Below are positions 1-40,458 of a stretch of 40,458 nt of DNA, one piece after another. The translations under genes were made by a program, and so were the position numbers. The stretch is from a virus, in the IMG/VR virus record IMGVR_UViG_3300030419_002490, positions 1 through 40,458 of that record; one strand, 5' to 3'. The notes beneath the pieces were generated by a model. It searched no databases. It saw nothing but the letters and a program-made list of their open reading frames with translations, and was not told the DNA's origin. Positions within the stretch are counted from its first letter, which is position 1; every line of letters begins with the position of its first letter.

Positions 1-624
1 CTCAAACATACCCTGTAATTTAACCAAGCACTCTTTTAATGGCTGTGGTCCGGGGGCACGACCACCTGATGTCACCAATCTTGCTCCCTTGGGTCGAATA
101 TCTGAATAGTCGAAACGCAACTTGGAACCAGCATAAAAATAAGACCTGACCAAAGTTTTGACTGCATCTGCCCAGCCCTCGATTGAATCGTTAACTAAAA
201 AGCGGCGGGTTCGTTTAGACGTCGGCTTGTTGATAGCTGGTAGCTTTTCAACGTGGTGCTTTTGAACACTATAACCCACACCTGTTCCGCCAAGTAGCAA
301 AAACATAATCTCGCCAAATACTCTCCAATCATCAATGGGAGCAAAGGCACAATTATAAATACGATTTGGAGCTACCTCAATAGGTTTGCCTCCAAACTGC
401 ATAGATCTCATAGATGGTAAGACTTTCTTTTTATGCACCATCTTATAAGCATCATAAATCTCTTCTTTTAGTTCTGGATATTTTTTAACGTGCATAGCTC
501 TATTTCTATTCACGATTTCTTTCCAAGTTTCTCTTCGCTCCTTTTTAGGGAGATAACGTGCGTATTTCATATGCACGGTAATATCTGATAAAATTTCTCT
601 TGCTACTTGATCTTTATCTGTCAT
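1..624 (-). CDS. nrdJ: Ribonucleoside-triphosphate reductase, class II (B12-dependent), N-terminal part
   Basis: This gene is open at the left edge; only the first 208 residues are present. RNR reduces ribonucleotides to deoxyribonucleotides for phage DNA synthesis. Visible family features are PSMRSMQFGG (70-79), NRIYNCAF (88-94), with a Cys at 92 in the position of the first redox-active Cys, LLGGTGVGYSVQ (110-121), VNDSIEGWADAV (144-155), FDYSDIRPKGARL (171-183) and SGGRAPGPQPLK (187-198). This pattern fits the monomeric adenosylcobalamin-dependent class II reductases rather than the T4 NrdAB class I enzyme. The ATG at 624 follows an AGGAAGGTGA SD that lies in the last codons and stop of the helicase gene, so the two are probably co-translated. 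The radical-site cysteines that would settle the class lie outside the window. Confidence 0.88.
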   Translation of the reverse strand, partial: MTDKDQVAREILSDITVHMKYARYLPKKERRETWKEIVNRNRAMHVKKYPELKEEIYDAYKMVHKKKVLPSMRSMQFGGKPIEVAPNRIYNCAFAPIDDWRVFGEIMFLLLGGTGVGYSVQKHHVEKLPAINKPTSKRTRRFLVNDSIEGWADAVKTLVRSYFYAGSKLRFDYSDIRPKGARLVTSGGRAPGPQPLKECLVKLQGMFE

Positions 625-630
625 TTACGA

Positions 631-1998
631 TCACCTTCCTGATTTCTTTTTAAATTTATTATATTTCTCTTTGAGTGCCCTCATTTGGTCCTCATCACTC
701 TTTTGAGCATGGTCCATCATTGCTGCATCTCTCTTCATTACTTCGATCTTCACATTGGATGTATCCATAAATAGTGGAAAGATTATTCCGTCCTCTCCAT
801 TTCTATTTTTTGCTACAAACATCCTGCCTGTATTGTTCTGCTTGTCTGTGTGGGTTCTAGAAATAGTGCAAATAAAATCAGCCACGAAGCACTTGTTAAA
901 TGCCTCTGAGATTGCCTCCATTGTAATTACTTCTGCGTTCACGCCTGACCTGTTCGTTTGAGATGCTGTCCATATCGGACACTCGAACTCTTGGGCAATT
1001 CCTCGGAGTTCCTCATATATAGATTCGAGTTCTATTCTTTTCTCTTTGTGCATTGTCTTTGGACGTAACAAATCTGCGTAGTCTACGATAATCATATCGA
1101 TTTTTTGTCCACGATTTTTTAATTTTTCTAGGTGTGCCCTTATGTTATTTGTCGATGCTGACTTTGTTGGATATTCTTTTACAGTCAAAGAACCATCAAT
1201 ATCTTTTACCTTTTCATAAATCTCTTCCTTAAGTTCCATTAAGTCTGTGAGTGGGAATTTGGTGATACAACTATCGTATCTACTAGCCACCACCGTGTCT
1301 TGCAATTCAAGAGTATAGTGGATAACAGACTTGCCCATTTTGACTGCCTCTGCTCCAAGATGAACGAGAGCCATAGACTTACCAGCACCAGTTGGTGCAA
1401 TCACAACACCCAACTCGCCCTTACCTAAGCCGCCTTTGCAAATCTTATCTACCTCATCCCAGCCTGTGGTGACTGCATTTCTGGCAACAAACTCGAATCT
1501 CTTTTCAAAGTCAAGAATATAATCATGACCAAAATTATTCTCGGCACCCAGCGTTAACGACTTCGTTACCATCTCTTGTATCTCATCAAACGAAGACTTC
1601 TCCAAAAGGGAAAGAGACTTCATCACAGCTTCTTTGTATTTCTGCTTTCTACAAAAATCAAGTGCTGTGTCTTTAATAAAACCAGCATCCTCCATTGACG
1701 TATTAGAAGAAGTTAAAACTCGCTTGTAGTAATCTCTGACCTGCTTTTGCATAAGGGGACTTTCACTTGCAAGGTCCGTCCTAAGCATTGTGGTCATCGA
1801 GCTTATGTTTGGATGGCTATCATATTTTTCCTTATATAGCAAAATCTTCTTTACGAAGAGTTGCAGATAACTAAGTTCAAAAAAGTTTATATCAAGGACC
1901 TCTGATATCTGGCTACAAAAAGCCCTGTCCTCGAACATTAACTTTGATAACTTCTCTTGAAAGTCTTTGCCATGGCGTGAGAAGCTCGCTTTTTCCAT
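631..1998 (-). CDS. DnaB-like replicative DNA helicase (gp41-type)
   Basis: This 455-aa protein is the likely hexameric 5'-3' helicase of the phage replisome. An N-terminal helical region (about 1-150) precedes a RecA-fold motor. The Walker A motif APTGAGKS is at 201-208, YTLEL follows at 228-232, the Walker B-type strand MIIVDYADLL lies near 303-312, and a sensor segment WTASQTNRSG lies near 345. The order and spacing match DnaB/T4 gp41 helicases. The basic C-terminal tail (KEKYNKFKKKSGR) could bind DNA or a primase; no primase gene is in the window. The ATG at 1998 overlaps the stop of the upstream 5'-3' exonuclease gene (TAATG) and has an AAGGA SD, indicating translational coupling within a replication operon. 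Confidence 0.88.
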   Translation of the reverse strand: MEKASFSRHGKDFQEKLSKLMFEDRAFCSQISEVLDINFFELSYLQLFVKKILLYKEKYDSHPNISSMTTMLRTDLASESPLMQKQVRDYYKRVLTSSNTSMEDAGFIKDTALDFCRKQKYKEAVMKSLSLLEKSSFDEIQEMVTKSLTLGAENNFGHDYILDFEKRFEFVARNAVTTGWDEVDKICKGGLGKGELGVVIAPTGAGKSMALVHLGAEAVKMGKSVIHYTLELQDTVVASRYDSCITKFPLTDLMELKEEIYEKVKDIDGSLTVKEYPTKSASTNNIRAHLEKLKNRGQKIDMIIVDYADLLRPKTMHKEKRIELESIYEELRGIAQEFECPIWTASQTNRSGVNAEVITMEAISEAFNKCFVADFICTISRTHTDKQNNTGRMFVAKNRNGEDGIIFPLFMDTSNVKIEVMKRDAAMMDHAQKSDEDQMRALKEKYNKFKKKSGR

Positions 1999-2969
1999 TA
2001 TTGTCCTTTTGATTCAATAATAATTTTCTTAAAATGCACGAATAAATCGTTCCAATCATAAACCCCAAAGCCATCTTCGAGCATCATCGTTTTGGCTTTT
2101 GTCTTATTAAAGGTGGGTTCAAATTCAAGAACACAATCTTTAATACTTTGTCTCGCTTGTGGAGACATCGATGGTGTATATAATTGCATCAATTTGTAGT
2201 TTTGTTCAATCAAATCTTGTTTCTCGACAACATTTGAATAGGCTTTTAGCTTGCTATCGACTGACGCAGCGTATTCAACAACATCTGCAATAGTGTAATC
2301 TTTATCCTCACTCATAAATGGAAATCTCTTGGATACAGTCGGAAGCCCGACACCACCTACACCGGGGAGATTATCTGACTTATCGCCAGCCATAGCACGA
2401 GCCAGAGCAAAGTTATTTGGATGAATTGAGTATTTTTCTACTATCCTCTTCTCGTTCAAGATTTCTTTCTGAACTGGTCTGTATAATACAGTATTCCCTG
2501 AGCAAAGCTGGATAAAGTCTTTGTCGGAACTGACGATTACCTTTTGCCAGTCTTCGATGTTTTTCATATTAGCGACAAAGGCAATAATATCGTCAGCCTC
2601 CAAGTGGTCGACCATAAGCTGGCAGACTGGTAGCTGGTTTAGATACTCGAACAATCTGGTCTGTTGCCATATCTTATTTTCAAGTTCTTCGTTTTCGGTG
2701 AGATTGCGAATACCACGATTTAGTCGGATTGGCTTACGACCTTCCTTGTATCCACCAAACGTAGATTTGCGTCGACTTGAACCTCCGTCCCAAGCAACAA
2801 CAATATGATCTGGTTTGATTTCTCTTGTTAGTTTTTGAAGTATTTTTAAGAAGCCTTTCACGCCGCCGATAGGTTGTCCGTTGGCTGAAAGGCTGGGGTC
2901 TACAATATAAGCTCTGAAATACATATTTAGAGCGTCAACAATCATGATGCGTTTATTATTCATAAACAC
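1998..2969 (-). CDS. 5'-3' exonuclease / flap endonuclease (FEN, PolA N-terminal-domain type)
   Basis: This is a 323-aa metal-dependent 5' nuclease, functionally like T4 RNase H or the detached 5' nuclease domain of Pol I, expected to remove RNA primers. Visible are an N-terminal acidic site in IMIVDALNMYFRAY, VAWDGG near residue 60, a conserved LEADDIIAF, VSSDKDFIQL, and the H3TH DNA-binding segment GDKSDNLPGVGGVG. It is encoded separately from the family A polymerase at 6346-7539. The first possible start is GTG at 2969; an ATG two codons later (2963) is equally possible because no strong SD distinguishes them. It begins just after the 69-aa gene and overlaps the helicase start. Confidence 0.9.
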   Translation of the reverse strand: MFMNNKRIMIVDALNMYFRAYIVDPSLSANGQPIGGVKGFLKILQKLTREIKPDHIVVAWDGGSSRRKSTFGGYKEGRKPIRLNRGIRNLTENEELENKIWQQTRLFEYLNQLPVCQLMVDHLEADDIIAFVANMKNIEDWQKVIVSSDKDFIQLCSGNTVLYRPVQKEILNEKRIVEKYSIHPNNFALARAMAGDKSDNLPGVGGVGLPTVSKRFPFMSEDKDYTIADVVEYAASVDSKLKAYSNVVEKQDLIEQNYKLMQLYTPSMSPQARQSIKDCVLEFEPTFNKTKAKTMMLEDGFGVYDWNDLFVHFKKIIIESKGQ

Positions 2970-2978
2970 ACTTTATCA

Positions 2979-3188
2979 CTACTCTTCGTAGTTGTCAACA
3001 TCTATTTGCAATTCATTTAAAATACTTTTGAGATCTGATTCGAAATTCTCTTGTTCTTCTTCGTCAACATAATCTTCTTGTTCTAATCTATCCAAAAAAA
3101 CATATGCTTCTGCAAGATTGTCTTTCGCATCATCTAGTGCTTCATCTTTTCTGTCCAAAAGAGCACGAATTAGTTTAAGATCTATCAT
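2979..3188 (-). CDS. Small acidic protein, unknown function
   Basis: A 69-aa strongly acidic protein, mostly predicted helix (IDLKLIRALLDRKDEALDDA...), with many Asp/Glu in its C-terminal half. I do not recognise a family. The ATG at 3188 has an AGGAG SD at good distance, and the gene sits between the lipoprotein gene and the 5' nuclease gene in the replication operon. It may be an adaptor or a nucleic-acid mimic, but nothing visible proves either. Confidence 0.7.
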   Translation of the reverse strand: MIDLKLIRALLDRKDEALDDAKDNLAEAYVFLDRLEQEDYVDEEEQENFESDLKSILNELQIDVDNYEE

Positions 3189-3240
3189 AGTTTGAAGTCT
3201 CCTATCAATACTACATAGTCTTTAAATTTCAAAAGGGATC

Positions 3241-3483
3241 TTAGTGATGGTGATGGAAGCGCTTTCTGTAACGTTTTTTATAGCGTTTCTTATAGTATTT
3301 TTTCTTATAAATCTTGTGTTTATGATAATGCTTATGATAATAAGTTTTATAAACAACTTTATACGGGGCTGGGACTACAACGTAGTATTCCTCGTATTCA
3401 TAGTGGGGGTAATGAACGGTGTGTCCAAAAGCACAACCAGAGAACAAAACAAAAAATAAACTAAGTGCTACAATCTTTTTCAT
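3241..3483 (-). CDS. Putative small lipoprotein with His/Tyr/Lys/Arg-rich mature part
   Basis: An 80-aa protein. I chose the ATG at 3483 because GGAGG lies just upstream; the longer frame to 3516 has no such support. Residues 1-16 form a signal peptide (MKK plus a hydrophobic core), ending in LFSGC, a near-consensus lipobox with Cys17 (Phe rather than Leu/Val/Ile at -3). The mature part is extraordinary: about 15 Tyr, 11 His and many Lys/Arg, ending in four His. It probably sits in the cell envelope. A role in superinfection exclusion, metal binding or lysis (outer spanin) is conceivable, but no partner inner spanin is adjacent. Its start lies inside an 18-bp inverted repeat. Function unknown. 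Confidence 0.72.
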   Translation of the reverse strand: MKKIVALSLFFVLFSGCAFGHTVHYPHYEYEEYYVVVPAPYKVVYKTYYHKHYHKHKIYKKKYYKKRYKKRYRKRFHHHH

Positions 3484-3527
3484 AACGAAACCTCCATTAC
3501 TTATTAGACGTAGCACTTAGTTTATTT
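3454..3527 (-). promoter_or_regulatory. 18-bp inverted repeat enclosing the RBS and start of the lipoprotein gene
   Basis: Arms 3454-3471 and 3510-3527 are perfect reverse complements over 18 bp, with a 38-nt loop. On the minus strand the first arm begins at the uvsX stop codon. The loop carries the GGAGG SD and the ATG at 3483, and the second arm covers about codons 5-10 of the lipoprotein and runs into a T-rich stretch. In the mRNA this would be a long AU-rich hairpin displaying the SD/AUG in its loop. It could be a translational control element, an RNase-protective structure or a weak terminator between uvsX and downstream genes. Confidence 0.7.
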
Positions 3528-4638
3528 ATTCACCTTTTTCTTCATAAAAGTCTTCGGCGTTGCCTTCACGATTATCAAACTTCATAACGACCTCTTCATC
3601 CATAATTTGAAGAACACGCTTTTTGAATTTGATATCTTCAAGCTTCTGGGACCATTTAGAGGCTTGGAACTTTTCAGACGTGCCATCTTCAAACATCAGT
3701 TCAAACCAAGCACCAGCCTGTTTAATTTTATCTGAGCCTTTGACAGCCTCGAACCAACTTTCCTCGTCTTGAACTCCAATGTCTTCGGTTCCCCAAAGAA
3801 TCTTGAAGTTGCATTGGCGACCTTGTGTCCCAAACCTGCTTTTCTCTAATTTTACCTTGACCTCAGAACCAATCCTAAATCCTTTGTCGTCCTGAACAAA
3901 AGAAGCCTTGGCTTTGCGACCAGTTAACCAAATACGAAGTGAATAAGCGTAAATCATGGCTTTTCCACCGGGAGTCATATATGGAGTGGTCAAAGCCTCA
4001 GAGGGGCTTCGGGTAATATTGGTTTTCAACTGGTTAAGGACCAAAAAGGTTGATTGGCTGTTTGCAATCGGCACAGTCAGCTTTGACATACCCTTTGCTA
4101 AAATACGTGCTTTTACTGCCATGGAAGAAAGGGGGTTAAAGTCTCCTTCCACGTCGGAAATAGCAGGTGTAAGAGCAAGAGAATCCCAAATGAAAAGCAT
4201 ACGATTTTCATTATTAGCCAAAAGGTCTTCGATAGTTTCGAGTACAAACTCAACAGACTGAGCTTGAACATATAAAATAGTATTGACATCGCATCCCGCC
4301 CTTTCCAAGAACGCAGGATCAATAGCAGACTCGGAATCGAAATAGACAACATCGATTCCTTTTTTCTGTGCATTTGCTGCGACTTGTGCCGCCAAGAATG
4401 ACTTACCCGTTGCTTCAAGACCTGCGATCTCCGTTACTTTGCCGACTGGTATACCTGCCAGCTTTCCTTTACAAATAATAGAATCAAGCCAGCGAGATCC
4501 AGTGGGGATCCAATCATTGACCTCCGTTGGATTATCCTCATTTAAGTTATGAGCGATGTCGGCACCAGCTTTTTTGTTAATCATCTTTCTCATTTCTTCA
4601 ATGGAAAGACGACCTGTCTTCACTTTTTTCAAAGCCAT
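3526..4638 (-). CDS. uvsX: UvsX/RecA-like recombinase
   Basis: This 370-aa ATP-dependent strand-exchange protein acts in recombination-dependent replication and repair with the gp32 SSB next door. The Walker A motif GLEATGKS is at 73-80 of the chosen protein; VVYFDSESA and LFIWDSLAL (Walker B) follow, and a SEALTTPYMTPGGKA segment fits the DNA-binding L2 loop region. The frame stays open to 4860, but the extra N-terminal residues lie across the terminator and the end of gene 32. The ATG at 4638 has AGGAG six bases upstream and the family-typical start. The C-terminus is acidic (EDFYEEKGE). Confidence 0.9.
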   Translation of the reverse strand: MALKKVKTGRLSIEEMRKMINKKAGADIAHNLNEDNPTEVNDWIPTGSRWLDSIICKGKLAGIPVGKVTEIAGLEATGKSFLAAQVAANAQKKGIDVVYFDSESAIDPAFLERAGCDVNTILYVQAQSVEFVLETIEDLLANNENRMLFIWDSLALTPAISDVEGDFNPLSSMAVKARILAKGMSKLTVPIANSQSTFLVLNQLKTNITRSPSEALTTPYMTPGGKAMIYAYSLRIWLTGRKAKASFVQDDKGFRIGSEVKVKLEKSRFGTQGRQCNFKILWGTEDIGVQDEESWFEAVKGSDKIKQAGAWFELMFEDGTSEKFQASKWSQKLEDIKFKKRVLQIMDEEVVMKFDNREGNAEDFYEEKGE

Positions 4639-4652
4639 AGTATCTCCTAAAT

Positions 4653-4680
4653 AAAAAAATGGAGGGGGCGAACCCCCTCC
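4653..4680 (-). terminator. Rho-independent terminator after gp32
   Basis: On the minus strand a perfect 8-bp GC stem (GGAGGGGG / CCCCCTCC) with loop TTCG is followed by A and seven T. It sits 13 bases beyond the gp32 stop and just before the uvsX SD. It would let abundant gp32 mRNA be made with only read-through into uvsX. Confidence 0.9.
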
Positions 4681-4693
4681 GTGGCTATGGGGT

Positions 4694-5440
4694 TTAGCCA
4701 AGTAGCTCGTTGAACGCAGAGTCAACGTCATTTCCTTTGCCGCCAGTATATTTGGTGGTTTCGGAAGAGTTCTCTTCTGCATCCTCTTCGCCAGCGAGGA
4801 AAGTGTCCAACATCTCTTGGACCTGAGTTGATGTCTTACGATCAAAGAGAGTATCGACATCAGGAATAGTTTCCAAATAGGTTTGGACTGTTTCCTCAGT
4901 TTCAGCCAACGGGGAGGAACGTCGGCGGGGGGTAAGTGTAGTCTGTGGGAACTGTGCCCCAGCAGGCTTTCCGTAAGTCAGAACAAGGTCTGTTCCTTCT
5001 TCGACATCAGTAATATCGCCATAGTCTGGATTCAGAACAAGGCTCAACAACTCTTGATAAGCCATCTTGCCATAACCCCAGATGCGAACACCTTTGTCTT
5101 CTTCTCCACGCACAACAACAGGCGAGAAGAAACGCTGACGAGCCATAAGAGACTTAGCCATCTTAATGCTGTCTTCTGTTCCGTCATTGAACAATTCTCG
5201 AATAAAGCTATCCAATGGACAGTCCTCTCCGAAGTTCTTCTTTGGGCTTAGAAAGCCGGGGTTGGTTCCAAGATTGTAATGAAACCAAAACTCCTTGAAG
5301 GGATCGCCATCTGGTGTTGGCAGGATGCGGATTGTTTGCTCTCCGTCCTGTGGTCGCCAGAAGATGTCGTTGCGACTCTTGCGGTCTTCTCCCTTTACAG
5401 AAGCCATCTTTGCTTTCATTTTATCCATATCAATTGCCAT
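4694..5440 (-). CDS. 32: Single-stranded DNA-binding protein, gp32-like
   Basis: A 248-aa SSB that coats ssDNA in replication and recombination; T4 gp32 is 301 aa. The N-terminal basic segment (KMKAKMASVKGEDRKSRNDIFWRPQDG) and the core with ILPTPDGDPFKEFWFHYN and KKNFGEDCPLDSF follow the T4-type marine SSB pattern. The C-terminus is an acidic linker ending DVDSAFNELLG, the typical partner-recruiting tail. Only one Cys remains where T4 gp32 has a zinc ligand cluster, so zinc binding is doubtful. The gene has its own sigma70-like promoter upstream and a strong terminator downstream. Confidence 0.88.
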   Translation of the reverse strand: MAIDMDKMKAKMASVKGEDRKSRNDIFWRPQDGEQTIRILPTPDGDPFKEFWFHYNLGTNPGFLSPKKNFGEDCPLDSFIRELFNDGTEDSIKMAKSLMARQRFFSPVVVRGEEDKGVRIWGYGKMAYQELLSLVLNPDYGDITDVEEGTDLVLTYGKPAGAQFPQTTLTPRRRSSPLAETEETVQTYLETIPDVDTLFDRKTSTQVQEMLDTFLAGEEDAEENSSETTKYTGGKGNDVDSAFNELLG

Positions 5441-5464
5441 AATAAATTTTTCTCCATAGTTAAA

Positions 5465-5492
5465 GTTATAGTATGCCTGACCAATTTCTCAA
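5465..5492 (-). promoter_or_regulatory. Sigma70-like promoter upstream of gp32
   Basis: On the minus strand TTGAGA (5492-5487) and TATAAC (5470-5465) are separated by 16 bases; each matches the sigma70 consensus at five of six positions. The predicted start is near 5458, giving a leader of about 18 bases before the ATG at 5440. It lies in the 90-base gap between the tubulin-like gene and gp32, the best-looking host-type promoter in the window. Confidence 0.6.
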
Positions 5493-5530
5493 GCATCTGT
5501 TAATCACTATACATACCATATTTTGATATG

Positions 5531-6358
5531 TCAAATGTTTTTTTGTATTTTTGTTGTTCTTGATAGAAAATAGACGTGATTGTCTTCGTAGTTTGTTGAA
5601 TAAATACCAAAGGTTGTGTCGCACTCTTGGTCTATATTTTCACGGATGTTTTTAAGCAGATTTTGGTCAGATTTGAGGTGTTTTTCTGGTATTGCAAAGT
5701 AGTATTTTTTCTCTCTTATTTCTTCCATATTGTAGAAAGAATACTCTTCGCTATTTTTGGGATTGACCGTGCCGATAGTCATAATTCTGGATGGGTCGTG
5801 TAAGTCGCTATAAGTATTGAAAACTGGGTCGGTGTTATCAAAGACGTTTAGCATATGTATTGTGGATACCAGAGTTTCGTTGATTCTTTCATAATACCCA
5901 AAAACTGGTAATCCTCCGAGAACTGTCTCGATAGTTTTATTTTCAACGATAATCAAAGATTTAAATACACCAGAACGTGCATACTCCTGAAAAACGTTAA
6001 AAACGGCATTTTCATTGAGAAGTTCGGTGCCAGAAAGCTCGCTCACATCTGGCTTGATGTAAAGAACATTTATTTCTGCTTTGTCCCTAGCCTGCTGCAA
6101 GACACGAAGTGATGCAGAGCAGATTTTAGAGCCTCCGCAAGTAATAAAAAGAGCTTCTCCGGACAAATGCTTAAAAAAGTATTCTAAATCAGGATTATGG
6201 GCATCATATAGTTCAGGATTCTCATATTTAGGATATACATAGTAATTCATCTCATCACTGTGGCGATGGTCAATCTTATAAACATCGTATTGTGGATATT
6301 TCTCAAATCCACGAGCGATGTTGCAACCTGCTTTTCCAAGTCCAATTATTTTATCCAT
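5531..6358 (-). CDS. Divergent tubulin/FtsZ-superfamily-like protein
   Basis: A 275-aa protein. The N-terminus IIGLGKAGCNIARGF (4-18) resembles the FtsZ beta1-T1 loop-H1. FITCGGSKICS (71-81) sits where FtsZ has the GGGTGTG signature, but the motif is degenerate. INVLYIKPD (96-104), SLIIVEN (134-140; compare the FtsZ IVIPN strand), a helix with YYERINETLVSTIHML (155-170), and NTYSDLHD (181-188) in the place of the T7 NxDxxD loop, followed by RIMTIGT, appear in FtsZ order. A C-terminal alpha/beta region follows. Family knowledge: phage tubulins (PhuZ, TubZ) polymerise and position DNA. Whether this one binds GTP is doubtful. It overlaps the polymerase stop by 13 bases and precedes gp32. A plain Rossmann-like protein is the alternative. 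Confidence 0.6.
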   Translation of the reverse strand: MDKIIGLGKAGCNIARGFEKYPQYDVYKIDHRHSDEMNYYVYPKYENPELYDAHNPDLEYFFKHLSGEALFITCGGSKICSASLRVLQQARDKAEINVLYIKPDVSELSGTELLNENAVFNVFQEYARSGVFKSLIIVENKTIETVLGGLPVFGYYERINETLVSTIHMLNVFDNTDPVFNTYSDLHDPSRIMTIGTVNPKNSEEYSFYNMEEIREKKYYFAIPEKHLKSDQNLLKNIRENIDQECDTTFGIYSTNYEDNHVYFLSRTTKIQKNI

Positions 6359-7539
6359 AGGTCTTTTAATTCTCCAAAGTTCTTTCCAGCTTTTGCACTT
6401 GTCTTAAATACTCCGAAATCATTTTTTGCAAAAGTGTCATATATGTCCTGTATCATATATTGGTCTTCTTCGCTAAAATCCAAAACGATTGAATCATGCA
6501 TTGTAAAGGCAATGGTCGATTTTCTACCATCAAGCAGCTTGTGTATCTTAAGCGCCTGTCTCAATATAATATCATTGGTCGTGCTTTGTAAAATATAATT
6601 CAAAGCGTGAAATTCATCAGACTCAATTTCTCTACCATATGGATTTTTAACCTTTTTTCCGTCCCAATACTTCTCTTTAACCTTCCCCCTATCATAAGCA
6701 CGATTAGAGAGAAAATCATTTGAATTTGGGTTATAAAGCCATGCAAAAACTCTTTTTTTAGCCTCTTCCCTGTCAATAGCCCCACGATAAACAACATTTG
6801 CGTTCCAATCGTGTATATCTTCTTCTGGCTGGTCTTTACCAGATAGGGCGAGGAGCGTTCTAAGTTCTGCTGCGTTATAATCCAATTCAACGAACCAATC
6901 ATTATTTGGTTTTAGTATGGAGCGATAGTTCTTATCGAGGTTAAGAAGTGGGAAGCAGCCTTTCTCAACTGTAAGCCTGCCTGTGATAGAGCCGAATAAA
7001 TTATATTTTACAAAAGGTTGAAGTCTTTTGAGTTTCTTCAAGAAATCTCTAATCCGAAGATTGTATGCTTTTTGTCTCAGTGGTGTGGTATCAATATTAA
7101 GCTTTTGATATTTGATATCAGTTAGCATCTTGGTCGCCTCAACAAGAAAGTCGTAATCAGCAGGTTTTGGGTGATTTTCCAAGATATACTCTGTTATCTC
7201 ATTTTTAGCTTTGCAGTATTCAATCAAGAATTTCTCTGGCACCAGTTCATAAAAACAGTTGTCATTGAGATCAACCTTCGCCTCAATAAAGGAGCGATGA
7301 TATGCTCTGAGCTTGTCAAAAACCTCAGACCACTTGCTTTTCATATGCTCAGGGCAAGCCTCATCAAGTGATTTTCCACCGAAGTATATATGTGCGTATT
7401 CTATATCAGGTAGGTCTTTGAGGAAAGCTGAGTATTTCCAAGTTTTGGTGAGATTTTGAGGAATTTCGTTCCAAAGAAGTTCGCCATCCTTGAAAACAGC
7501 GACACACTCATTTTTTTCATCTAATGTCTGAAAAATCAA
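6346..7539 (-). CDS. Compact family A DNA polymerase (polymerase domain only)
   Basis: A 397-aa replicative or repair polymerase lacking room for a 3'-5' exonuclease domain. Motifs: TGRLT at 186-190, motif A ELDYNAAELR (218-227; catalytic D220), DIH at 241-243, O-helix R257/K261/F265/Y269 with the exact Pol I spacing, NPYGRE (299-304), and motif C MHDSIVLDF (347-355; D349, with HDS in place of the usual HDE). The start is TTG at 7539 with a TAGG SD-like element; there is no in-frame ATG until residue 66. T4-type phages normally use family B gp43, so this is a different replisome. The 5' nuclease is a separate gene at 1998-2969. The stop overlaps the tubulin-like gene. Confidence 0.87.
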   Translation of the reverse strand: MIFQTLDEKNECVAVFKDGELLWNEIPQNLTKTWKYSAFLKDLPDIEYAHIYFGGKSLDEACPEHMKSKWSEVFDKLRAYHRSFIEAKVDLNDNCFYELVPEKFLIEYCKAKNEITEYILENHPKPADYDFLVEATKMLTDIKYQKLNIDTTPLRQKAYNLRIRDFLKKLKRLQPFVKYNLFGSITGRLTVEKGCFPLLNLDKNYRSILKPNNDWFVELDYNAAELRTLLALSGKDQPEEDIHDWNANVVYRGAIDREEAKKRVFAWLYNPNSNDFLSNRAYDRGKVKEKYWDGKKVKNPYGREIESDEFHALNYILQSTTNDIILRQALKIHKLLDGRKSTIAFTMHDSIVLDFSEEDQYMIQDIYDTFAKNDFGVFKTSAKAGKNFGELKDLWIK

Positions 7540-7541
7540 TT

Positions 7542-8951
7542 CTAACCTACTTCTGGTGCTTCTATAATTTTAGACTTTGCCGTTACTTGTGGCTGTCTTG
7601 CTTTGTTAAACGCATCTTTACGAATAACACTAATATTTCCAGAAGTCAAGCTTTTTCCAAACCCTTTGACATAAGAGTTAATATAAATCAGTGCCTGTTC
7701 ATAACTTATATATTTATTAATATTCATGATTTTGCTTTTTTGTTTAAGAAATCTCTCATCATTAAGTTTTAAGCCGATTTCTGCCAATCTTATTCGCAAA
7801 TATTCACACAACCAAAAATCACTTGAATAATCAGAATTTAATTTACCAATTGAATAACTATCTCTAAAACTAACACTGGAAATTACCCTATATTCCTCTG
7901 GATTGCTGACGTTACAGGATTGAACGACAGGGGTAGTTGTGTATTCCCTTCTCCCAACATGATGGTTATAAAGGTTGACAACGATTTCTTTAATCATATT
8001 AATATCTCTGGTGTAAACTTTGTCGTAATAAAAAGGAAATATATCACTGGTGTCCAGTGGCATGCCATCAGACTTAAGCCTAGTTGCTATGTCTTCGCCA
8101 TTAACAGTATACTCTCCACGAATATACTTTAGCATTCTTGGGGAATTCAAATTTGCGACAAATCTCCATGGAGCGTTCCTGTCTATCATAAACCCAAAAT
8201 TCGCTGCACCATCTTTTATAACATCATACTTGTTGGAAGCAAGAAATTCTTGATATTTATCATAATCTCCATTGTGACTTTGAATTGAAATTTCAAAAAT
8301 CATACCACTTATCAATCTTGTGCATTTTCTTGAAATAGCAAAATTACTTCTAGCCAACATAATTCCTTCTGCTAGCATTACATTTGGATAGAAGTCGAAT
8401 AAAAAATATTTCAAAAAATCATGAAAACTTTTGATATTGTGATCTCTTTTTTCCTGCCTTAAGTGTGGTGCCATAAACCCTGTATACAAATCTTCTAGGA
8501 TTTTAGAATGCTCCGAATCTAGATCCACATAAGATCTAACAACATTCATTCCTTCATAAAGGGTGCCTTCTATTTTTATTGATTTTCTATTTCCTCGCTC
8601 ATCAGGTGCAAAATTATCTCTAAGATCGTTAAATGCTCTTGCTGCAAAGTCTACACCAATTCCGGGTGTTTTTTTGTTACCCAAAGTTCTTAATGCACCC
8701 TTTTTTGGAACGACAACATCTCCATCAGCATCAACAATACCATAATCTAAATTTTCAGCAGCACCAAACAAATCAAATGCGTTTGAAGTAGAGCCAAAAA
8801 AACTAAATTCCTGACTTTGACCTTGTTCTAAGCCATCGCCAACAAAAACAGAGCCATAATTTGCCTTTAAAGCTCCAACCCTAGATGTCTTTGCGGCATC
8901 TGCGGCTTTCTTAACCATCAGGTCTGCTGGAAATGCTGGTTTTCTAAACAT
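7542..8951 (-). CDS. Conserved-looking structural protein, unknown
   Basis: A 469-aa protein that I do not recognise. It starts MFRKPAFPADLMVKKAADAAK with a GGGAG SD, has no signal peptide or membrane span, and ends in a flexible QPQVTAKSKIIEAPEVG tail. It follows the 1037-aa hub-like protein by 21 bases and is the last gene of the tail/baseplate block, so a baseplate or tail-associated virion role is likely by position only. It lies two bases from the polymerase start. Confidence 0.6.
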   Translation of the reverse strand: MFRKPAFPADLMVKKAADAAKTSRVGALKANYGSVFVGDGLEQGQSQEFSFFGSTSNAFDLFGAAENLDYGIVDADGDVVVPKKGALRTLGNKKTPGIGVDFAARAFNDLRDNFAPDERGNRKSIKIEGTLYEGMNVVRSYVDLDSEHSKILEDLYTGFMAPHLRQEKRDHNIKSFHDFLKYFLFDFYPNVMLAEGIMLARSNFAISRKCTRLISGMIFEISIQSHNGDYDKYQEFLASNKYDVIKDGAANFGFMIDRNAPWRFVANLNSPRMLKYIRGEYTVNGEDIATRLKSDGMPLDTSDIFPFYYDKVYTRDINMIKEIVVNLYNHHVGRREYTTTPVVQSCNVSNPEEYRVISSVSFRDSYSIGKLNSDYSSDFWLCEYLRIRLAEIGLKLNDERFLKQKSKIMNINKYISYEQALIYINSYVKGFGKSLTSGNISVIRKDAFNKARQPQVTAKSKIIEAPEVG

Positions 8952-8972
8952 CTTTTAACTCTCCCTTTGATT

Positions 8973-11900
8973 CTAACTTATGGGCTTATGCCTGACTAGT
9001 GCCTGTGTGCTGCCTTCTTTTTCTTGATAAGCGAAAATACCCAGAGCCCTAGATCCTTGAACATTAGAGGTCCAGATGCCATCAGAGATGGTGTTAGTTA
9101 TATCCATCATATGGTAATATCCCCCTATTTGAAGCTTGTATGCCGCTGAACTTTTATTTGATATAGAGCCCATTCCCGGCATCGATGGATTTAAGAAAAA
9201 TATACTATAAGGCTCTAAATATGGAGTTCCGAACAATTCCATATCGACCGTGTAAGGCTCCCAGAATCTCATGCCTGTTTTTACAGAATTGTCGGTTGCA
9301 GCAGCCGCAATGTTCAAAACTCTTGCTTCAGGACCTAGACTTTCTTTAGAAAAGCTTACATTTTTTAATAAACCTTTGTCACTAGCCATATAGTAGTGAT
9401 ACCTTCCAATAGCAGCATCAGATTCAGGTGTGCCCTTTCCGCTAATATAAAAACCGGTTGGATCAGAAGATAGTATCAAATAGTTATGTTTATTTTTTTG
9501 AGCCACTGGTGTTGTTGCTGTAATATGCTTTAAAAACTCTGAACCAATCAGTTTATGTCTGCCGCCAGTGAAGATATCCGATGGCTTGTTTTTGCTAGTT
9601 ATATATCCGATTTTCAAAGTCCGAGTTCGGAGCACATCATTGCCACGAATAGTATCTGGGTTGTTTAAAATTGGGGTTATGAGGCGGTTGCTTAAGTTGA
9701 AAATCAATTCATGTAGCGTCATGCTATCTATTTGAGGCTTTACAAAAACCTCAGTAAACCATGAGTTAATGTTGTCCAAAGAAATAGGGAGGTCAGCTAT
9801 ATTTAAGGCTATTCCGGATCCGTAACCAGCGTTTTTTTCGTCAACTAATACCTCAGACATCATTATTTGACCTAAAACAATTGTGTAATTTTCTTTATTT
9901 AGAGATTCTTTGATGTTTGGTTGTTCAAGAAATGCCTCTAGGAGATCTCCAAAATAAACATAATACAAATCAACATCATCAGAGCCACTAATTTCTAAAT
10001 TTTCTTGACCAGAGGCGCTAGCTTTTTTATCTTTTTCTAGACTGTCTTTGTCACCGGGGGATTTTGTAGATGCTGCTGCTTCCTTTTCATTCGCTGTTTT
10101 CTTTTCAAGATTATCTTGGGCAGCAGCGGCAGCGGCAGCTTCAAGTTCGGCAGCATCTGCGACAGTGGTAGGCTCTTCAGAGGGATCTTTAGCTGCATCC
10201 TTTAATTTTTGTGCGCCGCCTCCAGCGGGTCCAGTTTCTGGGAATTTTTGTTCACTAAACGGACTAGCCACGATTTTGCTGTCTTTCATATCAACACTTC
10301 TGTCCCAATGATGACTTTCGCCCGGAGTTTCTGGCAATGTGGCTCTACCTTTTGCAACTTGTCTTATAAGAAGATAATTTTGTAAAGCACCTTGTGTAAA
10401 AGATATCTTAAAGGCTCTTTTTAATATTGATTCCCTAACATACTTGTATACATCTGATAGTGCCTTTTTATACTCTTGACTCAGTTCCCTTTGGGCTTCT
10501 TCTAGATTTTTCATAACCTGAGTTTCTTTTTTTGGCTCTGTTTCTGGTTTTTGTAATATTGGTGCTTGTCCGCCCATCTCGTGGGCGGATTTTTCTTTTT
10601 CAATTTCAACTTTAATTTTTTGAATTTGCTTTTTTAGATCTGCTGTTTTTCTTCTGTCAAATATATCAAAAGTATTATCCTTGAGAACGCCGTTCGATGT
10701 AAAATGGTATTTAAACGTAACTAATATAGAGCCGTCTTGCTGAACGTCTAAATCATATTCCTGTGCCGGAAGACATGTCATGGCTTTTTTAGCTTTACCA
10801 GCAGCCTTGAAAAAAGAGTGACTAGAGCCGTGACTTGCTGCTCTATCCTCGTAATCATATCCAACAACTATTCTTATTCTAGATTGATCATAAAGATAAG
10901 CTTCGTCTTGATTTGATTTTGTGCTCTTTATTCCTAAAAATTCTGAATAGTCAAATGTTAGGTCTTTCCCTACTTTTCTTTTTCGAAAGATGCTCTCGCC
11001 TGTTTGAAAATACAATGTCAAAGAAAGCTCACCAGCATCAGATCTAACAAAAGTTCCAGCATCTCCTGAGTAATAGTTCCATTTTAACTCGACAAAACCA
11101 ACATCATCAGCCCTTCCTTCTCTGGACTTTAATAAAGCATCTGAAGTAAAATCTCCCAAATGATTTGAAAATGGCACTTCTATCTCTTTTCCATTGCTTA
11201 GTTCAAGAAATATTTTAACCTGTGGAGTTATAAGAGAGTAATCAAGAGCCGTTCCCTCTTGCAAAGCTGGTATGCCGTCTTTTTGGGCTGTCATGATGTG
11301 CAATAGTTCGGAGGGATTATCGGTGCTAACTAGTCTGATATTTTGTCCATAGCCTTTACCTCTAGAAGTTTTTGTTGCCCGATTGACAAAGGGAACAATA
11401 TTTTCCATGAAAAAGTTCTGTGCGCCGTAGCCAGTTAGTTTTTTTAAAAAATCTTGTGCTTGTTCTCTGGCTCTCTTGTCTACTTCGCCAATGATTTTCG
11501 CAGCCTGAGCAGCGTCTCCACCGACTACAATTTTATTTCCCTCGTCGTCGACGCCATTTGTTACAACTGCGGCTTCGCCTACACTCGTCATTAGATCGGC
11601 AATTGCTGAAGCTGCGCCAACCTCGTTTGTAATTAAATTTTCTTCTCGACCACCAGAGAATGGTCTAATGTTTTCGTTTATAGCATTTTTCAACATCTCA
11701 GAAGCAGGAACTGTTATTTTACCCACGACTTCGCCAGTGTTTGGGTCTATAGCATCTTTTACAAAGCCACCCTCCGGTATCTGTATTTCGAAAGTCTTAT
11801 CTGTGCCAAGAATATTAACTTCATAGTTAATCAAGGTTTTGCCATTATTATCAGGATGGTCCCCCGGACGAATCACATAAGTCCCGACTGGACTTGCTTT

Positions 11901-12086
11901 TACCACGAGAGTGTCAGATGGCACTGTGTGTTTGCCTAGCATTGTATCTTCCGTGACTGAAAGATAACCTTGTATCTTTATCTTAGCTTCTGTAACATTG
12001 CTGTCTGGGGTTGTATCGTTGGTAACCTCGACAACATTATAATTCCAAGCGAGGTCTGCCTGTGATTTTTCATTCTTGTTACTCAT
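8973..12086 (-). CDS. Large baseplate/hub-like structural protein
   Basis: A 1037-aa protein in the baseplate region. The N-terminal two thirds include beta-rich segments (e.g. VGFVELKWNYYSG, ESIFRKRKVGKDLTFDY, DLDVQQDGSILVTFKYHF). A charged coiled-coil stretch (about 470-560) and an Ala/Glu/Lys/Ser low-complexity linker (about 630-705, including a run of seven Ala) follow. The C-terminal 300 residues resemble tail-hub architecture (YTVDMELFGTPYLEPYSIFF, YKLQIGGYYHMMDITNTI). I infer a hub or hub-attached protein from context and these patterns, without a firm family match; a multi-domain fusion is possible. The SD is weak. Confidence 0.55.
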   Translation of the reverse strand: MSNKNEKSQADLAWNYNVVEVTNDTTPDSNVTEAKIKIQGYLSVTEDTMLGKHTVPSDTLVVKASPVGTYVIRPGDHPDNNGKTLINYEVNILGTDKTFEIQIPEGGFVKDAIDPNTGEVVGKITVPASEMLKNAINENIRPFSGGREENLITNEVGAASAIADLMTSVGEAAVVTNGVDDEGNKIVVGGDAAQAAKIIGEVDKRAREQAQDFLKKLTGYGAQNFFMENIVPFVNRATKTSRGKGYGQNIRLVSTDNPSELLHIMTAQKDGIPALQEGTALDYSLITPQVKIFLELSNGKEIEVPFSNHLGDFTSDALLKSREGRADDVGFVELKWNYYSGDAGTFVRSDAGELSLTLYFQTGESIFRKRKVGKDLTFDYSEFLGIKSTKSNQDEAYLYDQSRIRIVVGYDYEDRAASHGSSHSFFKAAGKAKKAMTCLPAQEYDLDVQQDGSILVTFKYHFTSNGVLKDNTFDIFDRRKTADLKKQIQKIKVEIEKEKSAHEMGGQAPILQKPETEPKKETQVMKNLEEAQRELSQEYKKALSDVYKYVRESILKRAFKISFTQGALQNYLLIRQVAKGRATLPETPGESHHWDRSVDMKDSKIVASPFSEQKFPETGPAGGGAQKLKDAAKDPSEEPTTVADAAELEAAAAAAAQDNLEKKTANEKEAAASTKSPGDKDSLEKDKKASASGQENLEISGSDDVDLYYVYFGDLLEAFLEQPNIKESLNKENYTIVLGQIMMSEVLVDEKNAGYGSGIALNIADLPISLDNINSWFTEVFVKPQIDSMTLHELIFNLSNRLITPILNNPDTIRGNDVLRTRTLKIGYITSKNKPSDIFTGGRHKLIGSEFLKHITATTPVAQKNKHNYLILSSDPTGFYISGKGTPESDAAIGRYHYYMASDKGLLKNVSFSKESLGPEARVLNIAAAATDNSVKTGMRFWEPYTVDMELFGTPYLEPYSIFFLNPSMPGMGSISNKSSAAYKLQIGGYYHMMDITNTISDGIWTSNVQGSRALGIFAYQEKEGSTQALVRHKPIS

Positions 12087-12091
12087 AATTC

Positions 12092-12451
12092 TTAATACTT
12101 AATGTCCTCATCCAAAAATATTGCCAAAACCTCATCTAAATTAGTAGGTATGTAAATGACATCACCTGCCCTAACAAATGCTTCAGTGGGGGTCTGGTTA
12201 TACATGGCGATAACCCACCACATTTCAGGATCACCATACTGTAGATTGGCGAGTTTATAAAATCTATCCCCTACTGACCATCTATACGGAGTAGAGGGTA
12301 TTCTAATTATATCTTGTTGGCTTGGATATTTAAATTTTGGGGTTCTATGTTGAACAATTTGCTTTAAGCCACGGGTCTTGTCGAGATATTGCTTATACAT
12401 CTCGTTATCATTCAAGATCATATTTTTCTTATCGTATCTTCCACTAGCCAT
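12092..12451 (-). CDS. Baseplate wedge protein, gp53/LysM-like
   Basis: A 119-aa small protein. RWSVGDRFYKLANLQYGDPEMWWVIAMYN resembles the part of T4 gp53 containing YGNPQLYWVLLMCN, and AGDVIYIPTNLDEV resembles a LysM-like end. T4 gp53 (196 aa) joins baseplate wedges around the hub. This protein is shorter and lacks the gp53 C-terminal half. It lies between the 381-aa and 1037-aa baseplate genes with an AGAGG SD. I am fairly sure of the fold type, less of strict gp53 equivalence. Confidence 0.62.
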   Translation of the reverse strand: MASGRYDKKNMILNDNEMYKQYLDKTRGLKQIVQHRTPKFKYPSQQDIIRIPSTPYRWSVGDRFYKLANLQYGDPEMWWVIAMYNQTPTEAFVRAGDVIYIPTNLDEVLAIFLDEDIKY

Positions 12452-12467
12452 CTTAGTTATATCCTCT

Positions 12468-13613
12468 TTAGTTCACAATATTGACAACAGTTCCATCTTT
12501 TGCAATTTTGCTAAATGCTTCGTCCGACATTTTGTCGACCTGTGCTTGGGTCATAGTGATCTCTCCACCACCGCCGCCTGTTCCTTTTGAAGCCCCTGTG
12601 CCACTTTCTGTTCCCTCTAGACCGGGGAAGCCCTTAAAAGGTATCTTTTTCTTTGGTCCAGCAGCCTCGTTAATAGTTTGAGGCGAGCCTTCATTGATGT
12701 TGTTCATTGATTCATCTGTAACGGCAACAGTTGGTGTATTATAGGGGTCATTATCAAGCCCCTTTAATGCAATACCAGCAGGAGTGTTTACTTTATTTTC
12801 AGTCGACTGACCAGCCGCATTGCCCCCCGCTTTGGTTGCAGGAGGTGATTGATCCTTGGCAGCAGATGCAACTTCTTGACCATTAACCTTTGGCGCAGAA
12901 GAGGGCGATGGCTGCTGAACAGCGGCGGGCTTTTCAGGTGGATTGTTAGGATTGAGAGCCGCCTGAGCAGATGCTGCATACGGAAAACCAATGCCTCTAT
13001 TTTGTCTGGGATCTAAACTGTGGTTGTGAAGAACCTGCATTGACATGGTTATATTCCACAATTTTGGAAATTGCATTCCGTTCGTTCCAAAAGATCCTTG
13101 TTCAAAATCGGGCGTTGAACTTAATGATGTAATAGCTACAACCAGTCCGTTTTTTGCGCTATCTAAGTCAAAAGATGTAACATTATAGGCAGTGTTTTTT
13201 CCAGATGCAATTAAATTTTGAAACTGAACCTTTACCAGTGGATTTCCCTGAATTGTTGAATGACCTGAAGTGTTCCTGTAAGTTGGATATAAAAACTGGA
13301 CTAGTTTATTTACCTCGGCTATATTTGACTGTGCATTTGGCAAGCTATATGAGGGAATAGAAAAGCCCAAACTAATCATCCTTCCGGTTCCAATAATATT
13401 CATAATCGGATCCATTCTGCCAAAAACTTGCTGCTGATTCCAGTTGGAAGTATAAGAGTCAGAAAATTCAGTAATAAAAGCCGCAAATTCTGCTCGTTGT
13501 TTTGTCCCAATATGATAAAACTGAATACTTAAGCCGTGTCCGTCTGGGCTAGCCATGCCGTCAACAACGGAAGCCCCAAATCTAGAATTATATTTATCAT
13601 TTTTCTTTAACAT
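12468..13613 (-). CDS. Baseplate/tail structural protein, unassigned (gp48/gp54 position)
   Basis: A 381-aa protein directly downstream of the tape measure, where T4 has gp48/gp54 (tail tube cap and initiator). Residues 1-220 look globular: FSDSYTSNWNQQQVFGRMDPI, TGRMISLGFSIPSYS, VNKLVQFLYPTY and GNPLVKVQFQNLI. From about 220 on, it is Pro/Ala/Gly/Ser-rich and probably disordered, with a GTGGGGGE run near 350. I see no convincing sequence match to gp48 or gp54, so the role rests on position and on the virion-protein-like composition. Confidence 0.55.
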   Translation of the reverse strand: MLKKNDKYNSRFGASVVDGMASPDGHGLSIQFYHIGTKQRAEFAAFITEFSDSYTSNWNQQQVFGRMDPIMNIIGTGRMISLGFSIPSYSLPNAQSNIAEVNKLVQFLYPTYRNTSGHSTIQGNPLVKVQFQNLIASGKNTAYNVTSFDLDSAKNGLVVAITSLSSTPDFEQGSFGTNGMQFPKLWNITMSMQVLHNHSLDPRQNRGIGFPYAASAQAALNPNNPPEKPAAVQQPSPSSAPKVNGQEVASAAKDQSPPATKAGGNAAGQSTENKVNTPAGIALKGLDNDPYNTPTVAVTDESMNNINEGSPQTINEAAGPKKKIPFKGFPGLEGTESGTGASKGTGGGGGEITMTQAQVDKMSDEAFSKIAKDGTVVNIVN

Positions 13614-13635
13614 TCTTTAAACCCTCTATATGACC

Positions 13636-16368
13636 TTATACATTCCTAAAGCCACCGAATGCAACTGATTTCTGCTCTTTCTTCATTCTACCAGCGATTG
13701 ATTTATATGTCGCTCTTGCAATTGGCTTGCTGTCCATGGTAATTACCGTATCTCCACCTGCGGTTTCTAACGTATTGACTATTTTTTCGAACATTGGTCC
13801 CAAGACATCTCCCAATTGATTACTTATTTCTTTTGCTATTTCTTGAGAATTGATTTTCGCATTTGCTTCTGCTCTTATTCCATTTAAAACCCCTGAGATT
13901 GGACCGTCTTTTTTTCCACCCATAACCTTCCAAACTTCGTCTTTCGTGTTGTATGGACTCAAAACACCATCATTGACAATGAAGTCATTGACCGATGGAC
14001 CTAAATCGTTGATAAAATTTCTGCTTCCGGGCTTTTGCGCTGCTTGAGGCTTAAAATCAAGCGAACCCCCTATGACGCCAGAAATACCACCTGCAATCCC
14101 GCCGACGAGTGCGCCTGCGGCGGTACCGCCAACCGGGAGTATCATCGATCCAATTGCAGCCCCAGCAGCGGCACCCCCGAGGGCACCGGAAAGCCCTCCA
14201 GCAGCCATGGATCCGCCTTGAGTCTCAAATCCCTCCTCGCCTTTTATACCTTTAAAAAGTGCAACACCCCCAAGTAATCCACCTATGGCAAGACCAATTG
14301 GTCCAAGCATTTTTAGGAAGCCTCCGCTGAACATCTTACCCAAAAACGTTCCACCAGTAGCAAATTTAGCGCCTAGTGCAGTACCCGCAAACATGGCTGC
14401 AAAATTCGATAGGGCACCGCCTGAATCGCTCAAGGCACCAGAAAAGGTTCCTACTGCACCCGCACCCAATAACATAGTATTAACAAAGTTTGGATTTTCT
14501 TTTACAAAATCTGCAACTGCCTGCACGGCATTAACTATTGCAATTGAGAAGCTCTCAACAGCGTTTGCTATACCCTCTGGACCTCCAAATGCCTTGTTTA
14601 GTCCTTCCATCACATTTAATAACAACTCTTCTCCGACAAATTTAAGAGCTTGGAATGGAGAAGTGGCATCTTTTAATTGTTGGGATAGTGATCTTTGACC
14701 ACCTTCGACTTCTTTAAGGGTCTTGCCATAGTTGTCAAAGTTCTTAATTAGCTCATTAACATCGCTAGTTCCAAAAGCCTCGGACATCATTCTCAAAGCT
14801 GCTTGAGCTTCAAAGCCACCTTCTGCTAAGTCTCTAACACTCAAGCCATATGACTGCACGGCTTCTTGGAGCAATTTATATCTTTCTTCTTCTGTGTTGG
14901 CAGTAACCAAGGACAAGGCATCAAAAGCAGCATGAGTAGAGCCGGTCAATCTTTGGAATACTACATTTAACTTATTTACTCTTGGAATAGCGTCATCAAA
15001 AGTTCTAAAGCCTTGGACAATTCCCATCATCTCTTCGAATGTGGTATTCATCGCTTTTGCTTGCTTATTCATGTCGATGAATACTTTTGGACCCCTAGTT
15101 CCAAGGTGAGCCAATTGAGGCAAAAATTTAGCCAATTCTGACGTTATCATTTTAGCAGAGAAACCAAAATTACCCATTTCTTCGACAATAGATTTAAATC
15201 TTTCATTTGCATCACTGACAGACTCTCCAGCATGCTCCATTAAGTTTGTTATAACCTCTGCAAAGTCTCGTGTATCAACGCCAAACCTCTGGAATGTAGC
15301 AGCAGTTACGCCAAGCTCCTCTCTGGCTCCCCTGCCAAGTGCAGAAAAGATTGGCAATGTTTCTGCTAATTCTTGACCTGCTCTCATGGCTTCTTCGGAC
15401 AGAATAAAAACGCCATCATAAGCCTGATTAGCAGCTTCTCTAAAATCCATGAAACTAGTGACAAACTGCCTACTTAATCCAGTAGACGCACTAATCTCTG
15501 ATTGCAATTCAATAAAAGTTTTAAGAAATTCTAGGGATCCTTTTATCACAGACCCAATAACATTTGAAAGATTAAATACCTCTGTAAAACCCTTGAGCAT
15601 TCCTTGGAAAACACCACCCGGACCAGCTTCTTTCAAGTCAGCCATGATCTCATTCATTTTACCACTAAACTCTGTTGAAATTCCGAGTAAGTTAGCTCCT
15701 GAGCCTAAGAGACCAGCAGTGGCACCTGCGACACCTTTAACTGCTTCCTCTTGTTTATTATATTCTTTGCTTTGTTTTTTGAGTTCTTTAAGTTTTTCTC
15801 TAGCTTGTTCAACAGTTAAATCACCATTAACAATTTGCTCTAGTATTTCTTCTGTTTGCTTTTTAAGTTCTTCAACTACATCTTCATTAAGATCTAAGTT
15901 CTCTTCTATAGCCTCTAGTTGGGCTTCAAAAAGACCTTTTATTTCTTTGAGATTTCTTTTTTCAGCATCTTGACTTTGCCTAACATTAGCGCTCCGCTGT
16001 CTCTCCAATCTAGCAAGTTTATCTTCAAGGTCTACTTTTCTCTGTTTATCAACATTCCTTCGCATGTCAAGCTTACTAAGTTCTAAGCCAATTTTTTGAA
16101 TGTCTTCTGTAATCTGAAAATTCTTAAGGGCTAAATCATTGTTTATTCGTTCTAAGTCTTGACGTTTTTGGACTGCTTGAAGAATATCCTGCTGAAGTTT
16201 AAGTTCATTTTGTGCTACTAGGGCTTTCTTTTCAATAGACGTGAGGAATTCGCCTTGTTTTCTCAAAGCATCGCCTTCAACCTTAGCAATCTGCTTGGCT
16301 ATTTCGTTTCTCTTTTCGTATAGCTTATTAATAGCTTCTTGATTTTCAATGCTTTGATCATCTGCCAT
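13636..16368 (-). CDS. Tail tape measure protein (gp29-like role)
   Basis: A 910-aa protein that sets tail length. The N-terminal about 220 residues are highly charged coiled coil (e.g. LYEKRNEIAKQIAKVEGDAL). The middle contains FSALGRGAREELGVT and NLMEHAGESVSD-type helices, as in many tape measures. Residues about 630-770 are Gly/Ala-rich and hydrophobic (GAGAVGTFSGAL, GLAIGGLLGGVALF, GGTAAGALVGGIAGG), the segment thought to contact the membrane. It is longer than T4 gp29 (590 aa), which by the usual helix-length rule implies a longer tail than T4; that is inference. It has an AGGA SD and lies between the small 111-aa gene and the 381-aa baseplate gene. Confidence 0.85.
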   Translation of the reverse strand: MADDQSIENQEAINKLYEKRNEIAKQIAKVEGDALRKQGEFLTSIEKKALVAQNELKLQQDILQAVQKRQDLERINNDLALKNFQITEDIQKIGLELSKLDMRRNVDKQRKVDLEDKLARLERQRSANVRQSQDAEKRNLKEIKGLFEAQLEAIEENLDLNEDVVEELKKQTEEILEQIVNGDLTVEQAREKLKELKKQSKEYNKQEEAVKGVAGATAGLLGSGANLLGISTEFSGKMNEIMADLKEAGPGGVFQGMLKGFTEVFNLSNVIGSVIKGSLEFLKTFIELQSEISASTGLSRQFVTSFMDFREAANQAYDGVFILSEEAMRAGQELAETLPIFSALGRGAREELGVTAATFQRFGVDTRDFAEVITNLMEHAGESVSDANERFKSIVEEMGNFGFSAKMITSELAKFLPQLAHLGTRGPKVFIDMNKQAKAMNTTFEEMMGIVQGFRTFDDAIPRVNKLNVVFQRLTGSTHAAFDALSLVTANTEEERYKLLQEAVQSYGLSVRDLAEGGFEAQAALRMMSEAFGTSDVNELIKNFDNYGKTLKEVEGGQRSLSQQLKDATSPFQALKFVGEELLLNVMEGLNKAFGGPEGIANAVESFSIAIVNAVQAVADFVKENPNFVNTMLLGAGAVGTFSGALSDSGGALSNFAAMFAGTALGAKFATGGTFLGKMFSGGFLKMLGPIGLAIGGLLGGVALFKGIKGEEGFETQGGSMAAGGLSGALGGAAAGAAIGSMILPVGGTAAGALVGGIAGGISGVIGGSLDFKPQAAQKPGSRNFINDLGPSVNDFIVNDGVLSPYNTKDEVWKVMGGKKDGPISGVLNGIRAEANAKINSQEIAKEISNQLGDVLGPMFEKIVNTLETAGGDTVITMDSKPIARATYKSIAGRMKKEQKSVAFGGFRNV

Positions 16369-16383
16369 TACTTAATTTTCCTA

Positions 16384-16719
16384 TTACTTAAGTGGCCATT
16401 TAATACCTGTATCTTTTTCAAATGCAGAAATGGCTCTTTCTAGCTTATACCTACTGTTCAAAGTTTTTGGATCAGACAAGCCATGCTTTATGTAAGCATC
16501 AGCATATCTTTTTTCGCCCTTTAGGGCTTGCATAAACTTCCTAACCTGAGACCTTGTTCCTCTAACCTGACCGGAAAGGGCACCTAAGCCCCTAGAGCCA
16601 AACATAAGCTTGATCATCAATTCTATCTGTGCCCCTAAAGAGGTTAGATAAGAATATTCATCAATTTTGCCACTTTTTAGGGCATTTAAGTCAATATCGA
16701 TATTGTTTAAATCATCCAT
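16384..16719 (-). CDS. Small tail-cluster protein, unknown
   Basis: A 111-aa protein just before the tape measure gene. It is mostly helical (SYLTSLGAQIELMIKLMFG; RSQVRKFMQALKGEKRYADAY) and ends GIKWPLK. It has a GGGAG SD and follows a terminator, so it starts a transcript or depends on read-through. Position suggests a tail assembly factor; I recognise no family. Confidence 0.62.
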   Translation of the reverse strand: MDDLNNIDIDLNALKSGKIDEYSYLTSLGAQIELMIKLMFGSRGLGALSGQVRGTRSQVRKFMQALKGEKRYADAYIKHGLSDPKTLNSRYKLERAISAFEKDTGIKWPLK

Positions 16720-16753
16720 AGGTATAATCTCCCATAATAATTAGTTTAAAAAC

Positions 16754-16777
16754 AAAAATGAGGGCTTAACGCCCTCA
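16754..16777 (-). terminator. Rho-independent terminator after the gp51-position gene
   Basis: On the minus strand the stem TGAGGGC / GCCCTCA (7 bp, loop GTTAA) is followed by TTTTTG and TTTT. It begins two bases after the stop of the 71-aa gene and separates it from the 111-aa/tape-measure genes. Confidence 0.88.
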
Positions 16778-16778
16778 A

Positions 16779-16994
16779 TTAAAGAGTGACCTTTCTTTTA
16801 CCCCCTGAAGATCTCTCCATTTGTTCTTTTTCATCTTGAAATTGTTTTACTAAGCGGTTTAAAAACCAGTTTCTGATAACAACAGGTAAATTGTAAGCTT
16901 CTGTAAAACTCCATCCACCATGATATTTTAATAAGAAAAAAGTTTCGTAAACGTTTTTGGCATAATCATCATTTAGGCCAAAAAAACTCCGCAT
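16779..16994 (-). CDS. Small tail/baseplate assembly protein (gp51 position)
   Basis: A 71-aa protein, MRSFFGLNDDYAK... with an aromatic helical core (YETFFLLKYHGGWSFTEAYN, RNWFLNRLVKQ). The frame is open to 17042, but I place the start at 16994 because GGAGGT lies eight bases upstream and the overlap with the gp26-like gene drops to 26 bases. In T4 the gene after 26 is 51, a catalytic assembly factor of the hub; the length and sequence do not prove equivalence. It resembles small tail assembly chaperones that follow hub genes. The start codon lies in the loop of a short hairpin. Confidence 0.68.
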   Translation of the reverse strand: MRSFFGLNDDYAKNVYETFFLLKYHGGWSFTEAYNLPVVIRNWFLNRLVKQFQDEKEQMERSSGGKRKVTL

Positions 16995-17850
16995 TAAGCG
17001 GAACCTCCATTTTTTCTCCGTGACCACACTCTGGGCATTCAAAAGAAAAACTGAGATCGTTACCGGGAGTAAGGCTTTTAAACGCTTCCCTTACATATCT
17101 TGCATCTGCTGCTGGTGCATTTTCAATAAAAGATCCAATATAGTGGGGGTCTGTAGAACCATTAACAGAAACAATAAAAGAAGCCATAGTGGTGGTCGCT
17201 ATCGACTCTGGTAGGTTGTTTTTTCTCCTTTGATCCAGAACTTTAGTTAATCTTTTTTCATCATGACCATCGAGAAGCTTAATCTCGACACTAGCACCAG
17301 TTCTTGGCGTCTCTACAATATAAGTTCCATTCTCGGTTAATTTTGCATCTTCTTCATCAACTTCAACTTCATGTAGACCAGTCTCTAAAACATTTGACAA
17401 ATCAATATTAACTTTGCTTGATACAGAGCATGAAGGGCATTTTACGCCCGTGGTGTATTGTTCGCCATATCCTGTAATTCTAGCTGCAATAATAATAGCA
17501 TTTTTATCAGTGACAAGAAGATCCGAAGGGTTAATGGACTTGTTGACAAGGATGCTATTCAAGAATCGATCAATTGTTAGATTTTTCTTCAATAAAGCTT
17601 GGGAGGTTAGAATATCCTCTTCCTTTGCTGTCATAAATTTAATCTCCAAGGAATCAACGCCATGCAATGGGTGACCTTGAGAGTAAAAGCTACCTTTTGA
17701 TGGAAGATCAACAAATTCTGTTGGCGCAGAAAACGACATCAGAGACTGCTGTTGTGGCGCTGGTGGCGGTGTGCCGACCATATTGTTCGCAGGGGAATCT
17801 TGATTGATATCTTTAGGGTGGGGTTTTTCAAAGTTATTTCTAATAGACAT
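16969..17850 (-). CDS. 26: Baseplate hub protein, gp26-like (T4 baseplate family)
   Basis: A 293-aa protein. After a Pro/Gln-rich N-terminus, VDLPSKGSFYSQGHPL (about 47-62) and IKFMTAKEEDILTSQALLKK are typical of the T4 gp26-type baseplate family, followed by LLVTDKNAIIIAARITGYGEQY. Two Cys pairs, CPSC (about 138) and CPECG (about 275), could form a zinc site bridging the two ends. T4 gp26 is 208 aa. The gene begins after an 88-base gap containing TATATAATT, with an AGAGG SD, and overlaps the next small gene. The role is assembly of the central baseplate hub. Confidence 0.72.
   Translation of the reverse strand: MSIRNNFEKPHPKDINQDSPANNMVGTPPPAPQQQSLMSFSAPTEFVDLPSKGSFYSQGHPLHGVDSLEIKFMTAKEEDILTSQALLKKNLTIDRFLNSILVNKSINPSDLLVTDKNAIIIAARITGYGEQYTTGVKCPSCSVSSKVNIDLSNVLETGLHEVEVDEEDAKLTENGTYIVETPRTGASVEIKLLDGHDEKRLTKVLDQRRKNNLPESIATTTMASFIVSVNGSTDPHYIGSFIENAPAADARYVREAFKSLTPGNDLSFSFECPECGHGEKMEVPLNAEFFWPK
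16987..17001 (-). promoter_or_regulatory. Small hairpin holding the start codon of the 71-aa gene
   Basis: TCCGC and GCGGA (5 bp, loop TTAAT on the minus strand) flank the A and T of the ATG at 16994-16992; the stem starts right after the GGAGGT SD. It lies in the overlap with the gp26-like gene, so ribosomes finishing that gene would melt it, consistent with coupled translation. Confidence 0.4.
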
Positions 17851-17938
17851 ATATACCTCTTGTTTATGTTACAATGATACTACATCTTAATTATATACTT
17901 AAACAAAAAATAACTTTGAAATTAACAATAAGCAGACA

Positions 17939-18640
17939 TTAGCCACCACTTCCACCAAAGAGGTCTGGTGGTGTAATCTCGATAAGTGCATTATTTCCGG
18001 CTCTAAGCCTGTCGGTTCCTGCGGCTCCGGCTGGAATGCCGCTCGGAGTTCCAGATTGTGAATCAGGGGTGTCTGTTTTTGGATTGTAAGCTCCTTCTGC
18101 TGCTGGAAGGGAGAGCGAAGCCCAATCATAGCGAAGAGTGACATCCATTGTTAAAAGATCATCGGAGTTATAGTCCAAATCCCCCATAGAAACAGATTTG
18201 ATCCATGGATTTTTTAAAGTCCAGACTTCTATTTGAGATGCACTATTGTCAATAACGCCTTCGGCAGCACCTTTACCGGGTCCGAGGACCTTGATCGCAG
18301 CGGAGCCAACAGCAGAAGTTGCATCTGCCTTACTGATAGATCTGGTAACGTTACTGCTATTAGGGAACCTATAGCCAGAAGCCATAAGCATTTTCATTAA
18401 AATTCCTGTTGAATCTGGCAAAGCAGGATCGACCATTGTAAAGGTAATCTCGTTCCAAGACACACGACCGGGATAGTAAAAAGTATGATTGATGAATTTA
18501 TGCTCAGACTCTCCTATCTCAAAAGATGGTCTGTTAACCTTGGTGATAATATAACTCTCTAATGGGGACAATTCCAAAAGAAATCTAAATTGTCTTTTCG
18601 GTTCAAGGGCTGGGTTAGCCCAGAAGCTAGTATTTGCCAT
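17939..18640 (-). CDS. 19: Tail tube protein gp19
   Basis: A 233-aa protein (T4 gp19 is 163 aa). The N-terminal 180 residues follow the gp19 pattern: FRFLLELSPLESYIITKVNRP, FINHTFYYPGRVSWNEITFTMVDP and DVTLRYDWASL. The last 60 residues are a Gly/Pro/Ser/Thr-rich extension, probably exposed. Hexamers of this protein form the inner DNA conduit. It lies directly after the sheath gene with an AGGAG SD, as in T4. Confidence 0.88.
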   Translation of the reverse strand: MANTSFWANPALEPKRQFRFLLELSPLESYIITKVNRPSFEIGESEHKFINHTFYYPGRVSWNEITFTMVDPALPDSTGILMKMLMASGYRFPNSSNVTRSISKADATSAVGSAAIKVLGPGKGAAEGVIDNSASQIEVWTLKNPWIKSVSMGDLDYNSDDLLTMDVTLRYDWASLSLPAAEGAYNPKTDTPDSQSGTPSGIPAGAAGTDRLRAGNNALIEITPPDLFGGSGG

Positions 18641-18678
18641 TTTGATGGTCTCCTGTAACTATAAAATCTGTTCTATAG

Positions 18679-18685
18679 TAAATAG
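18679..18685 (-). promoter_or_regulatory. CTATTTA element before gp19
   Basis: In the 59-base gap between the sheath and tube genes the minus strand reads TTCTACTATTTACTATAGAA. The CTATTTA core is shared with the gaps before gp22, gp13 and gp18. It is a candidate late-promoter -10-like element; T4 late promoters use TATAAATA, so this would be a phage-specific variant. Confidence 0.35.
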
Positions 18686-18699
18686 TAGAATATATTTTT

Positions 18700-21600
18700 T
18701 TAATCATCGAAACTTGCACCGGAACGTGTAATTACAAAATCAAGTGCAATAAATTCAATGGCTTTAGCTGGTTTAATGAAGATTTTGGCATACATAATGT
18801 TTCTATCAACCAAATCAGCCGTTGTTGTTGTTTCGTCAAGCACAACCTTAAAGTCTTGGAGACCTAAGCCTGCTTTTACATTTCCTAAGAAATTATCTGC
18901 TCTTGTCTTAAATCTAGTCCAAGTCGCTGGTAAGTTCTGATCGAACAATGTTGTATTTGCAATTCTTGACATCCCTCTCTTAATGAAAATCATAAGTCTC
19001 CTCACGTTAATTCTATCAAGAGCCGATGGGGTGACTTGCAGTGTTTTCTGCCCGAAAACAACAATGCCTTCTGATGGAAATGAAGCAATTGGATTAATGT
19101 TTGCCTCATAAAGCCTGTCTCTTTCACCAGAAGTTAATTTATGTCTAACTCCAGTCACTGCGAGACCTGCGCCGTTTTCATTAAGTCCACCTCTATTAAA
19201 TCCTGCTGGTGCGAACCAAACTGCGGATTTAGCCTCAGAAGCCCCAAGGACACCTAGAGCAACCACTGAAGGCGGAACATAGACAAGGTTGCCTTTTATG
19301 CTATCTCTGATTTGGACCCACGGGAAATAAGCAGCAGCATAACTAGAATTAATATTCCTAGCGACAAAGCCTCCTGTTCCCTCCAAGACATCCTGAACTG
19401 CATCTGCTTTTGTCCTGACTTGTTCCGATGTGGATGCATCCGTGCTCGGAGTGTAGCCGCCTAGTGGGTCGATAATTGCAAGAGAGTCTGCTCTCTCCTC
19501 GCAGATATTAATTAAGTGTGCAGTAAGGTTATTATTTACAATACCGGGAGCACTTACCAAGTTCATTTCGACATACTCTGGGTCTGCTACAATATCCATT
19601 GCTTTTTTCACCGAGTAATAACCATAGTGGCTCTGCTCTGCTGCTGCGGGGGCTAATTGTGAATAATGGTTGAGTGGCTCTTTTTCACGAATATCAAATC
19701 CGTTGAAGCCTCCAAAGAGTGGCATGGTGAATTTTGCACCGCCAACATCTCTAAATGCTTTCAAGACAGCTTTGTAAGAACCAGTAGCGGCAGTAATCGA
19801 CTTTCCACTAGCTCTAGATCCAGAGACATAATAGAATCTGTTATACTTAGCATCTGTTGAAAGAGTAGAATTCGAAGATCCACTAATATCGTCCAATGTA
19901 AACACATAAGATGTAGTTGTGGTTGCTGTCGGTGTCATGCTATCAGCAATTCCGGCAGCTAATGGATGCGCCAAGTCAATATTTGATGGATCAAATGCTA
20001 AATTGCTAGATCCTGACTTTGTAGTATCAACACCGAAGTAAACCATTCTGTGGTCACTCAATCCAAACTCAGAGGAATCACCGACTAACCTATGTGATGG
20101 GAACTCAATCTTAACATCAATACCGATCTGATCTTGGTCTCCACCAGTAAATCTATTAGGCGTAACACCGTCTTTACCAAGAACCGTTACGTTGGACAAG
20201 TTGTTAGTGACTGCTCTGTTACCATCTCCACCAGCAACTGCGTTTTTAACAGTAACAACATTTGAACTCGCAGTAGCTACAAGCTTTCCATTGTGCCCAT
20301 TTGCATGGTTAATGCAAACGGCTAATGAGGTAGCAGTCTCCGCTGCGGTGCCACCTACGACGAACTGCTTTGACGATGCGGATTCCGCAGCTTTTGCAGT
20401 ATAAGTTTTTACAGTGGCGTCCTGCGAAGTGAGTACAATTGTTTGATCTTCTGTAATTGCGCCACCAATTGTAATCGTAATTTCAGCAAATTTCTTGATG
20501 TCGCCTGATGGTCTAGCAAAAATCTTACCAATTCCATTTGCAGCGGAACCTGTTCCGAATGCTTCATGGGCTGTGTCAAAAGCGTTTAAGATTGTTGAAC
20601 CAGAGACAGTAGCCTCACTACCTGCAATGTCATAATGTGTTCCTTCTCCACCATCAGATGTAATAGAGAAGTGGTTATAAATAACTGGTCCAAAGAAGCC
20701 GAATGGAAGCAGTTCGGGGCTACCTTGCCCAGAATCTATCATGTTATTCATTTCCATTCTAATAAACTTTGAATTATTTGGGTATCTACCATAAGATTGA
20801 AGTCTTCTTCTGTTATGATCGAAAACCTCATACATATCACCAATTCTCTTGGCAACATAATCAGGGGAGTATGGGTTTAGATTAAGATTATCAAACCTCT
20901 CAACAACTTTAATTGCTTGGTCATTATCTTCAATTTTACGAATAACAACAGAGAATGATCCATACTTGTTAAAGTTATCAGGTGATACTTTAATTCTCTC
21001 AATTGAAATCTTTAGGTTTCTCTGGATCCATTCGCCTTCCGAGAGACCTTTGAACTTAAATAATCTAGTTACATCAGATCCTTCAGGGTCAAACGACTGG
21101 GCGTTATTAGCAAAATTTTCAGTATCTCCCTGTGTATTTCTGAGGTCTTGCGAAATAACCCAACCAGATTGAGCTTCACGAGCTTTCATTCTGTAGTTTG
21201 CAGCAGAAATAGCAGATGTTCTCAAAGGTAACATCACCGCAAACATGTTATTTGATGTTCCGCCAGCATCTTTATCTAACATAGACTGGACAGATCTTTC
21301 ATATGATTGACCCAAGAAATAGTTCTGTTGAGCGTCTGTAGTTGTAATGTTTGTGTTTAGTCTTGTAGCGTCTGTATTGAAAACTCTACGAATAAATTTG
21401 TCACTATCTGGGCTAAAGTTGAAATTGAATTTCGAACCGGGACCTGTAGTGCTGTCCTTGGCTTCTGCTTCAGTTTTAACTAAAACGCTAAATGAGCCTC
21501 CGATGCCGCCGCCGCCGTCGTTTGCAACGACAACTCTAGTTCCAGATACACCAGTTTGGATTCCCACTGGATCTGCTTGGTTGTTGTCCAACCTTCTAAC

Positions 21601-22146
21601 AGAACCGGTAACACCTACAGTTCCTCCTGTCAGATAGAAAACAGCGCCTAATGTTCCGGTCACACCGGCTGTCGTTGCTCCAGCATTTTTAAACGCAACA
21701 GAGGACGATGGGAAAACAAAAAGACCGTATGCACCTCCTGCACCGTTTGAATCACCTGCATCAGCGCCTGCGGCTCCAACTCTATAGCCAGCCGTAGCGG
21801 TGTCGGCAGACGTTTTGTTGTCGTGATGATCTCCCAAAATTCGAACCATGGTTACTGGTCCATTATTTCTTAGATAAGCTTGGGCAGCATAAGATGCGTA
21901 AGTTGGTCCTTGGGGAATTCCGTATCTCCACTGGTCGCCTGCTGGCGATGCTCCGGGGGCTGGTTCTCCGAAAACCTCGATGAAGTCTGAGAATGACTCA
22001 ACTTTTGTTGGTCTATAAGCAGGACCTCTTTGGGTTCTACCAATAATAACTGGTCCGACTGCGGTTTCTGCTTTTGGTAATTGACTTTGATCGATTTCAT
22101 TAAGGAAAACTCCCGGTGAAACAAATTTAAATTTTTTAACTGACAT
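18700..22146 (-). CDS. 18: Contractile tail sheath protein gp18
   Basis: A 1148-aa protein, much longer than T4 gp18 (659 aa). The N-terminus FVSPGVFLNEIDQSQLP and the C-terminus KAIEFIALDFVITRSGASF are the sheath handshake strands, and NINPIASFPSEGIVVFGQKTL plus INVRRLMIFIKRGM mark the conserved core near 1000-1050. Residues about 545-680 look like an inserted beta-domain (TIVLTSQDATVKTYTAK ... GGTAAETATSLAVCIN ... VTVKNAVAGGDGNRAVT), and 110-250 is Gly/Ala/Ser-rich. These insertions probably decorate the sheath surface. The SD is AGGAG; a TTGACA and a CTATTTA element lie upstream. Confidence 0.92.
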   Translation of the reverse strand: MSVKKFKFVSPGVFLNEIDQSQLPKAETAVGPVIIGRTQRGPAYRPTKVESFSDFIEVFGEPAPGASPAGDQWRYGIPQGPTYASYAAQAYLRNNGPVTMVRILGDHHDNKTSADTATAGYRVGAAGADAGDSNGAGGAYGLFVFPSSSVAFKNAGATTAGVTGTLGAVFYLTGGTVGVTGSVRRLDNNQADPVGIQTGVSGTRVVVANDGGGGIGGSFSVLVKTEAEAKDSTTGPGSKFNFNFSPDSDKFIRRVFNTDATRLNTNITTTDAQQNYFLGQSYERSVQSMLDKDAGGTSNNMFAVMLPLRTSAISAANYRMKAREAQSGWVISQDLRNTQGDTENFANNAQSFDPEGSDVTRLFKFKGLSEGEWIQRNLKISIERIKVSPDNFNKYGSFSVVIRKIEDNDQAIKVVERFDNLNLNPYSPDYVAKRIGDMYEVFDHNRRRLQSYGRYPNNSKFIRMEMNNMIDSGQGSPELLPFGFFGPVIYNHFSITSDGGEGTHYDIAGSEATVSGSTILNAFDTAHEAFGTGSAANGIGKIFARPSGDIKKFAEITITIGGAITEDQTIVLTSQDATVKTYTAKAAESASSKQFVVGGTAAETATSLAVCINHANGHNGKLVATASSNVVTVKNAVAGGDGNRAVTNNLSNVTVLGKDGVTPNRFTGGDQDQIGIDVKIEFPSHRLVGDSSEFGLSDHRMVYFGVDTTKSGSSNLAFDPSNIDLAHPLAAGIADSMTPTATTTTSYVFTLDDISGSSNSTLSTDAKYNRFYYVSGSRASGKSITAATGSYKAVLKAFRDVGGAKFTMPLFGGFNGFDIREKEPLNHYSQLAPAAAEQSHYGYYSVKKAMDIVADPEYVEMNLVSAPGIVNNNLTAHLINICEERADSLAIIDPLGGYTPSTDASTSEQVRTKADAVQDVLEGTGGFVARNINSSYAAAYFPWVQIRDSIKGNLVYVPPSVVALGVLGASEAKSAVWFAPAGFNRGGLNENGAGLAVTGVRHKLTSGERDRLYEANINPIASFPSEGIVVFGQKTLQVTPSALDRINVRRLMIFIKRGMSRIANTTLFDQNLPATWTRFKTRADNFLGNVKAGLGLQDFKVVLDETTTTADLVDRNIMYAKIFIKPAKAIEFIALDFVITRSGASFDD

Positions 22147-22197
22147 TACGTTGCTCTCCTATCTGATGTAAATTATATAAAGCATAAATGTTTTCAC

Positions 22198-22224
22198 TTA
22201 ATAAATAGTGTGATATAGTGTCAA
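22198..22224 (-). promoter_or_regulatory. Candidate promoter for gp18 (TTGACA plus CTATTTATTAA)
   Basis: On the minus strand TTGACA (22224-22219) is followed 15 bases later by TATTAA (22203-22198), which overlaps CTATTTA (22208-22202). It may be a sigma70-type promoter with a short spacer or the same late element seen before gp19, gp13 and gp22. It lies within the 87-base gap before the sheath gene. Confidence 0.42.
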
Positions 22225-22233
22225 AAGTAAAAA

Positions 22234-23118
22234 TTATTCTCTATACCCACCGTCAACTGATTTATTTTTATTTTCGCTATCAATATGCTCTGGTATGTCT
22301 CCAAAGATCACTCTTTCTCTGGACATTTTAAATTCTACTGCGTTTTCACGAATTGATATTTTTGGCTGATTGTCGTTAACGCCAGACCCCATTAAATATC
22401 CTATAACATTAAGTGTTATCTTGGTTTCATATGTTCTTGCTTCTTCTGATATGTTTCCTATGTTGTTTCCATACGTAAAGCTAGTATCAACGAATCCAGT
22501 ATAATGGTGACCGTTTTTGTTCAACCTCAGTTCATTAATTTGTCCCGGCGCAGTGATAAATGGCTGCACCAGATCGTTCATTTGTTCTTGATACTCTGTT
22601 TTAATCGTGATTTCATAGGTATTGTAGACATAGACGGGCAATGGAATAGAAACATGCTCATAAACAATCTTTTTATTTTTTCTTTTAACAAAGTTAGGTC
22701 CACCATTGCCTGTTTGTTGTGTGCTGGTTGCCATTCTTCTCGCATCATTATTTGCAAACTCGGATGTCTTTTTTTGCTGTATTCTACGGCTAATGGTTAT
22801 CGAGCCACCTTGATGATCAAGAGCCCTGTTAAGAAAAGCCGGTGGAATATTTGCTTGAAAAACGCCCTTTTTGCTTGGGTCTTTTGTGGACGCAGAACGC
22901 TCAATATAGATTATAGGATATACCAATGATCCCTCAAGATCACGAAGCTCTTTATTTTTCTTAATCTGATAAGCCCTTTCTGCTGTTACCCAAATTACTG
23001 GAACTTTTTTGAAGCCTTCATTTGTGTTCGTGTGCAGATTGAAAGAATCATTCACAAGATCATAAACAGAAAAATCAACAGTTTCTAAGCTGGATGGTAG
23101 TATTAATATTTCTTCCAT
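22234..23118 (-). CDS. 15: Tail terminator / sheath stabiliser, gp15-like
   Basis: A 294-aa protein (T4 gp15 is 272 aa). VPVIWVTAERAYQIKKNKE, YPIIYIERSAS, SIPLPVYVYNTYEITIKTEYQ, MNDLVQPFITAPGQ and TKITLNVIGYLMG follow the order of gp15-type segments (VPITYAS..., IYELSIFTRYEDDMFQIVEQILPYF, ...LTFEVNGWMYP). The protein caps the tail and joins it to the neck. It starts two bases after the gp14 stop with GAGG overlapping that stop, and the sheath gene follows as in T4-like order. Confidence 0.75.
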   Translation of the reverse strand: MEEILILPSSLETVDFSVYDLVNDSFNLHTNTNEGFKKVPVIWVTAERAYQIKKNKELRDLEGSLVYPIIYIERSASTKDPSKKGVFQANIPPAFLNRALDHQGGSITISRRIQQKKTSEFANNDARRMATSTQQTGNGGPNFVKRKNKKIVYEHVSIPLPVYVYNTYEITIKTEYQEQMNDLVQPFITAPGQINELRLNKNGHHYTGFVDTSFTYGNNIGNISEEARTYETKITLNVIGYLMGSGVNDNQPKISIRENAVEFKMSRERVIFGDIPEHIDSENKNKSVDGGYRE

Positions 23119-23120
23119 TT

Positions 23121-23606
23121 TTACCTCGCATCAAAAAGACCTTTTCTTGCTCTTACGCATTTAGCAGATATCTCTACTTTGTGGTCATTTTGCCCAAATA
23201 GTTCTTTTGGTTGATTAAGAGTGACAATTTCATAGTAAAAAGACCCATAATACACAAAATCGCCTTCTCTTACAAAAAGGTCTTGATCTTCGTTTAATCT
23301 TCTCTTGTGAAAATGCACAGTAATGGAAGATTTACGATCAATTGTTGGGTCTACTGTTGTTGTTTCGCCTTCCCATTCGACAAGAGCATACACTCTCACT
23401 GGTGGTAGGAAGGTTTTTTTAACCGCTTCTCCGTAAAGTGGGTGAAAATTAGTATGTTCAAGGCTAATCGGGTAATATACGATTTGTTGACCAATGACCT
23501 TTTCTATTAATTCATCATTAACCTGTTTTACAAGATCCCTTTCTTTTTTTCCTGTAAAAAGAGGGGGTGGAGGAGCCGCTGGTTGTTGCCATTTTTTATC
23601 TGTCAT
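23121..23606 (-). CDS. 14: Neck protein, gp14-like
   Basis: A 161-aa protein (T4 gp14 is 256 aa). ERDLVKQVNDELIEKVIGQQ with YYPIS, and REGDFVYYGSFYYEIVTLN (compare T4 GDLIYFPMDNSLFEINWV) match the gp14 pattern, and the protein lies between gp13 and gp15 genes. An N-terminal Pro-rich run (AAPPPPLF) precedes the fold. It forms part of the head-tail connector. The T4 C-terminal part is missing, so this is a short version. Confidence 0.72.
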   Translation of the reverse strand: MTDKKWQQPAAPPPPLFTGKKERDLVKQVNDELIEKVIGQQIVYYPISLEHTNFHPLYGEAVKKTFLPPVRVYALVEWEGETTTVDPTIDRKSSITVHFHKRRLNEDQDLFVREGDFVYYGSFYYEIVTLNQPKELFGQNDHKVEISAKCVRARKGLFDAR

Positions 23607-23611
23607 TTAAA

Positions 23612-24943
23612 TTACCCCACATGTATTGGCAATGGCACACCTTGAAGTGTCTTGCCAGAGGAATCAACAATTGCAGCATTGGATTCTGCTAGTTTTTGAT
23701 ACGTAAGTTCATCAAGGGTTGTTTTTAGTTCTTCACGTAGTTTTTCTTGTTCATCTTTTGCTTGTGAAACAAGGTCGGATCCATTCAGGGTAATTGATTC
23801 GCCGGGGATTGGAATCGATCCAAACTTAGACCTAACCAAGCCCAACATTTCTTTAGCTAAAGCCAATGCAAACCTTCTAATCCATTGCTTGCCAATGGCA
23901 TTAATATTGTTAAAAGGTATATTAGCAAAAGGCATAGTGTTCATATTATTTATGCCTCTTACGCCCATTTTTCTGTCGTCTTGCTCCGTCCAAGCTTCTT
24001 CATCTATTGTAAATTCAACCCAAAATTTACTTGGACTGGCGCTAATGGGCTCTGGGAACAGCCTTAGCTTATTGTTTCTTAATTCATATGAATAGTGAGA
24101 AAGTCTCGTATATAGATGATCCTCGTATTGCTTTGCCTGTGATTTATTCTGCCAAGTTGGTACAATTTCAAAAGTGGATTCATCAGCGAATTGACCGTAG
24201 GAAGATAGATTTCCGACCGCACTTAACCCACCATACGCACCATAAAATCTCCACATTGCATGAGGGGTCTTATAAAAAACTTTTTTAATATTAATTTTTT
24301 TCTTACCTGTTCCAGATGATAGCCTGCCATAATAAGGCACTTTATTATCTGTAGTCGAAGCGCTATAAATAAGTGCTTGAACGTCATAATCTTGTTGGTT
24401 TTCTATCGTCTGTAAAGATGCAGAATATATAGGCTGGGAGCCTCCAATATTCGCTTCCGTGGCTGCTCTATCACCAATTCTCTTCTCAAAAGATATATCA
24501 AATTTAGGATATGCTAATTCAACTCTCTGACCGCCTAAGCTTGAAGACAAATCTGAACCGTCGCCACCATGTGCTGCTCTTAATTCCCCATCTTGATCAA
24601 ATGATCCTGTCATGTCACCAAGAGAACTTCCAAGAGCATTTTTTGTCTGATGTAGATTAACAATATAGGAATATTCTAATACTGCCTCTTCGTATGCTGC
24701 ATATACTTGATACTCTGTGATCTCAACGTCTAATACATCACCGCCTAATTTCTTATATACATATGCAACTTGATCGACAGCACCAGAAACAAAATGCTCT
24801 CTAGACTGTTCTTCAAAATGATGCCTAGTGTAGATTCCGAAAGGCAATGGATTTGCAGTAGAATCAACATTAATTAGTGTCCCTGTTATTGGAAGAACAA
24901 CAGAACTAGTTTTGCTATCAGGTGTTAAAGTAGGTTTAGACAT
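23612..24943 (-). CDS. 13: Neck protein, gp13-like
   Basis: A 443-aa head-completion protein. The conserved core ALALAKEMLGLVRSKFGSIPIPG followed by LNGSDLVSQAKDEQEKLREEL resembles gp13 of T4-like phages; T4 gp13 is 309 aa. SYELRNNKLRLFPEP and the helix EITEYQVYAAYEEAVLEYSY are also typical. Residues about 125-200 (Gly/Ser/Asp-rich) look like an insertion. The SD is AGAGG. It follows the capsid terminator and a CTATTTA element, so it probably begins a separate neck/tail transcript. Confidence 0.78.
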   Translation of the reverse strand: MSKPTLTPDSKTSSVVLPITGTLINVDSTANPLPFGIYTRHHFEEQSREHFVSGAVDQVAYVYKKLGGDVLDVEITEYQVYAAYEEAVLEYSYIVNLHQTKNALGSSLGDMTGSFDQDGELRAAHGGDGSDLSSSLGGQRVELAYPKFDISFEKRIGDRAATEANIGGSQPIYSASLQTIENQQDYDVQALIYSASTTDNKVPYYGRLSSGTGKKKINIKKVFYKTPHAMWRFYGAYGGLSAVGNLSSYGQFADESTFEIVPTWQNKSQAKQYEDHLYTRLSHYSYELRNNKLRLFPEPISASPSKFWVEFTIDEEAWTEQDDRKMGVRGINNMNTMPFANIPFNNINAIGKQWIRRFALALAKEMLGLVRSKFGSIPIPGESITLNGSDLVSQAKDEQEKLREELKTTLDELTYQKLAESNAAIVDSSGKTLQGVPLPIHVG

Positions 24944-24962
24944 TGTATAGGTCCCCTCTTAG

Positions 24963-24969
24963 TAAATAG
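24963..24969 (-). promoter_or_regulatory. CTATTTA element before gp13
   Basis: The minus strand reads AAACTATTTACTAAGAGGGG, between the gp23 terminator and the gp13 start, 20 bases upstream of the ATG. Because a terminator closes the previous unit only 14 bases earlier, a promoter is expected here. Confidence 0.4.
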
Positions 24970-24982
24970 TTTCTCACAAAAC

Positions 24983-25017
24983 AAAAAACCCTGCCTCAGA
25001 ACAAATCCAAGGCAGGG
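24983..25017 (-). terminator. Rho-independent terminator after gp23
   Basis: The minus strand shows the stem CCCTGCCT / AGGCAGGG with a 13-base loop followed by TTTTTT. It lies 25 bases past the capsid gene stop and isolates the highly expressed scaffold-capsid unit. Confidence 0.9.
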
Positions 25018-25041
25018 CTTCAATTTAATTAGCTAATGCTA

Positions 25042-26847
25042 TTAACCGTTGAGATCAGTGCAGATCACAAGACCATACATATCAGGTCTAACCATCTTCT
25101 TAGCATAGCGAGTCATGACACCCTTGCGAGGCACGAAGTCTTCAATACCAAAGATAGTTGGAGTTACCTGAAGTGGGACATACGGCGCATATACATACCC
25201 GCTCTCAAGGAACGAGCCACCTTTACGTCCGACAAGAACAACGTTTCTTGGGAAGTAAGGGTCAACATATACGTCGAACTTCTTGCTCAATGATCCAACA
25301 TTAACTGCACCAACTGTTCCTTTATCGGAGTCAGCAGTTACGTTAGCACGGAATCCAGCAGTGAACTCAAGGATGTTAGCAACCTCTGGTGAACACACCA
25401 AGAAGTTAGCACCACCACGAAGTGTCTTTCTGTGGATTTGAGCGGAAACGTCGTTAATGGTTTCGATCAAAGTCTCATACCATTCGGAAACAGTTCCAGT
25501 GAAGTCAGCACCCATCAAGGACTCATTGGAAAGCCCTGCACCGATTGCTTTACCGTTTCTGCGGTCCAAGAATTTACCCGGACGACGTGACCAGTAAAGA
25601 GTATCTGCTGTAGCACCCTGAATAAGATCACCAAGGATTTCTCTATCGATTTCCAAAGCAATTTGCTCAGAGAGAATGCTTGTAAGCTCGACTTCCGCAT
25701 CAAGGTTGTGGTAAGCGTTGAGATCTTGCCCCAATTCTGGTGTCCACTTAGCCTTGAGCTTCTTGGTCATCGCTGTAACGCTGACGGAATCAACTTTGAT
25801 GTCGATCTCTGGAATTCCAGTTGAATCTTCAAGATCCCATTGAGCAGAAGCAGCAACTGCACCAATACCCTCGGCTCCGCTTCCAGCAGCAGGAGTTCCA
25901 TTGAAATTATCCGCCAATGGAATATCAAGCTGTGCGGTAGCCAGAGAGCCGCCTGCGAGCAATCCATACCCATTTGCGGCAGCACCAGCGTTTTCTTTTG
26001 TGAGAGTAATCAGGAGCACTCGGTTGGAAGAACCAGAGAACCTCGTCAAGCGGCGAACCTGCGTAAATGAACCAGAGAGGGCGGCTTCACCATCATAAAA
26101 TGTAACGGCAGAAAGAGCATCTCTGTTAATTGGAGAATTTGCTCCAAGATCCATTGTTCCAACAACAGCAACTGTTGATCCAGACTTGAAGTCTGGGTCG
26201 AAACGAAGAAGCTTATCAAACTCTTCTTGAGAGTAAGAGTTATCTGCGCCTGATCCACCGGGACCACCAGCAACTGCTTCTGAATGACCTGATTGGGCTC
26301 CACCAAACGTTCCAGAAGCAATAATGGTAAAGGTCGATGCTACGGTTCCAGTTGGACTGGAGTATCCAGTATTGAGCGCATAAGGACCAAGTTCCGCATT
26401 TACACCAGTAAGGTCAACACCACCTGTGATTTGCTGCCCTAAGCGACCGCCACCATAAACAGATGCATCTTCAGACTGAACAGTGTTTTTAAGCCCTAAG
26501 CGATTTGCATTATTATGGACAAAATCAAGGAAGAAAATAAGACCAGATGGAAGGCTCATTGGCTGAACCGACACAAGGTCATTTGCAATAAGTCCACCGA
26601 ATACACGACGAACAATTGGGAATGCAACTGCTGCAAAACCCTCAACATCACCACTAGACATGGTGGATGCCTCACGGAGAAGTTCTTTTGCTTGGTTTTC
26701 AAGCAAACGAGCCATTCCGTTCTTTTGGTTATCGCTACCTAACCCTTCAAGAAGTCCAGTCTTTTCCCACTTTGTGAGTAGGGCTGCACCTTCTTTCTGG
26801 AGATCACGGTTAACGATACCTTCTGTTAATTTATCTAAAACTGACAT
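25042..26847 (-). CDS. 23: Major capsid protein gp23
   Basis: A 601-aa precursor (T4 gp23 is 521 aa). The N-terminal propeptide ends at LLRE/AST (E59/A60), matching the gp21 protease rule (L/I)-x-E. Downstream are AFPIVRRVFGGLIANDLVSVQPMS and FFLDF, then VKAKWTPELGQDLNAYHN-like (KKLKAKWTPELGQDL), ILGDLIQGA and GANFLVCSPEVANILE, and a C-terminal part with DVYVDPYFPRN. Residues 155-300 are Gly/Ser/Ala-rich and hold the extra length. It has an AGGAG SD and lies directly after the scaffold gene, as in T4. Confidence 0.95.
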   Translation of the reverse strand: MSVLDKLTEGIVNRDLQKEGAALLTKWEKTGLLEGLGSDNQKNGMARLLENQAKELLREASTMSSGDVEGFAAVAFPIVRRVFGGLIANDLVSVQPMSLPSGLIFFLDFVHNNANRLGLKNTVQSEDASVYGGGRLGQQITGGVDLTGVNAELGPYALNTGYSSPTGTVASTFTIIASGTFGGAQSGHSEAVAGGPGGSGADNSYSQEEFDKLLRFDPDFKSGSTVAVVGTMDLGANSPINRDALSAVTFYDGEAALSGSFTQVRRLTRFSGSSNRVLLITLTKENAGAAANGYGLLAGGSLATAQLDIPLADNFNGTPAAGSGAEGIGAVAASAQWDLEDSTGIPEIDIKVDSVSVTAMTKKLKAKWTPELGQDLNAYHNLDAEVELTSILSEQIALEIDREILGDLIQGATADTLYWSRRPGKFLDRRNGKAIGAGLSNESLMGADFTGTVSEWYETLIETINDVSAQIHRKTLRGGANFLVCSPEVANILEFTAGFRANVTADSDKGTVGAVNVGSLSKKFDVYVDPYFPRNVVLVGRKGGSFLESGYVYAPYVPLQVTPTIFGIEDFVPRKGVMTRYAKKMVRPDMYGLVICTDLNG

Positions 26848-26892
26848 TTTTAATATCTCCTATTAATTTAAAAATAAAATTTGTAAGCAAAA

Positions 26893-27891
26893 CTAATTTA
26901 AGCCTGCTAATCTTTTCATCCTATCCAAACGGGGATCAGCTTGTGGCTTCTCGTCCGTATGAGATACGAGTGTTGAAGAGCGTCTTGCGACTGCTTCGGT
27001 TAGTGAATTTGGAGTTGAAGTTTTTGTTTTTGCTTCTCCTCCCACTGTCCCTTGAAGAGTTTCGTAGATAACCTTCGCTTCTTCAACGGTAACGGCTTTT
27101 GAAATAGCTTCGACAATTTTATCTTTTTGTCGCCCATTCAGTGAGTTGCTGGTTAAAGCCTTGTTTGAGTATAACAATCGTGCATTTTGAACACCCATTT
27201 CATCGAGTGATTCTTTTAAACTTACAATTGCATGCTCATATTTTGTGTTAGTGTCCTTTAAGACATCAAATGATTTTTGCAAAGTAGAAACAGCTTCTTT
27301 CAATTCTTCTTTTTCTTCATCGATTGTTTCTTCTTCGTCTTCGTCTAAATGTGCAGCGGCTGCTTCAGCCTCTAATTCTACCTCGGCTGGGTTTGGATCA
27401 TCCTCAAGCCATCCTGATTTTTGTGGCTCAAGGTCAACTGTAACTTTCTCGCCTAGCAGAGAATTAATGACCTCTTTAAGATCTTCTTCATCAATATCAA
27501 TTTCTTCTTCAAGCGCTTCGGGGTCAAAGCCCAAATCTGCTTCAATATCATTTGCAATTTCGTCCCTATTACGCATCTCGGAGCCCTCTGGTTCTTCTGC
27601 ATCATCTGCTTCGATTTTCTTTGCAAGTGCCGTGAGGTCCAAACTAACTACGTCATTATCGTTATTAGTAACAGAAGAAGGTAGGTCATTAACAACAGAA
27701 GTTGTTGATGGCTCAATAGCGGCGGTAGTTTGTGCCCCCATTGCCATGGCTTCTTCTTCGGATAAAAGCTTATCAATGGTATCTTTGATTTCGTTGGAAT
27801 ATTTCTCAATAACCAAGGTTTCTGCGTTCTTGATTGCCGCTTCTTTGAGGGCATTCGCATCAATAATTGCTTGTTTTAGCATATCAGACAT
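26893..27891 (-). CDS. 22: Prohead core scaffold protein gp22
   Basis: A 332-aa, strongly acidic, helical protein that forms the assembly core before being cut up by gp21. The middle (about 95-200) is an Asp/Glu-rich stretch, followed by coiled coil (KEAVSTLQKSFDVLKDT) and LNGRQKDKIVEAISKAVTVEEAKVIYETL, the conserved scaffold segment. The C-terminus PRLDRMKRLAGLN is the characteristic capsid-interacting tail of T4-type scaffolds. It has an AGGAG SD, and its position upstream of gp23 is as in T4. Confidence 0.88.
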   Translation of the reverse strand: MSDMLKQAIIDANALKEAAIKNAETLVIEKYSNEIKDTIDKLLSEEEAMAMGAQTTAAIEPSTTSVVNDLPSSVTNNDNDVVSLDLTALAKKIEADDAEEPEGSEMRNRDEIANDIEADLGFDPEALEEEIDIDEEDLKEVINSLLGEKVTVDLEPQKSGWLEDDPNPAEVELEAEAAAAHLDEDEEETIDEEKEELKEAVSTLQKSFDVLKDTNTKYEHAIVSLKESLDEMGVQNARLLYSNKALTSNSLNGRQKDKIVEAISKAVTVEEAKVIYETLQGTVGGEAKTKTSTPNSLTEAVARRSSTLVSHTDEKPQADPRLDRMKRLAGLN

Positions 27892-27913
27892 GTTTTGTTT
27901 CTCCTGCTATCTG

Positions 27914-27920
27914 TAAATAG
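27914..27920 (-). promoter_or_regulatory. CTATTTA element before gp22
   Basis: The minus strand reads GTCTCTATTTACAGATAG, 22 bases upstream of the gp22 ATG, in an 84-base AT-rich gap after the 86-aa gene. It shares its core with the elements before gp13, gp18 and gp19. Confidence 0.38.
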
Positions 27921-27975
27921 AGACATTTTATCAGTTATAATTAGTATATTAAAAGGCTAAAACACCAAAAAAACG

Positions 27976-28236
27976 CTAAAAGATGACCAGATTGCCGTCT
28001 TCATCCCAACACATGCCAGAATTACCTTGTGCATATGATACAATTGTGTCTAGATAAAATCTCATTTCACCAGCATTCATTACGCCAGTTTCGATTTTAT
28101 TGAGGCACCATTTTATCACTGTATTGATCATAAAGGCTTTTTCGGCATAGAATATATTACCTTCTCGACGAAAAGTAGGGTCGATATTAGATACTAATTC
28201 AAGGATATCTTTTGTAGTTTTAATTGGCTTGTTCAT
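27976..28236 (-). CDS. Small protein between fibre and scaffold genes, unknown
   Basis: An 86-aa protein (MNKPIKTTKDILELVSNIDP...), alpha-helical, ending GMCWDEDGNLVIF. I do not recognise it. The ATG at 28236 lies five bases downstream of the T-run of the fibre terminator, and I see no SD, so translation at this start is doubtful; an internal ATG at codon 36 (FMINTVIKWC) is an alternative. Conserved-looking composition and lack of alternative frames support it being a gene. Confidence 0.6.
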   Translation of the reverse strand: MNKPIKTTKDILELVSNIDPTFRREGNIFYAEKAFMINTVIKWCLNKIETGVMNAGEMRFYLDTIVSYAQGNSGMCWDEDGNLVIF

Positions 28237-28241
28237 AAAAT

Positions 28242-28277
28242 AAAAAAGGACTTGAGGGTCCGAAAACCCCCAAGCCC
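28242..28277 (-). terminator. Rho-independent terminator after the fibre gene
   Basis: On the minus strand a 12-bp stem (GGGCTTGGGGGT / ACCCTCAAGTCC, two G-U pairs) with a 6-base loop is followed by TTTTTT. It lies 10 bases after the fibre stop. Confidence 0.9.
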
Positions 28278-28287
28278 AGTCTAAGAA

Positions 28288-31281
28288 TTACTTCTTAAGG
28301 TTTGAGATAACTTTCTTCAAGTCTTCGATCTGAACCTGTTGAGCCTTTACAGCCTCAACGAGAACAGAAGTAAGTCTTGAGTAGTCAACCCCCTGAACTC
28401 CATCTTCAGCAGTGTGAACTGCTTTTGGAAGAACAGATTGAACGTCTTGAGCGATGAAACCGAAGTCTCTTTCACCGGAATCTTTCCAAGTGAACTCAAC
28501 ACCTTCAAGGGACATAACAGTATCAAGAGCGGTGTTGCTCATAGAAGCAACATCTTGCTTGAGGCTTTCGTCCGAGTAAGTAACGAATGCAGCAGCACGG
28601 ATCTTGTTTTTGTTGTTTGCTCCAGTAGGAACGTCAATAGCATACTCACTAGTAGCGTCTCCACCAATAGAAACAATTGTGTTTCCATCTGAGCCGTTGA
28701 GTTGCAGCAAGTTTGTGTCCTTGTCGTATGACATGAACTCATTTGCTGCGGCACCGTGAGCCTTGAAGTTGGCACCAGACCCATCAGAACCAGCAGTGAG
28801 TCCTCCGTCCATCTGGATCACACCTGCGTTGGAGATAGAAAGTCCCGAGGAACCATACCCACCACCGAAAGTTGCGCCTTCGTCAACAGTCAGGCTATTG
28901 TTGGCTTGGATTGCACCAGCAGAACTGATAGTTACGCCAGTTGATCCATAGCCACCACCGACAGTCATGGCAGCGTTGAATCCGCCGTTTCCACTTCCAT
29001 CGAAAGAGATAACAGCATTTCCAGCATTGTCAGCTAGGTTGTTGCCATCAACTTGAACATTTCCGTGGAATTGAACATTGCGATTAGCAGAGTTAAGTGT
29101 CATATTTGGTGTAGTTCCAACAGTAGAACCAAGACCAAGCAACAACTTGTCTGCTGAGTCATCAAGACCCATATAGAAATCCTGTGCATTGCCGTCGAAA
29201 ACAAGCTTAGTGTCTTCTGCGCCTGCATCACCGATGGTGAGGGATGGAGTAGAGCCAGCAATTACAACACCTGCTGCTGGAGCATGGATGCGAAGTTGGT
29301 CAGTCCCATCCTCATCATACTCAATTCCAGCATCTCCACTAGCACCAAACTCAAGCTTGATGTCATCACCAAACCTCATGTTTGCACCAGCATAGAGAAG
29401 AACGTCGTTTCCATCTTCGTCATATTCGAAAGATGCATCCTGACCAGTTCCAAAGCAAAGTTTTTTATCGTCAGCAAGAGTAACATCTCCACCGGAAATC
29501 AAGAGTGAATCAGTTCCATCCTCATCATACTCTAATTTTACATCCTGATCAGAGCCAAAGATAACACCTTTATCGTCAGCGACATAAACATCACCAAGCT
29601 CTTTGGATGCGGAGCCAAGATCAGCACCACCAGAGGAGTCTGGAAGAAGTGCCGTATTAACGTTAACAGTTGTGAAAGTTGCAGCGGCGGCACTATTGGC
29701 ACCGATTACTGTTCCATCGATAGCACCACTGTCAACGTTGATGTTTGTGATTGCTTGACTGTTAGCATCAAGAGCGGCACCCAACTGATCGGCACGAAGG
29801 TCATCAATGTAAGCCACTCCGTCAAGGTAAAGGTCTTTGTATTCAGCACCAGAAGCACCAAGATCGACGTTGTTATCTCTTGATGGAACAATAGAGCCGT
29901 CCTTAACCAATATTTGAGACTCGTCTCCAATGGAGAAGTCAAGGGAGGAGCTAGCGTGGTTCCAAAGAACAGCAGCATGCCCAACAACTGTAGAGCCACC
30001 ACCGATTCTTAAACCACCGCCATCAGAGTTGGCAGAGGAAGCAGAAAGAGCGGAGACAATTAACTTGTCTTGAACTTCAAGAGTTAAATCAGATTGTGTA
30101 ACACTATTGATTGTAACAACATCAAGTTGATTTACCTGAATTGCAGAAGCAGTTAAGGCATTAAGATTGGAGATGTTAAAATTACCAGCATCAAGGCTCT
30201 GTCCAAGAGCGTCAATGTGTGCAGCACCGTTAACATAAAGATCTTTCCACTGCTTTGAAGAAGACCCGAGATCTCTTGCATTATCACTGCTTGGAACAAG
30301 GTCTGTATTGAACTGACCTGTAACAGAAACTGTATCAGAAGCAGCATCACCAAGGGTTACGTTTCCATCGAAAGAAACAGCTTGTTCAAAAGTGACGGCG
30401 GCACCTGCGAAGCGAAGCTCATCAGTCCCATCCTCATCATACTCGATTGTTGCGTCTTGACCATTACCGAATTGAATTTTCTTATCATCAGCGATGTAAA
30501 TATCACCAAGTTCGGCAGAAGTAGAACCAAGATCAGCCCCACCAGAAGAGTCTGGAACAAGTGCAGTGTTAACAGTAACAGTTGTAAATGTTGCAGCAGC
30601 AGCAGAGTTTGCACCAATTGGAGTTCCATCAATTGCACCGCCATCGATGTTAATGCTATCGAGAGCAGCACCTTCAATGAATTCAGCACGAGTCATCTTG
30701 CGAAGAGCAGTTGCTGAGTTGTCATAAACCACTACAAGGTCAGCATCTTGTGGTGTGCTTTCACCAGTCAAGTTATTGATATCAACACTAAGGACACCAG
30801 AAGAGTCCGAGAGACCAGTAGATGTTACGGTACCAGCCATTGCGCCAACAAGATCAGCGATTGATTCTTTCTTAGTTCCATTACCATCGTTTGCATCAAT
30901 AATAGCGATGCTATCATTTGCGACGTCAACAGCCGCAGCAGCAACACCATTAAGGTCAAGTGTAAAAGTAAGGTCATATTCGTCATCGTCGACACCGTGA
31001 GAGACGTCAGTCCAGTTAATGTCGACACCGCCATTGCCTTCAGCAAATTTAAGTTGAGCGCCACCAGAAATAGCAAGCTCTGTCCCATCACCATCTTCAA
31101 GTTTCCAAGCACCACCAACAACAAATTCTGTTCCGGCGCTGTCTTTCATGAAGAGTTGGGTTGTGCCAGCTTCGTTAGTCGAAGAACTAGCATAAAGTTG
31201 GACTTCTCCAGCTTTGTGTCCCGGTGCAGAACCGGTCACTTGGTCCATAATAAGTCCGAAATTACTCATTTGAGTAGCCAT
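28288..31281 (-). CDS. Tail fibre / receptor-binding protein with S74 intramolecular chaperone
   Basis: A 997-aa protein. Most of it is a repeat-built beta fibre: modules such as PDSSGGADLGS.S.ELGD.Y.ADDK and .EYDEDG.D.L (four copies), and GGGYGS.G..IS.AG.IQ (two copies). The C-terminal ~95 residues form the intramolecular chaperone (peptidase S74): YSDESLKQDV (near 902) with the Ser/Lys dyad, EFTWKDSGERDFGFIAQDVQSVLP, then a C-terminal coiled coil (VEAVKAQQVQIEDLKKVISNL). It trimerises the fibre and is then autocleaved. Its position inside the head cluster is unusual. It has a GGAGG SD and a structured leader. Confidence 0.88.
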   Translation of the reverse strand: MATQMSNFGLIMDQVTGSAPGHKAGEVQLYASSSTNEAGTTQLFMKDSAGTEFVVGGAWKLEDGDGTELAISGGAQLKFAEGNGGVDINWTDVSHGVDDDEYDLTFTLDLNGVAAAAVDVANDSIAIIDANDGNGTKKESIADLVGAMAGTVTSTGLSDSSGVLSVDINNLTGESTPQDADLVVVYDNSATALRKMTRAEFIEGAALDSINIDGGAIDGTPIGANSAAAATFTTVTVNTALVPDSSGGADLGSTSAELGDIYIADDKKIQFGNGQDATIEYDEDGTDELRFAGAAVTFEQAVSFDGNVTLGDAASDTVSVTGQFNTDLVPSSDNARDLGSSSKQWKDLYVNGAAHIDALGQSLDAGNFNISNLNALTASAIQVNQLDVVTINSVTQSDLTLEVQDKLIVSALSASSANSDGGGLRIGGGSTVVGHAAVLWNHASSSLDFSIGDESQILVKDGSIVPSRDNNVDLGASGAEYKDLYLDGVAYIDDLRADQLGAALDANSQAITNINVDSGAIDGTVIGANSAAAATFTTVNVNTALLPDSSGGADLGSASKELGDVYVADDKGVIFGSDQDVKLEYDEDGTDSLLISGGDVTLADDKKLCFGTGQDASFEYDEDGNDVLLYAGANMRFGDDIKLEFGASGDAGIEYDEDGTDQLRIHAPAAGVVIAGSTPSLTIGDAGAEDTKLVFDGNAQDFYMGLDDSADKLLLGLGSTVGTTPNMTLNSANRNVQFHGNVQVDGNNLADNAGNAVISFDGSGNGGFNAAMTVGGGYGSTGVTISSAGAIQANNSLTVDEGATFGGGYGSSGLSISNAGVIQMDGGLTAGSDGSGANFKAHGAAANEFMSYDKDTNLLQLNGSDGNTIVSIGGDATSEYAIDVPTGANNKNKIRAAAFVTYSDESLKQDVASMSNTALDTVMSLEGVEFTWKDSGERDFGFIAQDVQSVLPKAVHTAEDGVQGVDYSRLTSVLVEAVKAQQVQIEDLKKVISNLKK
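29490..29742 (-). repeat. Fibre internal repeat, copy B
   Basis: It encodes SGAIDGTVIGANSAAAATFTT... through LEYDEDGTDSL. It is a diverged copy of 30402-30654 at a constant offset of 912 bases (304 codons) with no visible indels. Confidence 0.75.
30402..30654 (-). repeat. Fibre internal repeat, copy A
   Basis: It encodes GGAIDGTPIGANSAAAATFTT... through IEYDEDGTDEL, with diverged copy B 912 bases to the left. The copies differ at many synonymous sites, so the duplication is old or selected at protein level. Confidence 0.75.
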
Positions 31282-31296
31282 AGTTATTATCCTCCA

Positions 31297-31349
31297 TCAT
31301 AGACCCCTATGTAAAAAAAGACGGTCGGAACCGCCTTTCAGGTCTATGA
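31297..31349 (-). promoter_or_regulatory. 9-bp inverted repeat enclosing the terminator upstream of the fibre gene
   Basis: Arms 31297-31305 and 31341-31349 are perfect reverse complements (TCATAGACC/GGTCTATGA). They enclose the terminator hairpin, and the downstream arm ends one base before the GGAGG SD of the fibre gene. The layout suggests alternative leader folds. Confidence 0.5.
31313..31335 (-). terminator. Rho-independent terminator / attenuator in the fibre leader
   Basis: On the minus strand GGCGGT-TCCG-ACCGTC (6 bp, one G-U) is followed by seven T. It lies 32 bases before the fibre ATG and 147 bases after the stop of the 168-aa gene. Confidence 0.8.
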
Positions 31350-31392
31350 AATTTAATTTTAAGTTAAAAGTTAGAATTACCCCGAAAGGAGT

Positions 31393-31426
31393 GAACTGCA
31401 ATCCCTTGCAGTTCGTATATAAGTAG
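31393..31426 (-). promoter_or_regulatory. Promoter-like CTACTTATATA and 9-bp hairpin in the 200-base gap before the fibre
   Basis: The gap 31282-31481 holds no ORF with an SD. CTACTTATATA (31426-31416) resembles the CTATTTAYTA elements elsewhere. It is followed at once by a perfect 9-bp hairpin (arms 31393-31401 and 31406-31414, loop GGGA) that would sit at the 5' end of a transcript begun there. The hairpin has no T-run, so it is not a simple terminator. Confidence 0.42.
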
Positions 31427-31481
31427 TTCTGAGATTGAAGTTTGGAAGGATTTTTTATAAAATATTTGTCGACTATTATTT

Positions 31482-31988
31482 TTACTTGTCCGTAATTCTC
31501 AAAGCTGATAATTCTCGAACAGTGACAGTGTTTGAGGCATTGGTTTGGTTGAATTGTATCACTACAGAAACAGTAACATCTACGTTTGTCTTTAAGGATA
31601 CATTCGTTTGAGTGCCTTGGGTCGATGCATTAGCAGCCAAGCCGAAGCCCGCTGAGTCTATCTTGCCGCTTGCACCGTCAGTAAGGCAAGACATGGCTAT
31701 GTTAGCATGGAAAGCTCCCGCACCGGCAGCAGAGGTTTCAGAAAGATCGATGAGGGTGTGAGTGTTCGTGCCATCAGAAATTCTAAATAAACAAGAAATA
31801 TTGGGAGTTCCTGCGGACGTAAAGCTCGCAACCATCCGAAGATCGAAGCGGTCGCCAGCAACAATGGTGTTGGCTGGAATCGTTATGCTGCCTGCGGTGT
31901 GAGCGGCTCCGGAATTTGAACCAACAGCGGATTGATGAGCGGTAATTCCATATATTCTTCTTGGTTCTGCTGGATTATATCTACCCAT
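31482..31988 (-). CDS. Small beta-rich probable virion protein
   Basis: A 168-aa protein rich in Ser/Thr/Ala/Asn with alternating beta pattern (GSITIPANTIVAGDRFDLRMVASF, TVSVVIQFNQTN), typical of decoration or fibre-tip jelly-roll domains. It has no signal peptide or membrane span. It has an AGGAG SD and lies between the 170-aa gene and the fibre leader, so an accessory fibre or head-decoration role is plausible but unproven. Confidence 0.62.
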   Translation of the reverse strand: MGRYNPAEPRRIYGITAHQSAVGSNSGAAHTAGSITIPANTIVAGDRFDLRMVASFTSAGTPNISCLFRISDGTNTHTLIDLSETSAAGAGAFHANIAMSCLTDGASGKIDSAGFGLAANASTQGTQTNVSLKTNVDVTVSVVIQFNQTNASNTVTVRELSALRITDK

Positions 31989-32003
31989 TTTTTAAATCTC
32001 CTA

Positions 32004-32516
32004 TTAAGATATTGTTTTTTGCCTAAAGTTTTCAACCGCATCGACATCGGTCAAGCCAGACCCAGTAAGGGCATACATATCATTTGGATGAACACTGGTT
32101 AATTCTGCTAAAACCTGAAAAGCTCCACCAGCTTGTCCAGAGGTGTTTGTTATGTATATCTCTTTGCATTTAACGTCAAATGTAACAGAGTCTTTTTTGT
32201 TATCCAAGCTAATGTAGTGCTTTCCGTTGAAAACATTTTCATTATAGTTGTGATCTGAAGCAGGATCATCGGAATCAGAAGAGGCGTGTAGATTGGCGTC
32301 ATTAAAATGCACCCATAATTCAACATCAGCCCTATTAATAACTGTCACGGATTTTGCAACTTGAGGGAAAAGAATTTGAACCTGTCTATTGTTATCAAGA
32401 GAGGTCGATCCCGTAATATAAGGGTGTCCAGATACTTGATATGCAGCGGCATTCCCTAAGCCTTGCCTATATCTATATTTTGAATCGTCTGATACGGTTC
32501 CAAATGCTTTAGTCAT
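32004..32516 (-). CDS. Small probable virion protein, unknown
   Basis: A 170-aa protein (MTKAFGTVSDDSKYRYRQGLG...) with beta-strand pattern (KSVTVINRADVELWVHFND, CKEIYITNTSGQAGGAFQVLAELT), again suggesting a decoration-like fold. It has an AGGAG SD that overlaps the bS21 stop. No family recognised. Confidence 0.6.
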   Translation of the reverse strand: MTKAFGTVSDDSKYRYRQGLGNAAAYQVSGHPYITGSTSLDNNRQVQILFPQVAKSVTVINRADVELWVHFNDANLHASSDSDDPASDHNYNENVFNGKHYISLDNKKDSVTFDVKCKEIYITNTSGQAGGAFQVLAELTSVHPNDMYALTGSGLTDVDAVENFRQKTIS

Positions 32517-32526
32517 AATTTAACTC

Positions 32527-32745
32527 CTAATCTTTAAATCTTGCTTCGTATTCTCTCTGGGCTTTTCTAGCAAGTCGTTTTGCCCTTTGTTTTTTAAGTC
32601 TCTTAATCTTTGAAGGCTTCTCATGAAACCTTCTGTCTCTAATCTCTTCAAGAACACCGGATCTTTTAACTTTCTTGTTAAATCTCTTTATCATTCTCTC
32701 TGGAGATTCATTTTGTCTTGGCTTAACCTCTACATTAACTGGCAT
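32527..32745 (-). CDS. rpsU: Ribosomal protein bS21 homologue
   Basis: A 72-aa very basic protein. VEVKPRQNESPERMIKRFNKKVKRSGVLEEIRDRRFHEKPS and the Lys/Arg-rich tail (KKQRAKRLARKAQREYEARF) follow bS21 along its whole length; E. coli S21 is 71 aa. bS21 sits near the anti-SD on the 30S subunit and helps initiation. Phage-borne S21 is known from marine phages, and such proteins can enter host ribosomes. It has an AGAGG SD and lies in the head operon between a core-like protein and two virion-like proteins, suggesting late expression. Confidence 0.93.
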   Translation of the reverse strand: MPVNVEVKPRQNESPERMIKRFNKKVKRSGVLEEIRDRRFHEKPSKIKRLKKQRAKRLARKAQREYEARFKD

Positions 32746-32753
32746 TTAATCCT

Positions 32754-33185
32754 CTACTTTTTCATTAACTGTTGCCAAAGTTTTTTATTTCCCAAAAGAG
32801 AATCTATTGCAACACCCGCATCATCTGGTTCTACCCCAGATAAAGGACCTTGACCTGCCGCTGCTTCTCCGGGGGTGCCACCTCTACCTAGTGGCGTAGT
32901 CCCCTCAAACAAATCAATGCCTTCAAGATTATATAGATCGCTATAAGAGCTTTTTCCAATAGTTTCCATCATCATTGCTCTTGCTTGACTGATTTTTTCA
33001 TTATTCTTTTCTTTAATATGCGCTGCGCTTATCTCATGATCTTCTTGTGCTGCAAGCTTTGGGGATTGTGGAGCTTGTTGCGCTTCTTGCATAACAGCAG
33101 TTATAACTTCTTTTAACAATCCTTCTTCCACAAGGACCTCTTTGATACTTTCTTTAATTAAGTTTTTAAATTTTTCAACTTTCAT
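32754..33185 (-). CDS. Small prohead-core-like protein
   Basis: A 143-aa protein. I chose the ATG at 33185 (AGAGG SD) over 33212. The N-terminus KVEKFKNLIKESIKEVLVEEG is an amphipathic helix with I-x-E sites suitable for gp21 cleavage, followed by charged helix, a Gly/Pro-rich part and a C-terminal helix (LLGNKKLWQQLMKK). Position next to gp21 recalls T4 core proteins gp67/gp68, which is inference only. Confidence 0.58.
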   Translation of the reverse strand: MKVEKFKNLIKESIKEVLVEEGLLKEVITAVMQEAQQAPQSPKLAAQEDHEISAAHIKEKNNEKISQARAMMMETIGKSSYSDLYNLEGIDLFEGTTPLGRGGTPGEAAAGQGPLSGVEPDDAGVAIDSLLGNKKLWQQLMKK

Positions 33186-33195
33186 TTTTGCCTCT

Positions 33196-33798
33196 TTAAT
33201 AGAGTATATCATTAAGAAGTCTGTTTAGTTTATCTTCTTGTGTAAAATTATTTAAATCGCTTTCTTTTGCTTCTCGCAACATAAAGGCTCCGGGTGTTGA
33301 TGGCTCTGAGACGAAATCAAAGCAGATGAGTTGAAAATCATCATTAACTTCAGTCACGCCATCCTTCTCGGTTACTGTGCCTAGTCCTCTGGATGATATC
33401 CCAACTTTAACGCCGCCCTCCACAAGAGCACGGAGGGTGTTTCCAGCATCAGTTGGGAGAACCTTTACTTTACCCATAACATCATCACCGTCCCACCATA
33501 TATCAGTAACCATATGTGAGGCGTTCTTAAGATTAACAACAGAGTCCTCTGGGTGGTCTAATTCCCCGAGTGCTCGACGATCTTTTACAATGTCGATATA
33601 GTTTCTGACTTCTCTTTCTAAAACTCTCCTACTATACCTTCTTTTGTTTCCGTTTAGACGTTCAGCAGTTTGCATACGACCAGTTAAATACATAGCACCA
33701 TTTGCTACTTCAGCTTTCTCTGCTTCAGTTAAAAGATCTTGGCATAAGCCATCTTTGCAAAGCTCGTAGAATTCTCTTAAAAGAACTTTCTTAGTCAT
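33196..33798 (-). CDS. 21: Prohead core protease gp21
   Basis: A 200-aa serine protease that matures the head by cutting after (L/I)-x-E. GALGELDHPED-like RRALGELDHPED holds the catalytic His, and VKVGISSRGLGTV holds the catalytic Ser; FDFVSEPSTPGAFM is the conserved end of the fold. The start is ATG 33798 with AAGGAG eight bases upstream; the longer frame to 33825 is rejected. It overlaps the end of the 817-aa gene by eight bases. Confidence 0.92.
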   Translation of the reverse strand: MTKKVLLREFYELCKDGLCQDLLTEAEKAEVANGAMYLTGRMQTAERLNGNKRRYSRRVLEREVRNYIDIVKDRRALGELDHPEDSVVNLKNASHMVTDIWWDGDDVMGKVKVLPTDAGNTLRALVEGGVKVGISSRGLGTVTEKDGVTEVNDDFQLICFDFVSEPSTPGAFMLREAKESDLNNFTQEDKLNRLLNDILY

Positions 33799-36244
33799 CT
33801 TTACTCTCCTTGATAATACCAGCAATCTTTGCCCAGCGGTCTAAAGTCTCTTGAAGATTTTCGTTTGCTGCGCCTTTGACGTAGCCCCTTCTTCTTTTGC
33901 CTGTTCTCACAGATGGGCTACCTTTCTTTTTCTTTCCAAAGGCTGATTTTGGTGCTTTGCCAAATTCAATACCACCTGAACCGAGTTTCAAGCTGTCATC
34001 CGTGTCGACACCAAGAACATCAGCAAAAGCACTAGCAGTTGAATCAAGCTCTGGTGTTTCGTCATCCTCTGGCTTGCCAGCAGACATGCCTCTTCTTTTT
34101 CTTAATTCAGGGGCAAGAACATCCATAAATGCTTTTGCACGTTGTTCTTTGTCTTCTCCACGAAGCGCACTAACATACTTCTTCATAAAACTTTCAAAAT
34201 TTTCATCAGATCTCTGAATATTACCAACGTTAAATTGGATAACGTGCCCTTCAGGAAGAGCACCAGTTGGCTCTAGTCCAAGTTTCTGACCTGCTGCTTT
34301 TCTCATTGTTGCAAAGGCGTTTTCCCCTTTCTTAACAACACGAACACCGACTTGAATACCGGACATCTGTTCAGCTTGGTTTGTCGCTCTTGTTTTCTTC
34401 TCAGCGATATCCCTTTGGACGTCGCCCTGATTGAAGACAATAACTTGTGGTAGCCTGATAAAACGACCATTGTTCTTAGCGCAATCTGATTCATAATCAT
34501 GCTGATAGCTTGAAAATTCTAACTCGCCAGTATTATAAGTATCTTCAATCGATGGCATGCCCTCGGCAGAAACAACCATAGCCGTCTTTTGTTCGCCACG
34601 TTGTGTTTGAAAGTCAAAGGTATCACCAACTTTAAATTTGTATGCTCTCATAGCAGATACCATAGATTTACATATGTTATCGCTTTCTTCGAGAACAGGA
34701 AACGGTGTCTCAACTGGTCCTTCCTCTCCGCCCTCTTCTGGCTTAGGATCAAGCACTGGGTCTTTGGGTTCAAAGAATGGCATCATATCTTTCAATAAAT
34801 CCATTTTTTGATTTCTTGAGGATTTCTGCCCCTTAACCCTTAATGCTTTGACTGCTGCTGCACTGGCAAGGAGACCGACCCCAAGTGTCCCAAGGGCAAC
34901 AGCAGCGGCTGCAAGAGTTGCACCGCCAAGAACGGATCCAGCTACCATCGTAACCGATCCTGTTTTTAAAACAGTTGCGCTTGCTTTTGTAATCAACTTG
35001 CCAATTATTGCTGTTTTGCCTCCTCCCGGCTGCATACCAAGAATAGTTTTACCAGCATCGGGAACAGCACCAGAGGCTGTAGCTCCCTCGGCTCCAATTG
35101 ACTTTAATAATTCCGGTGAACCGCCGTTTCCTTTAACAAATTCTATAAAATCTGGTGAAATGGCTCCGGGCTTAACAACCGAATTAACAAGTTTAGCCGA
35201 CGCTTCTCCGCCTCCGGCAGTTTTCGCAAATTCGTAAAGTTGAGTTCCCATTTCTCCACTAACGCTTCTAAAGCTTTCTCTACCCAAATCGTTCATACCT
35301 TGTGTAATAATAAATTCAGGTGTTTTCCCAGAAGCTGCGGCAATCTTGTCAACATTATCTACAAAAAAATCATTATTAAGCTTTATCTGGTCTGTTGATG
35401 TAGCGGCATCTCTAAAAGTTTGGAGAAAACCATTACCCTCGCTATCCATAATAACATCAGAATATTTACCAATTTGGGTTTCCAATTGAGCATACTTGCC
35501 CGGATCTGTAATAAATTCGCTGGGAACATACTCCGATCCAATTGCTGCCATACCAAATAATCTATATCCCCAAGCAGCACTACTTAAACCAAGAAGTGCC
35601 AAAGCAAGGGGTGCTTTGTTGCTTTTTAGTTGTTTTGTTGTTTCAGCTTCTTTTCCATATGCTGTGTCGTCTTCCTCATCTGCAATTTTTTGTGCTTCTT
35701 TTTCCCAATCAACTTCGGCAAGAACATCGTCTTCACTCTCCTCTTCTTCATTCATGTATTGACCATATCTGCCTTTCATTTCATTTTGTTTTGTAAGCAC
35801 GATTTTGTGGAGGAGTTCGACATATTCATTAGCAATATCAGTATGTAAGGAGTCTTTAGGCTGATCTTCAGGTCCTTTTCCCTCTTGGTAGTTGTCGACT
35901 GCTTCTTTTAGAGAAAGATAAAAAGCATAAATGTTATCATTAATCTGCTGAAATTCTTCAGTCCCTTGCTTGGACATCGACAGGTTCGGATACCTGTCTG
36001 TGTCATACGCTTTTCCCAAATCATTCCAAAACTTATTAACACGCTGGGCGCTGTCTTTTTCAAGGGCTGCTGCCAATTTTTCTCTTGCTGCTTCTTTTTC
36101 TTTGCTTGTCTGGCGACCAAACATAGAAGCAAAGCCATCTTTTAAGCTCTGGGTAAAACTTTCATCTAACTGTTGACGAATCTCTTCTGTGAGTTGTTCT
36201 CTGATTAATTGTTCTAATTGGCTTTTTGTTAAACGATTTTTCAT
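33791..36244 (-). CDS. Large probable prohead-core / internal head protein
   Basis: An 817-aa protein. The ATG at 36244 (AAGGA SD) is chosen because the longer frame to 36274 would start at the terminator stem. The N-terminus MKNRLTKSQLEQLIREQLTEEI is a helical peptide with L/I-x-E sites like a head-targeting propeptide. Hydrophobic stretches lie near 218-240 (ALALLGLSSAAWGYRLFGM) and 430-470 (Ala/Gly-rich). The C-terminus has TLDRWAKIAGIIKE, echoing the scaffold tail LDRMKRLAGL. It lies between portal-side genes and gp21. An internal virion protein processed by gp21 is my inference. Confidence 0.6.
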   Translation of the reverse strand: MKNRLTKSQLEQLIREQLTEEIRQQLDESFTQSLKDGFASMFGRQTSKEKEAAREKLAAALEKDSAQRVNKFWNDLGKAYDTDRYPNLSMSKQGTEEFQQINDNIYAFYLSLKEAVDNYQEGKGPEDQPKDSLHTDIANEYVELLHKIVLTKQNEMKGRYGQYMNEEEESEDDVLAEVDWEKEAQKIADEEDDTAYGKEAETTKQLKSNKAPLALALLGLSSAAWGYRLFGMAAIGSEYVPSEFITDPGKYAQLETQIGKYSDVIMDSEGNGFLQTFRDAATSTDQIKLNNDFFVDNVDKIAAASGKTPEFIITQGMNDLGRESFRSVSGEMGTQLYEFAKTAGGGEASAKLVNSVVKPGAISPDFIEFVKGNGGSPELLKSIGAEGATASGAVPDAGKTILGMQPGGGKTAIIGKLITKASATVLKTGSVTMVAGSVLGGATLAAAAVALGTLGVGLLASAAAVKALRVKGQKSSRNQKMDLLKDMMPFFEPKDPVLDPKPEEGGEEGPVETPFPVLEESDNICKSMVSAMRAYKFKVGDTFDFQTQRGEQKTAMVVSAEGMPSIEDTYNTGELEFSSYQHDYESDCAKNNGRFIRLPQVIVFNQGDVQRDIAEKKTRATNQAEQMSGIQVGVRVVKKGENAFATMRKAAGQKLGLEPTGALPEGHVIQFNVGNIQRSDENFESFMKKYVSALRGEDKEQRAKAFMDVLAPELRKRRGMSAGKPEDDETPELDSTASAFADVLGVDTDDSLKLGSGGIEFGKAPKSAFGKKKKGSPSVRTGKRRRGYVKGAANENLQETLDRWAKIAGIIKESKDD

Positions 36245-36264
36245 TAATTGATATTCCTTGTGGG

Positions 36265-36293
36265 TAAAAAACAAGTGCGGCCGTTAGCCGCAC
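36265..36293 (-). terminator. Rho-independent terminator before the 817-aa gene
   Basis: On the minus strand the stem GTGCGGC / GCCGCAC (7 bp, loop TAACG) is followed by TTGTTTTTT. It starts four bases past the mini-ORF stop and closes the portal-side operon. Confidence 0.9.
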
Positions 36294-36296
36294 GAG

Positions 36297-36347
36297 TTAG
36301 GATCCTTTACAGCATCTTCTTACTGGTTGTAGTCTCCACTTTTTCAT
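36297..36347 (-). CDS. 16-aa mini-ORF with perfect SD
   Basis: ATG 36347 overlaps the TGA of the membrane-protein gene (ATGA) and is preceded by GGAGGT and five A. It encodes MKKWRLQPVRRCCKGS and stops at 36297, just before the terminator. The peptide is basic with two adjacent Cys. The SD is the strongest type in the window, hard to explain unless something is translated here. No homologue known to me. Confidence 0.5.
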   Translation of the reverse strand: MKKWRLQPVRRCCKGS

Positions 36348-36646
36348 TTTTTACCTCCATCGATTTTTATACCTTCATCACCAAAGACCATATTCAGGAC
36401 ATACGATGTGCCCGACGAAAGACAGCCTAAAACGAGCAAATTTGCATAATTATACTCAAACGTAAATAGTTCTGTAAAAGCGTTTATACCAAACAAAAAC
36501 ACCCCTACCCAGAACCCCATACACATAGCACAGCGAAATAGTTCTCCGAGCTTGCCTTCTTTTGGTCTGATTGGGTTAAATATAGAGCCATACACTAAGA
36601 TTTGTGTTAAGCCGTATGCGGTGAGAATAAAATAAACAAGATCCAT
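36344..36646 (-). CDS. Small membrane protein with CxxC motif
   Basis: A 100-aa protein with about three membrane segments (1-20, 42-58, 68-88) and a cytoplasmic-looking basic tail (GIKIDGGKK). FRCAMCMGFWVG places CxxC beside a membrane helix, reminiscent of small DUF1360-type membrane proteins. It has an AGAGG SD overlapping the upstream stop. Holin-like or envelope-modifying roles are possible; function unknown. Confidence 0.65.
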   Translation of the reverse strand: MDLVYFILTAYGLTQILVYGSIFNPIRPKEGKLGELFRCAMCMGFWVGVFLFGINAFTELFTFEYNYANLLVLGCLSSGTSYVLNMVFGDEGIKIDGGKK

Positions 36647-36654
36647 TTAGCCTC

Positions 36655-37233
36655 TTATTCGTAAACTGAGCCGTAGTAATAGGAGGGATAGTAGTCAATG
36701 ACCCCTTGGGTCCCTTTTCTTTCTTCGTGTGGAATTTCACCAAGCTCTGTAGAGTCTGCTGCATCTGGATCCATGAGGCGATCTTCTTCCTCTCTTTCAA
36801 CGTCTGCTTTCAGTTGCAAGAACTTGCCTTCATCTTGCATAAACTCATGAACCAAATACAGAGCAACATTAGTTGTATCTGCATATTTGCTTTCTGTTGG
36901 ATAAGAGGCTTCAAGAGATCCATAGATGTTTCCAGATTTTACACTCTCAGGCATAATCAAACCCTTGGACTGCATTAGCCTAAAAAGTCTGTCTTGTGCC
37001 TCATAAGCAAGGTCGTTTTGATTTGTTTTAGAAAAAGTAATTACCTTCCCTTCTTCTGGTGCGATTACAACATCAATAAGGTAGTGATCAAAGACCATAA
37101 TTTTGCCGTCAACTGCTCGTCTAGCGACGAGTTCAATTGTTCTTGGCTTTAAATCAGGATTTGATGGGACGATCTTAACTTTAATCTCGCCACTCTGATC
37201 CTCTTCCCTCTCGATCTTTACATTAATCGCCAT
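36655..37233 (-). CDS. Head-cluster protein, unknown
   Basis: A 192-aa protein. The N-terminal half is beta-rich (MAINVKIEREEDQSGEIKVK..., KIMVFDHYLIDVVIAPEEGK), the middle is helical, and the C-terminus is acidic then Tyr-rich (YYPSYYYGSVYE). It has an AGGAG SD and overlaps the upstream gene by 11 bases. Position between portal and protease suggests a head-assembly role; no family recognised. Confidence 0.62.
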   Translation of the reverse strand: MAINVKIEREEDQSGEIKVKIVPSNPDLKPRTIELVARRAVDGKIMVFDHYLIDVVIAPEEGKVITFSKTNQNDLAYEAQDRLFRLMQSKGLIMPESVKSGNIYGSLEASYPTESKYADTTNVALYLVHEFMQDEGKFLQLKADVEREEEDRLMDPDAADSTELGEIPHEERKGTQGVIDYYPSYYYGSVYE

Positions 37234-38068
37234 TTGTTTCTAGCTCCTGAACCAATTCTTGCACTTTTAAGATAGTTACCAAAGAGTCGTCGTCTAATCT
37301 TTGCTTTTTCATATCTTCTAGCTTCTCCAAAACTTGACCAATTTTTTCACTGATTGTCTCTGGCTGATCTTCGGAAGCCATATGAGCATTAAGTGCTTCT
37401 TTAATTCTGCCAATCTCATCATTAAGAAAAACATTGAATTGAAGCATTGCCTCTTGATCAACAGAGGTAGCTAACTTACTTAAAAGATTAATTTGATTTT
37501 CATTTAAAGAATTGTATCTATCATTGAACTTATCAACAAACTTTGAATAAACAATGTTATCGATTGGTTCCATATTGCTCTCTTTAATCTGCTTTTTTCC
37601 GTGAGAAGTCATATAATTTAAAGCTACCTCTTCTAAAATGACCTTTTCTTTGACCGGGAGGTCTTCGTTGTTAAACAATTGACCGATTGTAGCTAAACTT
37701 TTGTAGTTAGGGACAAAGTTATTAAATACTTCCTTTGAGATCTGCTTGTTAATTTTGTTAATTAATGCAGTCTGTTCATTGAAGATCTCTTTTTTATCAA
37801 GTGTGTCGTATTCTTTCTTTGTTTCCGACAACATTTTCTCTGCTGTCTTTGATTTAAGACCCTTTGTCTCTAATATTGTTTTGTAAAGGTCTAATTCAGT
37901 TCTTAAAACAGACCCTTGTGAGAAATGTTCTCTCATAATATTAATAATTTCTGCTTTCTTTACTTGGTCTTGTTCTAAAATTGACTTTGTTGCTTCACGA
38001 ACCAATGCCTCGTAAAGAAAAGCGGTATTTCTTTTCTTATTGTGCTTTAACTTTGCCATTGTTTTCAT
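37223..38068 (-). CDS. Helical head-cluster protein, unknown
   Basis: A 281-aa mostly alpha-helical, charged protein (e.g. KEIFNEQTALINKINKQIS). It has a GGAG SD five bases before ATG 38068, which lies 32 bases inside the end of the portal gene. The basic N-terminus (KLKHNKKRN) and coiled-coil character fit a core or assembly factor such as T4 gp67/68, but I see no sequence match. Confidence 0.62.
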   Translation of the reverse strand: MKTMAKLKHNKKRNTAFLYEALVREATKSILEQDQVKKAEIINIMREHFSQGSVLRTELDLYKTILETKGLKSKTAEKMLSETKKEYDTLDKKEIFNEQTALINKINKQISKEVFNNFVPNYKSLATIGQLFNNEDLPVKEKVILEEVALNYMTSHGKKQIKESNMEPIDNIVYSKFVDKFNDRYNSLNENQINLLSKLATSVDQEAMLQFNVFLNDEIGRIKEALNAHMASEDQPETISEKIGQVLEKLEDMKKQRLDDDSLVTILKVQELVQELETNGD

Positions 38069-40046
38069 TTAACTCCGTTTTTTCTTCCTGTTGTTTAAGT
38101 TTGAGTTCAGATATGAGCCCCTTGACACTATCAGTAACTTGTAATAGTCTCTGCTCATCTTCATCTGTATAATTAGATATCTGTTCTTGGAACATCATAT
38201 CTTTTATCGAACCCCCAATCATATCTTTAGCTGACATTGCCCCCTTAAAGGTATTTCTTGGTGTATTCGACGCCATTTCACGACTATACTGTGCCTTATT
38301 GGATCGATTTCTCGCTCCACGAGTTCTGCGGTCACCTCCTCTGAACTTGACTGGCTCATATAAATGATCGTGTCTATCAGGGCTCATATCATTTCTTTTT
38401 CCGGGGGCTGCTAAGAGCGTCTCATCTCCGCCTTCTCCGCCTGCCGCTGGTGTTTCTGGAGTGTCTGCTGCTGGTGTGTCTCCTCCCAGTGGGGCATCAT
38501 CTCCGAGGTCTAAATCGTCGCCTTCTGTTCCCCCAGTAAGGTCGAGACCGCCGCCTTCAGTAGCTGGTGCTCCCCCTACTGCTGCTGCTTGATTAACCTG
38601 TTCAGCAACACCATCCAGCTTCGCTGTGTGATACCTATCGTAGAACATCTCACGCTGATTTCTAACAAACTCTTCGTCAGAGATGTTGAACAGATGCTTT
38701 GCAACCCAACGCTTGGAGAAAAATCCTTCAACAGCTTGGTTTGCAACCTCAAACTTTGTCTTCCAGTGCTCTAACTCTTGGAGTTCAGCAATCTTTGATG
38801 GGTTGTTAAGAGACACCTTAAAGGAAATAAGGTCGTCGCCTCTATACCCAAGAGTAAAAAGGTGGATAATGCCAATCTTTTCTAACTCAGAAATCACAAC
38901 TCTCTGCAATCTCTGAATTGTTCTTGCGAAACGAATGTCTTTTTGTGCGAGCGTGGCTTTATCTTCTTCTGCACCTTCTGCTCTTGACAGGTAAGAAGCT
39001 GGTATTTTAAGTGCGGCAAACAGTTTGTCTCGGAGATATTTCACATCATCGATATCTCCGGTGTATTGTCCACCTGCTAATGTTTCAATGGATGAGGAAC
39101 TGCCCTGTCTAACAGGAATAAAATAATCTTCATCAACAGAAAGCGGGTTATAACGAAGATCAACACGACCAGAATCAACATCGACAACCTGATTGCGTTT
39201 CATCTGTGTCATAACTTTTTGCATATACTGTTCAATTTCTTCTGGTGGTAGGTTACCAACATCAATTTTGAACACTCTTCTTTCTGGTGATCGAACGATA
39301 CGATAAGCCATCATTGCATCTTCAAGAAGAGTGAGTTGTCTCCAAATACGACGTGCTGGTTCTAAAACAGATGTTCCATATGGGGCATACCTATCATTAC
39401 CAAGGATGCGAAAGTGTGCAACCTGCCAGTTCTCGAATGTTAATCCAGCAGAATTCCATTGATATTGCACATAATTAGGGTTAGTTTCGTCCTCCCCTTC
39501 CAGACGCTCTACATCCCGTGTTGGAAGACTAATGACATTTTTAACACCGATAGTCTCATCAATGTCAATATAAAGAAAGTAATCTCCATACTTACACATT
39601 GTGCGGCACCAACCAAAAAGGTTGTGCTCTAAGTTCATAACGTTGTGATATAAATTATCAAGTATAAGCTTGATCTCTTCGTTAGGGCAACGAATTTTAA
39701 GAAGCTGTTGAAGATCTGATGAAGTTGTCATCTCGTCTGCATAAATGTCAAGTGCTGATGCAATCTCTGGCGTATATTCCATCTGATCAAAGTCGGTATA
39801 GCGGATACCACGATTCTGTGTTCCGTAAACACCACCCACCATACTTGATATTATATTATAATCTTGTTTTTTAAATTGCTTTCCAGATGCAGAGGTAAAC
39901 TTAGTAGCATACCTATCCATCTGCTTTCTTCTTTGGTTTCTAACTGCTTGGGCACGGTGATTGACAATTGGACCCGAGAATAATCGTGTTAGTCTTTTAA
40001 AAAGATCTGAATCTGCGTTGTTTGGATTTCTTCTATTATCAGCCAT
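38037..40046 (-). CDS. 20: Portal protein gp20
   Basis: A 669-aa vertex portal (T4 gp20 is 524 aa). Conserved parts are EYTPEIASALDIYADEMTT, YGDYFLYIDID, RIVRSPERRVFKIDVGNLP, DYFIPVRQGSSSSIETLAGGQ and LRDKLFAALKIPASYLSR. From about 480 a Gly/Asp/Ala-rich low-complexity stretch adds length, followed by a basic RGGDRRTRGARNRSN segment and a C-terminal helix. The dodecamer is the DNA channel and packaging dock. It follows the terminase gene by five bases with an AAGG SD. Confidence 0.93.
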   Translation of the reverse strand: MADNRRNPNNADSDLFKRLTRLFSGPIVNHRAQAVRNQRRKQMDRYATKFTSASGKQFKKQDYNIISSMVGGVYGTQNRGIRYTDFDQMEYTPEIASALDIYADEMTTSSDLQQLLKIRCPNEEIKLILDNLYHNVMNLEHNLFGWCRTMCKYGDYFLYIDIDETIGVKNVISLPTRDVERLEGEDETNPNYVQYQWNSAGLTFENWQVAHFRILGNDRYAPYGTSVLEPARRIWRQLTLLEDAMMAYRIVRSPERRVFKIDVGNLPPEEIEQYMQKVMTQMKRNQVVDVDSGRVDLRYNPLSVDEDYFIPVRQGSSSSIETLAGGQYTGDIDDVKYLRDKLFAALKIPASYLSRAEGAEEDKATLAQKDIRFARTIQRLQRVVISELEKIGIIHLFTLGYRGDDLISFKVSLNNPSKIAELQELEHWKTKFEVANQAVEGFFSKRWVAKHLFNISDEEFVRNQREMFYDRYHTAKLDGVAEQVNQAAAVGGAPATEGGGLDLTGGTEGDDLDLGDDAPLGGDTPAADTPETPAAGGEGGDETLLAAPGKRNDMSPDRHDHLYEPVKFRGGDRRTRGARNRSNKAQYSREMASNTPRNTFKGAMSAKDMIGGSIKDMMFQEQISNYTDEDEQRLLQVTDSVKGLISELKLKQQEEKTELNENNGKVKAQ

Positions 40047-40051
40047 TTATT

Positions 40052-40458
40052 TTAACCTTTTAATAACCAAAGGAACTCTCTTTGTTTTTTAATAGCATCG
40101 GATTGTTCGATTGGCTTATAGCCTTCTTGTCCGGGTATGCTCGTATTTAACTTTCTATTGCTCACAGTCATGGAACTTAAAAAGATCTTTGAATATTCTA
40201 AAGCCTTTTTGTTCTCTTGTAAAGCCGTATCTCTGACCCAACATCCAATAGCAAACGACATAACCAAGTCGTCGTTATACATCCTCATCGCTTGTGGGCG
40301 TCCATTTTGCCAAACAAATGTTTCCAATTCGTGAAACAAGCGATTAGAATATATAGTAATTAGTTTATTTCTTATGAATTCTTCCATTTTAGCAACAACT
40401 AATGGTCTGGTTTTTGAAGTCATAGAAAAACCGGGGATTGCATTTGATTTGCCCTCTG
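40052..40458 (-). CDS. 17: Terminase large subunit gp17, C-terminal part
   Basis: The frame is open to the window edge (EGKSNAIPGFSMTSKTRPL...), so this is the last 135 residues or so of a larger protein, not a gene starting at 40423. YNDDLVMSFAIGCWVRDTAL carries the conserved nuclease-site Asp pair of terminase nuclease domains, and NKLITIYSNRLFHELETFVW is typical. The ATPase domain lies outside. It cuts and pumps DNA into the prohead and is followed by its partner portal gene. Confidence 0.88.
   Translation of the reverse strand, partial: EGKSNAIPGFSMTSKTRPLVVAKMEEFIRNKLITIYSNRLFHELETFVWQNGRPQAMRMYNDDLVMSFAIGCWVRDTALQENKKALEYSKIFLSSMTVSNRKLNTSIPGQEGYKPIEQSDAIKKQREFLWLLKG

Follow-up and report, generated by a model that had tools for sequence, protein, structure and literature searches.

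A minimal tubulin/FtsZ superfamily member in the replication operon of a large uncultured phage clade

Described tubulins and the fold of the short phage protein

The known phage tubulins, PhuZ and TubZ, form filaments that are driven by GTP and transport virions, nuclei or plasmids. The T7 loop and helix H8 provide the longitudinal contact in known tubulins, and in FtsZ the side opposite the nucleotide is the one in contact with the neighbouring subunit. Filaments of PhuZ and TubZ are GTP-dependent, and the dynamics of PhuZ require the catalytic T7 loop (PMC7950403, PMC3678025). Two motifs, GGGTG[TS]G and NxDxx[DE], are highly conserved in FtsZ for GTP binding and GTP hydrolysis (PMC12583498).

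The window, that is the whole stretch of DNA analysed here, is a virus record of 40,458 bases and contains a gene for a tubulin-fold protein of 275 aa (5531..6358, minus strand), hereafter the short phage tubulin, recognised from its ORF, AlphaFold2 and Foldseek results and dN/dS. The ORF starts with an ATG at 6358 and stops at 5531, and its 5′ codons share 13 nt with the 3′ end of the polymerase ORF upstream. The dN/dS values against the two nearest relatives were 0.041 (L001) and 0.030 (L002); the short tubulin is a genuine protein-coding gene under strong purifying selection. Scanning IMG/VR with the single sequence gave 27 relatives (36-98% identity), and profile-guided scans brought the family to at least 597 confirmed IMG/VR matches, duplicates included. 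Zero relatives were found by tblastn among the 50,697 annotated phage records of INPHARED, a one-pattern scan of bacterial and archaeal genomes revealed no cellular homologue, and a family of short phage tubulins was not found described in the open-access literature. Single short-tubulin sequences gave no useful match in Pfam, PHROGs, NCBIfam or a phmmer search of the PDB, and none reached the cut-off of Pfam PF00091. As single-sequence searches were uninformative, identification is based on profiles and folds.

The AlphaFold2 model of the window protein, for which an alignment of 78 relatives was the input, had a pLDDT of 93.6 and a pTM of 0.91, and that of a second member (L252, ~33% identical to the window protein) had a pLDDT of 93.2. 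Both models show the two-domain tubulin fold with the core helix H7. When the window protein was compared with the PDB using Foldseek, the top 50 matches were exclusively FtsZ, TubZ and tubulin (best E 2e-12, query-length TM-score ~0.64-0.74), and the same three occupied the entire top 50 for L252. Among predicted viral proteins, the best fold matches included an FtsZ-like phage GTPase, a phage 'cell division protein', tubulin and PhuZ. The original prediction had described a divergent tubulin/FtsZ-like protein and proposed structure prediction with a fold search; run on two members, these gave two confident models with a tubulin fold and with FtsZ, TubZ and tubulin as the top PDB matches, and no other Rossmann family, the alternative raised at the time, outmatches the tubulin superfamily.

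A link to FtsZ was also found at the level of profiles. The short family, compared with 12 cellular FtsZ using hhalign, scored 43.7 over 157 columns from T1 to H7, with a P of 2.6e-5 that is the value for one single comparison. The maximum score from 60 column-shuffled profiles was 20.6 and a reversed profile scored 13.1, while six other replication-operon families, used as non-tubulin controls, scored at most 21.0 against FtsZ and at most 24.2 against the short family. The real score being far above all of these, the FtsZ-like order of the landmarks is not coincidental, and chance resemblance to FtsZ is ruled out by the controls together with the fold searches. An FtsZ match in the PDB obtained from a 17-member profile (E 1.9) disappeared with 78 members and was discarded. 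Taken together, the two confident models, the all-tubulin top 50 matches and the profile link to FtsZ make the predicted tubulin fold of the short family secure.

Conserved and missing elements of the tubulin fold

The short protein shares with bacterial and archaeal FtsZ the N-terminal nucleotide domain, H7, the C-terminal sheet, the T1 glycine loop, and the T6 and H7 asparagines. It differs in being short (~275 aa), in its place within a replication operon and in having no GGGTG[TS]G, NxDxx[DE], H8 or H9; identity to FtsZ in fold alignments of the first model is ~9-16%. In the alignment to FtsZ, GLGKAGCN corresponds to T1, CGGSKICS to T4 (GGGTGTG), IIVEN to T6 and residues 155-174 to H7. Thus the landmarks listed in the original prediction are all present and aligned in FtsZ order, with one correction: NTYSDLHD lies at the T7 position but does not form a T7 loop, none of its positions being strongly conserved across the family, the catalytic NxDxx[DE] being absent and no H8 following it. 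RIMTIGT, which comes next, is strand S7.

The T1-like loop, G6-L-G-K-A-G-C-N13 (6320..6343, minus strand), was delimited by conservation and by alignment to FtsZ T1. Its G8 is present in 78/78 members, G6, L7 and G11 in 77/78, C12 in 76/78 and A10 in 70/78. The loop at the T4 position, C74-GGSKICSA82 (6113..6139, minus strand), identified from the FtsZ alignment, conservation and a motif count, is two residues shorter than the FtsZ GGGTGTG and carries Ser or Thr at residue 80 in 76 of the 78 members. GGGTG[TS]G itself was found in 0/135 distinct members as against 11/12 cellular FtsZ controls. P103 in T5 is kept in at least 90% of the 78 members. T6 and the start of H6, IVEN140 (5939..5950, minus strand), align with the FtsZ IPN, and the core helix H7, placed from the models and conservation at residues 155-174 (5837..5896, minus strand), contains N160, H168, M169 and N171. 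The two guanine-binding positions, N140 in T6 and N160 in H7, are each conserved in 76/78 members, and H168 in 74/78; the T6 and H7 asparagine positions are those at which FtsZ and tubulin touch guanine. Nucleotide binding itself may have been lost or altered, given the changes in T3 and T4.

The region after H7 is where the family departs most from the defining motifs of FtsZ. Residues 175-190 (5789..5836, minus strand), recognised from the models, conservation and a motif count, stand in place of the T7 loop and helix H8 and contain neither a helix nor a conserved acidic triad. NxDxx[DE] was found within the T7 region of 1/135 members, and both AlphaFold2 models are missing H8 (between H7 and S7) as well as H9 (after S7). 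N171 and R191 lie exactly 20 residues apart in 78/78 members, which marks the replacement segment as a fixed design rather than the product of random decay. It is succeeded by the start of strand S7, R191-I-M-T194-I-G196 (5771..5788, minus strand), in which T194 is conserved in 78/78 members and R191 in 74/78. A family signature, Q124-E-Y-A-R-S129, stands out by its conservation at the end of helix H4 (5972..5989, minus strand). Q124, R128 and S129 are invariant (78/78), and the new motif Q[EQH][YF][AT]RS was present in 134/135 short members and 0/12 cellular FtsZ. By standard tubulin topology Q124, R128, S129, H168, N171, R191 and T194 would all face away from the nucleotide. The GTPase-activating T7 loop, H8 and H9 have been lost family-wide, with the residues at the guanine positions retained.

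Similarity to PhuZ and TubZ lies in a tubulin fold encoded by a mobile element, TubZ being found among the PDB matches and PhuZ among the viral ones. However, the short family is without a T7 loop, lies beside a polymerase and a single-stranded DNA-binding protein (SSB), and has no evident partition system. Going by the motifs that define each of them, the short protein is not an FtsZ, a TubZ or a PhuZ.

A second, 'long' family of phage FtsZ-like proteins was also found (~341-373 aa, FtsZ match E 3e-10; for example L100:988-2028 and L099:1027-2121, both on the minus strand, and L108-L155). GGGTGS and a DxxD-type T7 are intact in 33/33 of its members, and an acidic N-terminal tail containing DDFDFV is conserved. 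The long genes occur in a different gene neighbourhood from the short ones, and direct profile comparison of the two families is weak (E 0.1); on these sequence criteria, the long phage tubulin is a family separate from the short one. In PHROGs, three of the 33 match PhuZ and ten match an unnamed family. A search with PF00091 located the long tubulin in G003 and G004, two records in which the short gene is present too. An obligatory pairing of the two was rejected, as 2/17 short-gene records contain a long tubulin and 0/21 other long-gene records contain a short one. By eye, the long tubulin lies just downstream of an apparent virion-protein gene in L118 and adjoins a gp55-like sigma factor gene in L113-L115.

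The replication operon and its phages

The operon, on the minus strand, is transcribed in the order polymerase, tubulin, gp32-like SSB, UvsX, two small ORFs, 5′-3′ exonuclease and DnaB-like helicase. Directly upstream of the tubulin gene is a family A DNA polymerase (6346..7539, PF00476 E 3e-12) and directly downstream a gp32-like SSB (4694..5440, PF08804 E 4e-13). These are accompanied by a UvsX/RecA recombinase ORF (3526..4860, PF00154, phrog_97 E 1e-51), the true start of which is probably internal, the 5′-3′ exonuclease (1998..2969, PF02739 E 7e-31) and the DnaB-like replicative helicase (631..1998, phrog_19 E 1e-72).

Two further proteins encoded on the minus strand in this part of the window were noted. 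Directly upstream of the polymerase is a 469-aa protein (7542-8951), which occurs in most related loci at ~20-40% identity and for which neither Pfam nor PHROGs gave a match of note. A 91-aa His- and Tyr-rich protein (3241-3516) is encoded between uvsX and the exonuclease and has counterparts solely in the two nearest relatives. Its lipoprotein-like signal peptide (MKKIVALSLFFVLFSGC) is followed by HYYHKHYHKH, and the protein ends in HHHH.

The order polA-tubulin-SSB-uvsX is unbroken across 172 loci. Where there was room on the sequence, the SSB was downstream in 165/165 loci and the polymerase upstream and adjacent in 157/159, with a median gap of 9 nt between the tubulin and the polymerase profile. 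These loci were picked via the tubulin gene, and a control set was therefore picked via the polymerase alone. Here the tubulin gene adjoins in 75/75 loci with room, a linkage limited to that clade and not extending to all family A phages, since the polymerases chosen were those closest to one reference. Median identity is 0.43 for the tubulin and 0.45 for the polymerase (rank correlation 0.58, equal to that of polymerase against SSB), and pairwise divergence of the tubulin follows that of polymerase, SSB and UvsX as closely as the polymerase follows SSB. The unbroken linkage and the divergence in step with the operon genes mark the short tubulin as a core gene of the clade. The replication context first proposed for this gene is thus real and strictly conserved. 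The phage had also been called T4-like. This holds for its virion proteins, the portal (phrog_213), major head protein (phrog_138) and tape measure being of T4 type, but the polymerase is of family A, unlike that of T4, so that the T4 character is confined to the virion.

Judged by portal, capsid and an operon order of polA-x-SSB-recA, the nearest cultured relatives are Flavobacterium phage vB_FspM_immuto and Microcystis phage Mel-JY01. In both, a tubulin homologue was sought in the slot between polA and SSB and none was detectable; unrelated small proteins or an S-AdoMet lyase-like protein are found there instead. In Mel-JY01 the slot (L156:7406-8692) encodes an S-adenosylmethionine lyase-like protein of 428 aa, alongside two small ORFs. 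As these phages share the operon order with other proteins at this point, the tubulin gene has been gained or lost at a fixed slot, and a replication operon of this type can work without a tubulin. The short tubulin, a minimal member of the tubulin/FtsZ superfamily, is a core component of this replication operon in a large uncultured phage clade.

Possible roles of the short tubulin

Operon membership by itself is no proof of a function in replication. Given the fold and the genomic context observed, our preferred reading, to which we give an even chance, is that the short tubulin binds a nucleotide, is GTPase-deficient and serves phage DNA replication as a tubulin-fold scaffold or adaptor. 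The mechanism that we infer is one in which the protein would bind GTP, GDP or a related nucleotide as a structural cofactor, which would not be turned over by the tubulin mechanism, and would not activate hydrolysis in a neighbour. The rebuilt bottom face (Q124, R128, S129, H168, N171, R191 and T194) would then grip a fixed partner, either another copy of the protein, giving a static oligomer or filament, or one of the replication proteins produced alongside. With the operon unbroken, the partner would most likely be the tubulin itself, the polymerase or another replication protein. The short tubulin would in this way organise or anchor the phage replication machinery, rather than act as a dynamic cytoskeleton, and this suggests a cytoskeleton protein rebuilt into a fixed part of the viral DNA-copying machinery. 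A stronger form of the idea, which we put forward tentatively and consider rather less probable than its negation, is that a phage replisome has, as an obligatory subunit or scaffold, a tubulin-fold protein that has lost the GTPase chemistry of tubulin, the fold having been recruited into DNA replication itself. R128 and R191, opposite the nucleotide by topology, would in that case replace the T7 loop and might contact the nucleotide of a partner, or DNA.

Among the alternatives, a longitudinal filament like those of PhuZ and TubZ, positioning replicating DNA or virions, is unlikely but the most probable. The highly conserved residues lie on the nucleotide-pocket side and, by topology, on the opposite side, which fits head-to-tail assembly, and GTP might be turned over by residues outside T7, such as Arg128 or Arg191 in the adjoining subunit. 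Both models, however, lack the T7 loop and H8, the protein has no PhuZ-like C-terminal tail helix, and the neighbours are a polymerase and an SSB, with no tubR- or tubY-like neighbour noticed in a casual look. Since T7-loop mutants of PhuZ still form filaments but lose their dynamics (PMC7950403), loss of T7 alone is no proof of lost assembly, and the loss of H8 is the stronger argument. A non-polymerising protein, as suggested in the original prediction, would fit the missing T7 loop and H8. Somewhat more doubtful is an antagonist of FtsZ, which would join or cap host FtsZ filaments via its nucleotide-binding top face, poison the end and so block division during infection. The FtsZ-like top face (T1, N140, N160) is indeed conserved while the hydrolysis-activating part is gone. 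Moreover, most near-complete genomes with a short tubulin have no second detectable tubulin, which would make host FtsZ the natural partner. To our knowledge, the known FtsZ inhibitors are small unrelated peptides from variable host-takeover regions, whereas this gene is fixed in the replication operon and strongly conserves a novel motif that is absent in FtsZ. Phages are known to encode FtsZ inhibitors, lambda Kil among them (PMC3961180), but antagonism is less likely than a replication scaffold or adaptor.

The fixed neighbourhood could also reflect direct binding to the polymerase by a subunit of the replisome, perhaps one that aids processivity or loading; the tubulin fold would then be no more than a binding platform. 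We think this improbable, a little more so than antagonism. The two genes overlap or nearly overlap, their linkage is universal, and the polymerase is short (397 aa); suggestive too is that the gp45 sliding-clamp profile PF09116 had 0 matches in 11 large tubulin-operon records (G001-G007 and G041-G044; 136-190 kb, one of 96 kb), but this search was run without a phage positive control and could miss divergent clamps, and relatives with the same operon are without the short tubulin. By far the least credible reading is that of another Rossmann-fold protein, such as the remnant of an NAD(P)-binding dehydrogenase, that merely looks like FtsZ. Matches to TrkA_N, 2-Hacid_dh_C and similar Pfam domains were weak and came from one to three members; against them stand full-length fold matches to the tubulin superfamily throughout the top 50 for two members and an FtsZ profile match, with its controls, that covers T1 to H7, and the dehydrogenase-like reading was rejected.

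A widespread group of uncultured phages thus carries a tubulin relative without hydrolysis machinery, locked beside a DNA polymerase and an SSB. If the preferred reading of a scaffold or adaptor is true, the tubulin fold would be shown capable of a role in DNA replication or of acting as a static scaffold, and the family would be a natural example of the use of this fold without a T7 loop. The short tubulin would also be a reliable marker gene for this phage clade.
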